From: Propionicimonas paludicola
GTDB lineage: Bacteria; Actinomycetota; Actinomycetes; Propionibacteriales; Propionibacteriaceae
Reading direction: 5' to 3'
DNA length: 64,000 nt
Assembly (NCBI RefSeq): GCF_002563675.1
Contig: NZ_PDJC01000001.1
Location: 124,001 to 188,000 of the forward strand
The notes beneath the pieces are model-generated. The model was given only the letters and a program-made list of their open reading frames with translations, was not told the origin of the DNA and did not search any database. Positions 1 through 64,000 of the stretch are shown piece after piece. Positions within the stretch are counted from its first letter, which is position 1; every line of letters begins with the position of its first letter. The position numbers and the translations under genes were made by a program.

Positions 1-326
1 CGAGACCGGATGTGCACGATGGCGTCCGCCTCGCCGGTGATGGTGGCGGCGTTGACCACCTCGGGAACCGCGTTCAGGATGCGCCGCAGATCGGCCGGGG
101 CCACGGTGCCGCGGCAGAAGAGTTCGACGTAGGCCTCGGTGCTGGTGCCGTCCACGCTCGGGTCGAGTTCGATGGTGAACGAGCGGATCACTCCCTCGGC
201 CACCAGCTTGTCCACCCGGCGCTTCACCGCGGACGCCGACAGCCCGACGGTCTCGCCCAGATCGGCGAAGCCGGCCCGCGAGTTGCGGCGCAAGCCGTCG
301 ATCAGAGCCCGGTCGATGGAGTCCAT
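1..326 (-). CDS. Lrp/AsnC family transcriptional regulator (partial, C-terminus off the left edge)
   Basis: The reverse strand from the ATG at 324-326 encodes an N-terminal AsnC-type winged helix (MDSIDRALIDGLRRNSRAG, then a recognition helix with AVKRRVDKL). It continues into the start of the ligand-binding RAM domain (EAYVELFCRG, then PEVVNAATITGEAD). The 3' end lies outside the window. These regulators usually respond to an amino acid and often control the divergent neighbour, here an arginine-type amidinohydrolase. A palindrome at 379-395 in the shared intergenic region is a fitting operator. Family assignment is firm; the effector is not known. Confidence 0.85.
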   Translation of the reverse strand, partial: MDSIDRALIDGLRRNSRAGFADLGETVGLSASAVKRRVDKLVAEGVIRSFTIELDPSVDGTSTEAYVELFCRGTVAPADLRRILNAVPEVVNAATITGEADAIVHIRS

Positions 327-378
327 ACCGCCATTCTACGCAACATAGCTGCGTGAGGGAGGCGCAGAACGCGGGAAA

Positions 379-395
379 TGTGCACAAGATGCACA
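379..395. promoter_or_regulatory. Palindromic operator between the Lrp-type regulator and the amidinohydrolase gene
   Basis: TGTGCA-N5-TGCACA is a perfect 6-5-6 inverted repeat flanked by AAA and TTT, halfway between two divergent starts (326 and 429). Spacing and AT-flanked symmetry are typical of Lrp/AsnC sites. Binding by the adjacent regulator is inferred. Confidence 0.55.
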
Positions 396-428
396 GTTTG
401 GGCAAGGAATCGCTGGAATCATCGAAGT

Positions 429-1301
429 ATGACCGTGATTGAAGAACGCTGCCCCGAGAATCTGACCGACGCTGCGGCTGCGCCGACCGCTTCCGGACGC
501 ACCGCCCCGCGCGTGCTGATGTGCCGTCCGGAGCATTTCACGGTCAGCTACCGGATCAACCCGTGGATGTACCCGCAGCAGCCGACCGACACGTCGCTGG
601 CGCTGCGCCAGTGGCAGGAGCTGTATCGCACCTACCAGGGGCTGGGTTTCCAGGTCGAGCTGATCGACCCGGAGCCGGGGCTCCCGGACATGGTCTACGC
701 GGCCAACGGTGGCTTCACGCTGGACGGGGTCGCCTACACCGCCAAGTTCCGGCACGCCGAGCGGGGCCCGGAGGGCCCGGCCTACGGCGCATGGTTCGGC
801 GCCCATGGCTTCCAGGTGGCCGAGGCGGTCAGCGTCAACGAGGGTGAGGGCGACTTCATGCTGGTCGGCGACACCATCTTCGCCGGCACCGGTTTCCGCA
901 GCGACGACGCCAGCCACGACGAGCTGCGCTCGATCTTCGACCGCGAGGTGGTCACCCTGCGCCTGGTCGACCCGCGCTTCTACCACCTCGACACCGCCTT
1001 CGCCGTGCTGGATCCGGCCGGCGGCCCGGCCTCGGTGGCCTACCTGCCGTCCGCCTTCGACGAGGCCAGTCTGGCGATCCTGCGCACGCGGTTCCCGGAC
1101 GCCATTCTGGCCACCCAGGCCGATGCCGAAGTGCTCGGGCTGAACTCGTTCAGCGATGGCTGCAATGTGGTCATCGCCAGCCGCGCCGAGACCTTCGCCC
1201 GCGACCTGACCGATCGGGGCTTCCGTCCGCATGGGGTGGATCTGTCCGAGCTGCTGCGCGGCGGCGGCGGAGTGAAGTGCTGCACCTTGGTGCTGCGCTG
1301 A
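429..1301 (+). CDS. ddaH: Dimethylarginine dimethylaminohydrolase / arginine amidinohydrolase-like protein
   Basis: This 290-residue protein of the guanidino-group modifying (pentein) superfamily would hydrolyse arginine or methylated arginine. The substrate-binding ANGGF segment, the catalytic-histidine region FYHLDTAF and the C-terminal nucleophile segment GGGGVKCCTLVLR are all visible. Length fits bacterial DDAH. The start was set at the ATG at 429, since residues upstream look non-coding; the ribosome binding site is weak. Divergent pairing with an Lrp-type regulator is common for amino-acid catabolic genes. Arginine deiminase-like or amidinotransferase-like activity cannot be excluded from sequence alone. 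Confidence 0.75.
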   Translation: MTVIEERCPENLTDAAAAPTASGRTAPRVLMCRPEHFTVSYRINPWMYPQQPTDTSLALRQWQELYRTYQGLGFQVELIDPEPGLPDMVYAANGGFTLDGVAYTAKFRHAERGPEGPAYGAWFGAHGFQVAEAVSVNEGEGDFMLVGDTIFAGTGFRSDDASHDELRSIFDREVVTLRLVDPRFYHLDTAFAVLDPAGGPASVAYLPSAFDEASLAILRTRFPDAILATQADAEVLGLNSFSDGCNVVIASRAETFARDLTDRGFRPHGVDLSELLRGGGGVKCCTLVLR

Positions 1302-1302
1302 C

Positions 1303-2982
1303 TCAGGCTCGGCAGATGCCGATCCGCAAGAAGAAGTCCCAGATCAGGACGCAACTGGGTGTCGGGCTGGGCTGAGGCGTCGCCGTCTCGTCGGGGGGCG
1401 TGGGCGGCGGCGCCGATCCGGTCGGGCTGGCCGACGCGGTCGCAGTGGCCGAGTCGGTTGGCTCGGCTGTTGCGGTCGGTTCGGCACTGACTGAGGCGCT
1501 CGGGGTCGGCTCACTGGACGGCGTCGCACTCGGAGTGACGGCCGACGGCGTCGGCTCGCTCGGAGTGGATGTCGGGTCACTCGGCGTCGGCGTCGGCGTT
1601 GGCGTAGCGCTCGGTTCGCTGGGAGTTGGCGTGGGCGCCGGTTCCAGGCTCGGCTCGATGCTGGGGCTCGGCGATGTGCTGGGCGTCGGCTCCACGGTCG
1701 GACTGGGCTCCACGCTGGGGCTCGGGTTGACGGTCGGGCTGGGCTCGACACTTGGCTCGCTGGTCGGCTCGGCAGTCGGTGACGGCGCAACCGTCGGATC
1801 CACGCTCGGCGAGGGCTGTGCAGTGGCGGACGGCTCGACCCGCGGGCCGCGGTTCGGCTCGGTGGCCGCGGACGGTAGCGAGTTCCCGGTCGGTTCCACA
1901 GCCGCGAGCTGCACCACAGTCGGTCCACTCGGTCCGGTGGCCGTCCTGTCCGAGGCTCCGGGCCAGGGGAGGGCGGCGGCGACCGATGGGTGCGGCTGAT
2001 CGAGACTGACCGACGAAGCGGTGGCGCCGAGGTGGGTGCCCAGACCGATCGAGACCGCGGCCACCGTCCCGATCACGGCGACCAGACCTACCTGCGGTTG
2101 GATCAGCGCACTGGCCACCCGGGATACCCAACTGCTCGGCTGCAGGCTCGCGGTGACCAGCTTGCCGCCGGCTGCTCCGGTGGCCAGCGCACTGGCCGCG
2201 AGCAACCCGGCCGAGGTGCCGGCAGCCAGCAGCGAGACTCGCAGTACGGCAACCACTCGATCCAGTCGGGCCGCAGCCAGCCGACAGCGGCGGCATTCCT
2301 CCAGGTGTGCGGCGACCCGTTGCTGCTGGGTCTCGGGCAGCCGCTGCCGGCTGTAGCCGCTGAGGTGTTCCAGGACCCAGCGGCATTCCGGCTCGGCAGC
2401 GCGTCGGTCGATGTGCTCGGCCAGCCAGGCGTTGCGCAGGCCCTCCCGAGCGCGCAGGCAGAGCGCGGCCGTGGCGTTGTTCGAGGTGCCCAGTCGTTCG
2501 GCGAGCTCTGCGGTGCTGACTCCCTCGACCTCGCTCGCCCACAGCACGTCCTGCCAGCGCTGCGGCAGGCTGCGGAAGGCGCGTCCGATCAGTTCGGCCT
2601 CGGTGATCGCCACTTCGGTGTCGTCGCCGGACTCGACGAGCTCGGGGAAGGACTGCGGGTCGAGCGGCACTTCCTGTGGGCCGCGGCGCCAGTTCAGGGC
2701 CACGTTGCGCACCGAGGTGCTCAGGTAGGGGCGAAATGCCGTGGACGGGCCACCGCCGTTGCGCAGGGCACGCCAGACCCGGGTGAAGGCCTCGGCGGAG
2801 ACGTCCTCAGGATCGAGGGCTGAGCTCGTCCGGGCGGCGATCATCATGGCCAGCGGGCGGTAGCGGCGGAAGAGTTCGGCGAAGGCCAGGCTGTCGCCGC
2901 GGCGGCTGCGTTCCAGCAGCTCCGCATCCTCGGCGGTCCGAAGCTGCTCTTCGGCGGCTTCGGCGTCGAACAACAGGCTCAT
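1303..2982 (-). CDS. ECF sigma factor fused to a zinc-finger anti-sigma-like segment, membrane anchor and Pro/Thr/Ser-rich tail
   Basis: 559 residues. Sigma region 2 lies at about 20-95 (AFAELFRRYRPLA, DPEDVSAEAFTRVWRAL) and region 4 at about 130-185 (LPQRWQDVLWASEVEGVSTAELAERLG). Next comes a zf-HC2-like segment with the Hx3Cx2C signature (His226, Cys230, Cys233) typical of zinc anti-sigma factors. Two hydrophobic stretches follow (about 245-272 and 298-318), then about 200 residues of PSPTPSEPT-like repeats that should lie outside the membrane. The ATG at 2982 was chosen over an upstream GTG because a GGGAGAGG site sits 6 nt ahead. Sigma and anti-sigma-like modules in one membrane-tethered chain suggest self-inhibition with envelope sensing. 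This is inferred; no separate anti-sigma gene is adjacent. Confidence 0.85.
   Translation of the reverse strand: MSLLFDAEAAEEQLRTAEDAELLERSRRGDSLAFAELFRRYRPLAMMIAARTSSALDPEDVSAEAFTRVWRALRNGGGPSTAFRPYLSTSVRNVALNWRRGPQEVPLDPQSFPELVESGDDTEVAITEAELIGRAFRSLPQRWQDVLWASEVEGVSTAELAERLGTSNNATAALCLRAREGLRNAWLAEHIDRRAAEPECRWVLEHLSGYSRQRLPETQQQRVAAHLEECRRCRLAAARLDRVVAVLRVSLLAAGTSAGLLAASALATGAAGGKLVTASLQPSSWVSRVASALIQPQVGLVAVIGTVAAVSIGLGTHLGATASSVSLDQPHPSVAAALPWPGASDRTATGPSGPTVVQLAAVEPTGNSLPSAATEPNRGPRVEPSATAQPSPSVDPTVAPSPTAEPTSEPSVEPSPTVNPSPSVEPSPTVEPTPSTSPSPSIEPSLEPAPTPTPSEPSATPTPTPTPSDPTSTPSEPTPSAVTPSATPSSEPTPSASVSAEPTATAEPTDSATATASASPTGSAPPPTPPDETATPQPSPTPSCVLIWDFFLRIGICRA
1345..1950 (-). repeat. Low-complexity Pro/Thr/Ser/Glu repeat tract inside the sigma-factor gene
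   Basis: Tandem degenerate codons for P-S-P-T-x-E-P units make up the last third of the gene. The tract probably forms an extended, possibly glycosylated, cell-wall-spanning segment. Antisense reading gives an artificial Gly/Val-rich frame. Length variation between strains would be expected. Confidence 0.8.
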
Positions 2983-3056
2983 CAGGGACCTCTCCCGGCG
3001 AAGGGACGCCACCATTCGCCGGAACTGGCAGGCTATGCCGCCCGCTGGCGGCCCCG

Positions 3057-3090
3057 GCCTTCAGCGAGCGGGTGACCGCTCGCTGAAGGC
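3057..3090 (-). terminator. Strong hairpin downstream of the MFS gene
   Basis: A perfect 15-bp stem (3057-3071 with 3076-3090) closes on a GTGA loop, 16 nt after the MFS stop. No T-tract follows on the reverse strand, so it is either a GC-rich factor-assisted terminator or an mRNA 3' protector. Confidence 0.55.
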
Positions 3091-3105
3091 TCGGCTCTGC
3101 GCTGG

Positions 3106-4374
3106 TCAGTCGGTCGGCAGCTCGCGCAGACTGCGCAGCGGAGTGGCCAGCACCCAAACCACCGCCGCGCACAGCAGGACGGCACTGAGCCAGATCGCCG
3201 CCGGGGCGCCGAACCGTTCGCCGACCACGCCGCCGATCACCGAGCCCAGCGGCATCGAGCCGAGTTCAATGAACCGCAGCGTGCCCAGCACCCGTCCCCG
3301 GGCCTGTTCGGGTGCCAGCAGCTGGCGCACTCCCGAGCCGAGCACGGAGAAGCCGAGCAGGCCGGCTCCCATCACCACCGCGCCAGTGAAGACCACGATG
3401 GTGGCCATGGTCGGCGCCAGGCCCCAGTCCGAGGCGGTCAACGCGGCCAGTCCAGCGGCACCGACCAGCGGCGAGACCACCAGAGCGGTGCCGGTGCCGA
3501 CCCGTCCGGCCAGCGGGCTGATCGTCATGGCCCCGATCGCTCCACCCACGCCAAAGGCCACGAAGACCAGGCCGACCATTCCGGCGTCCATCTTCAGGCT
3601 GTTGACCAGGTAGAACATCAAGACAGCGAAGGCGGCGTTCATGGCGATGCTGATCATCGACAGACCACCGCCGATCCCGATCAGCCGGGCGTCCGCACGG
3701 ACCAGCCGCCACCCCTGTACCACCTGCTCCCAGGTCGAGGTCTCCTCACTGGGGCGGTGCTGCTCGGGAGTGCGGATGCTGCCCACCGAGATCGCCGACA
3801 CCAGGTAGGAGCCGGCATCGATCAGCATCGAGATCGGGGCGCCGATCACCTTGATCAGGACGCCGACCAGGCCGGGTGCGCCGACCATCGATAGGGAGCC
3901 GGCTGTCTGCAGGGCCCCGTTGGCCCCGACCAGCCGCTCGGACGGGACCAGTTCGGGCAGCTGGGCCTGGCAGGCCACGTCGAAGACGATGTTGCCGATG
4001 CCGACCACGAAGGCCACCACGCACAGCTGGACGAAGCTCAGCCAGCCACCGATGGCGGCGATCGGCACCGAAACCACGGCCACCGCCCGCAGGAGGTCGG
4101 AGAGCACCATCAGCCGGCGCCGGGAGTAGCGGTCGACATAGACCCCGACCCACAAGCCGATCAGCAGGTAGGGCAGGTTGTCGACGGCGCCGAGCAGGCC
4201 CATGGCGGCCGGGGTTGCCCCCAGGGAGAGCACCGCGATCATCGGCAGTGCCATGAACGTCACCTGCGAACCGACCGCGGAGACGCTTTGACCGAACAAG
4301 AGCCGTCCGAAGCCGCCCGCCCACCAGGGGCGTTGCTTCGGCTCGACGGGGGCGAGGAGTTGCTCGTCCAGCAT
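3106..4374 (-). CDS. MFS transporter, multidrug/EntS-like
   Basis: 422 residues with about 12 predicted membrane segments. The N-terminal half has the MFS pattern LLFGQSVSAVGSQVTFMALP and the loop 2-3 motif GVYVDRYSRRRLM. The overall layout resembles the MFS_3 (enterobactin exporter EntS/macrolide efflux) group. The ATG at 4374 was chosen over a GTG at 4383 because GAGGTGA lies at ideal spacing before it. It is divergent from a TetR repressor with paired operators between them, the usual layout of a drug- or metabolite-inducible efflux pump. The substrate is unknown. Confidence 0.85.
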   Translation of the reverse strand: MLDEQLLAPVEPKQRPWWAGGFGRLLFGQSVSAVGSQVTFMALPMIAVLSLGATPAAMGLLGAVDNLPYLLIGLWVGVYVDRYSRRRLMVLSDLLRAVAVVSVPIAAIGGWLSFVQLCVVAFVVGIGNIVFDVACQAQLPELVPSERLVGANGALQTAGSLSMVGAPGLVGVLIKVIGAPISMLIDAGSYLVSAISVGSIRTPEQHRPSEETSTWEQVVQGWRLVRADARLIGIGGGLSMISIAMNAAFAVLMFYLVNSLKMDAGMVGLVFVAFGVGGAIGAMTISPLAGRVGTGTALVVSPLVGAAGLAALTASDWGLAPTMATIVVFTGAVVMGAGLLGFSVLGSGVRQLLAPEQARGRVLGTLRFIELGSMPLGSVIGGVVGERFGAPAAIWLSAVLLCAAVVWVLATPLRSLRELPTD

Positions 4375-4389
4375 CCGAATCACCTCAAA

Positions 4390-4404
4390 ACTTACAGTGT
4401 ATGT
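4390..4404. promoter_or_regulatory. TetR-type operator, imperfect copy (O1)
   Basis: ACTTAC-AGT-GTATGT matches the perfect copy at 4423-4437 with one arm mismatch and lies 15 nt upstream of the MFS start. Centre-to-centre distance between the two sites is 33 bp, about three helical turns. Confidence 0.6.
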
Positions 4405-4417
4405 TTAGTGATTCGAG

Positions 4418-4445
4418 AGTAGACTTACGGCGTAAGTGAAGTCAA
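4418..4445 (-). promoter_or_regulatory. Probable promoter of the MFS gene with perfect TetR operator (O2) in the spacer
   Basis: On the reverse strand TTGACT (4445-4440) and TCTACT (4423-4418) are separated by 16 nt. The spacer is almost filled by ACTTAC-GGC-GTAAGT (4423-4437), a perfect inverted repeat. Repressor bound here would block polymerase. The -10 match is only moderate. Confidence 0.55.
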
Positions 4446-4463
4446 GCATCGAGGAGAATCGAC

Positions 4464-5177
4464 GTGGCAGCGCGCCAGACCGGACGCGGGACCCTCAGCC
4501 GAGCGGCCATCGTGGACGCCGCCCTGCGGCTGGTCGATGCCGGCGGCCTGGAGGCGCTGAGCATGCGCAGCCTGGGCCGCGAACTGGGCGTCCAGGCGAT
4601 GAGCCTGTACAACCACGTGGCCAACAAGGCCGAGGTCATCGACGCCCTGCACGAGCGGCTGATCCTGGAGATCGGCTTCCCCGAGCTCGAGGCCGACTGG
4701 GTGGAGTCGCTCCGGCTGGCCGCTCACGCCTATCGCCAGGTGGCGCTGAACCATCCGCAGGGCTTCGTGCTACTAGCCACCCGTCCACTGGCCACGCCGG
4801 CCGAGATCGCCCACGTGGCGCCGATGCTGGAGTTGCTGGCCTCCTCCGGGTTCGGGCTGAGTCAACAGATGCTGATCATCAACATCTATTTCACCGCTTT
4901 GAACGGGTTGCTGCTGGCCGAGGTGGGCCCGGTGCCCGGCCACTCCGACATTCCCGAGCCGGACGCCGCCGACGTCTTCCGGCGCAGCGCCGATGCCGAC
5001 CCCGGTCACTCCCCGACGATTGCGGGGCTGGCGGCGCTGGCCGAGGCCGGGTTCAACGCAGACTCGATGGGGGAACAGTTCGCTCTGTCGGTCGAGGTGA
5101 TCCTCACCGGGCTGCGCAGCATCGTCCCTGATCGGACGAATGAGGCGGCTCAGCAGGCCACACCACGGGGGGTATGA
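4464..5177 (+). CDS. TetR family transcriptional regulator (TetR_C-like)
   Basis: 237 residues starting at a GTG preceded by GAGGAGAA. The N-terminal helix-turn-helix (AAIVDAALRLVDAGGLEALSMRSLGRELGVQAMSLYNHV) matches the TetR/AcrR family. The MSLYNHVANKAEVIDALHE form is typical of TetR_C (tetracycline-repressor-like) members. The C-terminal domain (about 75-220) should bind an effector. It is divergent from the MFS exporter with two operators between them, so it probably represses both genes. Confidence 0.88.
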   Translation: MAARQTGRGTLSRAAIVDAALRLVDAGGLEALSMRSLGRELGVQAMSLYNHVANKAEVIDALHERLILEIGFPELEADWVESLRLAAHAYRQVALNHPQGFVLLATRPLATPAEIAHVAPMLELLASSGFGLSQQMLIINIYFTALNGLLLAEVGPVPGHSDIPEPDAADVFRRSADADPGHSPTIAGLAALAEAGFNADSMGEQFALSVEVILTGLRSIVPDRTNEAAQQATPRGV

Positions 5178-5322
5178 AAACTTGACCCGGCCAGCGGCTG
5201 GGTAATTGTTTCCACTTCTGCCTTATTGGTAGCACAATGGCCGAAGTTGCCCGCGGCACCGTTGCCGCCCGCGACCCGGCGGGGTCCAGAACCCGCCGTT
5301 GAGCGCATCGTTAGGAACTTGC

Positions 5323-8300
5323 ATGTCATCGAAGACCTCTCAGTACCCAGGCGTCCCCGAGGTAATCAACGGCAACGGTGCCGTCGCTTACGTCATGAAG
5401 CATGTGTGTGGAGGGGTGATCGGCTATCCGATCACACCGTCCACCGAGATCTCGGAGACCTTCGAGGCGGCCCGCGCCGAAGGCCAGCTCAATGTCTTCG
5501 GCAAGCACCCCTTCTTCGTCGAGACCGAGGGTGAGCATTCCGCGCAGAGCGGCGCCCTGGGTGCAGCTCTCACCGGCGGTGCGTTCATCTCCAATGCCTC
5601 CTCCAGCCAGGGCATCCTCTACGGCCTGGAGTCGCACTACGTGACCGTGGGCAAGAAGATCGGCGGCTTCGTGCTGCAGGTCGCGGCCCGAGTGGTCACC
5701 AAGCACTCGCTGAACGTGATGGCCGGCCACGACGACGTGTACGCGCTGCTGCCCACCGGCTACACGATCCTGTTCGGCTCCAACCCGCAGGAGGCTGCCG
5801 ACCTTGCCGCGATCTCCTACCGGGCCTCGGCGCTGTCGCTGGTCCCGGTGGCCAATGCCATGGACGGCTTCGCCACCAGCCACGTGATGAGCGAGGTGCT
5901 GCTGCCCGAGCCCGCGCTGCTGCGCGACTACCTCGGCGACCCGGCCGGACGGATCGCCTGCCCGACCGTGGCCCAGGAGTTGCTGTTCGGGGCCAAGGGA
6001 CGGCTCTTCCAGCTGAACGCGTGGCTGGATCGCCACGGCGCCGCTTTCGAGGCCAAGGATCTGACCGCCCTGCGCGGCCACCTGGCCAAGCACGCCGATG
6101 CCGTCGAGGCCGGCGACGAGGCGCTGCTCGACAAGACCCTGTCCTGGGTGCCGGCCGACAAGCAGGGTCAGTGGCGCCGCCAGTGGCGCAACGCCGAGGC
6201 CAAGGGCACCCGCCAGCTGGTCCCGGCCCTGGTCGACCCGAACAACCCCGGTCTGACCGGTCCGGTGCAGAACCAGCCCGACTTCCAGGCCGGCGCGGCC
6301 GACCACCGCACGCACTTCGCCAACGCCGTCCCGGCTCTGGTCCGGCAGGCCATGGCCGAGTACTCCGCACTCAGCGGACGCGACTACGCCCCGGTCCAGG
6401 CCTACGGCTGCGAGGACGCCGACTACGTGATGGTCGGCATGGGTTCGATCACCGACGACGTCCAGGCCGTCCTGCCCTACCTGCGCTCGCAGGGCCTGAA
6501 GGTCGGCGTGGTCTCGGTAAAGCTGCTCCAGCCGTTCCCCGAGGCCGAACTGGTGGCCGCGATCGGCAACGCCAAGGCCGTCACCGTCCTGGAGCGTTCC
6601 GACGACACCGCGCTCACCCGGCTGGTCACCTCGGCGCTGTTCCACGCCCGGGCCAATGCCGAGTCCGGCACCGAGCAGTTCGCCGGCGTCCCGGCACTGG
6701 CTGCGCTGCCCCGGCTGACCACGGCGATCTTCGGCCTGGGCGGCCATGACGTCCAGCCGCGGCACATCGTGGCCGGCTTCCAGAACATGGTGGACGCCAA
6801 CCCGTCCCCGGTGGTCTACCTGGGTTCCCAGTTCTTCACGGCCAACCCCACCCCGGCCGTGGCGGCCATCCAGGACCGGCTGCGTGCGGCCTACCCGGAG
6901 ACCGAGGCTATGGCGCTGGCTACCGGCCCCAACCCGAAGGTGCTGCCCGAGGGTTCGCTGCGGATCCGGTTCCACTCGGTCGGCGGCTACGGCACGGTTG
7001 CCACCGGCAAGCTGCTCACCGACCTGCTCAGCTCGATGCTGCGGATGCACTCGAAGTCGGCACCCAAGTACGGCTCGGAGAAGTCCGGCGCGGCCACCAA
7101 CTACTACATCACCTTGTCCCCGGAGCCGGTGCTGATCACCAATGCCGAGCTCGAGGACGTCGAGGTGGTCGTGGCTCCTGACCACATGGTGTTCTCGCAC
7201 ACCAACCCGCTGAAGGGCCTGGTGGCCGGCGGCACCCTGATCATGCAGTCCGACTCCGAGCCGCTGGCGGTGTGGAAGAGCCTGCCGGCCTTCGCCCGCC
7301 GAGTGATCCGGGAGCGCAACATCCGCTTCCTGGTGATCGATGCGTTCAAGATCGCTCGCTCGCACGCCCCGAACCCCGAACTCGAGACCCGGATGATGGG
7401 CATCGCGTTCATCGGCGCCATCCTGGGCAACGTCACCGGGATCGCCAAGGCCGGCGCCGAGGCCGAGATGGCCGAGGAGGTCCGAGCCGAGCTGACCAGG
7501 AAGTTCGGTCGCCGCGGCGAGAAGGTGGTCGAGGCCAACATGGCCGTCATCCACGACGGCATGACCGCCACCACGGTGGTCGACTACGCCGATCCGTCCT
7601 TCGAGGCCGCCGAGGCCGAGCAGCTGCGCGAGGCCCGTCCGGCCTTGTCGGCGCTGATGTCGCCGACCGTGGGCGGCGAGCGGACCAGCGGCCTGTTCGA
7701 CCCGGTCTACTTCGACGAGATGATGGGACGGCCGTTCCGCGACGGCACCATCGACGAGGCCCCGGTCCTGCCCGGCACCGGCATGTTCATGCCGGCCGGT
7801 AGTGCGGCCACCAAGAACAAGGGCATCTTCCGGCGCAACGTCCCGATCTTCGATCCGGCCGCCTGCACCGCCTGCATGGAGTGCGCGATCGCCTGCCCGG
7901 ACAACGCCATCCCGAACACCGCTCACGAGCTGTCCGAGCTGCTGATCGCCGGCATCGACGCGGCCGGCCTGGTCGAGTCGAAGCGGACGGCCTGGCTCGA
8001 CCTGGTGCCGGCCTGGACCGACGCCATTCGGGCCCGGCTGGTGGCCAACCCGGCGGCCAGCGACCTGGCCGCGGTGGCCTCGGCTGCGGCCGAGGGCCTG
8101 GACGTCCCGCCGATGTGGACCGCCCAGCTCGATCAGATCGCCGCCGCGCTGGCCGCCTTCCCGGTGGCCCGGACCCGTCCGCTGTTCGACGCGGCCGAGA
8201 AGACCGCCCCCGGCTCCGGAGTGCTGTTCTCCGCGGTGGTCGATCCGTGGAAGTGCACCGGTTGCCTGCAGTGTGTCGAGGTCTGTGGCCCCGGCGCGCT

Positions 8301-10308
8301 GAGCACGGTCGAGCAGGATCAGCCGTTGCTGGCCATGCTGGAGAACCGCTTCGAGCGGCTCACCACGCTGCCTGACACCCCCGAGCGGATCACCGCGGAC
8401 GCCACCGCCCCCGGCGGCGACGTGAAGCGGATCCTGCTGTCCCGGGCGGACTACTACTCGATGACCGGTGGCCACGGCGCCTGCCGTGGGTGCGGTGAGG
8501 TCACCGCCATCCACCTGTTCAACTCGCTGTCCCACCGGATCGGCGACGACCAGCGCAAGGCGCACACCGCCGAGTTGGAGCAGTTGCTCGACTCGCTGTC
8601 GGCCCTGTCCGAGAAGCTGCCCGAGTCCAGCCCACGCCGGATGCGGGTGAGCGCGGCCATCGAGCAGCTCGAGCGTCGGCTCTACCTGTACGAGTCCGGC
8701 CCAACCGGCAACGGCCCGGCCCCGACCGTGATGGCCAACTCCACCGGCTGCTCGAGCGTGTACGCCTCGACCATGCCGAACTCGCCCTACCTCGACCCGT
8801 GGGTCAATGGCCTGTTCCAGGACGCCCAGCCGCTGGCTGTGGGTATCTACGAGGGCCTGGTCGCCGGTCTGGTGGACGAGGTTCGTGCGCTGCGGGTGGC
8901 CAAGCTGGAGCTGGCCGGCAAGTACGACCCGAGCGTCCACGACGCCAAGCTGGCCACGATGTCCTGGCGGGACTTCACCGCAGAGGAGCGGGCCCTGGTG
9001 CCGACCGTGGTGACGATCAGCGGTGACGGCGCGGCCTTCGACATCGGCTTCGGCGCCATGTCGCGAGTGTTCGCGGCCGGTACCCCGATCAAGTCGTTGG
9101 TGCTGGACACCGGCGGCTACTCCAACACCGGCGGCCAGGCGTCCACGGCGTCCCACTCCGGACAGGACGCCGACCTGGCCCGCTACGGCGCGGCTCACGC
9201 CGGCAAGCAGGAGCGTCGCAAGGAACTCGGCTTGCTGGCCGCCTTCCACCCGAACGTCTACGTCTGCTCGACCTCGACGGCCTACCACGGGCACTTCCTG
9301 CGGGCGGCCGGAGAGATGCTCGGCTACGAGGACGGCGCGGCTCTGATGGTCGCTTACACCCCGTGTGACACCGAGAACGGGCTGCCCGAGGATCTGGCCA
9401 ACACCCGGGCCCGGATGGCCGTGGAGAGCCGGGTCAGCCCGCTGTTCGTCCACGACCCGCGGCGCGGTGTGGCCATGTCGGCCCGGTTCAGCCTGGAGGG
9501 CAACCCGGAGCCCAGCGGCCTGTGGGTGACCACGGCGCTGACCTACCGGGACGAGCGAGGACGGGTTCAGGTGCTGAACCAGCCGTTCACCCCGGCCGAC
9601 TTCGCCATCGGCGAGGGCCGGTTCGCCAAGCAGTTCCGCTGGCTGGCCGCCTACGAGGAGGATCAGGCCATTCCGATCGCTGAGTACGTCGAGCTGCCCG
9701 CAGCTCAGCGTGCGGCCAGGACGCCGTTCGTCTACACCACCGATCGCAAGCAGCGGCTGGTGAAGATGGTCTGCTCGCCGGCCATCGTGGCCATGGTCGA
9801 GGATCGTCGCCAGAACTGGCGGACCCTGCAGTTCCTGGCCGGCCAGTCCGAAGCCCAGCTCAGTGCAGCCCACAAGGTCGAACTGGAGGCCTGGACGGCT
9901 CGCTACGCCGAGGCCGTGGACGCCCGCGAGTCCGCCCTGGACGTGATCGCCCAGGCTATGGCCGACCTGGCCACCTCGTCCGGCGCTCCGGCCGGCAGCC
10001 CGCTGCACCTGGGTATCGGGATGCTGTCCGGCCCGGCGCCGACCCCGTCCGCCCCGGCGGCTCCGGCGGCCGACGGTGAGCCTCCGATCTGGCTGGATCC
10101 CGAGGACGTGGCCAAGTGCAATGACTGCGCGACCTGTTACCAGGAACTGCCGCAGCTGTTCGAGAAGGCCACCATCGTGGTCGACGGTGAGCCGAAGACG
10201 GTCGGACGGCTCAAGGACGGAGTCCTGGACGGCCTGGACGTCTCCTCGGAACTGGCTGCTCGGATCGCTCGAGTGAAGGCCACCTGCGACGCGGAGATCA
10301 TCTCGTGA
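5323..10308 (+). CDS. nifJ: Pyruvate (2-oxoacid):ferredoxin oxidoreductase, single-chain, with extra C-terminal ferredoxin-like domain
   Basis: 1661 residues. Decarboxylates pyruvate with CoA and thiamine diphosphate, passing electrons to low-potential acceptors. Order: alpha/pyrimidine domain (YPITPSTE at 35-42); gamma domain from about 545 (SVGGYGTVATGK); two-cluster ferredoxin domain (Cys848/851/854/858 and Cys978/981/984/988); and beta/TPP domain (GHGACRGCGE at 1050-1059, Cys1143, GDG at 1234-1236). The C-terminus adds Cx2Cx2C (1599/1602/1605) plus Cys1655. It is about 490 residues longer than classical NifJ (about 1170-1200), with insertions between the two clusters, inside the beta domain and at the C-terminus. 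The ATG at 5323 was chosen over a TTG at 5299 because AGGA lies 6 nt ahead. Its stop overlaps the next start (GTGA), so the two are translationally coupled. The exact 2-oxoacid is inferred. Confidence 0.9.
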   Translation: MSSKTSQYPGVPEVINGNGAVAYVMKHVCGGVIGYPITPSTEISETFEAARAEGQLNVFGKHPFFVETEGEHSAQSGALGAALTGGAFISNASSSQGILYGLESHYVTVGKKIGGFVLQVAARVVTKHSLNVMAGHDDVYALLPTGYTILFGSNPQEAADLAAISYRASALSLVPVANAMDGFATSHVMSEVLLPEPALLRDYLGDPAGRIACPTVAQELLFGAKGRLFQLNAWLDRHGAAFEAKDLTALRGHLAKHADAVEAGDEALLDKTLSWVPADKQGQWRRQWRNAEAKGTRQLVPALVDPNNPGLTGPVQNQPDFQAGAADHRTHFANAVPALVRQAMAEYSALSGRDYAPVQAYGCEDADYVMVGMGSITDDVQAVLPYLRSQGLKVGVVSVKLLQPFPEAELVAAIGNAKAVTVLERSDDTALTRLVTSALFHARANAESGTEQFAGVPALAALPRLTTAIFGLGGHDVQPRHIVAGFQNMVDANPSPVVYLGSQFFTANPTPAVAAIQDRLRAAYPETEAMALATGPNPKVLPEGSLRIRFHSVGGYGTVATGKLLTDLLSSMLRMHSKSAPKYGSEKSGAATNYYITLSPEPVLITNAELEDVEVVVAPDHMVFSHTNPLKGLVAGGTLIMQSDSEPLAVWKSLPAFARRVIRERNIRFLVIDAFKIARSHAPNPELETRMMGIAFIGAILGNVTGIAKAGAEAEMAEEVRAELTRKFGRRGEKVVEANMAVIHDGMTATTVVDYADPSFEAAEAEQLREARPALSALMSPTVGGERTSGLFDPVYFDEMMGRPFRDGTIDEAPVLPGTGMFMPAGSAATKNKGIFRRNVPIFDPAACTACMECAIACPDNAIPNTAHELSELLIAGIDAAGLVESKRTAWLDLVPAWTDAIRARLVANPAASDLAAVASAAAEGLDVPPMWTAQLDQIAAALAAFPVARTRPLFDAAEKTAPGSGVLFSAVVDPWKCTGCLQCVEVCGPGALSTVEQDQPLLAMLENRFERLTTLPDTPERITADATAPGGDVKRILLSRADYYSMTGGHGACRGCGEVTAIHLFNSLSHRIGDDQRKAHTAELEQLLDSLSALSEKLPESSPRRMRVSAAIEQLERRLYLYESGPTGNGPAPTVMANSTGCSSVYASTMPNSPYLDPWVNGLFQDAQPLAVGIYEGLVAGLVDEVRALRVAKLELAGKYDPSVHDAKLATMSWRDFTAEERALVPTVVTISGDGAAFDIGFGAMSRVFAAGTPIKSLVLDTGGYSNTGGQASTASHSGQDADLARYGAAHAGKQERRKELGLLAAFHPNVYVCSTSTAYHGHFLRAAGEMLGYEDGAALMVAYTPCDTENGLPEDLANTRARMAVESRVSPLFVHDPRRGVAMSARFSLEGNPEPSGLWVTTALTYRDERGRVQVLNQPFTPADFAIGEGRFAKQFRWLAAYEEDQAIPIAEYVELPAAQRAARTPFVYTTDRKQRLVKMVCSPAIVAMVEDRRQNWRTLQFLAGQSEAQLSAAHKVELEAWTARYAEAVDARESALDVIAQAMADLATSSGAPAGSPLHLGIGMLSGPAPTPSAPAAPAADGEPPIWLDPEDVAKCNDCATCYQELPQLFEKATIVVDGEPKTVGRLKDGVLDGLDVSSELAARIARVKATCDAEIIS

Positions 10309-13037
10309 CCAGCCCATCGTTCACCAACCAGTTGGGCCTGTTGGAGCGGCGGCTGGCCGCCGACCCGCGGGCCTTCCGGGAGCTGTTCACCGCCGACGGC
10401 ATGGAGGCGGTGGCCTGGGAGTTCCGCCAGCCGGAGCTGAGCAAGGAGTTCATCACCGAGGTCTGGGACGTGCTCAGCCGCGACGATGACTCCAGCCGAG
10501 TGATGATGCGCTTCCTGTGGCGACTCCCGGTCGGCAAGAAGCGGCTGTTCATGCGGGCCCTGGACGGCCACCTGTCCGATCGCTACCCGATGTTCGCCGG
10601 GCTCAGCCAGAACTGGCCGGCCGGCAACGCCATCGAGCCCTACATCCGCGAACCAGATGACCGGGCCACCGACTTCGAGCTGGTCAACAAGGGCTACCTG
10701 GGCTACATGGATCTGGGCTACACCCGCCGCGACATCGAGCTGTTCGTCTGGCTGGAAGCGCTGCGCGACAAGCAGTGCGCCGAAGCCCCGTGTGAACTCG
10801 GTGTGCTGCTGGCCGGGCATCGCGAGCCGCAGGGCGGCTGCCCGGTGCAGATCCACATCCCGGCCATGTTCGAGCTGATCGGCAATGGACGCTTCCGCGA
10901 GGCCCTCGAACTGCTCGAATCCTGCAACCCGCTGCCGAACGTCACCGGCCGGGTCTGCCCGCAGGAGCTGCAGTGCCAGGGGATGTGCATCCACCAGCAC
11001 TCGATGAGCATCGGTCAGCTGGAGTGGTTCCTGCCGGAGTGGTCGAAGCTGGCCGAGCCCGGCGCCACCCAGGCCCGCTTCGCCGGCGTCCGCGATCCCT
11101 GGCTGGCCGCCAAGCGGCCGCCGGTGGCAATCATCGGCTCCGGCCCGTCCGGCCTGATCACCGCCTACCTGCTGGCCGCCGAGGGCTTCCCGGTGACCGT
11201 CTTCGAGGCCTTCCACGAGCTGGGCGGTGTGCTGCGCTACGGCATCCCGGAGTTCCGGCTGCCGAACCAGCTGATCGACGACGTGGTGGAGAAGATCAAG
11301 CTGTTGGGCGGACGCTTCGTCACCAACTTCGTGGTCGGCAAGACCGCCACCTTGGAGCAGCTGACCGAGGCCGGCTTCGTCCGCGCCTTCGTGGGTAGTG
11401 GAGCCGGCCTGCCGCGCTTCCTGAACGTCCCCGGCGAGCATCTGCTGAACGTGATGAGCGCCAACGAGTTCCTGACCCGGGTGAACCTGATGCAGGGCCA
11501 CCGGGACGACCGGGAGACCCCGCTGCCCGAGGTCAAGGACAAGCAGGTGCTGATCATCGGCGGTGGCAACACGGCCATGGACGCCGCTCGCACCGCCCGT
11601 CGGCTCGGCGGCAACGTGACCATCGTCTACCGGCGCACGCGCGCGGAGATGCCGGCCCGGGTCGAAGAGCTCGAGCACGCCCTGGAAGAGGGCATCGAGC
11701 TGGCCGTGCTGCGCTCCCCGGTGGAGTTCATCGGCGACGAGAAGACCCACTTCGTGACCACGGCCAAGGTCGAGATCATGGGCCTGGGCGAACCGGACGC
11801 CTCCGGGCGGCGTCGTCCGATCGCCACCGGACGGACCACCGAGATGCCCGCCGACCTGGTGATCATGGCCCTGGGCAACTCGGCCAACCCGATCATCAAG
11901 GACTCCGAGCCCCGGCTGTCGGTGTCGCCCTTCGGCACCATTGCCCAGGTCTCCGACGATTCCAAGGAGACCTCGATCGCCGGCATCTTCACCGGTGGCG
12001 ACGCGGCCCGAGGCGGTTCGACCGCCATCCGGGCAGCTGGGGACGGCCAGTCGGCGGCCCGCGAGATCGTGGCCACGTTGTCGACGTTCCCGACCGCGGA
12101 GATCCCCGACCGGGTGGCCAAGGCGCTGGCCTACACCGAGGTGGCCGCCGAGATCCCGGTGATCGTGGCCAAGACCCACCTCAGCGTGGGGATCGAGGAG
12201 TTCACGGTCCGGGCTCCGGTGGTCGCGGCGTCGGCGCAGGCCGGCCAGTTCGTCCGAGTGCTGCCGACTCCTGATGGCGAACTCATTCCGCTGACCCTGG
12301 CCGATTGGGACGCCGCGGCCGGCACCATCACCTTGGTGGTGCAGGCCATGGGCACCTCGACGCTGGGCCTCAATCAGATGCAGGTCGGTCAGGCGCTGGC
12401 CGGCGTGGCCGGGCCACTGGGACGTCCCAGCGAACTGCACCACTACGGCGCCGACGACACGGTCGTGTTCACCGCCGGCGGGCTAGGCCTGCCGCCGGTC
12501 TACCCGATCATGCGCGAGCACCTGCGGCTGGGTAACCACGTCACCTTGATCTCCGGCTTCCGCAGCGCCGACTTGATGTTCTGGGACGGCGAGGACGAGC
12601 GGGTCGGCCGGATTCAGGCCGAGTTCGGCGAACTGCTCGACGTGATCTATGCCACCAACGACGGCTCCTACGGGATCCAAGGCTTCGTCACCAGCCCGCT
12701 GGAGGAGATGCTGAAGGCCAACCAGGAGGGCAAGGGACGCCGGATCGCCGAGGTGGTCACCATCGGCCCGCCCATGATGATGCGCGCGGTCTCCGATCTG
12801 ACCAAGGGCTACGGCGTTCCGACCGTGGCCAGCCTGAACTCGATCATGGTGGACGCCACCGGCATGTGTGGGGCCTGCATGGTGCCGGTCACCGAGGACG
12901 GGAAGCTGGTCCGCAAGCACGCGTGCATCGACGGCCCGGAGATCGACTCGCACGCCATCGACTGGGACAAGTTCCTGCCCAGGTTCGGATTGTTCCGTAG
13001 TCAGGAGCAGGCCAGCCGGGTCCGTCACGGCTTCTGA
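10305..13037 (+). CDS. NfnB-NfnA-like fused flavoprotein, NAD(P)H:ferredoxin oxidoreductase type
   Basis: 910 residues. Residues about 150-600 resemble GltD/NfnB: a Cys-rich segment (CPVQIHIP, VCPQELQCQGMCI), then GSGPSG (278-283) for FAD and GGGNTA (419-424) for NAD(P)H. From about 615 on it resembles the ferredoxin-NADP reductase alpha subunit NfnA, ending in a [2Fe-2S] motif (GMCGAC, Cys855 and Cys858, and Cys874). About 150 unassigned residues precede the Cys-rich part. The order is NfnB then NfnA in one chain. It starts inside the PFOR stop codon, so equimolar production with PFOR is likely. Role inferred: transfer of PFOR electrons to NAD(P), or the reverse, possibly with electron bifurcation. 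Confidence 0.85.
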   Translation: MTSPSFTNQLGLLERRLAADPRAFRELFTADGMEAVAWEFRQPELSKEFITEVWDVLSRDDDSSRVMMRFLWRLPVGKKRLFMRALDGHLSDRYPMFAGLSQNWPAGNAIEPYIREPDDRATDFELVNKGYLGYMDLGYTRRDIELFVWLEALRDKQCAEAPCELGVLLAGHREPQGGCPVQIHIPAMFELIGNGRFREALELLESCNPLPNVTGRVCPQELQCQGMCIHQHSMSIGQLEWFLPEWSKLAEPGATQARFAGVRDPWLAAKRPPVAIIGSGPSGLITAYLLAAEGFPVTVFEAFHELGGVLRYGIPEFRLPNQLIDDVVEKIKLLGGRFVTNFVVGKTATLEQLTEAGFVRAFVGSGAGLPRFLNVPGEHLLNVMSANEFLTRVNLMQGHRDDRETPLPEVKDKQVLIIGGGNTAMDAARTARRLGGNVTIVYRRTRAEMPARVEELEHALEEGIELAVLRSPVEFIGDEKTHFVTTAKVEIMGLGEPDASGRRRPIATGRTTEMPADLVIMALGNSANPIIKDSEPRLSVSPFGTIAQVSDDSKETSIAGIFTGGDAARGGSTAIRAAGDGQSAAREIVATLSTFPTAEIPDRVAKALAYTEVAAEIPVIVAKTHLSVGIEEFTVRAPVVAASAQAGQFVRVLPTPDGELIPLTLADWDAAAGTITLVVQAMGTSTLGLNQMQVGQALAGVAGPLGRPSELHHYGADDTVVFTAGGLGLPPVYPIMREHLRLGNHVTLISGFRSADLMFWDGEDERVGRIQAEFGELLDVIYATNDGSYGIQGFVTSPLEEMLKANQEGKGRRIAEVVTIGPPMMMRAVSDLTKGYGVPTVASLNSIMVDATGMCGACMVPVTEDGKLVRKHACIDGPEIDSHAIDWDKFLPRFGLFRSQEQASRVRHGF

Positions 13038-13049
13038 GTAGGCGATCGG

Positions 13050-13078
13050 GCGGCCGTCCGGCAACCCCGGGCGGCCGC
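13050..13078 (+). terminator. Hairpin after the PFOR operon
   Basis: A 12-bp GC-rich stem with one T-G pair (13050-13061 with 13067-13078) and a 5-nt loop sits 12 nt after the stop codon. No clear T-run follows, as is usual in high-GC genomes. Confidence 0.55.
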
Positions 13079-13223
13079 TTCGATATCTCGGCCCTGGCTT
13101 GGCCGGACGTCCCGGCCGGGGGACAAGAGGCCACCCGCTCATGACGGGCTGAATTCGGCCCGTCCGGTGGTTGACTCGGTCGCAGATATCACGCTTTGCC
13201 CCCCTCCCAAAGGTTGGTACCCC

Positions 13224-13652
13224 ATGACCTCCCTTCCTCGTCGCGCCACCCTGGACGACGTGCAGCTGGATGTCGAGATCGCTCCCCGGCGGTTCGTCGA
13301 CGGTGGCCCGGACCTGGCCTATCGGCTTGATCCGGCGTTCTATGAAGAGCTGGTGCATACCCCGGTTCCCGCCCCTGCGGTCAGCCGGCCTCCGGCCCGG
13401 CTCTCTCCGGAGTCCCCGCAGACGCCGGTCGCTCCGGTGATCGGGCTGGGACGTCCCGGCATCATGCCGTTCACCGCACAGACCTGCCCGGACTGCGGCT
13501 CCCCGATGATCCTTCAGCAGGCTCTGCGCGCGCAGTTCTCCGGGGGGAGTTTCTGGGGCTGCATGCGGTTCCCGATCTGTGCCGCCGTGGTACCGGCCAA
13601 TGTGCCCGGCCTCGGCAACGGCATCAGTCAGGTGTCGCCGTTCGTGGCGTGA
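13224..13652 (+). CDS. Hypothetical protein with a topoisomerase-type zinc ribbon
   Basis: 142 residues from the ATG at 13224, with AAAGGTTGG ahead of it. The N-terminal half is variable and Pro-rich in its middle. The C-terminal part has CPDCGSPMIL, then FWGCMRFPIC, the four-Cys pattern of the zinc ribbon found at the C-terminus of type I topoisomerases. It may bind single-stranded DNA or another partner; no catalytic domain is present. The next gene starts 24 nt downstream. Confidence 0.6.
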   Translation: MTSLPRRATLDDVQLDVEIAPRRFVDGGPDLAYRLDPAFYEELVHTPVPAPAVSRPPARLSPESPQTPVAPVIGLGRPGIMPFTAQTCPDCGSPMILQQALRAQFSGGSFWGCMRFPICAAVVPANVPGLGNGISQVSPFVA

Positions 13653-13676
13653 GGTTCGATCTGGCACGCTGGGAGA

Positions 13677-14489
13677 ATGAGCAGCTTCTTCCCGGCCCGT
13701 GGCAGCGCCGATCCGTGGTTCCGGCTGGGCCGGCTCGAGGTCGGCACCACCGTTGCGGTGGCCGCCACGGTGGTCATGTCTTGGATCGCCTGGGTGGTTC
13801 TCGGTGGCGGCCTGGGGGCGGCACTGGGGTACTACCCGGCGGTTCTGGGCAGTGGCCAGATCTGGCGACTGTTCACTTGGCCCTGGGCTAACTCGCTAGG
13901 CCTGTGGCCGGTACTGAACCTGTTCTTCTTCTGGTACTTCGGCTCCGAACTCGAGGCCCAGATCGGACGGGTCAAGATGGCCTGGCTGCTGGTCGGGGTC
14001 TGGGCGTCGCTGACCGTAGCGGTGAGCGTGGTCGGACTGGCTTTCGACGGCGGGCTGTTTGGGATCGGGATGATCCAGTTCATGGTGCTGCTGGTCTGGA
14101 TCGCCGAGTACCCGACCCGACGCTTCTTCTTCGCGATCCCGGCCTGGGTGTTCGGGCTGGTGCTGGTCGCCCTGCAGATCTTCGAGTCGCTGGGCTACCG
14201 CGACTTCGCCCCGCTGTTCAGCCTGCCGCTGAGCCTGGTGCTGGTCGCACTGGTGGCTCGCCGGGTCGGACTGCTGACCGATTACGCCTGGATTCCCGGC
14301 GCGCCCGGACGGCCCCGAACCCGGCCCGCGGCCAGGCGGCGTCCGGATCGGGAGCAGCAGCGGCGCACGAGTGATCGGGCTCGGCTGGACGAACTGCTGG
14401 ACCGGATCAACGAGACCGGCCTGCACGGCCTCAGCGATGCCGAGAAGCGCGAGTTGAAGAAGCTCTCCGAGCGCCTGCGCGCACGCTGA
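13677..14489 (+). CDS. Rhomboid-fold membrane protein, probable pseudoprotease
   Basis: 270 residues. About six membrane segments occupy 20-205, with the rhomboid landmarks WRLFTWPW and NLFFFWYFGSELE. The serine-protease signature GxSG of membrane segment 4 is replaced by GIGMIQF, so peptidase activity is unlikely. A charged C-terminal domain (RLDELLDRINETGLHGLSDAEKRELKKLSERLR) matches the short helical tail often found on actinobacterial rhomboid homologues. The ATG at 13677 has a GGGAG unusually close, so the start is somewhat uncertain. Probable role: membrane chaperone or regulator rather than protease. Confidence 0.7.
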   Translation: MSSFFPARGSADPWFRLGRLEVGTTVAVAATVVMSWIAWVVLGGGLGAALGYYPAVLGSGQIWRLFTWPWANSLGLWPVLNLFFFWYFGSELEAQIGRVKMAWLLVGVWASLTVAVSVVGLAFDGGLFGIGMIQFMVLLVWIAEYPTRRFFFAIPAWVFGLVLVALQIFESLGYRDFAPLFSLPLSLVLVALVARRVGLLTDYAWIPGAPGRPRTRPAARRRPDREQQRRTSDRARLDELLDRINETGLHGLSDAEKRELKKLSERLRAR

Positions 14490-14502
14490 TAGGCTTCCGC
14501 GC

Positions 14503-14558
14503 CCTGAGCGTGTCGAAGGGTGCCCGCGTTCGGCCGCCCGGGGCTTCGACAGGCTCAG
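14503..14558. repeat. REP-like inverted repeat (CTTCGACAGGCTCAG type)
   Basis: CTGAGCGTGTCGAAG (14504-14518) and CTTCGACAGGCTCAG (14544-14558) form arms with one mismatch. They lie between two converging genes. This palindrome type is widespread between genes in actinobacteria and may also end transcription. Confidence 0.6.
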
Positions 14559-14588
14559 CTACCGGGGTTGCTCAGCCGCCGGGAATGT

Positions 14589-15392
14589 TCAGCCGAAAGT
14601 GCCAATCCGGAACTGCTTGAGCTGGTCGGCCGGCTGGGCCTGGCCACTGTGTTGGGCGTTGAAGGCCGCGGTGGCGTCCGTCCCGCACAGGGCCAAGATC
14701 CGCTGCGGCCCACCCGGATGGGCGTTGATCCAGTCGGTGAGGTCATAGACCGAGCCGTTGATGGCCGCCCAGCAGGAGCTGGCGCTGGCGTGCGCGGCGA
14801 GGTCGGACGCTGTGTAGGTGGCTTCGGCAGAGGGGGCCGGTGCCGAGCTGGACGGACTGGCCGGCGGGGCCGCAGGGGTGGTGACCGTCCCGCTGGGCTT
14901 GGCGCTCGGGGTGCCGGCTCCAGTCCCGGCCCAGACCGCAGTCGCCCCGCTATGGCCGACCAGGATCGACAGTGCGACCGTCACCAGCGCCAGCGCTGCG
15001 GTCAGCAGCGCGCCACCGATGGTGGCACCGGAGCGTCCGCGGTTGGCCCGGCGGTCGGCGCGATGCAGGAGGAACCAGATCAGCGCGGCCACCCACAGGC
15101 CGGCGGCCACCCACGGCAGCAGAGCACCCCAGGTGGCGTGCTCGGCGGGTCGTCCGATCTTGGCGGCCAGGTCCTCGCCGGACTCCTTGGCCACGAAGGC
15201 GGCGGCGGTGCCGACCGCCAGGACCAGCAGAGCCAGAACCCCGAACCGGTCGGCCAGCCGGCTGAACAGCACTAGTAGCAGCAACCCGAGGGCGGCGACC
15301 GGCACCAGCACCACGGCGAAGTGAACGACCAACGGATGCAGCGGCAGCCCGCCAAGGAACTGGGAGAGGTCCATGCCGAAAAAGTAGTCCAT
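14589..15392 (-). CDS. DUF2231 membrane protein fused to a cytochrome b5-like heme domain
   Basis: 267 residues. Residues about 1-150 hold four membrane segments, with the HPLVVHFAVVLVPVA signature of DUF2231. A Pro/Ser/Ala linker (about 155-190) leads to a cytochrome b5 fold at about 193-266: CWAAINGSVYDLTDWINAHPGG with axial His225, and a second candidate ligand His248 in AQHSG. An electron-transfer role at the membrane is likely. An alternative start lies six codons in (15374). Two cysteines (Cys207, Cys236) flank the heme loop and might form a disulfide if the domain is outside the membrane. Confidence 0.8.
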   Translation of the reverse strand: MDYFFGMDLSQFLGGLPLHPLVVHFAVVLVPVAALGLLLLVLFSRLADRFGVLALLVLAVGTAAAFVAKESGEDLAAKIGRPAEHATWGALLPWVAAGLWVAALIWFLLHRADRRANRGRSGATIGGALLTAALALVTVALSILVGHSGATAVWAGTGAGTPSAKPSGTVTTPAAPPASPSSSAPAPSAEATYTASDLAAHASASSCWAAINGSVYDLTDWINAHPGGPQRILALCGTDATAAFNAQHSGQAQPADQLKQFRIGTFG

Positions 15393-15542
15393 GCTTCAAA
15401 GATCGGCAGCCATTCCACCCGCCTGCGCGCCGTCCGGCCTCATGCGGGGACGGTTCCACTACCGTCCGGCGTTGTCAGCGAGGTTGTCGCGGACCTTCTC
15501 CGAAGAACGGGGCGCAGTGGCTGCCCCCGCGGAGCGACCTGG

Positions 15543-17009
15543 TCAGTGCCGATGGCACCAGCCGGCGGCGTGTTCGGCGACCAGGAGTCCCGAGGTCAGT
15601 GCAAAGCCGGCCGGGGCGCCGCCGATGGTGGTGATGGCCGTCTTGCCCCACGGGCCGGCGGCATCATTCCCGGCGGCGTACAGCCCACCGACCGGGTTTC
15701 CGTAGTGATCCAGGACGCGCAGGAACTCGTCCACCTCGATGGCCCCGGTGGTGCACAGCGCGGTCGCCTCCATCCGTAGTGCGTAGAACGGCGGATGGAG
15801 TAGCGGGTCGAGGTTGTGGGTCTTGAAGAAGCGGTGGTCCACGCCCTCGGCGCAGGCCTCGTGATACTGGCTGACCTCGTTGATGAAGGGCTCCAGCTCG
15901 ACTCCGATCAGCCCGGCCAACTCCTCCAGGCTGTCGGCCCGGAAGGCGGTCTCCCCGCCGGCGAGATCCTCCTCCAGCTGGACGCGGAGCTTGGTCAGCT
16001 TGGTCCCGGGCAGGATCGCCGAGCCCATCCCGCGCCGCGCGCCGGAGTGGATCAGCTTGTCGATCTGGCTCTGGTCGAAGATCGACCAGGCGAAGCCCTG
16101 GTTCAACCGGGCCACAATGTCGCCGGCCCGATAGAGGGCCAGGGCCAGGGCCTCGTTGCAGAAGCGCCGTCCCGAACCATCCACCCACAGGGTCGGCTGG
16201 ACGCAGGCGCAACTGATGTCGTCGGTCAGCGGACGCCCGTTGGTGGTGGCGGCCACCAACACGGCACCGATCAGGCTGGACGCATGGCCGCCGGCCATGG
16301 CGGCCAGCGCCAGGCCGTCCCCGGTATCTGCGCCATTGCCCGCGCTGGGCGTCTTGGCCAGGCCGGCGTAGCGACGCATCAGCTTCGGGCTGGCGGCATA
16401 GCCGCCGGTCGCGATCAGCGCGGCGCACGGTTGGATGAGTAGCTCGGCTCCCACATTGTTTCTGGCCACAATCGCGCTGACCGACCCGGCGGCGACCTCC
16501 AGCTGCTCGGCTCGAAAGCCGCGATAGATCCGGACGCCGCGGCGCTCGAGTTCGGTGCTCAGCACGTCGACCACGGCGCGCATCCGTCCGGTGGGCAGAT
16601 GCGAGGTGGTCAACTGATGCACCGGATCGATGGCGATCACCTTGTCGTAGTGGATCCCCAGCTCAAGGAGTCGGTCCACCACCTCAGCACTGCGCTCGAC
16701 GAATCGGCTGAGCAGGGACGGGTTGGCGTTCCAGTCCGACAGCTCCATCATCGCCTGGTAGACGCCTTCCTTGGTGAGGGAGACCCGTCGGTTGCGCTGC
16801 TCGACGGACTCGAAGGCGGCATGGCCGGCGGCGCGAGCGGCGTTTCCGCCCAGGTCGTCGAGCCGGTCGAGGAGGATCACGTCGAGGCCACGGCGGGTCG
16901 CTTCAAGTGCGGCCATCAGCCCTGCGGCACCTCCGCCGATGACGGCGAGCTGGCACCGTAGCGTTTCGCGCTCCGCCACCGCTGGCTCCTCGTTCTGAAC
17001 ATCGTTCAC
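15543..17009 (-). CDS. FAD-dependent oxidoreductase, fumarate reductase/ketosteroid dehydrogenase-type flavoprotein
   Basis: 488 residues starting at GTG. The N-terminal GGGAAG (25-30) with VILLDRLDDLGGNAA binds FAD. The middle has the FAD_binding_2 capping-domain features (YRAGDIVARLNQGFAWSIFDQ), and the C-terminus carries GGLYAAGNDAAGPWGKTAITTIGGAPAGFAL, the second FAD contact of the fumarate reductase/flavocytochrome c group. No heme or secretion signal is visible, so it is a soluble flavoprotein. The substrate is unknown. It lies on the same strand as the response regulator but about 200 nt downstream of it. Ribosome binding site weak. Confidence 0.75.
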   Translation of the reverse strand: MNDVQNEEPAVAERETLRCQLAVIGGGAAGLMAALEATRRGLDVILLDRLDDLGGNAARAAGHAAFESVEQRNRRVSLTKEGVYQAMMELSDWNANPSLLSRFVERSAEVVDRLLELGIHYDKVIAIDPVHQLTTSHLPTGRMRAVVDVLSTELERRGVRIYRGFRAEQLEVAAGSVSAIVARNNVGAELLIQPCAALIATGGYAASPKLMRRYAGLAKTPSAGNGADTGDGLALAAMAGGHASSLIGAVLVAATTNGRPLTDDISCACVQPTLWVDGSGRRFCNEALALALYRAGDIVARLNQGFAWSIFDQSQIDKLIHSGARRGMGSAILPGTKLTKLRVQLEEDLAGGETAFRADSLEELAGLIGVELEPFINEVSQYHEACAEGVDHRFFKTHNLDPLLHPPFYALRMEATALCTTGAIEVDEFLRVLDHYGNPVGGLYAAGNDAAGPWGKTAITTIGGAPAGFALTSGLLVAEHAAGWCHRH

Positions 17010-17197
17010 TGCGAAGGGACGGATCCGAGGCCCGCAGCGGCTGGGGGGTGCCGGCCGCTGCGACGGGCTCGACTCGGGGAGACGTATTGGCGGCTGCTCT
17101 ACCCGGATGTCCTGGCGGGGCCAGCCTCGGTCCGTCCCAAGGCCCAGCCAACCACCGTCCGGCCGACCGCATAAGTGGCCTTCCGGATCGAGTTGAG

Positions 17198-17213
17198 GTA
17201 GCCGATCGGCTAC
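17198..17213. terminator. 16-bp perfect palindrome across the response-regulator stop codon
   Basis: GTAGCCGATCGGCTAC spans the stop codon of the regulator gene. It can fold as a 6-bp stem with a GATC loop and may act as a short transcription end signal; an operator role for the downstream flavoprotein gene is also possible. Confidence 0.3.
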
Positions 17214-17860
17214 TCGACGATCCCCTCTCGGAGGCCCATCACGGCCACCTGGACCCGGTTGCGGACGTGCAGTTTCACCATGATGCTGCCCAGATGCTTC
17301 TTCACAGTGGCCTCCGACAAGTGCAGCCGGCCACCGATTTCCTCATTGGACAGGCCGTCCACCAGCAGCCGCAGCACATCTCGTTCCCGGTCGGTGAGCC
17401 GCTCGTGCAGCGGGCCCTCGGGGCTGCGGGCCGGCATCCCGAACTCGGCGAGCACCTTGGCGGCGATCGCCGAGGACAGCACGGCCTCGCCGCGGAGCAC
17501 TCCCTGTAAGGCGTCGTGCAGCCGGTCGCCAGGCATGTCCTTGCTGAGGTAGGCGTGGGCGCCGTTGCGCAGCGCCTCGTAGACATCCTCGCCCAGGGTC
17601 GACATGGTCAGCATGGCTACGCGGACGTGCGCGTCGGCCGCGGTGATCTGCCGGGTGGCCAGCACGCCGGACAGTCGCGGCATCCGGACGTCCATCAGGA
17701 TCAGGTCCGGATGCAGTTCGGCGGCCAGGGCCACCGCCTCTTCGCCGTCGGCGGCGCTGCCGACGACCTCGAACTCGGGCCAGCGGCTGATCAAGGCGAT
17801 CAGTCCGTCGCGGACCAGAGCGTGGTCGTCCACGATCAGGACCTGGGCGCGTTCATTCAT
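17210..17860 (-). CDS. NarL/LuxR family response regulator
   Basis: 216 residues. The receiver domain has acidic residues at 11-12 and the phosphoacceptor Asp57 in LILMDVRMP. The C-terminal LuxR-type helix-turn-helix (LTDRERDVLRLLVDGLSNEEIGGRLHLSEATVKKHLGSIMVKL) binds DNA. The ATG overlaps the stop of the upstream kinase gene by 4 nt (ATGA), so the pair is translationally coupled. Targets are unknown. Confidence 0.92.
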   Translation of the reverse strand: MNERAQVLIVDDHALVRDGLIALISRWPEFEVVGSAADGEEAVALAAELHPDLILMDVRMPRLSGVLATRQITAADAHVRVAMLTMSTLGEDVYEALRNGAHAYLSKDMPGDRLHDALQGVLRGEAVLSSAIAAKVLAEFGMPARSPEGPLHERLTDRERDVLRLLVDGLSNEEIGGRLHLSEATVKKHLGSIMVKLHVRNRVQVAVMGLREGIVE

Positions 17861-19026
17861 GGGTTTCCCGCCGTCCGCTCGAGCAGGGGTCGCGACTCGA
17901 ACTGAATCGGGGCCTCCGCAGTCACCATGGTGCCGCCATCGGGTGCCGCGCCGAGGGTGATTCGGCCACCGATCAGAGCCATTCGTTCTGACATCACCCG
18001 CATCCCGAGGTGATCGCTCTTCATCCGTTCGGCATCCAGGCCGACGCCGTTGTCGATCACCGCCAGCCGGACGACCGTGCCGGGCAGGGTGACTCGAACC
18101 TGCACCCGAGTGCACTCGGCGTGCAGGCAGGCATTGGCCAGCGACTCCTGCATGACCCGGACGAGCTGGGCGGCCACCTGCAACGGCACCTGCTCGGCCT
18201 CCGACGGGCAGCTCAGATCGATGGGCAGCTGGTAGCGAGTGCGGGCCGCCTCAACGTGCCCTTCGAGGGTGTGTACCAAGCCCTCCCGGATCAGGGCCTC
18301 GTCTTGGCGTAGGCCGAGCATCTTGCTGCGCAGGCTGCGCTTGATGCCATTGACCAGGTGATCAACGACGGCCAGGTCTTGGCTGGCCTGCTCAGGGTCG
18401 GCCAAGTCGAGCCGGAGGGTCTGCAGCCGCAGGCTGAGCGCGGTCACTTGCTGGGAGAGGTCGACGTGCAACTCCTCGCTGATCCGCCGCCGCTCCTGCA
18501 AGGCCCCCAACTCGTGCTCACGGGACGACTTCAGCCACCGATACCAGTACCGGCCGAGGATCCGTCCGACGACCTCCAGGTAGGCCCGAGTGGGCTCGTC
18601 CATCCGCCAGCCGTGATCGAAGGCGAGCATGATCACACCGAGATGCCGGTAGTCGGCCTGGACCGGAACGACGACGCCGGGCGGCGGAAAGGCCTTGCGG
18701 AACTTGGGAGCCAAGGAGCGCCAGGCCAAGGTCTCGTCGTAGACCTCGACCAGGTGCGGGGTCTGGCCGACGAACGCTCGTCCGGTGCGGTTGGTGAGTT
18801 CGATGGTGGCCAGTTCCGGCCCGATCAGCGCCCGCTCCTCCGGACTGGCGATCAAATCCTGGTGGGTGACTTGATCGTCCAGCAGGTAGGCAGGAGCCAT
18901 TTTCGCTCCGGTTGTCTCGCGCACAATTCGCAGCGCATCAAGAAAAGCCTCAGTTCGGTCACCGGACCAGGTGAGAGCGTCACTGATGCTGGCCAGGCTG
19001 ACCAGATGGCGGTAACTCTGGTCCAC
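17857..19026 (-). CDS. Sensor histidine kinase, HisKA_3/NarX type, with GAF-like input
   Basis: 389 residues from a GTG at 19026; the start is uncertain because coding-like sequence continues upstream without a clear ribosome site. Residues about 10-155 look like a GAF-type sensor without membrane segments. The dimerisation box RRRISEELHVDLSQQ puts the phosphoacceptor at about His187. The usual Asp after His is Val here, one position before an Asp. The ATPase domain has the N-box (QESLANACLHA), DNGVGLD and GMRVMSERMALIGG. Its partner is the overlapping regulator. A cytosolic signal is likely. Confidence 0.85.
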   Translation of the reverse strand: MDQSYRHLVSLASISDALTWSGDRTEAFLDALRIVRETTGAKMAPAYLLDDQVTHQDLIASPEERALIGPELATIELTNRTGRAFVGQTPHLVEVYDETLAWRSLAPKFRKAFPPPGVVVPVQADYRHLGVIMLAFDHGWRMDEPTRAYLEVVGRILGRYWYRWLKSSREHELGALQERRRISEELHVDLSQQVTALSLRLQTLRLDLADPEQASQDLAVVDHLVNGIKRSLRSKMLGLRQDEALIREGLVHTLEGHVEAARTRYQLPIDLSCPSEAEQVPLQVAAQLVRVMQESLANACLHAECTRVQVRVTLPGTVVRLAVIDNGVGLDAERMKSDHLGMRVMSERMALIGGRITLGAAPDGGTMVTAEAPIQFESRPLLERTAGNP

Positions 19027-19132
19027 GGGGATCAGCCTAACCAGAAAGCACCTCGGACGTGACGGACTGGTGGCATTTAGGGCGCGCCGGACAAGCGGAA
19101 TTACTTCTGTTGCCCGCCGCGCCTTGCTGATC

Positions 19133-19151
19133 GTTCGGAAAACCACCGAAC
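19133..19151. promoter_or_regulatory. Inverted repeat between the kinase and glycerate kinase genes
   Basis: GTTCGG-N7-CCGAAC is a perfect 6-bp inverted repeat in the divergent intergenic region, about 50 nt upstream of the glycerate kinase start. It could be an operator for either gene. Confidence 0.3.
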
Positions 19152-19199
19152 AGGCCTAACCTTTTTACCTATCCGCCACCTCCCGGAAGGGGCATCCGG

Positions 19200-20327
19200 A
19201 TGCGGATCGTGTGCGCACCCGATTCCTTCAAAGGCTCAATGAGCGCCCTGATCGCCGCGCAAGCCATGCGCGACGGGGTGCGCCGCGCCGTCCCCGATGC
19301 CGAATGCGTGCTGGTGCCGATGGCCGACGGTGGCGAGGGGACGGTGGCCGCGCTGGCTGAGGCTCTCGGTGCCGAGTTGTTCGCCTTGACCGCCACCGAT
19401 GCCCTGGGACGTCCGGTCCGCGCGGAGTACGCCTATGTCGCTGCGCAGAGGCTGGCGGTGATCGAAGTGGCTGCGGCGGCCGGGCTGGCGCTGCTGCGCC
19501 GCAATGAACTCGACCTGGCCCGGGCCACCACGTTCGGCGTCGGCGCCATGATCCTGGACGCGCTCGACCGGGGTGCGCGCCGGCTGATCATCGGGCTGGG
19601 CGGATCGGCCACCAATGACGCCGGGGCCGGTCTGATGACCGCGCTGGGGGCTCGCTTCCTCGATGCCGATGGCGTCGAACTCCCACCCGGTGGGGCGGCA
19701 TTGGCCGGCCTAGCCCGGGTGGACCTGTCCGGGCTCGACCCGCGGCTGGCCGATCTCGAGGTACAGGCTGCCTGTGACGTCGAGAACGCCCTGCTCGGGC
19801 TGCGCGGCTGCAGTGCGGTCTTCGGTCCGCAGAAGGGGGCCACCACCAGCGAGGTGCACGTCCTGGACGCGGCACTGTCCCGGTGGGCCGACGTGGTCGA
19901 GCCGCTGGTCGGACGCCGAGTCCGGGAGCTGCCCAGTTCGGGCGCGGCCGGAGGGCTCGGTGCCGGGCTGGCGGCTTTCCTTGGTGCCGAGTTGGTCGGC
20001 GGTGCCGCGTTGGTCGCCGACACCGTCGGACTGTCCGGACGCATGGCCGGTGCGGACTGGGTGTTCACCGGCGAGGGCACCGTCGACTCCCTGACCATGT
20101 CCGGCAAGACGCCGTGGGGCGTGCTCGAGGTGGCCCGCCAGGCGGGTGTGCCGGTGATCATCTTCGCGGGGCGGGTCGCGCCCGATGCCAGTGCGCTGCT
20201 CTCCTATGGGGTGACCGCCCTGGTGCCGATCACTCCGGACAATCAAACCCTCAGCGCCGCCCTGTCGGCCGGCCCGCAGAACCTCGCCACGGCAGCCGAG
20301 CGGGTCGCCCGGCTGCTGTTCACCTGA
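19200..20327 (+). CDS. glxK: Glycerate kinase (GlxK/GckA family)
   Basis: 375 residues; phosphorylates D-glycerate with ATP to 2- or 3-phosphoglycerate. Characteristic family segments are CAPDSFKGSMSA at the N-terminus, MADGGEGTV, GLGGSATNDAGAG, the central CDVENALLG with VFGPQKGA, and WVFTGEGTVDSLTMSGKTP near the C-terminus. Length is typical. GGAAGGGG lies 7 nt before the ATG. It is monocistronic and divergent from the two-component system. Whether the system controls it is not shown. Confidence 0.93.
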   Translation: MRIVCAPDSFKGSMSALIAAQAMRDGVRRAVPDAECVLVPMADGGEGTVAALAEALGAELFALTATDALGRPVRAEYAYVAAQRLAVIEVAAAAGLALLRRNELDLARATTFGVGAMILDALDRGARRLIIGLGGSATNDAGAGLMTALGARFLDADGVELPPGGAALAGLARVDLSGLDPRLADLEVQAACDVENALLGLRGCSAVFGPQKGATTSEVHVLDAALSRWADVVEPLVGRRVRELPSSGAAGGLGAGLAAFLGAELVGGAALVADTVGLSGRMAGADWVFTGEGTVDSLTMSGKTPWGVLEVARQAGVPVIIFAGRVAPDASALLSYGVTALVPITPDNQTLSAALSAGPQNLATAAERVARLLFT

Positions 20328-20397
20328 CGCCAACCTCCTCACTGCGGTCCGCACACCTCTCGTCCGTCTGCTGACCCCTTCGCAGATCTATTTGTAA

Positions 20398-20407
20398 TGA
20401 CCGGTCA
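20398..20407. promoter_or_regulatory. TetR-type operator upstream of the ATPase-YhgE-TetR operon
   Basis: TGACCGGTCA is a perfect 10-bp palindrome 40 nt ahead of the first gene. The last gene of the operon encodes a TetR regulator, so feedback control is the natural reading. Confidence 0.6.
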
Positions 20408-20446
20408 GTTCAACTACATTTGAAGGTGTCGAGAGAGGAACGCGCA

Positions 20447-21190
20447 GTGAACACCCTGACGCAGGTCGCCCCAGAGGCGGCGACCACCACCGAGCTGGCC
20501 ATCGAGGCCACCGCACTTCAGCTGGACGGACGCCGCGGCCGGGTCTTCGGACCCGTCGATGTGGCCATCGAGCCCGGCACTCTGAACCTGATCACCGGCC
20601 GCGCCGGCAGCGGCAAGACCTCGCTGCTGCTCACTCTGGTCGGACGCATGCGTCCCAACCGGGGCAGCCAGCTCACCGTCCTTGGCCGTCGGCTTCCGGC
20701 CCGCACTCTGGGCGTCCAGCGCCGTAGCGCGGCCGTCGGCATCCACGGCCTGGACGACCTGGACGAGGAGGTCACCGTGGCCGCCACCCTCCGGGAGCGC
20801 GAGGCCTGGTTGGCGCACTGGTACCAGATCGTCCGTACCCCTGGTGATGCACGGGTGGCCGAAGTCTGCGCTCCGGTCTTCGGGGACAGCCCTGCACCCA
20901 AGGCCAAGCAGCTCGTCCACGAGCTCGACGAGGCCGACAACCTGCTGCTGCGGATCGCGCTGGCCATGCTCAGCAGTCCCGAAATCCTGGTCGTCGACGA
21001 CATCGACGCCCTGCATGACACCGACTCCCGCCGCCGGGTCTGGGAGGCCCTGCACGGCCTGGCCGACGCCGGTCTGACCATCGTGGTCTCGGCAGCCACC
21101 TCCGGTGAGCTCTCCCGGCTGGGCTGGGCCGTCCTGCCCACCCACATCCGGCTGCCCGAGCCCCCGGCCCGTCCGCGCGCTCGCCGCTGA
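20447..21190 (+). CDS. ABC-type ATPase subunit (degenerate) partnered with YhgE
   Basis: 247 residues from a GTG with GAGAGAGGAA ahead. Walker A is GRAGSGKTS (51-59) and Walker B is ILVVDDIDAL. The ABC signature LSGGQ is not recognisable: the equivalent position reads ELDEADNLLLRIALAML. The residue after the Walker B Asp is Asp rather than Glu, so ATP turnover may be altered. It precedes the YhgE gene by about 50 nt and probably forms or regulates a membrane complex with it. Confidence 0.75.
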   Translation: MNTLTQVAPEAATTTELAIEATALQLDGRRGRVFGPVDVAIEPGTLNLITGRAGSGKTSLLLTLVGRMRPNRGSQLTVLGRRLPARTLGVQRRSAAVGIHGLDDLDEEVTVAATLREREAWLAHWYQIVRTPGDARVAEVCAPVFGDSPAPKAKQLVHELDEADNLLLRIALAMLSSPEILVVDDIDALHDTDSRRRVWEALHGLADAGLTIVVSAATSGELSRLGWAVLPTHIRLPEPPARPRARR

Positions 21191-21238
21191 CCGCCCCACT
21201 CCACCGGATCCACTCCGCCTGAAAGACGAATCGAAGAA

Positions 21239-24139
21239 ATGTTCGCTTGGACTTCGCACGGAACCGAACTGAAGAGGTTCCTCCGGCAGCCGATCACCCG
21301 CGCCGCTATCGCGGTGATGCTGCTGATCCCGCTCCTCTACGGAGCGATGTACGTGTGGGCCTTCTGGGATCCCACCACCCACATGAACGAACTGCCGGTG
21401 GCGCTGGTGAACACCGACGTGCCCAAGACCGACGACGACGGAGTGGTGCGCCACTACGGCAAGGACGTGGTGGACGAGCTCGTCGACGACGCTTCGGTCG
21501 GTTGGGCTGTGGTCGATCCGGCCACCGCTGAGGCCGGGGTCGAAGCCGGCAAGTACTACTTCGCCGTGAGCATTCCGGCCAACTTCACCGACTCGATCCT
21601 CTCGATCGGCGACGATCACCCCAAGGCCGCCCACATCAACGTGACCTACGACGACTCCAACTCCTTCCTGGCCTCGACGCTGGGCAAGACCGCCATGATG
21701 GAGGTGCAGAAGGCCGTCGACACCAAGATCAGCAAGCGGGCCGTCAACACCCTGCTGGTCGGGGTGGGCGACGCCCGGGACGGCTTCTCGACCGCGTCCG
21801 ATGGCGCCTTCACCCTGCGCGACGGCCTGGTCAAGGCCGAGGACGGGGCTGACAAGCTCAACGTCGGCGCTCAGGACCTGCGGGCCGGTGCCGTGAAGCT
21901 GGCCGCAGGCTCCGGTGATCTGGCCGACGGCACCGCGAAGGCTGCCGCCGGCACCGAACCGCTGGCCGCCGGCGTCGGCGCCCTGGACTCCGGTGCCGCT
22001 CAGCTGGCCACCGGCCTGGACACTCTGAAGACCTCGATGCCGACCCTGACCGGCGGCCTGGGCCAGCTGGCCGCCGGCACGACCACTGCCGCCACCGGAG
22101 CGAACTCACTGAACAGCGGGATGACCGCCTACCTGGCCGGGGTAAAGACCGCCGGCGACGGCGCCCAGCAGGTGGCTGCGGGGGCGTCCAACCTGAGCGC
22201 ACTGAGTGACGGCCTGACTGCGGTTGCGGATCCGTCCACCGGAGCCCCGGCGCTGGCCGCTGGCGTGCACAAGCTGGCCGGCAACCTGAACACGCTGACT
22301 ACCGGAGTGAGCAGCTTCGCCACCGGGTCGGAACAGTTCGCGTCCGGCACTGGCAGCTGGGTCACCGGAGCCAAGAGCTGGCTGTCCGGAGCGGCCGGTG
22401 CCACCGGCGGTGACCTGGTCACCGGCACCCAGCAGGTGGCCGGCGGTGCCTCCCAGCTGGCCGACTCCACGGCCAGCGGCTCCGATCTGGCCAAGGGCGC
22501 GGCCTCGCTCGCCAGCGGCAACTCCGCGCTGGCCGGCAAGCTCGGCGACCTCGATGACGCCCTGGCCGACCTGCAGGCCTCGGTGGCGACCTCCGATCCG
22601 ACCACGGCAGCCAAGCTGGCCGGCATTCGCACCGGCCTGGGCCAGGCCAAGTCCAGTTCCTCGGCGCTGGCGTCCGGGGCGGACGAGGTGGCCGACGGCA
22701 TCGCGTCCGTGCACAGCGGTGCGGCGCAGGTCTCGACCGGCGCCACTTCGCTGAAGAGCGGCTGGGCCACGATCCATGGCGCGCTGGTCTCCGGCGGTCC
22801 GCTGGCCGACGGTCTGACCCAGCTGGATGCCAGCCAGAAGCAGCTGGCCACTGGTGCCTCCGGGCTCAGCACGGGGGCGGCCCAGCTGGCCGACCCGGCC
22901 ACCGCGCAGCAGGTGAGTGCCCTGGTCTCCGGGGCCGACCAGCTGTCCTCGGCGCTGACCACCATGAAGGCCGGCGCGACCAGCACCACCACCGGCATTC
23001 CGGCGCTGCAGGCCGGGGCGTCCCGGTTGGCGGCCGGCTTCACCAGCACCGACCCGAACAGCCCGGGCCTGATCGCCGCGGCCACGCAGCTGCAGGCCGG
23101 ATCGTCCTCGCTGGCCTCCGGCCTGGACACCCTGTCGGCCGGTGCGGCCACTGCGGTCACCGGAGCGGGTCAGCTGTCCGCCGGCGTGGACGCTCTGGAC
23201 GCCGGTGCGGCCAGCCTGCACGACGGGACGGGTCAGCTCGTCCAGAAGGTGCCGGCCCTGGTGGACGGCGTCCAGGCGCTGAACTCCGGTGCGCACAAGC
23301 TGGCTGCCGGCACCCAGACCCTGGCTGAAGGCACTGATCAGCTCGCCGCCAACACTCCGACGCTCGCCTCGGGCCTGACCGATGCCCGTAAGGGTGCCGG
23401 CAAGCTGGGCAGCAAGCTGTTCGACGGCGCCACTCAGATCCCCAACGACAGCGTGGACATCCGGCACGACCGGGCCAAGACGGTGGCCACCCCGGTGACG
23501 CTGAAGTCCGAACACATCTGGGAGGCCGACTCCTGGGGTGAGGGCTTCGCACCGTTCTTCATCTCGCTGGCCCTGTGGGTGGGCGCGCTGATCACCTGGT
23601 TGCTGCTGCGTCCGCTGCAGACCCGGGCGCTGATGACCTCGGTGAACGGGTTCCGGATGGCGTGGGGCTCGCTGAACTCGGCGCTGCTGCTCTCGCTGGG
23701 GCAGGTGACGATCATGCTGACCGTGATGCACTTCGCGATCGGCCTGAACCCGAAGAACATGATCGCGACCTTCTGCTTCACGATGCTGGCCGCGGCGGCG
23801 TTCTTCGCACTGCAGCAGCTGTTCCAGGTGACCCTGGGGTCGGCGGTCGGCAAGGTGGTGATCATCGCCCTGCTGATGGTCCAGCTGGCCTCGGCCGGTG
23901 GTACCTACCCGATCCAGACCACGCCGTCCTTCCTGCAGGCGATCAGTCCGTACTTGCCGATGACCTACGTGGTCTCCGGCCTGCGGGAGTCGATCACCGG
24001 TGGGATTGAGGCCAGGTTCTGGTTCTCCGTGGTGGTGATGGCCGCTATCTTCATCGTGTCGCTCGCGCTCACCTCGATCGCCTCGGCCCGCAAGCGGGTC
24101 TGGACGATGTCGCGGCTGCACCCGGCACTGAGTATCTAG
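21239..24139 (+). CDS. YhgE/Pip family membrane protein with long Gly/Ala-rich repeat domain
   Basis: 966 residues. One N-terminal membrane segment (about 22-43) is followed by the conserved extracytoplasmic Pip domain (LPVALVNTD, YYFAVSIPANFTDSIL). A long region (about 190-745) has repeats of the form LAxGxxxLxxG that should make an extended helical or coiled rod. The C-terminal ABC-2-like part has about five to six membrane segments (from about 770). The family includes the Lactococcus phage-infection protein and type VII-associated EsaA-like proteins. With an ATPase upstream and TetR downstream it looks like an inducible export or envelope complex. Confidence 0.85.
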   Translation: MFAWTSHGTELKRFLRQPITRAAIAVMLLIPLLYGAMYVWAFWDPTTHMNELPVALVNTDVPKTDDDGVVRHYGKDVVDELVDDASVGWAVVDPATAEAGVEAGKYYFAVSIPANFTDSILSIGDDHPKAAHINVTYDDSNSFLASTLGKTAMMEVQKAVDTKISKRAVNTLLVGVGDARDGFSTASDGAFTLRDGLVKAEDGADKLNVGAQDLRAGAVKLAAGSGDLADGTAKAAAGTEPLAAGVGALDSGAAQLATGLDTLKTSMPTLTGGLGQLAAGTTTAATGANSLNSGMTAYLAGVKTAGDGAQQVAAGASNLSALSDGLTAVADPSTGAPALAAGVHKLAGNLNTLTTGVSSFATGSEQFASGTGSWVTGAKSWLSGAAGATGGDLVTGTQQVAGGASQLADSTASGSDLAKGAASLASGNSALAGKLGDLDDALADLQASVATSDPTTAAKLAGIRTGLGQAKSSSSALASGADEVADGIASVHSGAAQVSTGATSLKSGWATIHGALVSGGPLADGLTQLDASQKQLATGASGLSTGAAQLADPATAQQVSALVSGADQLSSALTTMKAGATSTTTGIPALQAGASRLAAGFTSTDPNSPGLIAAATQLQAGSSSLASGLDTLSAGAATAVTGAGQLSAGVDALDAGAASLHDGTGQLVQKVPALVDGVQALNSGAHKLAAGTQTLAEGTDQLAANTPTLASGLTDARKGAGKLGSKLFDGATQIPNDSVDIRHDRAKTVATPVTLKSEHIWEADSWGEGFAPFFISLALWVGALITWLLLRPLQTRALMTSVNGFRMAWGSLNSALLLSLGQVTIMLTVMHFAIGLNPKNMIATFCFTMLAAAAFFALQQLFQVTLGSAVGKVVIIALLMVQLASAGGTYPIQTTPSFLQAISPYLPMTYVVSGLRESITGGIEARFWFSVVVMAAIFIVSLALTSIASARKRVWTMSRLHPALSI

Positions 24140-24148
24140 GAGGGCGAG

Positions 24149-24733
24149 ATGTCCACTCCGGTCAAGACGGACGGACGGGTGGCCCGGCGCATCGGCACCC
24201 GCGAGGCGATCATGGACGCAGCGGCTGAGCTGTTCGCGGCCCGTGGGGTGACCTCAACGTCGATCGACGAGATCGCCGAGAAGGCCGGCATCGCCAAGGG
24301 CTCGATCTACTACAACTTCGAGTCCAAGGCCGGCCTGGTGCAGGCCGTGATGGTACATGCCGGCGAGGTGATGGCCGAGACCATGGCCGAGGCCTCCGCC
24401 GGACGGCACGGCCTCGAACTGCGGGCCGCGGTGGTGCGGGCGCTGCTCGCCCTGGTCCGCGACCACGTGGCCGAAGCCCGGATGATGGTGGCCGAGCTGT
24501 TCCGCACCGACCGCAGCTGGCGGGAGTCGATCGAAGCCTGGCGGGCGATCACCGTGGCCCCGCTGGTGCACGACCTGGAGGCGTCCGGGGTCGGCCCGGC
24601 GCAGGCCCGGCTGCAGGCCGCCGCCATCCTCGGGGCAGCCCTCACCGCGGCGATGGAGTGGCTGGTCTTCCATCCCGAGTACGGCTACGACGAGGTCTCC
24701 GACGCCGTCCTGGCCACTCTGGGCCACTCCTGA
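24149..24733 (+). CDS. TetR/AcrR family regulator
   Basis: 194 residues. Strong ribosome site AGGAGGGCGAG before the ATG, 9 nt after the YhgE stop. The helix-turn-helix is at about 18-62 (AIMDAAAELFAARGVTSTSIDEIAEKAGIAKGSIYYNFESKAGL). The C-terminal helical domain should sense a ligand. As the last gene of the operon it probably represses its own transcription at the TGACCGGTCA site. Confidence 0.9.
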   Translation: MSTPVKTDGRVARRIGTREAIMDAAAELFAARGVTSTSIDEIAEKAGIAKGSIYYNFESKAGLVQAVMVHAGEVMAETMAEASAGRHGLELRAAVVRALLALVRDHVAEARMMVAELFRTDRSWRESIEAWRAITVAPLVHDLEASGVGPAQARLQAAAILGAALTAAMEWLVFHPEYGYDEVSDAVLATLGHS

Positions 24734-24803
24734 TTCGCCTGGTCAGCCCGCCCACGGCCGGGGGACGGTTCGGTCGCGGTCCCTGGCTCGGGCGGGTGGC
24801 CGG

Positions 24804-25178
24804 CTAGCGCTGCGCGGCCTGCTGGGCCGACTGGTCGGTAGCGCCCGGCTCGCCGGCCGGAATCGGCTCGACGATGACCGCGGTTCCGTAGGCGCAGACC
24901 TCGGAGAACGACTGGGCGATGTCGCCGGTGTCGAACCGCATGGCCACGATCGCATTGCCGCCGCGGGAGACGGCTTCCTGCCACATCCGGTTCATCACTT
25001 CGTGGCGGCTGTCGTAGACCAGCTTGGTGTACTCGGTCACCTCGCCCCCGCCCAGCGAACGGAAGCCGGCGACGATGTTGGCGCCGATATTGGCGCTGCG
25101 GACGGTCATCCCCATCACCTCGCCGAGAACGGCCTTCACCCGGTAGCCGGGGATGTCGTTGCTGGTCACGATCAACAT
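24804..25178 (-). CDS. UPF0145 / YbjQ family protein
   Basis: 124 residues. The family pattern is clear: MLIVTSNDIPGYRV, GMTVRSANIGANIVAGFRSLGGGE, and GGNAIVAMRFDTG. The fold is a small pentameric alpha/beta protein of unknown cellular role. AGGAG precedes the ATG. It lies 8 nt downstream of the DUF4203 gene, so the two are likely cotranscribed. The last 15 residues form a polar tail. Confidence 0.88.
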   Translation of the reverse strand: MLIVTSNDIPGYRVKAVLGEVMGMTVRSANIGANIVAGFRSLGGGEVTEYTKLVYDSRHEVMNRMWQEAVSRGGNAIVAMRFDTGDIAQSFSEVCAYGTAVIVEPIPAGEPGATDQSAQQAAQR

Positions 25179-25186
25179 GAGGACTC

Positions 25187-25816
25187 CTATCGGCGCCGGT
25201 AGGCGGCGCGTAGCGTGCGTTCCGATTTGCCGTGCTGTTGAGCCACGACTCCACTGATGGCGAGGACCAGGAAACCTCCCAGCCAGGCGGCCTGGAACCA
25301 GGGCTCGAGCGCCCAGGCGTGGGGGTCGAACCAGCTGATCCGTGAGCCGAACAGCCCGGCCGCGGCACTGACCACGGCTGCGGCACCGATCAGGGCGGTG
25401 ATTAGGATCAGCAGCGTCCGCGGCAGGTCCAGCACCCAGCCGGCCACCACGGCCAGCCCGGCAACCAATGCGGTCACGCCGAAGGCCGTGGCGTCAGCCA
25501 GGTGCAGCGAGCTGCTCAGCACGGTGCCCAGGCCCCAGCCGATTGAACCGAGCGCGGCCAGCACGCCGATCCAGTAGAAGCCGAAGGCCAACCAGGCCAC
25601 GGCCACGGCGATCACGATGATGATCACGGCGTGCAGCCACGGCTGGGTTGCCAGGTAGGAGATCCGTTCGGACAGCCAGGCGTCCGCGGCCCCGCCGAGC
25701 GCCAGGCCGATCACGGCACCCCACAGCCCGATGACCACCCGTGCGGCTGTGTAACCCACGTAGCAGAAGATCAGCCCGAGCCCGATCTCCACCCAGGCCT
25801 GCACCACTGGACCCAT
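25187..25816 (-). CDS. DUF4203-like multi-pass membrane protein
   Basis: 209 residues with about seven hydrophobic segments, Gly- and Ala-rich, from the N-terminus (IGLGLIFCYVGYTAARVVIGLWGAVIGLALGG). The pattern resembles the TM198/TM7S3-like DUF4203 family. The C-terminus is basic (KSERTLRAAYRRR), suggesting a cytoplasmic end. It is the first gene of a two-gene unit with UPF0145. Function unknown. Confidence 0.6.
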   Translation of the reverse strand: MGPVVQAWVEIGLGLIFCYVGYTAARVVIGLWGAVIGLALGGAADAWLSERISYLATQPWLHAVIIIVIAVAVAWLAFGFYWIGVLAALGSIGWGLGTVLSSSLHLADATAFGVTALVAGLAVVAGWVLDLPRTLLILITALIGAAAVVSAAAGLFGSRISWFDPHAWALEPWFQAAWLGGFLVLAISGVVAQQHGKSERTLRAAYRRR

Positions 25817-26059
25817 GCGTTGAGACTAGCCGCCGGCACCGCCACTGCGAAGGGAGAACCTTCAGGTCGCTGCTCGCGCACCGGCAGTGGGGGTGTTGTG
25901 ACGCGGCCCAGAACCGTCCCCGATAGCGGTCGAACAGGCGGGCCTCCGGCCTGGACGTCTGCGCACTTCGGCCCGCATATCCGGCACGTCTTCGCAAGTT
26001 CGAGTCGGTCCCGGCGAGACTGCGTCGGCCGGTTTGCTGAATCGTGGTCAGAATGGGGT

Positions 26060-29000
26060 ATGGCCATCAACCAGACCGCCGCGATCAACATCCGCCTGGC
26101 CCAGCTCGGCTTGCCGGTCCCGTCTCGCTTCCAGGATGACGAGGGCGCCCAGCTGGTGGCGCCGATCCTGGCCCGCCAGCGGGAGCTCAGCCGCCGCCTC
26201 GCCGACCGGCTGTGCGCCGCGGACGCCCGGATCCAGGCCTGGCTGGACGACTACTTGGCCGAGACCGGCCTGACCCCGAGCCTGCCCCGGCGCACCCTGG
26301 TCCTGGACGAACCCGGACTGGCCCGCACCCTGTCCCTTCCGTTGGATTCTGATGAGTTTCGCTCGCCGCTGCTGAGCAGCTATCGGCTGGCCAACGGCGT
26401 CCTGCACAACCCGGCCAACGACCGCCGCACCACCGCCGGTGTCTTCCACATCGCCGAGGGCGGCCTGCCGATCCCCGACGACAAGATCGCCGTGCCCAAG
26501 GCGGTCTTCGCCCGGCTGTTGGCGCTGGCCTTCCAGCCGCCCGCGGACGCGCTGGTGCTGCCCTATGGCTCCGACTCGGAGAACCCGGCGGCCTGCTTCG
26601 TCTCGCTGCTGCTGCGTCCGCTGGTGTCCCCGGCGGTGCCCGGTTGGGTTCGTGAGAAGCGGATGGAGACCCGGTTCATCGTCCCCGGCGGCCTGGTGGC
26701 CAACCTCGACTTCGTGGAGGGCATCTTCGGCAACGGCGGCGACCCGTACCTCCCCGAGAATGACGCCTCACTGGCTCCGCACACCTGGACCGGCCACACC
26801 GGCGCCGTGATCCTGGCCCCGCACCTGACCGCGATCACCAAGAAGGAACTCGGCCTGCCGCACGTCAGCCAGGCCACCGACCGGCAGCGCCGCGACGGCC
26901 AGTGCTGGGAGAGCCCGGACGAGCTGTACAACGGCGGCCAGGCGTTCAAGGTCTGTGCCCGCGACGAGCGCGGCGTGATCGTCACGGTGATCGCCGACAA
27001 CTACTTCGGCTACTGCAAGAAGGAGGTCAAGACCCAGATCTCCTACTCGGCCAACCTGTTCGGAAACGCCGAAGAGGAGCATGCCGGTGGCGCCTTGGTC
27101 TTCCCGTCCTACAACCTCGGCCAGGAGTACACGGTCAGCTCACCGGATGGCTTCGTGCTGGCCGACGTGATCGCCCGCAATCCCGAGCGCTTCGTGGCCC
27201 AACCCGGTGGGTACGCCACCGATCTGGCCCAGCCGCACATCGTCCTGGTGCCGGGGGGTGCCAACTTCTCGCTGCGCAGCATGACCGTCACCTGGGACAA
27301 CCCGGACGGCTCGGACGGCACCCTGCGACTGCGTGCTGACAAGGTCTATCTCACTCCGACCGGGTACCGGGTGCAGATGCTCCAGCAGGCCGCCGATCGC
27401 ACCCAGTGGAGCCTGATCGGCACCACGGCCACCGCGACCAGCTGCCACAAGCCGGCCACGGTCTCCGGCGGTGGCAAGTCCGAGATCTCCAAGGCCATCA
27501 CCGACGCCTTCATCTTCGGCAACGCCTACTCACCCGACTACGACGCCGACATGGACGCCGTGGCCGCGATCCTGGCCCACGACTTCTCGCACCGCTTCGC
27601 CGACCCGGCGCAGCGTGGTTCCGACCAGCGGGCGGTGCTCTCCGATGACCGCTCGATCGGATCGGTGATCAAGCTGCTCACCCCGTCGGCCAAGGACTAC
27701 TCCCCGGAGTACAACGCCTGGCTCGACTCGATCCCGCAGCACGTCAAAGAGCTCGTCTACGTGGTGAAGCGCTTCTACCGCCCGGAGTGGGGCACCGACT
27801 GGCGCTCGCATTTCACGGTCGGCATCATCAACGGCCGCCGCGGCAACAACCTGCGCCTGGACGGCGAGAAGATCATGGTGAACATGCTGCGGGTCGGCTT
27901 CGAAGCCGACGGCAGCTGGCGGCTGTTCGGCCTGCGCCACGACTTCAGCCCTGCGGTGAAGGTGCAGACCGAGGACGACATCACCGCCTCGGTGGTGATC
28001 TCCGGCAAGATGCTCGGCCTGGATGCGTCCCGCTCGTACAAGCTGGTCGAGAACTGTGAGGAGCTGCTCTTCCAGCGTCCCGACGACGCCATTCACCGCG
28101 GCTACGACAAGCAGGCAGAGGCCGACATCGCCGGCCCGGACACCTTCTTGTCCAACTTCCAGCCGCTGACCCATGCCGACGCCGTCGAGCTGCGCGACGA
28201 TGCCGTGGCGTTCAGCCAGTTCACCGCTCCGATGCAGGAACTGATCAGCCGGCAGGCCGACGCCGCTCCCGATGCGTCCCCGGCCTTCTTCGTCTGCTCG
28301 GCCAATCCGCGTCTGGTCAACGGGGTTCCCAGCAAGAACCCGCGCTACCTGCAGCGCCGTCCGGATCGGACGAATGCCGAAGCCACCGCCGTGGCCGACC
28401 TGGCCTCGCATCTGGCTCGCAAGCTGCCTGCGGACGCTCCGCTGCCGCTGCCGGTGGACGTGGTGGCCGCCGGTCGCCGCAACAACCCACCGGAGAAGGC
28501 CGTGCCGGCGCTGTGCTCCTACAACCCGCTGCACTACATGGAGCTGCCCGAGCTGTTCGCCGAGTTCATCTCGTCGATGACCGGCAAGTCGCCGTCCACG
28601 ACCGGTGCCGGTTCCGAGGGTGCCATGACCAAGGGCCCGTTCAACGCGCTCCCGGCGATCCTCGACCTGAACGCAGCGCTGCTCTCGTTCGCGTTGACCG
28701 GCTACGACGGCTGGGTCTCCTGCGCTGGCTATGTCGGTCCGCAGCTGCGCGTCGATCACGACATCTCGATGCTGGTGCCCGAGGTGTTCAGCCGGATGTC
28801 GGAGGCTGAGCGCAGCGCGTCCGCGCTGATCGCTGAGGGCTCGCTGGAGCGGCTGACCGACTTCGAACACAACGGACGGACGGTGCTGGCCAGCCGGCTC
28901 GGCTACCGGATGACCCAGGACTTCGCCCGGCGCTACTTCGGCCGGATCTTCCTGCACCCGCATGTGGTCTTCACTGAGGAGATGCTGCGTCCGGAGAAGC

Positions 29001-29443
29001 AGGACCTGGACATCTTCGCTGACTCGCTGGACACCATCGTGGCTACTCACCAGCGGGTTGCCCAGTCCTACTTCGATGACGGCACGGTCGCCCTGGCGGT
29101 GCCGCCGCTGCGGGCGCTGCTCGAGATCATGGCCCACGGCTCCTCGACCGAAGGCTGGACCCTGGTGTCGCCGGAGTTCCGTGCCCTCTTCGAGGCCGAT
29201 GCCATCCTCAGTTCCGATTGGTACGCCGCTCGGCTGGACGCCAAGCAGGCCGCGGCCGCCTCGCGCGCCGAGGCCGGGCTGGCCGCGATCCGGAAGTTCG
29301 TTTCGACGCCGGGCAACGAGGAGCCCAGCGTTCGTCTCGACATGCCCGGACGGATTCAGGCCGCCGAGGCCGAGTACGCCAAGTTCTCCAGCGCGGAGTA
29401 TCGGGCCGGGATCGTCGGCACTGTTGGTCGGCAACCCCTCTGA
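26060..29443 (+). CDS. Diphosphate-dependent phosphoenolpyruvate carboxykinase (PPi-PEPCK)
   Basis: 1127 residues, far larger than ATP- or GTP-PEPCK (about 530-620) but right for the PPi-type enzyme described from Propionibacterium and Entamoeba. It would interconvert PEP, CO2 and phosphate with oxaloacetate and diphosphate. A PEPCK-like phosphate loop SGGGKSEISK lies at 469-478. Another segment worth noting is YSPDYDADMDAVAAILAHDFSHRF after the loop. No membrane segments. The ATG at 26060 fits the first conserved residues; the ribosome site is weak. The identification rests on size, loop and taxonomic context recalled without a search. It fits the propionate-cycle CoA-transferase at 44.5-46.0 kb. 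Confidence 0.75.
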   Translation: MAINQTAAINIRLAQLGLPVPSRFQDDEGAQLVAPILARQRELSRRLADRLCAADARIQAWLDDYLAETGLTPSLPRRTLVLDEPGLARTLSLPLDSDEFRSPLLSSYRLANGVLHNPANDRRTTAGVFHIAEGGLPIPDDKIAVPKAVFARLLALAFQPPADALVLPYGSDSENPAACFVSLLLRPLVSPAVPGWVREKRMETRFIVPGGLVANLDFVEGIFGNGGDPYLPENDASLAPHTWTGHTGAVILAPHLTAITKKELGLPHVSQATDRQRRDGQCWESPDELYNGGQAFKVCARDERGVIVTVIADNYFGYCKKEVKTQISYSANLFGNAEEEHAGGALVFPSYNLGQEYTVSSPDGFVLADVIARNPERFVAQPGGYATDLAQPHIVLVPGGANFSLRSMTVTWDNPDGSDGTLRLRADKVYLTPTGYRVQMLQQAADRTQWSLIGTTATATSCHKPATVSGGGKSEISKAITDAFIFGNAYSPDYDADMDAVAAILAHDFSHRFADPAQRGSDQRAVLSDDRSIGSVIKLLTPSAKDYSPEYNAWLDSIPQHVKELVYVVKRFYRPEWGTDWRSHFTVGIINGRRGNNLRLDGEKIMVNMLRVGFEADGSWRLFGLRHDFSPAVKVQTEDDITASVVISGKMLGLDASRSYKLVENCEELLFQRPDDAIHRGYDKQAEADIAGPDTFLSNFQPLTHADAVELRDDAVAFSQFTAPMQELISRQADAAPDASPAFFVCSANPRLVNGVPSKNPRYLQRRPDRTNAEATAVADLASHLARKLPADAPLPLPVDVVAAGRRNNPPEKAVPALCSYNPLHYMELPELFAEFISSMTGKSPSTTGAGSEGAMTKGPFNALPAILDLNAALLSFALTGYDGWVSCAGYVGPQLRVDHDISMLVPEVFSRMSEAERSASALIAEGSLERLTDFEHNGRTVLASRLGYRMTQDFARRYFGRIFLHPHVVFTEEMLRPEKQDLDIFADSLDTIVATHQRVAQSYFDDGTVALAVPPLRALLEIMAHGSSTEGWTLVSPEFRALFEADAILSSDWYAARLDAKQAAAASRAEAGLAAIRKFVSTPGNEEPSVRLDMPGRIQAAEAEYAKFSSAEYRAGIVGTVGRQPL

Positions 29444-29671
29444 GTACGAATTGCTGAGTCGCCGCTCAGTAAATTCGCTGGGCGGCGGTCATCGGCCCGG
29501 AAACTCGAAATGCCTGGCCCGGCCCGGGTCGGACGCGAGGAGGTGGACCCAATTGCGCAGCTCTTGGGCAGATTTTCCGGTCCGGACCGGGTGCCTCGGC
29601 TGCCTAACCGGCCTCGAGGTGGCAACATTTGTGCTGGCGCCATTCGGCGTAGTGATCAGGACGGAGTACCG

Positions 29672-30595
29672 ATGAGGGCTGACCTTTCAACCCGCTACCT
29701 GGGGCTGGAGCTGGCGAACCCGGTAGTCGTCTCATCCACGCCCGCCACAGGTCGCCGAGAGAGCCTGCGTGAACTTGCCGCCTCCGGGGCCGGCGCGGTC
29801 GTGCTGCCGTCACTGTTCGAGGAGGAGTTCCTCTCCGGTGACGCCCACCTGGACGGCACCGGTGACCACGTCGCGCTGCTCCGCTGGGCCAAGCAGGAGC
29901 TCGACATTCCGGTGATCGGCAGCCTGAACGCCACCAAGCCGGGTTCGTGGCAGCGGATCGCCAATGAGCTGGTCGACGCCGGCGCGGACGCCTTGGAGCT
30001 GAACCTCTACACGCTGACCGCCAACCCGCTGACCACCTCGGCCGAGATCGAGTTGGAGCACCTGGCCGCGATCGAGGCGGTCCGGATCGTCACCGACATC
30101 CCGCTGGCCATCAAGCTCTCGCCCTACTACTCGGCCATCTCGCACTTCGCGAATCAGGCCGTCGATGCCGGCGCGGACGGGCTGGTGCTGTTCAACCGCT
30201 TCTACGCCCCCGACATCAACCTGGACACCCTTGAGGTGTTCGCGGACGCCGACTACTCCACCGCCTCGGCCCAGCGCCTGGCCCTGCGCTGGATCGGCAT
30301 CCTGCGCGGCCAGCTGCCGGGTACCTCGTTCGCGGCCACCTCTGGCGTCCACAGCGGCACTGAGGTGATCAAGGCGGCCCTGGTCGGCGCGGACGTCTCC
30401 TACGTGGCGTCCGCCGTAATGACCCGCGGACCGCAGGCCATCGGGCAGATCCTGGCCGAGACCGACGCCTGGCTGAGTGCCAACGACTACCCGACTCTTG
30501 CCGAGATCCGGGGCAAGGTGAGCGCTGCTTCGGTGAAGGACGCCTCCGCCTACGAGCGCGCCCAGTACATCTCGGTGCTGAAGTCGGCCTGGTGA
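29672..30595 (+). CDS. Dihydroorotate dehydrogenase-like flavoprotein
   Basis: 307 residues, TIM-barrel FMN family. Segments include YLGLELANPVVVSSTP at the N-terminus, GADALELNLYTL, IPLAIKLSPYYSAI and GADGLVLFNRFYAPDINLDT. Homologues annotated as dihydroorotate dehydrogenase-like are often found near PFOR genes in anaerobes rather than in pyr operons, and the true substrate is not established. A good AGGACGGAG site precedes the ATG. No pyrimidine gene is nearby. It lies 228 nt after the PPi-PEPCK gene. Confidence 0.75.
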   Translation: MRADLSTRYLGLELANPVVVSSTPATGRRESLRELAASGAGAVVLPSLFEEEFLSGDAHLDGTGDHVALLRWAKQELDIPVIGSLNATKPGSWQRIANELVDAGADALELNLYTLTANPLTTSAEIELEHLAAIEAVRIVTDIPLAIKLSPYYSAISHFANQAVDAGADGLVLFNRFYAPDINLDTLEVFADADYSTASAQRLALRWIGILRGQLPGTSFAATSGVHSGTEVIKAALVGADVSYVASAVMTRGPQAIGQILAETDAWLSANDYPTLAEIRGKVSAASVKDASAYERAQYISVLKSAW

Positions 30596-30600
30596 GGGGA

Positions 30601-30630
30601 TTGACACAGCACTGAACGGTGTTGTTGAAT
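30601..30630 (+). promoter_or_regulatory. Promoter of the beta-glucoside PTS operon
   Basis: TTGACA at 30601-30606 is a perfect -35 box. With 18-nt spacing TTGAAT at 30625-30630 serves as the -10 (4 of 6). Transcription would start about 20 nt before the antiterminator target. Confidence 0.6.
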
Positions 30631-30655
30631 CCTCCCGGAACCGCGTGGTTCCCCA

Positions 30656-30678
30656 GGGGTGTAACTCGCAAGAGGCAA

Positions 30679-30683
<5 letters not shown>
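30656..30683 (+). promoter_or_regulatory. Ribonucleic antiterminator (RAT) target of the BglG/LicT protein
   Basis: The segment matches the RAT consensus, with GGTGTAACT on the 5' side and AGGCAAAACCT on the 3' side around a short loop. Its last bases (AACCT) also form the first bases of the terminator stem, so the two structures exclude each other. A LicT-type protein is encoded downstream at 34119. Confidence 0.8.
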
Positions 30684-34040
<3,357 letters not shown>

Positions 34041-34051
34041 CTGGTCCTACG

Positions 34052-34086
34052 CTGCCCAGGGGGTCTAATCTCGACCCCCTGGGCAG
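34052..34086 (+). terminator. Perfect hairpin between the glucosidase and antiterminator genes
   Basis: A 14-bp perfect stem (34052-34065 with 34073-34086) with a 7-nt loop, 33 nt before the next start and without a T-tract. It could attenuate expression of the antiterminator gene or protect the upstream mRNA 3' end. Confidence 0.5.
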
Positions 34087-34118
34087 GGTAGTCCCGACCG
34101 CTGACAAGGAGATCAGCT

Positions 34119-34955
34119 GTGGTCGTGGTGAAGGCAATCAACAACAACGTCGTTCTGGTGCGCGAAACCAGTGGGCGTGAGGTGATCCTGTCCGGACGCG
34201 GTATCGGCTACGGCGCCCAGCCGGGAGCCGAGGTCGATCCGGCCCGAGTCCAGCAAGTGTTCGTGCCCGACGCAGCGCACGGCATCGACGAGCTCACGAC
34301 CTACCTTGCCGAGATCGCCCCGGAGTACCTGGTTCTCGCCGCCGAGATCCTCAAGGACGCCGAAGCCCAGCTCGGCACGGCCTTCGGGCAGTCGATGGTG
34401 CTGCCCCTGGCCGACCACATCAGCTTCGCCGTGAAGCGCGCGCGCAAGCAGATCGCCGTCGAGTATCCGCTGCGCGCCGAGGTCGCCCACCTCTATCCGG
34501 CGGAGTTGCGGGTGGCCCGCTCAGCCGTGCAGCTGATCAGCGAGCGTTGCGCCCTCGAACTGCCGCGCGACGAGGCCGTCCCGATCGCGCTGCACTTCGT
34601 CAACGCGGCGTTCGCCAGCGACAACCTGGCCCGCACCTTCGAGATGACCGAACTCTTCCGCCAGATCTTCGAGGTCCTCGAAGTCGCCTACCAGCGCACT
34701 TTCGACACCGACAGCCTGGACGCAGCCCGCTTCGTCACCCACCTTCGCTACTTCTTCGTCCGCCTCGACTCCGACCGCCAGCTCGAAGAGAACCCGGTGA
34801 GCTTCACCGACGCAATCCGCACCTCCTTCCCGGACGCCTACCAGTGCGCCGAGCGCGTCAAAGTCCTCCTCGAACTCCGCCTCGGCAAGCCGATCACCGC
34901 CGACGAAGTCGTCTACCTCACGCTGCACATCACCCGCCTGGCCAGCGACAAGTAG
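34119..34955 (+). CDS. licT: BglG/LicT family transcription antiterminator
   Basis: 278 residues from a GTG with AAGGAG ahead. The N-terminal RNA-binding CAT domain (about 1-56: VKAINNNVVLVRE, SGREVILSGRGIGYG) is followed by two PTS regulation domains. PRD1 spans about 65-170 and PRD2 about 172-278, with histidines in DHISFA, ALHFVNAAF and TLHITRL available for phosphorylation. It should bind the RAT at 30656-30683 and be switched by EIIB-dependent phosphorylation. Confidence 0.92.
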   Translation: MVVVKAINNNVVLVRETSGREVILSGRGIGYGAQPGAEVDPARVQQVFVPDAAHGIDELTTYLAEIAPEYLVLAAEILKDAEAQLGTAFGQSMVLPLADHISFAVKRARKQIAVEYPLRAEVAHLYPAELRVARSAVQLISERCALELPRDEAVPIALHFVNAAFASDNLARTFEMTELFRQIFEVLEVAYQRTFDTDSLDAARFVTHLRYFFVRLDSDRQLEENPVSFTDAIRTSFPDAYQCAERVKVLLELRLGKPITADEVVYLTLHITRLASDK

Positions 34956-35216
34956 CTCGCCCCGCGGGGTTTACCCCTGCGGTCGCGCATCCCCGCCCGC
35001 GACGACAGGGGCACGGTGCCGTCGTCGTCATCGTCGCTCGGCCTCGCCGCCTTCGATCCGGTTCCGTCGCGCGCCCGCCCACCGCTTGGCTCGCCGGGCG
35101 GCCTCCACCGCTCCACTCCACTCGGCCGCCGATCCGGCATCACCGGAGGCGGCGTGTTGGGGCCGAGAGGTGCGCCTGCCCTTGTCCGTCCCGGGGCGCA
35201 CCTAGACTCACAGGCG

Positions 35217-37058
35217 ATGACCACGCACTCCAGCCCACGTCCGTCGGAAGCGGGGACCCGCCCGGGTATCGCCGCCCGCAACCCGGAAGCGCCGATCTCC
35301 GGCTCCACCCCGACGCGCCTGGCTTCGCTGGGCCGCCGCCGCCGTCCGGGTCGGCTGGCCGCGTTGGCCGCCGCGCTGTCGATAGCGCTGGCAGGCTGCG
35401 CCATTCCCGACGGCCCGGTCACACAGGGTGAGCGCCCTAACCGCCCGGCCAGTTCGGCGACGGCGAGCGTGAGTCCGCAGACCGATCCCGCCAAGCTCAC
35501 GATTCCGCTGACCCAGGTGCCTGCCTACCGCGTGCCCACCGCCGGCGCGGACGGCTGGAAGTCCTCGCCGATGACCGATGCCGACGGCGATCTGCGCTGG
35601 CAGGTTCTCGACGGCGACAACAAGGTGATCCCCGACTACCGGCCGACCGACACCGTGGCCTTCGGTGACCCGGCCACCTACACCAGCGTGCCGGGTGTGC
35701 TCACCTTCCGCGGCAACAACGCCCGCACCGCTCCGGCCTACGGGACGGCGGACGTCACCCAGCGCAAGCTCCAGGTGGCCTGGACCCAAGAGACCGGCGA
35801 GGTCCGCGGCGACAACTCCTACTGGCCGGGTGCCGGCTGGACCGGGCAGCCGCTGCTCGTCCATTGGCCCCAGCAGACCCGCACGGCGATGGGCTACGCG
35901 CCGCAGTTCGCCGACGACCCCAACTTCACCGAGGTGATCTACCCAACCTTCTCCGGCGTCATCTACCGGCTCGATCTGGCCACTGGCAAGCAGACCCGCG
36001 ACCCGATCAACACCGGCTGCGGCTACAAGGGCACTGGCTCGATCGACCCGCGCGGCTATCCGCTGCTCTACGCCGGTCAGGGCCTGGACGACATGAACGG
36101 CAAGGAGTGCCCCTTCCAGTACCGGGTCTTCGATCTGATTCAGAACAAGCAGATCTCCGGCTGGGACGGCCACGACCAGGGGGCGCCACGTACGGAGTGG
36201 GGCGCCTTCGACTCGTCCGCGCTGGTGAACGCGGCCTCGGACACTCTCATCGAGCCGGCCGAGAACGGCCTGATCTACAAGGTGAAGCTGAACGCGACGT
36301 TCGATCCGGCGGCCAAGTCGGTCTCGGTCTCTCCGCAGCTCACCAAGCTCAGCTACGCGACCCCGGTCAGCAAGAAGCACGGCATCGAGTCGTCGGCGGT
36401 GGCCTACCGCAACCTCATGTTCGCCGCCGACAACGACGGCAACCTGGTCTGCTGGGACGCCAAAACGCTGCAGGTGATCTGGGCCCGCGAACTCGGCGAC
36501 GATACCGACGCCTCGCTGGTGCTGGACCAGTCGCCGGACGGGGTCTTCCTCTACACCGGCAATGAGGTGGACGCCCGCACCGAGCCGGGCCAGTTCGTCA
36601 CCAACCTGCGCAAGATCGACGCGCTCACCGGGAAGCTGGTCTGGCAGTACGACGTCCCGGCCGTCCACGAGGAGCCGAACAACGGCGGCCTGCTCGGCAC
36701 TCCGCTGCTCGGCACCGGCCCGATCTCCGACCTGATCATCTTCAACGTGGCCAAGACCACCAACCACACCGAGGGTGATCTGATCGCGCTGGATCGCACG
36801 ACCGGCAAGCCGGTGTGGAAGCGTCACCTCTCGCGGTACTCGTGGAGCTCACCGGTGCAGATCAACGCCACCGACGGCACCGCGTACGCCGTGGTCACCG
36901 ACTCCGGCGGCACCATGCACCTGTTCGACCCGAACACAGGGGTCGACTTGGACACGCTCAACCTCGGCAAGAACACCGAAGCCAGCCCGGCTGTCTACGG
37001 CAACATGCTGGTGGTGGCGTCCTACGCCAAGCGGATCTGGGGGATCAAGCTCACCTGA
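35217..37058 (+). CDS. Lipoprotein with PQQ-type beta-propeller
   Basis: 613 residues. A long basic N-terminus leads into a hydrophobic stretch and the lipobox LAGC with Cys61. From about 155 the sequence repeats propeller strands (VIYRLDLATGKQTRD, NLVCWDAKTLQVIWA, IDALTGKLVWQYD, LIALDRTTGKPVWKRH), the pattern of PQQ-like WD-type propellers. Such outer-face proteins act as scaffolds or sugar/quinone-binding domains; no dehydrogenase residues were identified. The unusually long n-region could mean the true start is further in. A TAGACT box lies about 10 nt ahead of the ATG, so a short leader is possible. Confidence 0.75.
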   Translation: MTTHSSPRPSEAGTRPGIAARNPEAPISGSTPTRLASLGRRRRPGRLAALAAALSIALAGCAIPDGPVTQGERPNRPASSATASVSPQTDPAKLTIPLTQVPAYRVPTAGADGWKSSPMTDADGDLRWQVLDGDNKVIPDYRPTDTVAFGDPATYTSVPGVLTFRGNNARTAPAYGTADVTQRKLQVAWTQETGEVRGDNSYWPGAGWTGQPLLVHWPQQTRTAMGYAPQFADDPNFTEVIYPTFSGVIYRLDLATGKQTRDPINTGCGYKGTGSIDPRGYPLLYAGQGLDDMNGKECPFQYRVFDLIQNKQISGWDGHDQGAPRTEWGAFDSSALVNAASDTLIEPAENGLIYKVKLNATFDPAAKSVSVSPQLTKLSYATPVSKKHGIESSAVAYRNLMFAADNDGNLVCWDAKTLQVIWARELGDDTDASLVLDQSPDGVFLYTGNEVDARTEPGQFVTNLRKIDALTGKLVWQYDVPAVHEEPNNGGLLGTPLLGTGPISDLIIFNVAKTTNHTEGDLIALDRTTGKPVWKRHLSRYSWSSPVQINATDGTAYAVVTDSGGTMHLFDPNTGVDLDTLNLGKNTEASPAVYGNMLVVASYAKRIWGIKLT

Positions 37059-37088
37059 TCGGTGGCATCGGGGCGGTTCGGTCGACAC

Positions 37089-37583
37089 TCACCAGTGCGC
37101 GCGAATCGCCTGTGCCACGGACTCGAACCGGGCCTGGTCCAGCCGGGCTGCGATCCGTCGCACCGCACCGGGGTCGATCCGGACGATCCGGTTCACCCGG
37201 ACCTCGCTGGCCCGACCTGAGGAATCCCAGCTGCCGCTGCCGATGTCGTGCCAGAACCGGCCCTGGGCGGCCTCCTGGCCGGCATCCCGGTCGTGGTCCT
37301 TGCTGGTCATCGGCACCGCCAGCAGCCAGCCGCGGTCGCGTCCCACCACCAGCACCGGACGATCCTTGCCCCTGCGGAAGTCCTCTTCGTAGGGCACCCA
37401 GGTCCAGACCACCTCACCCGGATCGGCGATGCCGTCATCGTGTGGCGCGTAGCTGAGCTCGGTGCGTCCGGTGAAGTCGCCCGGGTAGCCGGACGCGGGG
37501 GCCGGGCGTGATCCGGTGCTCGGCCGGCGAGCGAGCAGCGCCCCGAGTGCGCTGCGCACGGCGCGGCCGATCAGACCTGACAT
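37089..37583 (-). CDS. PemK/MazF-like growth-inhibitor fold protein, no antitoxin nearby
   Basis: 164 residues. After about 50 variable residues the PemK core appears: PGEVVWTWVPYEEDFRRGKDRPVLVVG, then LLAVPMTSKDHD and VRVNRIVRIDPGAVRRIAARL. The fold is an mRNA interferase type. No antitoxin-sized gene lies next to it; the upstream neighbour is a membrane protein 30 nt away. Solitary actinobacterial copies of this type may not be toxins. Confidence 0.7.
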   Translation of the reverse strand: MSGLIGRAVRSALGALLARRPSTGSRPAPASGYPGDFTGRTELSYAPHDDGIADPGEVVWTWVPYEEDFRRGKDRPVLVVGRDRGWLLAVPMTSKDHDRDAGQEAAQGRFWHDIGSGSWDSSGRASEVRVNRIVRIDPGAVRRIAARLDQARFESVAQAIRAHW

Positions 37584-37613
37584 GAGGGCAACCGTAGCCG
37601 AGCCCGGCGCGGC

Positions 37614-38276
37614 TCAGCGATACCGGGCCAGCGGGCCGTACTGGACGTTCTGGGTCGGCGGCGCATAGGCCACCGACGGGTGCCGCAGCCGCCACCAAGC
37701 GTCGAAGTAGCGCCGAGCAGACGGCAGCCAGAGCAGCCCGGCGCCGGCCACTGCCAACGGAATCGCGGCCCAGCCCAACCGTCCGCCGAGTAGCAGCAGC
37801 ACGCTCAGACCGGCCCCGATCAGGCCGGCGATCCGGGTCCAGCGGTAGCCCGTCCAGGCGTAGAAGCCGACGATCGTGTTCGCGATCATGGCCAGCAACA
37901 CGGCCACGGTGAGCCCGGCCATCAGGCCGACCCGCAATAGCGCGCCGGGCTCGGTCGGGAACTGAGCCGTCAGCCACGAGGCTTGGGCGAAGTGATCCAC
38001 GGCCACCCAGTACGTCCACAGCAGGGACGCCGCGGACGCAGCCACCGACAGCCAGCTCAGCGTCGCTCCGACCGCGACCGAGATCGGCCGCACCGGCTCA
38101 CCGGTGGTCGGATCGAGGTCGCCGAGTTCTGCGGAAGCCGGGGCTGCGACCAGGGTCGCGATCTCGGCCCGCGGTGCGGGCTGGTCCGGCACAGCGGCGT
38201 CGGTCGAGGGGGACGGACCCATGGAGGCAGGCTCGGTCCAGGCCGAAGCCTCAGCCACCTTCTCCTCAGCGTCCAT
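37614..38276 (-). CDS. Hypothetical membrane protein
   Basis: 220 residues. The first 65 are acidic, Pro- and Ala-rich and probably cytoplasmic. About four membrane segments follow (roughly 68-90, 112-140, 148-165, 167-183), then a polar Tyr/Arg-containing tail. No domain is recognised. It probably shares a transcript with the PemK-like gene 30 nt downstream. Confidence 0.55.
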   Translation of the reverse strand: MDAEEKVAEASAWTEPASMGPSPSTDAAVPDQPAPRAEIATLVAAPASAELGDLDPTTGEPVRPISVAVGATLSWLSVAASAASLLWTYWVAVDHFAQASWLTAQFPTEPGALLRVGLMAGLTVAVLLAMIANTIVGFYAWTGYRWTRIAGLIGAGLSVLLLLGGRLGWAAIPLAVAGAGLLWLPSARRYFDAWWRLRHPSVAYAPPTQNVQYGPLARYR

Positions 38277-38383
38277 CGCACCCCCGTTCGGTCGCCAAGC
38301 CTACCCAGCCCGGACGCAGAGCGGACGGGCCGAGTCTGCCGAACCGGCCCGCCAGCCGGCTGGCACAGCTCGAACCCGGGGAG

Positions 38384-38986
38384 CTACTCCCAGCTGTCCA
38401 CCAAGTAGTGCTGCATGGGCACTGCGAGTGCGGTGATCAGCTGCGGCTTGCGCGCCTTCATCAGCGCGGGCAGCTGCAGGACATCGCGTCCCAGCGAGAA
38501 CGCCAGGATCACGGTCACGGCCAGCTGGGCCCGAAGCTTGGCATCGGCATGCCCGTTGGCCTCGGCGACCTTGACGAACACCTCACGCGCCAAGAACTCG
38601 CTCAGCGGGCGGTGCTCACCGGACTTGGTCACTGCAGCGCGCAGCATGGCGGTGAAGCGGTCGCGGGCGCCCGGGACGTCCCAGGCATCCAGGAACGCCG
38701 TCATCATGCGCACGCCGGTCTTGTCGGCCGGGCCGTCCAGAATCTTGGCGACCAGCTTCTCGGCATCGTCGAGTGGAAGGTCCAACACCGCCTTCTCGAA
38801 CAGATCCGCCTTGTCGTCGAAGTAGTGGTGGATCAACGCGGGATCCACTTCTGCTTCGCGAGCAATGGCTCGAAGAGAGACCTTTTCGTAGCCGACCTCG
38901 GAGAAGAGCTTGAGTGCGGCGGCGAGAATCTCGCTTCTGGTTTCTGTCCGACCGGGTCGGCGGCCCCGTGGTCGGTTGGTGGGCAA
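38384..38986 (-). CDS. TetR family regulator
   Basis: 200 residues from a TTG start supported by GGGAGGAAG at good spacing. Helix-turn-helix at about 15-60 (RSEILAAALKLFSEVGYEKVSLRAIAREAEVDPALIHHYFDDKADL). The C-terminal domain resembles the TetR_C_17-like group (VLQLPALMKARKPQLITALAVPMQ). Divergent from the HAD phosphatase gene with a 46-nt gap; the target is not known. Confidence 0.88.
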   Translation of the reverse strand: MPTNRPRGRRPGRTETRSEILAAALKLFSEVGYEKVSLRAIAREAEVDPALIHHYFDDKADLFEKAVLDLPLDDAEKLVAKILDGPADKTGVRMMTAFLDAWDVPGARDRFTAMLRAAVTKSGEHRPLSEFLAREVFVKVAEANGHADAKLRAQLAVTVILAFSLGRDVLQLPALMKARKPQLITALAVPMQHYLVDSWE

Positions 38987-39032
38987 GGTACTTCCTCCCT
39001 ACTTGCTTCGTCGTATCCTCACGGTCGTGTCT

Positions 39033-39674
39033 ATGCCGCGATGGTCCTGCGTTCTGTTCGACCTCGACGGGACAGTGGTCAACACGATCCCACTCATTAT
39101 CGCCTCATATGACTACGCCATGCGGCAGGTGCTGGGTGAGCGCGTCGGTCCCGAAGAGGCCCGAGGGTGGATTGGACAGACCTTATACGACACCTTCCAC
39201 GCCAGGTACCCCGATGATGCGGACGCCCTCATCTCTGCGTACATCGAATTCAACCTGGCAAGTATGCAAACCATGCTTGAGCAGTATTCGGGGATGCGCG
39301 AATTGCTCAGCGATCTGGTCAGTTCAGGGGTACGAATCGGGGTGGCCACCTCGAAGCGACGCAGCTCGGCCGAACTCACCCTGCGCTACTCCGGGCTCGA
39401 GGACGTGATCCCGGTGACGGTCGCCATGGACGACACTGAGCGGCACAAGCCTCACCCCGAGCCGCTCCAACTGGCCCTGGAGCGCCTGGGTGCCGATCCG
39501 GCCGGCTCGGTCTACATCGGGGACGCCGTGGTGGACGTCCAGGCCGCTCACGCTGCCGGGCTGCCGGCCATCTCGGTCAGCTGGGGCGCCGTGGACGCGG
39601 ACGTCCTTGCCGCCGCGAAGCCGGAGCACCTGGTCAGTGAGATGGATCAGCTGCGCACGTTGCTGCTGGGCTGA
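39033..39674 (+). CDS. HAD-family phosphatase (phosphoglycolate phosphatase/PpaX-like)
   Basis: 213 residues. Motif I is FDLDGT with nucleophile and acid Asp residues. Motif II is VATSKR, the motif III Lys sits in ERHKPHPEPL, and motif IV is YIGDAVVD. An alpha-helical C1 cap lies at about 15-80. This fits the phosphoglycolate phosphatase-like subgroup; the substrate is not determined. A GTG two codons upstream is an alternative start. Confidence 0.85.
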   Translation: MPRWSCVLFDLDGTVVNTIPLIIASYDYAMRQVLGERVGPEEARGWIGQTLYDTFHARYPDDADALISAYIEFNLASMQTMLEQYSGMRELLSDLVSSGVRIGVATSKRRSSAELTLRYSGLEDVIPVTVAMDDTERHKPHPEPLQLALERLGADPAGSVYIGDAVVDVQAAHAAGLPAISVSWGAVDADVLAAAKPEHLVSEMDQLRTLLLG

Positions 39675-39834
39675 TCCCGCGCCGGCTCGTGCCGGTCGGC
39701 TGCACTGATGTGCCGTCTCGAACCGCAAATCACTGCCGAGATCGCTGCGCTGACCGATCGAGGCTGCACATCGCGTCGCGGCGTTCCCAGCGCACGGCGG
39801 GGAATGTGGCGAGTGACCAGCAGGTTCCACCACC

Positions 39835-41136
39835 ATGACCACTATCGGACTCATCGGAGCCGGCAACATCGGCTCCAACCTCGCCAGGGCACTGGTAGCC
39901 AGCGGCTATCAGGTCGTCCTGAGTAACTCTCGCGGCCCGGCGACCCTGGCCGACCTGGTTGCCGAGCTCGGCCCCCAGTCCCGCGCGGCGACCGTCGTTC
40001 AGGCCGCCGAGGCCGCAGACATCGCCGTCGTCACCATTCCGCTGCGCGAGATCGGCAAGGTTCCGGTCGCGCCGCTGGTCGGCAAGATCGTCATCGACAC
40101 CAACAACTACTATCCGCAGCGCGATGGCCAGATCCCCGCGCTCGACGAGGAGTCGACGACCACTGCCGAGCTGCTCCAGGCGCACCTGTCCGGCTCGAAG
40201 GTGGTCAAGGCGTTCAACCACATCGGTGCCGCCCAGATCGTCCAGGACGCCCAGCCGGCCGGCACGCCGGACCGCCGCGCCCTGGAGGTGCTCCACGCCG
40301 ACCTGGACGATCCGTCCGGCCTTGCCAGCGCGGTGTCCGGGCGCCGCTTCGATGTGGTGGCCGACTTCATGAGCTTCACCGTCGAGCGGCTGGAGCGGCA
40401 CCTCGAGCTGTTCGCCGGACGAGTGGGGCAGTACGTCTTCATCTCGTCCGCATCGGCCTACGCCAAGCCGGTGGCCTCACTGCCGATTCGGGAGTCGACG
40501 CCGCTGCGCAACCCGTTCTGGCAGTACTCCCGGGACAAGATCGCCTGCGAGGACCTCCTGGTCGGCCGCTACCGGGAGGCGGGGTTCCCGATCACCATCG
40601 TGCGTCCCTCGCACACCTACGATCAGTTCGCACTGCCGATCCACGGCAACTGGACGCAGATCGCCCGGCTTCGGGCCGGCAAGCCGGCCATCGTCCATGG
40701 CGACGGCACCAGCTTGTGGACTCTGACTCACGCGTCCGACTTCGCCTACATGTTCGCCGGGCTGTTGGCCCGTCCGGAGGCGGTCGGAGAGGCGTACACG
40801 ATCACCGGGGACGAGGCGCTCACCTGGGACGCCATCTTCACGGCACTGGCTCGGGCTGCCGGCGTCCAGGCTCCCCGGTTGGTCCACATCGCCAGCGAGA
40901 CGCTGGCTCGCGAGCTCCCCGATTGGGGCCCGGGGCTGCTCGGCGACAAGGCGCATTCGGTGGTGTTCGACTGCTCCAAGGTGCGGGCGTTGCGTCCCGG
41001 TTTCTCGCAGCGAGTGCCATTCGTCCGAGGCGCAGAGCAGATCATCGCCGCTTTCGATGCCCACCCGGAGATCCAGGGTTACGATCCGGCATTGGACGCC
41101 CGGCTGGACGAGCTGGTCGCCCGGTACGCAGGCTGA
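39835..41136 (+). CDS. Chimeric protein: F420/NADP-reductase-like N-terminus joined to an epimerase lacking its own Rossmann start
   Basis: 433 residues. Residues 1 to about 145 match NADPH-dependent F420 reductase-like proteins (MTTIGLIGAGNIGSNLARAL, then KVVKAFNHIGAAQIVQDA). From about 150 on (EVLHADLDDPSGLASAVSGRRFDVVADF, VFISSASAYAKP, YSRDK) it matches an NAD-dependent epimerase/dehydratase from about its 50th residue to its end. The epimerase's own GxxGxxG half is absent, as is the C-terminal third of the reductase. The join lies near 40270-40300. An in-frame deletion between two genes is the simplest explanation. The reading frame is intact throughout. Function is uncertain. Confidence 0.75.
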   Translation: MTTIGLIGAGNIGSNLARALVASGYQVVLSNSRGPATLADLVAELGPQSRAATVVQAAEAADIAVVTIPLREIGKVPVAPLVGKIVIDTNNYYPQRDGQIPALDEESTTTAELLQAHLSGSKVVKAFNHIGAAQIVQDAQPAGTPDRRALEVLHADLDDPSGLASAVSGRRFDVVADFMSFTVERLERHLELFAGRVGQYVFISSASAYAKPVASLPIRESTPLRNPFWQYSRDKIACEDLLVGRYREAGFPITIVRPSHTYDQFALPIHGNWTQIARLRAGKPAIVHGDGTSLWTLTHASDFAYMFAGLLARPEAVGEAYTITGDEALTWDAIFTALARAAGVQAPRLVHIASETLARELPDWGPGLLGDKAHSVVFDCSKVRALRPGFSQRVPFVRGAEQIIAAFDAHPEIQGYDPALDARLDELVARYAG

Positions 41137-41175
41137 CCCCTCGACAAGGCCCAGGGCCCCTTCGGCAGGCTCTGA
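41137..41175. repeat. Degenerate copies of the CTTCGACAGGCTCAG repeat
   Basis: CCCTCGACAAGGCCCAGGG is followed at once by CCCCTTCGGCAGGCTCTG. Both resemble the arm of the inverted repeat at 14503-14558 and sit just after a stop codon. Confidence 0.4.
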
Positions 41176-41277
41176 CGGCGACCCCGCACTCGGCGGTCGG
41201 TGGCCCGAACGGCTGGAGCACGCCGGCTCCCCGGACCCTGTGTGGCGGCTGGCTACGCTGGCGGGGTACCGAAGGGG

Positions 41278-41724
41278 GTGACCGCCATCCGCATCGATCG
41301 GAGCGAGTCGAAGGGTTCCGTCGGTTCCGCGCGCGGCCTGCTGGTCATCTACCTCGTCATCCTGGCGCTGATCGGCTTCTGGCCGACCCCGGTCGATCGG
41401 GCAGCCGGGTCGTTCCTGCTCTGGCTCGGCCGCGTCGTCCCGATGCTCAGCTACACCCACCTCGAGTTCGGGGCCAACGTGCTGCTGTTCGTCCCGCTGG
41501 GCCTGTTGGTGACTCGGATGCTGCGGGTCCATCGCTACCTCTCGGTGGTGGTGGGGCTGCTGGCCAGCGTCGGGATCGAACTGGTCCAGTGGCTGGCCCT
41601 ACCGGCCCGCACTCCCAGTCTCTATGACGTCCTGGCCAACACCCTCGGCGCCTGCCTGGGCCTGCTGATCGCCCTCTGGTGGGAGCGCGGACGCGCTCAC
41701 TCGAACGGCGCCGCCGACCGCTGA
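41278..41724 (+). CDS. VanZ family membrane protein
   Basis: 148 residues with four membrane segments and the VanZ pattern LEFGANVLLFVPLGLL, VGLLASVGIELVQWLALPARTPSLYDVLANTLGACLG. Homologues give low-level teicoplanin resistance or act in the envelope. The GTG at 41278 is the best available start, although GAAGGGG is unusually close to it. Confidence 0.8.
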   Translation: MTAIRIDRSESKGSVGSARGLLVIYLVILALIGFWPTPVDRAAGSFLLWLGRVVPMLSYTHLEFGANVLLFVPLGLLVTRMLRVHRYLSVVVGLLASVGIELVQWLALPARTPSLYDVLANTLGACLGLLIALWWERGRAHSNGAADR

Positions 41725-41746
41725 AGGCCGCGTCCGCGCCGGCGGC

Positions 41747-42568
41747 TCACCACTGCCAGGCGATCCCGTACTCGGTGTTGAGGCGCGGGTTCTCGAAGCA
41801 GGCGGACACACAGCCCGACTGCACCTCCAGCGGCCCATGCTGAGCCCAGGCGGAGGCCGGGTCTTCGGCGAGGGTCCCATCAACCACGGGGCCGAATCGC
41901 CACAGCTTGGCCGGTGTCGGTCCGAAGAAGTTCAACTGAAGCGACGCCCGAGACACCGGAATCGTGTGGCACAAGCCCACGCAGTTCGGCGGCGTATCCA
42001 CGTGGGCAACCCACGAGCGCACCGCGAACGAGTAGAGCTCGCCCTTCTTGAGTCGATGATCGAACGCGATCCGGTGGAGCGCGCTCGTCTTCCGATCGCC
42101 GTGGCTGGGGGCGGCGTCGGTGATCCTTCCGCCCCACAGGATCTCGACCTCCGGCCCGGACGCGCTGACCCCGTCGAGGTGCAGCACATACGCATCGGCG
42201 CCATCGCGCATCGCTCGCACGCGCAGCACCTCGATGATCTCTTCGGGGGCGCGGTGCTCGCGGAAGACGTAGACGTAGCGCGCGTCGACAAGGACGAACG
42301 GCCCAGCCAGCTCGGCGAACGGAGAATCGGCCGGAGGCTCAGCCACGTAGCTTTGCGTCGATGCGTAGGCCGGCTCCAGACAGGCCGCCCATTCGGGAAG
42401 CTCATTCTCCAGGGCGGCCCACAGGCGTGGCGACGGACTGGTTCGGCCGGACTCGACGCTGGCCAAAGTCGAACGAGCCACGGCCCCATGGAGCTTGTCC
42501 GCAAGGTCGGCCTGCCGGAAGCCCTGGCCCAGCCGCAGCGCGCGCAGCTGCTGACCAAACTCAGACAC
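41747..42568 (-). CDS. XRE-type helix-turn-helix protein with unknown C-terminal domain
   Basis: 273 residues from a GTG preceded by GGGGGG. The HTH is at about 3-58 (FGQQLRALRLGQGFRQADLADKLHGAVARSTLASVESGRTSPS). The remaining about 200 residues (VLVDARYVYVFREHRAPEEIIEVLRVRA, then LKKGELYSFAVRSWV) do not match a family I know. It is divergent from the secreted CHAP-like gene across 412 nt and may control it. Confidence 0.65.
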   Translation of the reverse strand: MSEFGQQLRALRLGQGFRQADLADKLHGAVARSTLASVESGRTSPSPRLWAALENELPEWAACLEPAYASTQSYVAEPPADSPFAELAGPFVLVDARYVYVFREHRAPEEIIEVLRVRAMRDGADAYVLHLDGVSASGPEVEILWGGRITDAAPSHGDRKTSALHRIAFDHRLKKGELYSFAVRSWVAHVDTPPNCVGLCHTIPVSRASLQLNFFGPTPAKLWRFGPVVDGTLAEDPASAWAQHGPLEVQSGCVSACFENPRLNTEYGIAWQW

Positions 42569-42980
42569 GCCTAGCCCCCCGTAACCCCATTGGCGAAAAC
42601 GACGTTCACGATAGCGCCCCGTCAATGCAGACCGGAGGCGGTGGCGAATCTGCCCTCTTTTTGACCGCCGCCCACACCGGTGTTGGCGACATCGGTCGAT
42701 GTTACGGACATGCAGAACTCGCTTTGGCAAGGTGCGATGTCGTCGGCGCAGGGTGCGGGAAGGTGGACGCCGCGACCGCCCTGTAGTGTCACCCATTTGG
42801 GGGACATGATCCCTGGTATCTTGCGCACATTGCGTCGAGACAGCTTCGTCAGGCGCGGTTCGGTCCCCCTCGCTGCGGGACCGACTCACCAGGCGGGGCC
42901 CCCGCACGGCATCGTCGCCGTGCACTGCACAGCCATGACGCAGTCGATCGCTCTGCTCGGATTTCTATGGGGGGATTTCA
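42569..42980. other. 412-nt divergent intergenic region with palindromes and leader hairpins
   Basis: No gene seen. The palindrome ACACCGGTGT lies at 42674-42683. Two hairpins lie close to the secreted-protein gene: CGGTCCC/GGGACCG (42861-42883) and GCACGGC/GCCGTGC (42904-42923). Both promoters should lie here, plus a possibly structured leader for the + strand gene. Confidence 0.45.
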
Positions 42981-44456
42981 ATGACAGCCAGCAGAACTGG
43001 CCATTTCCGGACGCCTTGGCGCCTGGCGCTCATCGCCGTGTGTACGTTCGCACTCGTACTGATGCCGGCGGCGGTGACCCCGGCCCAGGCACTCAACCTG
43101 CTCGACAAGCTCTGTGAGGGCTACTCCAGCTGCATGTCCCAGGGCTTGGGGGATGGCGGCTACTCGTCGGCGAACCGCTCCAGCTACTGGCGGATGTCAC
43201 CCGGGCCCAACTCGCCGAACTACGTAGCTTTCCGTGAGATCCAGAATGGTGCCCCGGCGGATCTGTCCTACGGCCTGGGTGAGGCCAACGGCTGGGGCAC
43301 GGTGGCAGCCGCGCATGGTGTCGTGGTCGACTCCACCCCCGCTGTGGGTGCCGTCGCCTGGTTCGTGGGGAGCGCCACCTTCGGCAACACCGGCCACGTC
43401 GCCTACGTGGAAGCCATCGATGGAAAGAAGGTGACCGTCTCCGAGGGCAACTGGGACGGGAGCTTCGACTGGAGGCAGTACTACGTCAGCGACGTGTCCG
43501 GGTTCATCCACTTCGCCGATGTGGCGGGTTCGAGCCCCTTCGGGGCGCTCGAAGAGGTGTCATCGAAGACGCCCGGAGTGATCCATGTGAAGGGATGGGC
43601 GGCTGATCCCGACGCTCCCTCCGGTCCGCTGACGGTGCACATCCACGCCAACGGCCAGATCATCGGCATCATCGCCAACACCTACCGGCCGGACCTCCCC
43701 AAGGCGCTGGGGGCCGGCTACGGCAACTACCTGGGCTACGAGGCCGATCTCCAGTTCCAGCGCACCGGCGACGTCACGGTGTGTGCCTTCGCCATCAACC
43801 TCGGCCTCGGCAGCTCCAACACCCGGCTGGGCCGCCAGACAGTTCAGGTGGTCAGCCCGCAGGCGTTCGGGTCACTCGACGTCGCCACCGACCTGGGTGG
43901 GCATCGGGTACGGGTTGCCGGCTGGGCCGCGGACGCGAACCTGCCCGCCGGACCGCTCAAGGTCAGCCTCGTTGCCAACGCAACGGCTGTGGGCAAGGTC
44001 ACCGCCAACGTCTATCGTCCCGAGCTCCGTAAGGCCATCGGAACTCAGTACGGCGATCACCTGGGTTTCGACTCGGTCATCACCGTCCCAACCAGCGGCA
44101 CGACCAGGATCTGCGCCTACGCGGTCAATGTCGGCCCGGGATGGTCGGACTCCGCGCTCGGCTGCAAGACGATCACCATCTCGCACAAGCTGTCCGGTCC
44201 CGTCCCGACGATCTCGGGGACGGCCAAGGCCGGCAAGCGACTGACCTGCAAACCGGGTACGTGGGCCCCGTCCGGGGTTCGCCTCGGGTATCAGTGGCTG
44301 CGCGATGGCAAGCCGATCACTGGTGCCAAGGAGGCGACCTACAAGCTCACCAAGACCAGCGTCGGTAAGAGGATCTCCGTCAAGGTGACGGGCCACAAGG
44401 CGAGCTACTCCGACGTGACTCGCACCAGCGCCAAGACCGGCAAGGTCAAGCGGTAG
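42981..44456 (+). CDS. Secreted CHAP-like protein with substituted catalytic cysteine and two carbohydrate-binding-like repeats
   Basis: 491 residues. Signal peptide about 1-38 (ALIAVCTFALVLMPAAVTPAQA). CHAP-like domain about 45-180: the usual N-C-T-N-Y is replaced by NSPNYVAFR, with Ser78 where the catalytic Cys belongs. The His139 segment GHVAYVEAI and EGNW are kept. Two repeats of about 100 residues follow (about 190-290 and 293-395), each with GWAAD, PxGPL, NxYRPxLxKAxGxxYG and a CAxAxN element. The C-terminus (about 400-491) is an Ig-like tandem segment with PTISGTAKAGKRLTC. A role in cell-wall binding rather than peptidoglycan hydrolysis is inferred. Confidence 0.75.
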   Translation: MTASRTGHFRTPWRLALIAVCTFALVLMPAAVTPAQALNLLDKLCEGYSSCMSQGLGDGGYSSANRSSYWRMSPGPNSPNYVAFREIQNGAPADLSYGLGEANGWGTVAAAHGVVVDSTPAVGAVAWFVGSATFGNTGHVAYVEAIDGKKVTVSEGNWDGSFDWRQYYVSDVSGFIHFADVAGSSPFGALEEVSSKTPGVIHVKGWAADPDAPSGPLTVHIHANGQIIGIIANTYRPDLPKALGAGYGNYLGYEADLQFQRTGDVTVCAFAINLGLGSSNTRLGRQTVQVVSPQAFGSLDVATDLGGHRVRVAGWAADANLPAGPLKVSLVANATAVGKVTANVYRPELRKAIGTQYGDHLGFDSVITVPTSGTTRICAYAVNVGPGWSDSALGCKTITISHKLSGPVPTISGTAKAGKRLTCKPGTWAPSGVRLGYQWLRDGKPITGAKEATYKLTKTSVGKRISVKVTGHKASYSDVTRTSAKTGKVKR

Positions 44457-44483
44457 CCCATCGGGCAGTCCCGGCCACAAAGA

Positions 44484-44517
44484 AACGGCCCCGCGAGCCT
44501 GAGCTCGCGGGGCCGTT
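44484..44517. terminator. Bidirectional terminator between converging genes
   Basis: A perfect 15-bp stem (AACGGCCCCGCGAGC with its complement) and a CTGA loop, lying between stops at 44456 (+) and 44530 (-). The A-rich left flank gives a T-tract on the reverse strand. Confidence 0.75.
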
Positions 44518-44529
44518 CACTGGCTGTGA

Positions 44530-46035
44530 TCAGGCCTTCATGGTCCCGGTCTCAAGGAAGCGGGCGTGCCAGCTGAGCGCCTCATTGAGGATGTGCGGGG
44601 TCTGCTGGCCGTTGGCCACCTTCACCGCGCGCTCGTAATAGTCCAGCAGCGCCGGCTTGTAGTCGGGGTGGGCGCAGTTCTCGATAACCACCTTGGCCCG
44701 CTTCTGCGGGGAGAGTCCGCGCAGATCGGCCAGGCCCTGCTCGGTGATGATCACGGCCACGTCGTGCTCGGTGTGGTCGTGGTGCGACACCATCGGGACG
44801 ATGGCCGAGATCGCGCCACCCTTCGCGGTGGACGGGGTGACGAAGCTGGAGATGTAGGCATTGCGGGTGAAGTCGCCCGAGCCGCCGATGCCGTTCTGCA
44901 TCCGCGAGCCCATGATGTGGGTCGAGTTCACATTGCCGTAGATGTCGGCCTCGATCAGGCCGTTGGTGGCGATCACGCCCAGCCGGCGGATCATCTCCGG
45001 GTGGTTGGACACCTCCTGCGGCCGCAGGATGATCTTCTGCCGGTAGTCGGCGGCGTTGTCGTTCATCTTCTTGGCGTACTCGGGGCTCAGCGAGAACGCG
45101 GTCGCCGAGGCGACGGTCATCTTGCCGGAGTCGAGCAGGTCGACCATGCCGTCCTGGATCACCTCGGTGTAGGAGGTCAGGTTCTCGAACGGGCCCTCCA
45201 GCAGGCCGGCCAGCACCGCGTTGGCGATGTTGCCCACGCCCGACTGCAGCGGCAGCAGGTTCTTCGGCAGGCGGCCCTGGGTGACCTCATTGGTGAGGAA
45301 GTCGAGCAGGTGGCCGGCGATCAGCCGGGACTCGTCGTCCAGCGGCTTGAACGGGGTGTTGCGGTCCTCGGCGTCGGTCTCGACGATGGCGATCACCTTG
45401 TTCAGGTCGACCTTCATCGTGGTGGTGCCGATCCGGTCACCGGGGTGGGTCAGCTCGACCGGCTTGCGGAAGGGCGGCAGGCCGATGTCGTAGACGTCGT
45501 GCATTCCGAACAGGTCCATGCTCTGCCAGGAGTTGACCTCGAGGATCACCTTGTCGGCCGCGGTCATCCAGGCGGTGTTGTTGCCCATCGAGGAGGACGG
45601 CACCAGTTCGCCGTTCTCCAGGATCGCGGTGACCTCGATCACGGCCACGTCCAGCTTGCCCTGGAAGCCGGCCAGGGTCTGCGGACCGGAGTGCGACAGG
45701 TGGATGTCGGCATAGCCGGAGATGCCGGCGTTGATCTTGCTCCGCATCTGCGGATCGGACTGGTAAGGCATCCGGTAGCTGATGCCGTCCACCTCGGCCA
45801 GCGCACCGTCCAGCTCGGGGGCGGTGGAGGCACCGGTGAAGGCGCCGATCATGAACGCTTCGCCGCGCTCATGAGCAGCCTTGATCTGGGCGGCCAGGGC
45901 GACCGGGACGGCCTTCGGGTAGCCGGCTCCGGTGAAGCCGGAGAAGCCGACGTTCATACCGTTCTTGATGAAACTGGCAGCCTCGTCCGCGGTGCAGATC
46001 TTGCTCCGCAGGCCGGCGTGGGCAATGCGCGACAT
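44530..46035 (-). CDS. Succinate/propionyl-type CoA-transferase (acetyl-CoA hydrolase/transferase family)
   Basis: 501 residues. Class I CoA-transferase of the succinyl-CoA:acetate/propionyl-CoA:succinate subgroup: FSGFTGAGYPKAVP at the N-terminus, QSGVGNIANAVLAGL, catalytic Glu about 291 in YTEVIQDGMVDLL, GIGGSGDFTRNAYISSF, and VPMVSHHDHTEHDV. In propionibacteria this activity returns CoA from propionyl-CoA to succinate, closing the Wood-Werkman cycle. GGGAGAG precedes the ATG. Monocistronic. Acetate as acceptor cannot be excluded from sequence. Confidence 0.88.
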   Translation of the reverse strand: MSRIAHAGLRSKICTADEAASFIKNGMNVGFSGFTGAGYPKAVPVALAAQIKAAHERGEAFMIGAFTGASTAPELDGALAEVDGISYRMPYQSDPQMRSKINAGISGYADIHLSHSGPQTLAGFQGKLDVAVIEVTAILENGELVPSSSMGNNTAWMTAADKVILEVNSWQSMDLFGMHDVYDIGLPPFRKPVELTHPGDRIGTTTMKVDLNKVIAIVETDAEDRNTPFKPLDDESRLIAGHLLDFLTNEVTQGRLPKNLLPLQSGVGNIANAVLAGLLEGPFENLTSYTEVIQDGMVDLLDSGKMTVASATAFSLSPEYAKKMNDNAADYRQKIILRPQEVSNHPEMIRRLGVIATNGLIEADIYGNVNSTHIMGSRMQNGIGGSGDFTRNAYISSFVTPSTAKGGAISAIVPMVSHHDHTEHDVAVIITEQGLADLRGLSPQKRAKVVIENCAHPDYKPALLDYYERAVKVANGQQTPHILNEALSWHARFLETGTMKA

Positions 46036-46482
46036 TTCTCTCCCTGATAGGCACTCTTGGTGGGACCTCTCGGCAGCCTACCGACTACGTAGCACTACCC
46101 ACTAACCGCGTTCACCTACGTGCACGCCGCGGCCGGATCGTGAACATGCGCTAGCCGACGTGCCAGCGCTGGACGGCTACGAAATGCGCTGGTCCGCCCG
46201 GTTTCGACGGGGTGTCGCCTCGGAAATCGGCTTCGCCGATGCGATTGGCGCACCCGCAGCCCACATCGGCCGCTGAAGGGGTGTCGGCGCGGGTTCCTCC
46301 GTGCTCTCACTTCGTGGGACGAACCGACCCCCTGGTGTCTCACTCTGCGTCCATGACTCTCCGCAGGAGCAGGACGAGAGGGGTGAAACGGCCCGATCCG
46401 GTCAATGACCGGACGAGATCAGACCTGACCGGACTCCCTGCGTCCGGATCCGGTTAGGCTCAATCGACCCCGAGGAGGGCCG
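46036..46482. other. 447-nt divergent intergenic region
   Basis: No convincing gene. It contains CTACGTAG (46084-46091) near the CoA-transferase start, a hairpin ATCGGC-TTC-GCCGAT (46226-46240) and the operator-like palindrome at 46397-46413. Both flanking genes must have promoters here. Confidence 0.5.
46397..46413. promoter_or_regulatory. 17-bp palindrome with a third half-site
   Basis: TCCGGTCA-A-TGACCGGA is a perfect inverted repeat about 70 nt ahead of the membrane glycosyltransferase gene. The half-site TGACCGGA recurs at 46426-46433. The half-site resembles the TGACCGGTCA operator at 20398. Confidence 0.5.
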
Positions 46483-47634
46483 ATGCGCAGACCGAGTCCC
46501 GAGCTCCTGGCGATGATCGCGGTGACCGCCGCCCTCGCCATTGCCAGCGGGCTGCTGCGTCAGGGCTGCGCTGTCGAGGCCGGCTGGTGCCCGACCGACC
46601 TGAGGGTCATGTGGTTCGAGCGCGGGCTGTACTTCGGGTATCCGCCCTACCAGTCGCCGGTCCCCGGCTCGATCAGCCTGGAGTACCCGGTTCTCACCGG
46701 CGGACTCATGTGGCTGCTGGCGTTGCCCGCGTCGTCGCTGCTGGGCTTCATCTGGCTGAGCACGATCGTCCTGGGCCTGTGCGCGGTGGCCATCACCGCG
46801 ATGCTCTACCCGGTGGCCGGTCGCCGCACCTGGTTGTGGGCTGCGGCGCCGTCGCTGGCCTGGTACGTGAGCTTCAACTACGACGCGTTCGCGTCCATGT
46901 TCGCTGTGGCGGCCCTGGCCCTGTTGGCCGGACGCCGCCCTGACACCACCTCGCGCAACAGGCTCTTCGCCGCCGCCGCACTCCTGGGTTTCGGCGGAGC
47001 GGCCAAGCTCTACCCACTGCTGTTCCTGGTGCCGCTGCTGCTGTGGATCCTGTTCGGCGCCCCGCGGGCCCGGCTGAAGCTCGCCGCGCAAACCCTCGGC
47101 ATTGCGGTCGGGGCCTTCGCCCTGGTCAACCTCCCGGTGTTCGCGGCCAGCCCGGCCGGGTGGCTGGCGCCCTATCAGTTCCAGGCCGCCCGTCCGATCC
47201 GGGTCGACACCTTGTCGGTCTGGGCAGTGCTCTCCGAGTTGCCCCCGGCCTGGGCGAACCTGATCTCGACGGCGGTGACCGCGATCGCCCTGATCGCCGT
47301 GGCGATCTGGAGTTGGCACCGGGGACGCCGACTGGGCAACTACCCGCTCCTGCCCGCATCTCTGGCGATGCTGGCCGCCTACCTCGTGGCGAACAAGGTG
47401 TACTCGCCGCAGTATGCGCTGTGGTTGCTGCCGGTCCTGGTGTTGGTGGGAATCAAAGCCAGCACGGTGATCGCCTACCTGCTGCTGGACACTGGCCTGT
47501 TCTGGGCGCTGCAACTGGCGTACAACCACACCGACCAGCTGATGATCGTCGGAGTGGTCAGCTTGGTCACTTTCGCGGTCGTCCGGTTCTGCTTCACTCT
47601 GGCCTTCGGTCGGCAGGCCATGGCGCTGGAGTAG
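46483..47634 (+). CDS. Multi-pass membrane protein, GT87/DUF2029-like GT-C glycosyltransferase
   Basis: 383 residues with about ten membrane segments. The first loop has DLRVMWFERGLYFGYPPYQSPVPGSISLEYPVLTGGLMWLLALP, matching the D-x-x-Y and Y-P-P spacing of GT-C polyprenyl-mannose-dependent transferases. AGGAGG lies before the ATG. It would add a sugar from a polyprenyl phosphate donor on the outer membrane face. Substrate unknown. Confidence 0.65.
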   Translation: MRRPSPELLAMIAVTAALAIASGLLRQGCAVEAGWCPTDLRVMWFERGLYFGYPPYQSPVPGSISLEYPVLTGGLMWLLALPASSLLGFIWLSTIVLGLCAVAITAMLYPVAGRRTWLWAAAPSLAWYVSFNYDAFASMFAVAALALLAGRRPDTTSRNRLFAAAALLGFGGAAKLYPLLFLVPLLLWILFGAPRARLKLAAQTLGIAVGAFALVNLPVFAASPAGWLAPYQFQAARPIRVDTLSVWAVLSELPPAWANLISTAVTAIALIAVAIWSWHRGRRLGNYPLLPASLAMLAAYLVANKVYSPQYALWLLPVLVLVGIKASTVIAYLLLDTGLFWALQLAYNHTDQLMIVGVVSLVTFAVVRFCFTLAFGRQAMALE

Positions 47635-47668
47635 CGTCCACCCGTTCTGCGGTGGACGCTACTCCAGC
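47625..47668. terminator. Bidirectional hairpin overlapping the gene's 3' end
   Basis: An 18-bp perfect stem (47625-47642 with 47651-47668) and an 8-nt loop. The left arm contains the last codons and stop of the membrane protein gene, and the right arm lies just after the stop of the converging DUF1015 gene. Confidence 0.7.
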
Positions 47669-47679
47669 CGTCGGCGAGC

Positions 47680-48864
47680 TCAGAGGGCTGCGGTCGGGCG
47701 GATCACCAGGCCGGTGCGCAGCTTGGGAGTGAAGAACGTCGACTTCGGCGGCATCAGCAGGCCCTCGCGCGCCGTCCGCTGGATCTCGGCCAGCGAGGTC
47801 GGCCGAATCAGGATGGCCGCGTTGACCTGCCCGGACGCGACCAGCTCGACCACCTCGTCCAGCCCGTGCTGGTAGCTCACCTCGGCCCGGCTGTCGGTCA
47901 GAGCGTGCTCGAGATAGGCCCCGTCGAGGGCCCGGACGTCGTCGAAGACCCCTGGCTTGGGGATCAGCCACTCGGTAGTGTCCGGGCCGATCAGCACCAG
48001 TCGGCCGAGTTCGACCATCTGGGCCAGCATGGCCGGCGTCGGTGCCGGGGCCAGTTCGATGTCGAAGCAGCCCGACAGGTTGGCCCGCAACTCGTCCACA
48101 CAGATGTTGGTGTAGGTCCGGTGGATCGCCTCGATGCTCAGCTGATCGGCAACCAGCTCATTGATGAAGGTGAGGGTGAACTCGGCCTCGGTGTCGGTGC
48201 GGCCGGACGCGGCCCGCACCTCGTCACGGTAGCTGCGCGAGATCGAGTAGCGGTGGTGCCCATCGGCGATCAGCACGTCGTCGGCCCCGATGATCGCGGT
48301 GATCTCGGCGATCCGAGCCGGGTCGGTGATCCGCTCCACGCTGTGCAGCACACCATCGGCAGTCATCGAGCCGACCGGCTCGCCCGGCGCGGCCAGAGCG
48401 GCAGTCAGGCCCGAGGCAAGGGAGAGCCCCCAGACCGGGGACAAGTTGGTTGCGGTGGCCCGGGTGAGGTCGAGTCGGTCGGTGACCGCCTTGGGGGTGG
48501 TCCGTTCGTGGGGCAGCACCCCTCCGGCGTCCAGATCGACGACCTCGAGTCCGGCCAGCACGCCGACGATCGTCCGGTCAGTGCCGGTCGCGTCGGTGAA
48601 CGACATCCGGTAGATGGTCAGGCTCGGCGTGTCGTCGCGCACCAGGACGCCGCTGGCCAGCCACTCGTCCAGGGTCCGAGCGGCCACCTGGTAGCGGTCG
48701 TCGCCGCCGGTGGGAACGTCCACATGCACGATGTTGTGCTCGTCGAGTGCGCCCAGTTCGGCCACGTCCGCGGCGGAAAGGACGTCATAGGGCGGAGCGA
48801 TGACCAGCTGCAGGTCGGTGCCTGCCGCATATCGCAGGGCGGCGAAGGGAGCGATTTTCGGCAT
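47680..48864 (-). CDS. DUF1015 family protein
   Basis: 394 residues. Characteristic segments are PFAALRY at the N-terminus, VIAPPYDVLS, LTIYRMSFTD, DDVLIADGHHRYSISRSYRDE, TFINELVADQLSIEAIHRTY, and the C-terminal LMPPKSTFFTPKLRTGLVIRP. The conserved DGHHRY suggests a catalytic or nucleotide-binding role; in some bacteria homologues lie by serine-biosynthesis genes. Its biochemical function is not established. Confidence 0.85.
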   Translation of the reverse strand: MPKIAPFAALRYAAGTDLQLVIAPPYDVLSAADVAELGALDEHNIVHVDVPTGGDDRYQVAARTLDEWLASGVLVRDDTPSLTIYRMSFTDATGTDRTIVGVLAGLEVVDLDAGGVLPHERTTPKAVTDRLDLTRATATNLSPVWGLSLASGLTAALAAPGEPVGSMTADGVLHSVERITDPARIAEITAIIGADDVLIADGHHRYSISRSYRDEVRAASGRTDTEAEFTLTFINELVADQLSIEAIHRTYTNICVDELRANLSGCFDIELAPAPTPAMLAQMVELGRLVLIGPDTTEWLIPKPGVFDDVRALDGAYLEHALTDSRAEVSYQHGLDEVVELVASGQVNAAILIRPTSLAEIQRTAREGLLMPPKSTFFTPKLRTGLVIRPTAAL

Positions 48865-49002
48865 GGCTGAACGCTAGCCCACCGTGACCGGCCGGCCCGG
48901 ACACAGCCCGATCCGCGGGCGGCCACGGCCATGCCGGAAGTGGGTCCAGCTCGGCCAAGATTCCAGCCGTCAGGGAGTTCTGCTATCCCCCTTTCGGGTG
49001 AC

Positions 49003-49022
49003 ATACTCCTAGCGAGGAGTAT
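49003..49022. promoter_or_regulatory. Perfect inverted repeat at the front of the polysaccharide region
   Basis: ATACTCCT-AGCG-AGGAGTAT, 84 nt ahead of the first gene of the exopolysaccharide region. It can act as an operator or as an RNA hairpin hiding AGGAG sequences. Confidence 0.45.
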
Positions 49023-49105
49023 CGGCTCGCGCCGTCGAAGGTTCGTTGACGAACCACTGGGGGAGGCGCGTAGCTGCAGTTCGGACATTGGTATCGGGGG
49101 GTGAC

Positions 49106-49969
49106 ATGTCCGCGGATTTCACGATGGCTGTTTCTGCGTTCCCGTGGCCGGTCGCCTCGGGAACGCGTTCACGTGTGCGGCACTGGCGGGCCAGGCTCCG
49201 CCTTGCCCAACTACTCGCGGACGTCCTGGCTGTCTCCGCGTCGGTGACGGTGGCTGCCCAGGCCTTGTTCCGGCAGACGCCGACAGCGGCCGAGGCGATG
49301 CCCTATCTTGCGATCGCGCCGGTGTTGGCCGCGGCCTGGGTGGCCGCCCTGGACTGGACCGAGTCGCGTAGCTACCGGGTGGCCGGCACCGGGTCGGCGG
49401 AGTACGGACGGGTGATCGCGGCCAGTCTCGGTGTGTTCCTGCTGCTGGCCGTGACCGGCGCGGGGCTCCGCGTGCAGCTCCCGGTGGCACTGTTCACCAT
49501 CACCCTGCCGCTGGGTGTGGTCTTCTTGCTCGGCGCGCGGTTGATCGTCCGACAGCACCTGACTCGGCTGCGGGCTCAAGGCGAGGCGATGACTCCGGCC
49601 CTACTGATCGGTGGTGCCACCCACCTGCGTGGACTGCTCGACCAACTCGATCGCCGCACCGAGGTCGGCTACCTGGCCACCGGGGTGTGCCTGCTCGGGG
49701 CAGGGTGCATCGATGGCGGCGACCGCCGGCTCGACTACTGCAACCTCGACCAGGTGCCCGACTTGGTGGAGTCCGGGCGATACGGCTCGGTGATCGTCAG
49801 CGGCGGGCTTACCCGCGACCAGCTGCGAGAGCTTGCCCGGCGGGTGGATGGCAGCGCGGCGGAAGTGTTGTTCCAGCCCCGGCTGGCCGATCTCTCCGGG
49901 TCGCTGCTGGGGCCCGATGAGGAAGCGGGGCTGGCGCTGCTACCCGTCCAGTCGGGCCGTGGCCGGTGA
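49106..49969 (+). CDS. Truncated phosphoglycosyltransferase-like protein: membrane and CoA-binding-like half only
   Basis: 287 residues. About four membrane segments (about 30-150) and a Rossmann-like domain (about 165-265: TPALLIGGATHLRGLLDQLDRRTEVGYLATGVCL, then VPDLVESGRYGSVIVSGG) match the N-terminal half of polyprenyl glycosylphosphotransferases. The catalytic sugar-transferase domain seen in the gene at 56.9-58.4 kb is missing. The stop is clean, and no catalytic remnant lies in the 128 nt downstream. It may regulate the pathway or be a decayed enzyme. Confidence 0.7.
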   Translation: MSADFTMAVSAFPWPVASGTRSRVRHWRARLRLAQLLADVLAVSASVTVAAQALFRQTPTAAEAMPYLAIAPVLAAAWVAALDWTESRSYRVAGTGSAEYGRVIAASLGVFLLLAVTGAGLRVQLPVALFTITLPLGVVFLLGARLIVRQHLTRLRAQGEAMTPALLIGGATHLRGLLDQLDRRTEVGYLATGVCLLGAGCIDGGDRRLDYCNLDQVPDLVESGRYGSVIVSGGLTRDQLRELARRVDGSAAEVLFQPRLADLSGSLLGPDEEAGLALLPVQSGRGR

Positions 49970-50097
49970 GCCGCACGGAGCGCTCGCGAGCCGTCGACAG
50001 ATGCTGGCCCCGGGGCTGCGGGTCGGGTCGGGCTGCCTATGCCAGTAGGCTGGCCCAGCGATGAGCAGCCCGTCTGCCACCCCGGAGAGATAGCTAT

Positions 50098-51483
50098 ATG
50101 GAGCTCGCTGATTACCTGACCGTTCTGCGCAAGTACTGGATCAGCATCCTTGCGGTCACGCTGATCGGAGTGCTGGCGGCGGCTGGTGTCTCCTTGCTGA
50201 CCACCCCGACCTACACGGCCAGCACATCGGTGTTCCTCACGGTCCAAAGCGGTGACTCCGCCGGCGAGCTTCAGCAGGGATCCACCTACGCCGAGAACCA
50301 GGTCAAGTCCTTCGCCCAGGTGGTCACCAAGCCAGTGGTTCTCGACGCCGTGATCAAGGAACTCTCCTTGCCCACCACCTCCACGGCGCTGGCCGCGCAG
50401 GTCACCGCCAGCGTGCCGACCGGCACCGCGATCATTGAAGTCCAGGTGGTCGGGACCAACCCCGAGCTGACCTGCCAGATCGCCGCTGCGATCGGCAAGC
50501 AGTTGATCGCGGCGGTCGGCGAACTGTCCCCGGCCGGGACCGGCAGCTCGCCCTCGGTGAAGGCGACGATCATCGCGCCGCCGGTCGTCCCGACGTCACC
50601 GACCTCGCCTCGGGTCGCTCTCAACCTGGCGCTGGGAGCACTGCTGGGGCTGCTGCTCGGAGTGGGCCAGGCGATCCTGCGCCGCCAGCTGGACAACACG
50701 ATCGTGAGCGAGGCGGACGCCACCGCGGCCACCGGCCGATCGGTCGTCGGTGCGGTGACCTTCGACCCAGCGGCCAGCGAGCACCCTCTGGTCTTTACCG
50801 ATGGGGCTCCGTCGCTGCGCGCCGAGGCCTATCGCCGGTTGCGCACCAATCTGCAGTTCCTGTTCGTCCAGGCCAAGAGTCGCTCTTTGGTGGTGACCTC
50901 CTCGGTGGCTGGGGAGGGCAAGACCACCACCGCTTTGAACCTCGCCTTCGCTTTGGCCGATGCCGGTGAACGGGTGCTGCTGATCGATGCTGATCTTCGG
51001 CTGCCGAAAGTCGCCAGCTATCTGAACCTGGAGGGTGCCGCCGGCCTGACCACCGTCTTGATCGGACGGGCCGAACTGCGCGATGTGGTGCAGCCGGCGT
51101 CCGCGAACCTCGATGTGCTGCCCGCCGGACAGCTGCCGCCCAACCCGGCCGAGCTCCTCGGCTCCGATGAGATGCGCAGCACCCTGGCTCTGGCCTCCCA
51201 GGCCTACGGCTACGTGATCATCGACTGTGCACCCACTCTCGCGGTGACCGACTCTGCGCTGTTGGCTCAGATGGCCGGCGGTGCCCTGGTGGTCGTCGGG
51301 AGTCGGGGCGTCCACCGCCCGGAGCTGGTGGCCAGCCTGGCCGCACTGGAGTCGGTGGACAGCAACATCATGGGCCTTGTGCTGAACAAGCTGCGCTTCG
51401 ACTCCGGATCCGGCTACGGCTATCGCCACTATCGGCAGCAGTACCCGGCCCGGAACGCCGATCCTGGACCGCAAGCTCGCTAG
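50098..51483 (+). CDS. Wzz-BY-kinase fusion, polysaccharide tyrosine autokinase
   Basis: 461 residues. N-terminal Wzz domain with membrane segments at about 17-38 and 180-200. The cytoplasmic kinase has Walker A VAGEGKTTT (Lys275), Walker A' LLIDADLRLP and Walker B YVIIDCAP. The C-terminal tyrosine cluster YGYRHYRQQY is the usual autophosphorylation site. It sets polysaccharide chain length together with the phosphatase encoded 2 nt downstream. Confidence 0.92.
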   Translation: MELADYLTVLRKYWISILAVTLIGVLAAAGVSLLTTPTYTASTSVFLTVQSGDSAGELQQGSTYAENQVKSFAQVVTKPVVLDAVIKELSLPTTSTALAAQVTASVPTGTAIIEVQVVGTNPELTCQIAAAIGKQLIAAVGELSPAGTGSSPSVKATIIAPPVVPTSPTSPRVALNLALGALLGLLLGVGQAILRRQLDNTIVSEADATAATGRSVVGAVTFDPAASEHPLVFTDGAPSLRAEAYRRLRTNLQFLFVQAKSRSLVVTSSVAGEGKTTTALNLAFALADAGERVLLIDADLRLPKVASYLNLEGAAGLTTVLIGRAELRDVVQPASANLDVLPAGQLPPNPAELLGSDEMRSTLALASQAYGYVIIDCAPTLAVTDSALLAQMAGGALVVVGSRGVHRPELVASLAALESVDSNIMGLVLNKLRFDSGSGYGYRHYRQQYPARNADPGPQAR

Positions 51484-51485
51484 CC

Positions 51486-52046
51486 ATGACGACGTCGAGT
51501 CCATTCCGAGTTCTGGTGGTGTGTACCGGCAACATCAGTCGGTCGCCTGTGGTCGAGCATCTGCTCAACAATGACCTTGCCGACGGCTCATTGGTCGCGG
51601 CCAGCGCCGGGACCCAGGCGGTGGTCGAGGCCCCGATCGACCCGCCCATGGGCGATCTGCTGACCGGGATCGGAATCGACTCCAGCCAGTTCAGGGCGCG
51701 GCAGCTCCGGTCCTACCTGCTCTCCGAGGTCGATCTCGTGCTGGGCCTGACCAGAGAGCATCGTTCGGCTGCGGTCCAGCTGGAGCCATCGGTGGTGCGC
51801 AAGAGCTTCACGTTGCGCGAGTTCGTCCGGATTCTTCCGAACGCCGGCCCGTTCTTCGGCAAGACCATCGGGGAGCGAATGCAGTCGGCCACGGAAGCCG
51901 CCGCGCTGGCTCGGATGCGGGTTCCACCCACTCATCCCTCCGATGATGATGTGATGGATCCCTACGGGGCTCCGATTCAGGTCTATCGACGGGTGTTTGC
52001 CGAGATCTACGACGCGGTCACGGCGATCACCAAGGTCGTTGCATGA
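51486..52046 (+). CDS. Low-molecular-weight protein-tyrosine phosphatase
   Basis: 186 residues. The CX5R loop is CTGNISRS (Cys13, Arg19), and the general acid is probably Asp in DPYGAP. The start is 2 nt after the kinase stop, so the two are cotranscribed. It would dephosphorylate the kinase tyrosine cluster and allow polymer cycling. The insert with GPFFGKTIGERMQSATEAAALAR is longer than in minimal LMW-PTPs. Confidence 0.9.
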   Translation: MTTSSPFRVLVVCTGNISRSPVVEHLLNNDLADGSLVAASAGTQAVVEAPIDPPMGDLLTGIGIDSSQFRARQLRSYLLSEVDLVLGLTREHRSAAVQLEPSVVRKSFTLREFVRILPNAGPFFGKTIGERMQSATEAAALARMRVPPTHPSDDDVMDPYGAPIQVYRRVFAEIYDAVTAITKVVA

Positions 52047-52072
52047 GCTGTCACTGAGCTAGGGAGGCGATC

Positions 52073-53389
52073 TTGAAGATCTCGGTCATCGGCTGTGGCT
52101 ACCTGGGCGCTGTGCATGCCGCCGCGATGGCGCAGCTCGGGCACCAGGTGGTCGGCTTCGACATCGACAGCTACCGGATCAGCGAGTTGGCTGCCGGGCG
52201 GGCGCCGTTCTACGAACCGCAGTTGCCGGAGATCCTGGCCTCGGCCGGAGCCAAGGGCGGCCTGGCGTTCAGCACCGACCCGGCTGTGGTGGCCGGGGCG
52301 AAGGTGCACTTCGTGGCGGTCGGGACGCCGCAGCGGGCCGGCGGCTATGCCGCTGACCTGAGTGCGGTGGACGCTGCCATCGATGCCCTGATCCCGCACC
52401 TGGCTCCCGGCGACCTGGTGGTGGGCAAGTCGACGGTGCCAGTCGGCACGGCAGCGGCATTGGCCGCCCGGGTGGCGGCGGGTTGCCCGGGCGCGATGCT
52501 GGCCTGGAACCCCGAGTTCCTGCGCGAGGGCTTCGCGGTGGCCGACACGATCACTCCGGACCGGATCGTGTACGGGCTCCCGGCGGATCCCGCGCAGGCG
52601 GCGTCCGCCAAGGCGCTGCTGGACGAGGTGTACGCCACTGCGCTGGCTGCAGGGACGCCACTGGTGGTCACCGACTACCAGACCGCCGAGCTGGTAAAGG
52701 TGGCCGCGAACGCCTTCCTGGCCACCAAGATCAGCTTCATCAATGCCATGGCCGAGATCTCCGAGTCGGTCGGCGCGGACGTCACCCAGCTCGCCGACGC
52801 CATCGGTCACGACGCCCGGATCGGGCGCAGGTTCCTCAATGCCGGCGTCGGCTTCGGTGGCGGCTGCCTGCCCAAGGACATCCGCGCCTTCACCGCTCGG
52901 GCTGAGGAGCTCGGCCGCGGCGAGTCGATCGCCTTCCTCAAAGAGATCGATGCCATCAACCTGCGCCGCCGCCAGCGGGTGGTCGACCTGGTCACCGAAC
53001 TGCTGGATGGTCAGGTCTTCCACAAGAAGGTGGCCGTGCTGGGGTTGTCGTTCAAGCCCGAGTCGGACGACATCAGGGACTCACCGGCCCTGGACGTGGC
53101 CGTCCAACTCAAGGGACTCGGCGCGGACGTGGTCGCGGTCGACCCGAAGGCCATTCCCAACTCCATGCGCACGCACCCCCAGTTGGCCTACACCGAAGAG
53201 GTGGAGACCGCGCTCAGTGGGGCGCACGCCGTGGTGTTGGTCACCGAATGGAAGGTCTTCCGGGACCTCGATCCGGCATGGGTGGCTGGACTCGTCGAAC
53301 GCCAACTGATCGTCGACGGCCGCAACTGTCTTGATCCGGACGCCTGGCGGGCGGCCGGCTGGACCTACCGCGGCATGGGTCGCGGCTGA
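52073..53389 (+). CDS. ugd: UDP-glucose 6-dehydrogenase
   Basis: 438 residues from a TTG start with AGGGAGG ahead. NAD-binding GCGYLG lies at the N-terminus and the catalytic Cys265 in GFGGGCLPKD. KSTVPVGTA and the C-terminal UDP-binding domain (SFKPESDDIRDSPAL) complete the family. It makes UDP-glucuronate for the polysaccharide. Fourth gene of the + strand run. Confidence 0.93.
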   Translation: MKISVIGCGYLGAVHAAAMAQLGHQVVGFDIDSYRISELAAGRAPFYEPQLPEILASAGAKGGLAFSTDPAVVAGAKVHFVAVGTPQRAGGYAADLSAVDAAIDALIPHLAPGDLVVGKSTVPVGTAAALAARVAAGCPGAMLAWNPEFLREGFAVADTITPDRIVYGLPADPAQAASAKALLDEVYATALAAGTPLVVTDYQTAELVKVAANAFLATKISFINAMAEISESVGADVTQLADAIGHDARIGRRFLNAGVGFGGGCLPKDIRAFTARAEELGRGESIAFLKEIDAINLRRRQRVVDLVTELLDGQVFHKKVAVLGLSFKPESDDIRDSPALDVAVQLKGLGADVVAVDPKAIPNSMRTHPQLAYTEEVETALSGAHAVVLVTEWKVFRDLDPAWVAGLVERQLIVDGRNCLDPDAWRAAGWTYRGMGRG

Positions 53390-53413
53390 TTCGGACGCCT
53401 GCCAGGGCGCCGG

Positions 53414-56693
<3,280 letters not shown>

Positions 56694-56711
56694 CTGATCG
56701 CCCCGCCGGCG

Positions 56712-56800
56712 CCCCCGCTTCCCGGTTCGCGCTACCGAACGCAACCCTTGCTGCCGAAAGATCGGTAGCGGGAGTTGCCTTCGGTAGCGAACGCGGGGGT
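56712..56800. repeat. Inverted and direct repeats between rmlA and the phosphoglycosyltransferase gene
   Basis: CCCCCGC plus TTCGCGCTACCGAA (56712-56739) faces TTCGGTAGCGAA plus GCGGGGG (56780-56799), with a 2-nt insertion in one arm. CGGTAGCG recurs at 56763-56770. Confidence 0.5.
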
Positions 56801-56840
56801 GGACGGGCGAAGCGCGGTGGGTGGTAGTAGCCACAAGTTG

Positions 56841-56880
56841 CCAGCTGGCCCCCACCCTGGGGGGAGCGGAGGCCAGCTGG
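56841..56880. terminator. Hairpin between converging genes
   Basis: CCAGCTGGCC (56841-56850) pairs with GGCCAGCTGG (56871-56880), and CCCACC/GGGGGG can extend the stem inside. It lies 54 nt after the end of the converging transferase gene. Confidence 0.55.
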
Positions 56881-56933
56881 TTTACGAACGGTGGCACCGG
56901 CTAGAGGGGGATCACACCCAGCGCCACCGACGA

Positions 56934-58391
56934 TCAATAGGCCCCGGACGACCCCACGACGGCCCGGGCGGTCTTGGCCAGGATCATCAGATCCTGCACC
57001 AGCGACCAGTTGTCCACGTAGTACAGATCGAGGCGGACGGTGTCGTCCCAGGAGAGGTTCGAGCGGCCGGAGACCTGCCACAGGCCGGTCAGGCCGGGGC
57101 GGACGTCCAGGCGACGCCGGGCGTCCGAGTCGTACTGAGCCACTTCCGATGGCAGCGCCGGCCTCGGGCCGACCAGGCTCATATCGCCCCGGAACGAGTT
57201 GAAGAACTGCGGCAGCTCGTCCAGTGAGAAGCGGCGAATGAACCGTCCGACCCGCGTGATTCGAGGGTCCTTGGTCATCTTGAACAGCGGTCCGGCACCC
57301 TCATTGGACGCGATCAGCGCGGCCAGTCGGGCTTCGGCGTCGGGAACCATGGAACGGAACTTCAAGCACTCGAAGGTCTGCCCCTTCAGGCCGACTCGGG
57401 TCTGCCGGAACAACACCGGGCCACCGTCCTCAAGCTTGATGGCCAGCGCCACCAGCGCCATCACCGGAGCCGAAGCGATCAGCAGCAAACCCGAGCCGAT
57501 CAAGTCGAAGGTGCGCTTGATCCAGCGCGCGGCGGCGATCGCCTGCGGACGATCGACGTCCAGCAGCGGCAGGCCGGCCACCGGACGGATCTCCAGCCGC
57601 TGTGCGGAGATGTCGGTGACGGCCGGGACCACGATCATTTGAATGTCCTTGGCCTCGAGCTGCCAGGCCGTCCGGCGGAAGTCGGCCGGCGCGGAGAAGG
57701 AGCCTTCGGCGAAGATCACGCCGTGCACGCCCAGGTCGTCGACCAGGTTCACGGTCTCGTCGATCCGGCCCAGCACCGGCAGGCCGCCCGGAGTGCTCGA
57801 CTGGACGTCGCTGGTCACCGCACCGACCACCCGATAGCCGAGCCAGGTCTCGCGGCGCAGCACCTTGGCGATCGCGTCCACGTGGCCGCTTTCGCCGGCC
57901 ACTAGCAGCGGAGTGACTCCGATGCCGCGGCGGTGCAGGGCGACCATGGTCCGACGGCGCAGGAAGCGGCCGAGCAGCAGCACCCCGGTGCCGAAGGTGA
58001 AGGTGAGCAGGAAGACCGAGCGCGGAAACTCCGTGCGCAGCAGGTAGACGCCGACGCCGACCAGTGCGGCCAGCGTGAACGAGGCCATCAGCACCCGCTT
58101 GTACTCCACGGCGCCGGCCCGCAGATGGCGCGGGTTGGCGGCTCCGAAGAAGTACAGCATGACCAGCCAGGCCAACCCGATCAGCGGAATGCCGAACTGA
58201 ATGGCTCGGTCGGTCGGTGTGTCCTCGATCCGCAGCAAGCCGCGCGCAGCGACGACTGCGACCAGTGACATGGTGATCAGCAGCGCATCGATCAGATACA
58301 CGATCAACGTCTGCATGGTCCGGTTGTAGCGACCGGTATGCGCAACTCGTTCCTCGACTGAACCGTCAAGATACGTCGTTAGTGTGGTCAT
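56934..58391 (-). CDS. Exopolysaccharide polyprenyl glycosylphosphotransferase (initiating transferase)
   Basis: 485 residues from the ATG at 58391 with GGGGGG ahead. Four N-terminal membrane segments and a CoA-binding-like domain (about 155-265) lead to a fifth membrane segment. The catalytic domain follows: KRTFDLIGSGLLLIASAP, FECLKFRSM, RRFSLDELPQFFNSFRGDMSLVGPRP, RPGLTGLWQVSGRS and DLYYVDNWS. It transfers the first sugar phosphate to undecaprenyl phosphate. It is the full-length counterpart of the truncated gene at 49.1 kb. Confidence 0.93.
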   Translation of the reverse strand: MTTLTTYLDGSVEERVAHTGRYNRTMQTLIVYLIDALLITMSLVAVVAARGLLRIEDTPTDRAIQFGIPLIGLAWLVMLYFFGAANPRHLRAGAVEYKRVLMASFTLAALVGVGVYLLRTEFPRSVFLLTFTFGTGVLLLGRFLRRRTMVALHRRGIGVTPLLVAGESGHVDAIAKVLRRETWLGYRVVGAVTSDVQSSTPGGLPVLGRIDETVNLVDDLGVHGVIFAEGSFSAPADFRRTAWQLEAKDIQMIVVPAVTDISAQRLEIRPVAGLPLLDVDRPQAIAAARWIKRTFDLIGSGLLLIASAPVMALVALAIKLEDGGPVLFRQTRVGLKGQTFECLKFRSMVPDAEARLAALIASNEGAGPLFKMTKDPRITRVGRFIRRFSLDELPQFFNSFRGDMSLVGPRPALPSEVAQYDSDARRRLDVRPGLTGLWQVSGRSNLSWDDTVRLDLYYVDNWSLVQDLMILAKTARAVVGSSGAY

Positions 58392-58684
58392 GGCCCCCCG
58401 ACTCTGACCCACAAATCCCCCAGAACAGGCGATCCCCCGAAAGCCTGTGCCTGCCGGCGAAGTTCCCAATTTCTCCCGGCGACGGATTCATTATCCTCGG
58501 GCGGCCAAGGCTTGGCAATGCGTGGGTACCCCGACCGGGTGACATTACTTACTCACCGCTCACGGAGCCGCCCCGGGTGCTGCGGTCGTCCGCTTGTCGC
58601 CTAGCTGAGCGATGCGATTTGCCGGAATACTTGGTGACGACTCGGCAGACACTTCTGAGCCGCCGTGCAACGAAAGCGGGAACG

Positions 58685-59098
58685 ATGGCTGTAGTCGGTT
58701 ACGTCCCTGGAGCCTGGGACATGTTCCACATCGGACACCTGAACATCCTCAAGCGCGCCCGCGAGCACTGCGACACGCTCGTGGTCGGCGTCGTCACCGA
58801 TGATGCCCTCACCGCGATGAAGGGAAACCCACCGATCGTGCCCTTCGAGGAGCGGATGGCGATCGTCGCCGCGATCGGCATCGTGGACGAGGTTGTCGCC
58901 GACGACTCCTCCGACAAGCTCCGGGTGTGGCAGCGGGTGCATTTCGACATTCTGTTCAAGGGCGACGACTGGCGCGGCACCGCCAAGGGGCAACGGCTCG
59001 AGGAGTCGCTGGCCACGGTCGGCGCGAGCGTCCATTACTTCCCGTACACACTGACCACCTCGTCCACCGAACTGCGGCGGGTCATCACCTCATGGTGA
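58685..59098 (+). CDS. Cytidylyltransferase-like nucleotidyltransferase (TagD type)
   Basis: 137 residues. The HxGH motif is in WDMFHIGHLNIL, followed by VVGVVTDD and the C-terminal YTLTTSSTELRR in place of the usual TEGISTTxI. Length matches glycerol-3-phosphate cytidylyltransferase. It would activate an alcohol phosphate as a CDP-alcohol for the CDP-alcohol transferase encoded two genes on. The substrate may be glycerol-3-phosphate, but other polyol phosphates are possible. Confidence 0.85.
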   Translation: MAVVGYVPGAWDMFHIGHLNILKRAREHCDTLVVGVVTDDALTAMKGNPPIVPFEERMAIVAAIGIVDEVVADDSSDKLRVWQRVHFDILFKGDDWRGTAKGQRLEESLATVGASVHYFPYTLTTSSTELRRVITSW

Positions 59099-60015
59099 GG
59101 GTGGCGGTACTGACCTATCGCCGCCCCGACGACCTTGCCGCCATCCTTCCCGAGCTCTCCCGAGAGGCGGACGCGGCCCGGGCGGCTGGCTGGGACGCCG
59201 ACATCCTGGTGGTCGACAACGATCCGCAGGCCAGTGCCCGCGAGGTCGTCACCGCCGCCGGGGTGAGCTACGTCCACGAACCCGAGCCCGGGATCGCCAC
59301 CGCCCGTAACCGGGCACTGGACGAGTCGTCCGACTGCGATCTGCTGGTCTTCATCGACGACGACGAACGTCCGATCGAGGGCTGGCTGGTCCTCTTGCTG
59401 GAGGCCTACCGACGCTACGGATGCGCCGTGGTCGGCCCGGTGATCTCCCGCTTCGACGGAGAGCCGGACCCCTGGATCATCGACGGCGGCTTCTTCACCC
59501 GGCGCCGGATGCCGACCGGCACCGAAATCACTGTTGCGGCCACCAACAACCTGCTGCTCGATCTGGGTGAGGTGCGTGCGCTCGACCTGCGCTTCGACGC
59601 CGAGTTCGGGATCAGCGGCGGCAGCGACACGGTGTTCACCCGACAGCTCGTCCAGCGCGGCGGACGGATGGTCTGGTGTGACGAGGCCATCGTCTACGAC
59701 GTGGTCCCGGCCAACCGGGCCACCCGCGACTGGGTGCTGCGCCGGGCCCTACGCAGCGGCAGCTGCTGGAGCGCGTCCAGCCGTCACCTGGCCCGCACTC
59801 CGGGGGAGCGCTTGCGCTGGCTGGCCGCCGACTTCGGCTCCGGGCTGGCCCGGGTGGCCGGTGGTCTGGTCCGGATGGCGGCCGGCGTCGTGGCCCGCGA
59901 CCGGGGGCTGCGCGCCGCCGGAGCCCGCAACCTTGCTCGCGGAACCGGCCTGGTGGCCGGCGTCTTCGGTTACCGTTATTTCGAGTACAAGCGGACGGGA
60001 CCCACGAATGGCTGA
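59092..60015 (+). CDS. Family 2 glycosyltransferase
   Basis: 307 residues. GT-A fold with VAVLTYRRPDDL at the N-terminus, DNDPQAS, PGIATARNRALD and the metal-binding FIDDDERP. The C-terminal part is basic and Ala-rich. The ATG overlaps the preceding stop by 7 nt; a GTG one codon later overlaps by 4. It also overlaps the next gene by 8 nt, so the three genes form a tight operon. Confidence 0.88.
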   Translation: MVRVAVLTYRRPDDLAAILPELSREADAARAAGWDADILVVDNDPQASAREVVTAAGVSYVHEPEPGIATARNRALDESSDCDLLVFIDDDERPIEGWLVLLLEAYRRYGCAVVGPVISRFDGEPDPWIIDGGFFTRRRMPTGTEITVAATNNLLLDLGEVRALDLRFDAEFGISGGSDTVFTRQLVQRGGRMVWCDEAIVYDVVPANRATRDWVLRRALRSGSCWSASSRHLARTPGERLRWLAADFGSGLARVAGGLVRMAAGVVARDRGLRAAGARNLARGTGLVAGVFGYRYFEYKRTGPTNG

Positions 60016-60748
60016 TCGAGCAGAGCCCTGGTCGCAGATCCGGGCTGAGCTCGCCAAAGCCCAGAAGAGCAACCGCAATGCGCCGGCCTACTCGCGCTGG
60101 ATCAACCGTCCGCTGGGCCGGATCTTCGCGGCCACCGCCTTCAAGCTCGGGATGACCCCGAACCAGGTCACCGGGGTGAGTGCGGTGTTCACCTTCGCCG
60201 GGATCGGCCTGCTGGCCACCGGCACCGCGTCCTGGGTGCTGGCCATCGCGGTGACCGCGCTGCTGGTGATCGGCTACGCGCTGGACTCCGCCGACGGCCA
60301 GGTGGCCCGGCTGCGTGGCGGCGGCAGCCCGGCCGGGGAGTGGCTGGATCACATGGTCGACGCCGTGAAGATCTCCAGCCTGCATCTGGCGGTGGCGGTG
60401 TTCTGGTTCCGCAACCTGGATGGCCTGCCGGTGGTCACCACCCTGATCCCGCTGGTCTATGCGATCGAGGCCGCCGTCTGGTTCTTCGGCTTCATCCTGA
60501 CCGACCTGGTGCTACGCGAGCGCGGCGCCAAGCAGCTCACCCTGGCTCACCAGGAGGCATCGCCGTCGGCCTTCGGTTCGCTCATCGGCATCCCGGGCGA
60601 CTACGGCTTTCTCGCCCTGTCGATGATCCTGATCGGCGTGCTGCCGGTGTGGCGGGTGGTCTACAGCCTGCTCCTGCTGGCCAACCTCGGGATCCTGACC
60701 ATCCAGTCGGTCCGCTGGTACCGGCGGGTGCTCACCAGTACTTCTTGA
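60008..60748 (+). CDS. CDP-alcohol phosphatidyltransferase family membrane protein
   Basis: 246 residues, about five to six membrane segments. The complete motif D-x2-D-G-x2-A-R-x8-G-x3-D-x3-D is present (DSADGQVARLRGGGSPAGEWLDHMVD). It would join an alcohol from CDP-alcohol to a lipid or sugar acceptor. Genes on either side are polysaccharide genes, so a phosphodiester decoration is plausible. Its last 17 nt overlap the end of the converging gene. Confidence 0.88.
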   Translation: MADRAEPWSQIRAELAKAQKSNRNAPAYSRWINRPLGRIFAATAFKLGMTPNQVTGVSAVFTFAGIGLLATGTASWVLAIAVTALLVIGYALDSADGQVARLRGGGSPAGEWLDHMVDAVKISSLHLAVAVFWFRNLDGLPVVTTLIPLVYAIEAAVWFFGFILTDLVLRERGAKQLTLAHQEASPSAFGSLIGIPGDYGFLALSMILIGVLPVWRVVYSLLLLANLGILTIQSVRWYRRVLTSTS

Positions 60749-61589
60749 CCTCATCCCGGGTGGCCGCGATGTGCGCCCGGCTGGACGCCCCGAACACGAT
60801 CGACTCGATGTTGGGCTGCGTGCAGACCCACTCGATGGCCTCCGCGGCCGGGATCGCGCCGGAGGCGAACACCGACATGGCGATCGCTCGGAACGGACGC
60901 TTCTCCAGCGCCTGCTGGTAGCCCTCGACGCCGCCGCTCATCCGGAAGCCGAGCTTGTTGATGTTGGAGCACACGATCGGGTTGACCAGTCCGACCTGGT
61001 CCAAGGCGTCCAGCAGCATCGGGGTGTTCATGGTGATGAAGCCCGGCTCTGCGTGATAGCGGGTGCGGACGTGCTCGGCGAAGGTGGCGAAGGCATCCAG
61101 GAAGCCCATCCCGAGCAGTAGGTCGACCACCACGTTCTGCAGGAAGACCACCGGCGTGGACAGGCCCTCGAACATCTTCATCTCGGCGTCGATCAGCAAG
61201 GTGGTGACGCCCTCGATGTCCTTCTTGGCCAGCGACATGCCGCCGCGCATGGCGGCGTCCAGGATGCCGCCGTCGGGCAGGAAGCGACGGATGGCGCCGA
61301 TCGGGCCGTCCTCGGTCATGGCATTGGCGTACTTGTGGGCGTACGGCATGCACGGGAAGAACTTCTGGTCGGGATAGCGCTCCGGGTTGGCCCGGACGTG
61401 CGCAGTCACCTCGGCGATCCGGTCGTGGGTGGTGCACATGAAGGTGGTGACGCCCTCGTCATAGGCATCGTCCAGGACGGCCTGGATGGCCTCGATGTCC
61501 TGGAAGCGCATGGCCTGTGAGCGGGCCTTCTCCTCCGACATGTGGTTCACGCCGAAGAACTGGTTGTCTCCGAAGAGCAGTCGGTCCAT
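60732..61589 (-). CDS. Conserved hypothetical protein, TIM-barrel-like, in the polysaccharide region
   Basis: 285 residues from the ATG at 61589, 2 nt after the oxidoreductase stop. Begins LLFGDNQFFGVNHMSEEKA. Includes AVLDDAYDEGVTTFMCTTHDR, a hydrophobic LLLGMGFLDAFATFAEHVRTRY stretch, and ends IESIVFGASSRAHI. The alternating beta/alpha pattern and the ending recall aldo/keto reductases, but no catalytic tetrad was seen. Function not known. Confidence 0.6.
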   Translation of the reverse strand: MDRLLFGDNQFFGVNHMSEEKARSQAMRFQDIEAIQAVLDDAYDEGVTTFMCTTHDRIAEVTAHVRANPERYPDQKFFPCMPYAHKYANAMTEDGPIGAIRRFLPDGGILDAAMRGGMSLAKKDIEGVTTLLIDAEMKMFEGLSTPVVFLQNVVVDLLLGMGFLDAFATFAEHVRTRYHAEPGFITMNTPMLLDALDQVGLVNPIVCSNINKLGFRMSGGVEGYQQALEKRPFRAIAMSVFASGAIPAAEAIEWVCTQPNIESIVFGASSRAHIAATRDEVKKYW

Positions 61590-61591
61590 GG

Positions 61592-62644
61592 TCAGCGTCC
61601 GATCAGGCGGCGCAGGCCGCCGCGTGGTTTGGCAGGGGCTTCGGCGTCGGCCACCATCAAGGCCAGGGTCTGGTCGGTGGCGCTCGCCGAGGCGAAGCTG
61701 TTCACACCCTCGGTGCGATGGTCGGCGATCCGGGTGATGAAGTCGTCGGCCTGGGCGCTGTACTCCTCGCCGCGTAGATAGAACCAGACGTCCTTGGTCA
61801 GCTCGGTGGTGTACTTCACCGTCCAGCCCTTGCGGTAGCCCGCCGGGCCTTCCTCGCGCAGGTAGACCTGGAGCTCCTGGCGGTCGGCGTGAATCCGTCC
61901 CTTGGTGCCCCACAGGGTGATCTTGGTGGACATCTTCCGCTCGGACTCGTCGCTCCAGTTCACGCTGATCTGGCCGGTGGCCCCGGAGTCGAAGCGCAGC
62001 GTCCCGGCCACCTGGTCGTCGGTCTCGGCCGAGAAGACCGGCTGCAGCACGGTGCCGCCGACCCAGCTCGGGCTGCCCAGATACCAGTTCAGCAGGTTCA
62101 GCGGGTGGGCCGCATAGTCGTACAGGCTGCCGCCGCCCAGTTGCTTCTTGCTGCGCCAGGTCGTCCCCTGCCGCTTCAGCACCACCGGGCCGAAGGCCTC
62201 GGCCTGCGCCAGGGTCACCTCGCCGATGGCGCCGGCGTCGAGCAGCCGCTTCACCTCGGCGAAGGTGCCGACGAAGCGGTAGTGATAGCCGACCGCGGTG
62301 ACCAGGGCCTTCTGTTCGGCCAGTGCGGTCAGCTGCTCGGACTCGGCCGGATCCAGGCAGAACGGCTTCTCGCAGAAGACGTGCAGGCCGCGGTCCAAGG
62401 CGGTGCGCACCATTGGCGCGTGCAGGGCGGACGGGGTGGCGATCACCACGGCGTCCAGCTCGCCCTTGGTCAGCATGGTCTCGTAGCTGGAGTAGGTCGG
62501 GATGCCGGTGTACTTGCCCAGCACCGACAACAGATAGCTGTTCGAATCACAAATGCCGGCCAGCTCCACCTGTGGGTGGGCCCGGAAGATGGACAGATGG
62601 GACAGCCCCATCTTGCCCATGCCGACGACACCGACTCTGATCAC
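61592..62644 (-). CDS. Gfo/Idh/MocA family oxidoreductase
   Basis: 350 residues from a GTG that overlaps the preceding stop (GTGA). N-terminal NAD-binding VGVVGMGKMGLSHL, ATPSALHAPM and the EKPF signature (Lys in CEKPFCLD) identify the family. The C-terminal substrate domain has GGGSLYDYAAHPLNLLNWYLG with the active-site His. It probably oxidises or rearranges a nucleotide sugar for the polysaccharide. Confidence 0.9.
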   Translation of the reverse strand: MIRVGVVGMGKMGLSHLSIFRAHPQVELAGICDSNSYLLSVLGKYTGIPTYSSYETMLTKGELDAVVIATPSALHAPMVRTALDRGLHVFCEKPFCLDPAESEQLTALAEQKALVTAVGYHYRFVGTFAEVKRLLDAGAIGEVTLAQAEAFGPVVLKRQGTTWRSKKQLGGGSLYDYAAHPLNLLNWYLGSPSWVGGTVLQPVFSAETDDQVAGTLRFDSGATGQISVNWSDESERKMSTKITLWGTKGRIHADRQELQVYLREEGPAGYRKGWTVKYTTELTKDVWFYLRGEEYSAQADDFITRIADHRTEGVNSFASASATDQTLALMVADAEAPAKPRGGLRRLIGR

Positions 62645-63747
62645 TGGCGTCCCTCCATCGCGGCGAGCAGAAGTTGCTCGTACTGGCCTGCTACATGCTC
62701 CCAGGTGAACTCCGCGGCGTGCCGGGCGCGGGCGGCACTGCGCAGCGCGTCGGCCAGCCCGGGCTCGCTGGTCAGCCGGGTGATCGCCTGGTCGGCCCCG
62801 GCCACATCGGAGAAGTAGAGCGCGGCGTCCTGGGCCACCCAGCGGTTGTACGGGTTGTCGTGGGCCACCACCGGATTGCCGGCGCCGAGCGCCTCGACCA
62901 GGGACGGATTGGTGCCGCCCACGGTGTGCCCGTGCAGGTAGCCGACGCTGTGGAAGCGGACGGCCTGAGTGACCTGCGGGTCGTAAATGGCGCCCGGGAA
63001 GTGCACCTGATCGGACGCCGCCGCCCGCACCGCCTGGTGGTAGGGGTCATCGCCGTAGTCGCCGAGGATCACCAGATCGACCGGACGTGGCCGCGCCGAG
63101 AAGCCGTGGACCAGCTCCAGGATCGAATTCTCCGGGATCGGCCGGGCGATCAGGGTCAGGTAGCCGCCCGGGTTCAGCCCGAGCTCGGTCAGCGGAGCCG
63201 GGTCGGCCGCGGTGACCAGCGGGGCGCCATAGGTGATGGTGGTGATCTTCTCGGCCCGGGCCCGTCCGCGCAGGTAGACCTCGATCTCGGGGTGGTCGGC
63301 GATCAGCTCGTCGCCGATCCAGCAGGCGATCCGCTCGTTGGTCCACAAGATGGCCTGCCGGAACTTGCCCCAGCGGGCCCGCGACCATTCGATCCCGTCC
63401 ATATTGATCACGTTCGGGATGCCCGCGAGCTTCTGGCGGAGGTTGAAAACGGCGGTGTTGTAGCCGAAGGTCAGGCAGACGTCGCGGTGCCGGGCGGCAT
63501 GCCGGATGCTGACCAGGTCGAACTGGGCGGTGCCGAGCCAGCCGTCCCGGGCGATCGGGATCCGGACCCGCTCGATGCCCTCCCACTCGTCGGTGATCAC
63601 GCCCTGGCCGTGGTCGGGCTCCTGGCAGTAGACGACCACCCGCCAGCCGTTGCCGACCAGGTAGCGGGCCACCGCCTCGGCTGCGGTCTCGAAGCCGCCG
63701 TAGCCGGCCGGCACCCCGTGGGTGCCCAGGATCCGCACAGTTCTCAT
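62641..63747 (-). CDS. DUF1972/family 4-like glycosyltransferase (rhamnosyltransferase type)
   Basis: 368 residues. N-terminal DUF1972 signature ILGTHGVPAGYGGFETAAEAVARYL, then NMDGIEWSRARWGK and the GT-B donor part (HGHTVGGTNPSLVEALGAGNPVVAHD). Homologues transfer rhamnose or galactose in capsule synthesis. 4-nt overlap at both ends (ATGA upstream, GTGA downstream), so it is translationally coupled to both neighbours. Confidence 0.9.
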   Translation of the reverse strand: MRTVRILGTHGVPAGYGGFETAAEAVARYLVGNGWRVVVYCQEPDHGQGVITDEWEGIERVRIPIARDGWLGTAQFDLVSIRHAARHRDVCLTFGYNTAVFNLRQKLAGIPNVINMDGIEWSRARWGKFRQAILWTNERIACWIGDELIADHPEIEVYLRGRARAEKITTITYGAPLVTAADPAPLTELGLNPGGYLTLIARPIPENSILELVHGFSARPRPVDLVILGDYGDDPYHQAVRAAASDQVHFPGAIYDPQVTQAVRFHSVGYLHGHTVGGTNPSLVEALGAGNPVVAHDNPYNRWVAQDAALYFSDVAGADQAITRLTSEPGLADALRSAARARHAAEFTWEHVAGQYEQLLLAAMEGRQ

Positions 63748-64000
63748 CGCAGGACCCCTTCGACGCAGGCGACCAACTCGGTCGCGTAGCGCTCCACCGA
63801 GAACTTCTCCTGTGCCGAGCGACGGGCCGCCTCGGCGATCCGGGCGGCCAGTTCCGGCTCGTCGATCAGTCGGGCCACCGCTGTGGCCAAGGCTTCGGGG
63901 TCGTCCGGCGGCACCAGTAGGCCGGTCTGTTGGTCGACGATGCTCTCCAGATGCCCGTAGACGCCGGTGGCCACCACCGGACGCAGCGCGTACTGCTCCT
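63744..64000 (-). CDS. Family 4 glycosyltransferase (partial, N-terminus off the right edge)
   Basis: Only the C-terminal about 85 residues are in the window. They carry the GT-B ending: PVVATGVYGHLESIVDQQTGLLVPPDDPEALATAVARLIDEPELAARI, followed by SAQEKFSVERYATELV. The acceptor and donor are unknown. The stop overlaps the next start (ATGA). Confidence 0.85.
   Translation of the reverse strand, partial: EQYALRPVVATGVYGHLESIVDQQTGLLVPPDDPEALATAVARLIDEPELAARIAEAARRSAQEKFSVERYATELVACVEGVLR

Follow-up and report, generated by a model that had tools for sequence, protein, structure and literature searches.

A long pyruvate:ferredoxin oxidoreductase with a ferredoxin-like tail encoded in overlap with a Pattern C fused Nfn: a candidate module linking 2-oxoacid oxidation to NAD(P)

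Introduction

Phenylglyoxylate:NAD+ oxidoreductase, PadEFGHI, shows that a 2-oxoacid oxidoreductase can be wired to NAD+ via a GltD-like subunit, although it is a multi-subunit enzyme with neither an Nfn S-half nor a tethered ferredoxin on the oxidoreductase chain. In the pyruvate:NADP+ oxidoreductase of Euglena and Cryptosporidium, pyruvate:ferredoxin oxidoreductase (PFOR) is wired to NADP+ without free ferredoxin, as we propose here, but by covalent fusion to a P450-reductase-like flavoprotein rather than through Nfn.

The fused Nfn that Liang and colleagues named Pattern C runs NfnB-NfnA, exceeds other fusions in length by approximately 200 aa, and was described from Actinobacteria, Alpha- and Gammaproteobacteria, with M. 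curtisii as the example; their abstract calls the fused kinds uncharacterised (Liang et al. 2019, PMC6405883). A Mobiluncus curtisii Nfn has been placed at the base of the Nfn tree (Poudel 2018, PMC6085437). The relevant sections of these two papers (PMC6405883, PMC6085437) do not name a PFOR partner, the distal Asp, or the N-terminal element discussed below. However, the legend of Figure 2 in Liang et al. lists PFOR among the nfn neighbours, and the adjacency may have been drawn there (PMC6405883). Within open-licence full texts, our literature search found nothing that names the PFOR–Nfn pair or the PFOR tail. A fused Nfn homologue of another domain order (pattern B), AadN of R. palustris, is needed for anaerobic aromatic degradation, and its description, in the parts bearing on this comparison, mentions no adjoining PFOR (PMC9973337); the genus also carries the PFOR–Nfn pair.

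Results

The window is the whole stretch of Propionicimonas paludicola DNA analysed here, 64,000 nucleotides of contig NZ_PDJC01000001.1 (positions 124,001 to 188,000). Both open reading frames of the pair were located on its + strand:

5323..10308, + strand: long single-chain PFOR (pyruvate:ferredoxin oxidoreductase family), 1,661 aa from ATG
10305..13037, + strand: Pattern C fused Nfn (NfnB/L-like then NfnA/S-like), 910 aa
10305..10308, + strand: GTGA, the 4-nt overlap of the PFOR and Nfn genes

The genes overlap because the GTG start of Nfn (10305) lies inside GTGA, just as the first-pass annotation had read the locus: a single-chain PFOR overlapping an Nfn fusion by 4 nt. The first start in the PFOR open frame is a TTG at 5299, and the ATG at 5323 is preceded by an AGGA-like site; PFOR residue numbers given here count from the TTG. 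The pair also occurs in other Actinomycetota, in Alpha-, Beta-, and Gammaproteobacteria, and in SAR324, and this recurrence argues that the pairing is not due to chance.

The upstream protein has the domains and clusters of a NifJ-type PFOR (TIGR02176; Moorella 6cin, D. africanus 1b0p). The domain order is alike, with POR_N (2.9e-33), POR (2.5e-24), PFOR_II (1.6e-14), and TPP domains, and the TPP and YPITPS motifs are conserved. It matches PDB 6cin at 8e-82, and the predicted fold of residues 560-1669 matches the same structure. The ligands of its three [4Fe-4S] clusters are complete (C856/859/862/866, C986/989/992/996, and C1062/1065/1151/1356):

7864..8286, + strand: both [4Fe-4S] motifs in the ferredoxin domain of PFOR (C856-C996), separated by inserts that total 75 aa
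8482..9366, + strand: PFOR proximal [4Fe-4S] ligands C1062/C1065/C1151/C1356 and the TPP motif

Unlike NifJ-type enzymes, this PFOR has large internal inserts and a tethered ferredoxin tail, and it exceeds the genome's two canonical PFORs (1,185 and 1,188 aa) by approximately 475 aa. Inserts of at least 8 aa hold 486 aa of the extra length. The main ones are at residues 207-278 (72 aa), at three places within 885-972 (75 aa together, inside the ferredoxin domain), at 1081-1141 (61 aa) and 1472-1506 (35 aa), and at the C-terminus, 1519-1664 (143 aa). The excess over NifJ had first been put at about 490 residues. Judged by the insert sizes, the C-terminal tail makes up only about a third of it.

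The score against TIGR02176 (396.9 bits) is far below the equivalog cut-off of 911.35. Consequently, we file the protein as a PFOR-family enzyme and not as a NifJ equivalog, and pyruvate is not proven as its substrate. The enzyme might act on a 2-oxoacid other than pyruvate, so that the module would be an oxidoreductase linking that 2-oxoacid to NAD(P). The low score speaks for this, as do weaker matches to several 2-oxoacid families, including phenylglyoxylate PadG/PadI. However, TIGR02176 outscores the other families by a wide margin, pyruvate PFORs are the nearest enzymes of known structure, and the TPP and YPITPS motifs are conserved; we regard a different substrate as the least probable of the alternatives considered here. 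Pyruvate is the substrate assumed below.

The tail of this PFOR comprises a linker and a small folded domain:

9970..10077, + strand: disordered Ala/Pro-rich linker, residues 1558-1593, pLDDT under 50
10093..10305, + strand: C-terminal tethered single-cluster ferredoxin domain, residues 1599-1669 (C1607, C1610, C1613, C1663), folded in the model

An added C-terminal Cx2Cx2C ferredoxin-like domain had been proposed, and the evidence bears this out. The domain has the single-cluster ferredoxin pattern, CxxCxxC with a distant C, and belongs by profile to the Fer4_13/Fer4_15 family. Among 33 members, 32 match Fer4_15 and 30 match Fer4_13 at E <= 1, and the tail profile finds the PDB ferredoxins 7m1o and 7m1n (1.3e-6 and 3.2e-6); the window's tail by itself reaches 18.1 bits against a family cut-off of 22.4. 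The A/P/G/S/T fraction of the linker is 0.72 in the window's PFOR and averages 0.71 over 66 proteins, compared with a background of 0.38 +/- 0.08 taken from windows of five of the 66. The linker of the Persicobacter PFOR is not Ala/Pro-rich. A disordered Ala/Pro-rich linker fits a mobile tethered carrier better than a fixed docking domain. In RnfB, too, electrons are moved between modules by a flexibly tethered ferredoxin-like domain with a single [4Fe-4S] cluster, although that domain, as its description has it (PMC12174285), belongs to a subunit of a membrane pump, whereas here the tether is on PFOR, inside an rnf operon in two relatives.

The downstream protein matches NF009415 / PRK12779 along its full length and above the curated threshold (1624.9 bits, cut-off 1519, residues 6-910). 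In PDB comparisons it matches 5jca_L (7.5e-104) and 5jca_S (2.1e-66), and with its predicted structure Foldseek gave 5jca_L as the best match; the 50 matches listed are Nfn and its kin and do not bear on the N-terminal domain. The order of its halves is NfnB (GltD-like; Pyr_redox_2 at 274-580) then NfnA (FNR and [2Fe-2S]; DHODB_Fe-S_bind at 845-885), which is the Pattern C architecture. With a full-length family match and both 5jca halves aligned, the view that the partner fuses both Nfn subunits holds. When it is compared with the NfnAB/NfnSL of Thermotoga and Pyrococcus (Pattern A), both halves align, the predicted fold matches, and the proximal, flavin Arg, and [2Fe-2S] motifs are kept. Unlike Pattern A, it is fused in reverse order, carries an extra N-terminal helical domain of approximately 147 aa, has Asp in place of a distal Cys, and has an insert before GCPV. 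The S-flavin motif, ERxPxT in Pattern A, is E-L-x-P-x-T here (F once).

The cluster sites of this Nfn are as follows:

10767..10793, + strand: altered distal motif R-D155-x2-C158-x4-C163, with C228 (10986-10988) as the expected fourth ligand
10839..11024, + strand: proximal [4Fe-4S] ligands C179, C218, C224, and E240, intact in 61/61 homologues
12852..12926, + strand: [2Fe-2S] site of the NfnA half, D850, C855, C858, and C874, in 61/61 homologues; DHODB_Fe-S_bind 4.1e-12

In the alignment, the counterpart of E240 in P. furiosus NfnL is E126, the Glu ligand of the proximal cluster (PMC9503767). The L-flavin Arg, R318 (GIPEFR, at N5), is kept in 61/61 homologues, and the NADPH-side motif YRRT..EMP.R is retained. 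The distal cluster is different. Its published motif is RCx2Cx4Cx3CPV (PMC6405883), and here it reads R-D155-x2-C158-x4-C163-x15-CPV, in which Asp replaces the first Cys and 12 extra residues precede CPV. The first-pass annotation had all cluster motifs in place; this is correct for PFOR and for the proximal and [2Fe-2S] sites of Nfn, but not for the first distal Cys, which is Asp155 in all 61 aligned paired homologues. Thus, the protein has the proximal Cys3+Glu, the flavin Arg, and the Asp-ligated [2Fe-2S] of canonical bifurcating Nfn and lacks the distal Cys motif, and for this reason we file it as Pattern C and not as canonical Nfn. A pattern B Nfn has C at the D155 position. We considered whether Asp155 adapts the protein to the tethered ferredoxin and rejected this, since the residue is also kept in 8/8 Nfn from genomes without the long PFOR.

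To what extent does the tail go with this Nfn? Among complete tail-bearing PFORs, 62 of 65 have this Nfn directly downstream on the same strand, in a survey that lies within a larger family (at least 456 of at least 536 PFOR relatives were left out). The three exceptions are two PFORs in Rnf operons and one on a contig that ends 278 nt on. The Rnf-partnered proteins belong to Persicobacter and Gemmatirosa, distant relatives, and show that the tail is not specific for Nfn. PFORs that lack the tail offer the converse. In a tail-less clade, no match extends beyond residue 1588 of 1669, so that only the tail is lost. This Nfn is found in none of 20 genomes from the Pleomorphomonas family, although 14 of them have the PFOR, and in 0/7 PFOR-bearing genomes of the family of a Rhodospirillum (L071). 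The tail-less PFORs of both alphaproteobacterial families form one clade in the tree; tail loss is therefore one evolutionary event, and the PFOR side counts once. A survey of 385 alphaproteobacterial genomes under strict cut-offs gave PFOR in the query genome only and Nfn in none, but with at most two candidates scored per genome it is too shallow to carry weight. Judged from the pairing and the tail-less clade, an association of the C-terminal ferredoxin domain with Nfn is supported. The tail had earlier been thought to dock the Nfn partner; its association with Nfn stands, given the 62 of 65 and the tail-less clade without Nfn, while the disordered linker fits fixed docking less well, and the two Rnf operons point to Rnf as an alternative partner.

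The Nfn side can be viewed within the genus of the source organism, where 17 genomes have the adjacent pair and 8 have a full Nfn without the long PFOR. Obligatory pairing is rejected by these 8 genomes, in which solo Nfn evidently manages without this PFOR. Within the genus, such solo Nfn has at least two origins. The difference between paired and solo proteins is concentrated in one element:

10317..10439, + strand: Nfn N-terminal helices, residues 5-45 (helices 4-19 and 21-40 in the model), a candidate PFOR-contact element

These residues are conserved in most PFOR-paired Nfn, with a mean identity to the window's Nfn of 54% over 60 paired homologues, and have diverged in solo Nfn. In both solo groups, identity is 69-80% in the body (residues 148-910) and 20-29% in residues 5-45. 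The divergence is strong in the six-member group (-4.6 to -5.3 SD) and weak in the two-member group (-2.1 and -3.1 SD); values of -1.9 to -2.5 SD occur in six paired Nfn as well. These six are three Vibrionaceae and Neiella, with 15-20% identity in this element, and two Propionibacteriaceae (L049 and L074), with 37 and 41%. By this comparison, N-terminal divergence appears to accompany PFOR absence clearly in one solo lineage and less clearly in the other.

These distributions also bear on the possibility of an ordinary operon without wiring, in which PFOR reduces the free ferredoxin pool, Nfn draws on that pool, and the tail is an accessory cluster (e.g., for stability or oxygen protection) conserved by chance. 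Co-transcription by itself explains adjacency, solo Nfn exists without the long PFOR, and two alphaproteobacterial families retain members of this PFOR family that have no tail. However, tail absence coincides with absence of this Nfn, divergence of the Nfn N-terminus coincides with PFOR absence in two lineages, and a disordered linker is what a moving carrier needs. We consider an unwired operon unlikely. The argument for wiring draws its support mainly from the tail.

Discussion

In our best reading, the tethered ferredoxin takes electrons from pyruvate to an NAD(P) oxidoreductase that acts as its partner, which would be Nfn here and Rnf in two distant relatives. This builds on the gene pair, its domains, ligand motifs, and linker, the joint absence of tail and Nfn, and the N-terminal divergence of solo Nfn; the two structure predictions were each of a single chain. 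The physical contact, electron path, substrate, direction, and cofactor use that we infer would be as follows. PFOR would oxidise pyruvate with CoA and pass single electrons via its three [4Fe-4S] clusters to the C-terminal ferredoxin domain. This domain would swing on the Ala/Pro-rich linker and hand the electrons to the ferredoxin-port (distal) cluster of the neighbouring Nfn fusion, whose N-terminal helices (residues 5-45) may help hold PFOR. Within Nfn, electrons would reach the L-flavin and NADP+ would be reduced, probably together with NADH via the S-half (confurcation). The predicted sum is pyruvate + CoA + NADH + 2 NADP+ -> acetyl-CoA + CO2 + NAD+ + 2 NADPH. We hold it to be slightly more probable than an even chance that the two proteins make up a module, with its own carrier built in, for the dehydrogenation of a 2-oxoacid (most likely pyruvate), in which the tail delivers to Nfn and NADPH is formed, probably by confurcation.

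The same parts could run in reverse, as an NADPH-driven pyruvate synthase. Nfn would bifurcate (2 NADPH -> NADH + two low-potential electrons), and the tethered ferredoxin would feed PFOR, which would turn acetyl-CoA and CO2 into pyruvate. The features of Nfn bifurcation are kept bar one distal Cys (flavin Arg, proximal Glu, [2Fe-2S] Asp, and S-flavin half), and several hosts belong to phototrophic genera, e.g., Rhodopseudomonas and Rhodopila. According to a review, uptake of acetyl-CoA via pyruvate is possible with the NifJ of R. rubrum (PMC8307300), a protein that may or may not belong to this PFOR family. On the other hand, Rnf is the partner in two distant relatives. Many hosts are fermenters or facultative heterotrophs (Cellulomonas, Mobiluncus, Propionibacteriaceae, and Vibrio), in which oxidation is expected, and a cluster with an Asp ligand at the ferredoxin port does not usually have a lower potential. 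Reverse operation seems improbable to us.

A broader and more tentative view, which we would put at clearly below an even chance, is that of a PFOR family with a swinging electron arm that plugs into interchangeable NAD(P) oxidoreductases, either soluble Pattern C Nfn (Actinomycetota, Pseudomonadota) or the ion-pumping Rnf (Bacteroidota, Gemmatimonadota). Joined to Nfn, it would make NADPH from pyruvate by confurcation and independently of ferredoxin, each of the three Nfn clusters having a non-Cys ligand; joined to Rnf, it would drive ion pumping directly with pyruvate, and in Persicobacter RnfB might be bypassed. By analogy, the tethered ferredoxin can be likened to the lipoyl arm of pyruvate dehydrogenase.

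For Pattern C Nfn, uncharacterised in print and near the root of the Nfn tree, these results offer a likely partner and role, and they propose a testable route by which pyruvate electrons may reach NADPH without free ferredoxin. Tail-less PFORs and Nfn without PFOR supply natural controls. Channelled low-potential wiring of this kind would serve the engineering of NADPH supply and the understanding of electron insulation between pathways.

Among the 63 loci with both genes, there was no natural one-frame fusion of PFOR and Nfn, and crude ORF calling at these loci showed no third gene widely common to the neighbourhoods. After the pair itself, the next neighbour clusters were antisense ORFs and an ABC-transporter ATPase family, the latter at 13 of the 63 loci.

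Gene pair and domain make-up

Reading of the open frames places the two genes in tandem, joined by the GTGA overlap claimed in the first-pass annotation:

5299-10308, plus strand: open frame of the long PFOR-family gene (P0001), likely start ATG at 5323
10305-13037, plus strand: fused Nfn gene (P0002)

The host genome is a single 3.26-Mb contig that also encodes two canonical PFORs (1,185 and 1,188 aa), and the PFOR of the Actinomycetales genome Actino_02 is 95% identical to P0001. Pfam finds POR_N, POR, PFOR_II, 4Fe-4S and TPP domains in P0001 (residues numbered from the TTG at 5299); its top NCBIfam match, TIGR02176, is under the cut-off (396.9 against 911), and the model of residues 560-1669 (pTM 0.78) resembles PFOR structures in its fold (6cin). 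Aligned with the two canonical PFORs, P0001 keeps all ligands of the three clusters and carries 486 aa of extra length in inserts of at least 8 aa, mostly internal. A 1,663-aa ATG-started open frame (window 5326-10317, minus strand) is antisense to nearly the whole gene; such frames are common in GC-rich genes, and we take it as chance.

The additional C-terminal ferredoxin-like domain attributed to this PFOR is borne out: residues 1599-1669 form a single-cluster ferredoxin, hereafter the tail. The tail profile matches two PDB ferredoxins (1.3e-6 and 3.2e-6). At E <= 1, 32 of 33 tails match Fer4_15 and 30 match Fer4_13, and none of the four Cys varies across the aligned set (n = 33); the window's own tail is weak when taken alone (18.1 bits against a cut-off of 22.4). 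The stretch preceding the tail has a mean Ala/Pro/Gly/Ser/Thr fraction of 0.71 (range 0.40-0.88, 66 proteins), against a background of 0.38 +/- 0.08 (maximum 0.56) in windows from five of the 66. In the predicted model, this linker (1558-1593) is disordered (pLDDT under 50) and is flanked by a long helix and the folded tail domain. Relatives from Persicobacter and Gemmatirosa have the tail with a different spacing, and the Persicobacter linker is not Ala/Pro-rich (fraction 0.40).

P0002 scores 1624.9 bits against NF009415 (cut-off 1519), in a match that spans the full protein. Among solved structures the nearest to P0002 are those of P. furiosus NfnI L and S, and a Foldseek search with its predicted model (pTM 0.81) also gives Nfn relatives. 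Its architecture is Pattern C, which the excerpted text of Liang et al. 2019 (PMC6405883) describes as having NfnB-NfnA order, about 200 aa of additional length and no characterised member. We aligned P0002 with 60 Nfn having open frames above 850 aa, from the 63 loci carrying both genes (n = 61). The statement that all cluster motifs are present holds for the proximal and [2Fe-2S] ligands, which are invariant in 61 of 61, as is the flavin Arg; it fails at the distal cluster, where RCx2Cx4C has become RDx2Cx4C and the first Cys is Asp155 in every row. The pattern B Nfn of a Rhodospirillum genome (G061), unlike Pattern C, keeps the usual distal Cys. The non-Cys ligand of the proximal cluster tunes coupling, according to an extract of PMC9503767. 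In Pattern C, each of the three clusters might have a ligand other than Cys; cluster loops of the P0002 model are of low confidence. The NfnA S-flavin motif ERxPxT (window 12279-12296, P0002 residues 659-664) has Leu for Arg; this holds for 8 of 8 Nfn lacking a long PFOR (solo Nfn) and for 60 of the 61 paired Nfn, the remaining one having Phe.

Co-occurrence of tail and partner

Searching 84,980 genomes, one per species, for relatives of the PFOR gave at least 536; the best 80 by similarity were kept and two plasmid loci added, giving 82. The PFOR frame ends within the contig at 70 loci and runs off its end at 12. Sixty-five of the 70 complete frames bear the tail, and Nfn (sometimes partial, the contig ending inside it) comes next after 62 of these 65, a proportion that applies to the P0001 subfamily rather than to all relatives because the 80 were picked by similarity to P0001. 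No other gene is widely shared among the PFOR-Nfn neighbourhoods. The three tailed exceptions are two rnf operons (L016 and L017) and one locus whose contig stops 278 nt on (L057). The five frames with no readable tail comprise two disrupted ones followed by an Nfn fragment or Nfn (L056 and L058), and L064, L071 and L088, with no Nfn in the 9.9, 5.6 and 9.9 kb examined, respectively.

These last three come from Pleomorphomonas (L064, L088) and Rhodospirillum (L071). Within the L088 family, PFOR occurs in 14 of 20 genomes, no match extending past residue 1588 of 1669 (that of G063 reaches its contig end, that of G461 is broken), and Pattern C Nfn in none of the 20 (best match 175 bits, NfnL part only). 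In the L071 family, 7 of 59 genomes have the PFOR, again tail-less and once split over two contigs; none of the seven has Pattern C Nfn, and G061 has its pattern B enzyme. In a FastTree phylogeny of 87 PFOR rows, the 15 tail-less rows (12 different, since three loci were fetched twice) form, with L066, one clade nested among tailed PFORs; tail and Nfn were therefore lost together in a single event, not several.

On the Nfn side, both proteins were searched in the same 60 genomes. Nothing like either was found in 29 (outside the host's genus, excluding G035); the other 31 (G000-G029 and G035) were tallied by hand. The adjacent pair is present in 17, and full Nfn without long PFOR in eight (G003, G007, G008, G018, G020, G022, G023, G025), of which four are 98-99% complete genomes; two have Nfn fragments only (G004, G029), two have PFOR without visible Nfn (G013, at a contig end; G006, 66% complete), and two have neither (G009, G024). 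No PFOR match lies in the 6-14 kb around each solo Nfn. Solo Nfn have at least two origins, nested among paired Nfn (FastTree).

Compared as whole open frames, with start codons predicted only, solo Nfn are 69-80% identical to P0002 over residues 148-910 and 20-29% over residues 5-45, where the 60 paired Nfn average 54%. Residues 5-45 lie 2.1 to 5.3 SD under the paired regression; residues 46-147 lie just 0.3 to 1.6 SD under it. Between five hand-picked groups of paired Nfn (22 rows), residues 5-45 are 36-71% identical; between solo and paired Nfn they are 12-23% identical, with body identity similar. The six-member solo group stands at -4.6 to -5.3 SD; the group of two, at -2.1 and -3.1 SD, is not clearly beyond the paired range, because six paired Nfn are also low, at -1.9 to -2.5 SD. 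Of these six, those of three Vibrionaceae and of Neiella have 15-20% identity in residues 5-45, and those of Propionibacteriaceae L049 and L074 have 37% and 41%.

Rnf loci and predicted reaction

In Persicobacter (Bacteroidota plasmid; L016 6004-15522, and L117), the tailed PFOR is followed by RnfC, RnfD, an FMN-binding (RnfG-like) protein and two Rnf-Nqr membrane subunits; RnfB was not found by one motif pattern within 38 kb around the PFOR. RnfB has a single-cluster ferredoxin domain on a flexible tether (PMC12174285, in extract), and the Persicobacter tail might replace that domain. In Gemmatirosa, an RnfB-like frame lies upstream of the tailed PFOR, and RnfC, RnfD and an FMN-binding protein downstream. 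These two loci are in keeping with a tail whose partners may be NAD(P) oxidoreductases in general.

With Nfn as partner, the tail would hand over the two electrons of pyruvate oxidation, and Nfn stoichiometry (PMC6405883, in extract) predicts pyruvate + CoA + NADH + 2 NADP+ -> acetyl-CoA + CO2 + NAD+ + 2 NADPH. Operation in reverse, as an NADPH-driven pyruvate synthase, is a less likely alternative. NAD(P)-linked 2-oxoacid oxidoreductases are already known (the phenylglyoxylate enzyme, Euglena PNO), as are PFOR, Nfn and Pattern C. Searches of open-licence papers turned up no account of the PFOR-tail-Nfn module, of the Asp155 motif or of the reciprocal losses. The Fig. 2 legend in the excerpted PMC6405883 mentions a PFOR close to an nfn gene, and adjacency as such may therefore have been drawn earlier.

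Elsewhere in the host genome, a second PFOR of canonical length (L115 3329-9558, about C1:2711328-2717557) adjoins an upstream gene for a GltD-like flavoprotein of 547 aa whose C-terminal part has [4Fe-4S] motifs; this locus is another case of PFOR beside a GltD-family oxidoreductase. The likely PFOR start is 2 nt past the neighbour's stop, the two overlapping only if the longest open frame is used, and a dihydroorotate-dehydrogenase-like gene lies downstream.
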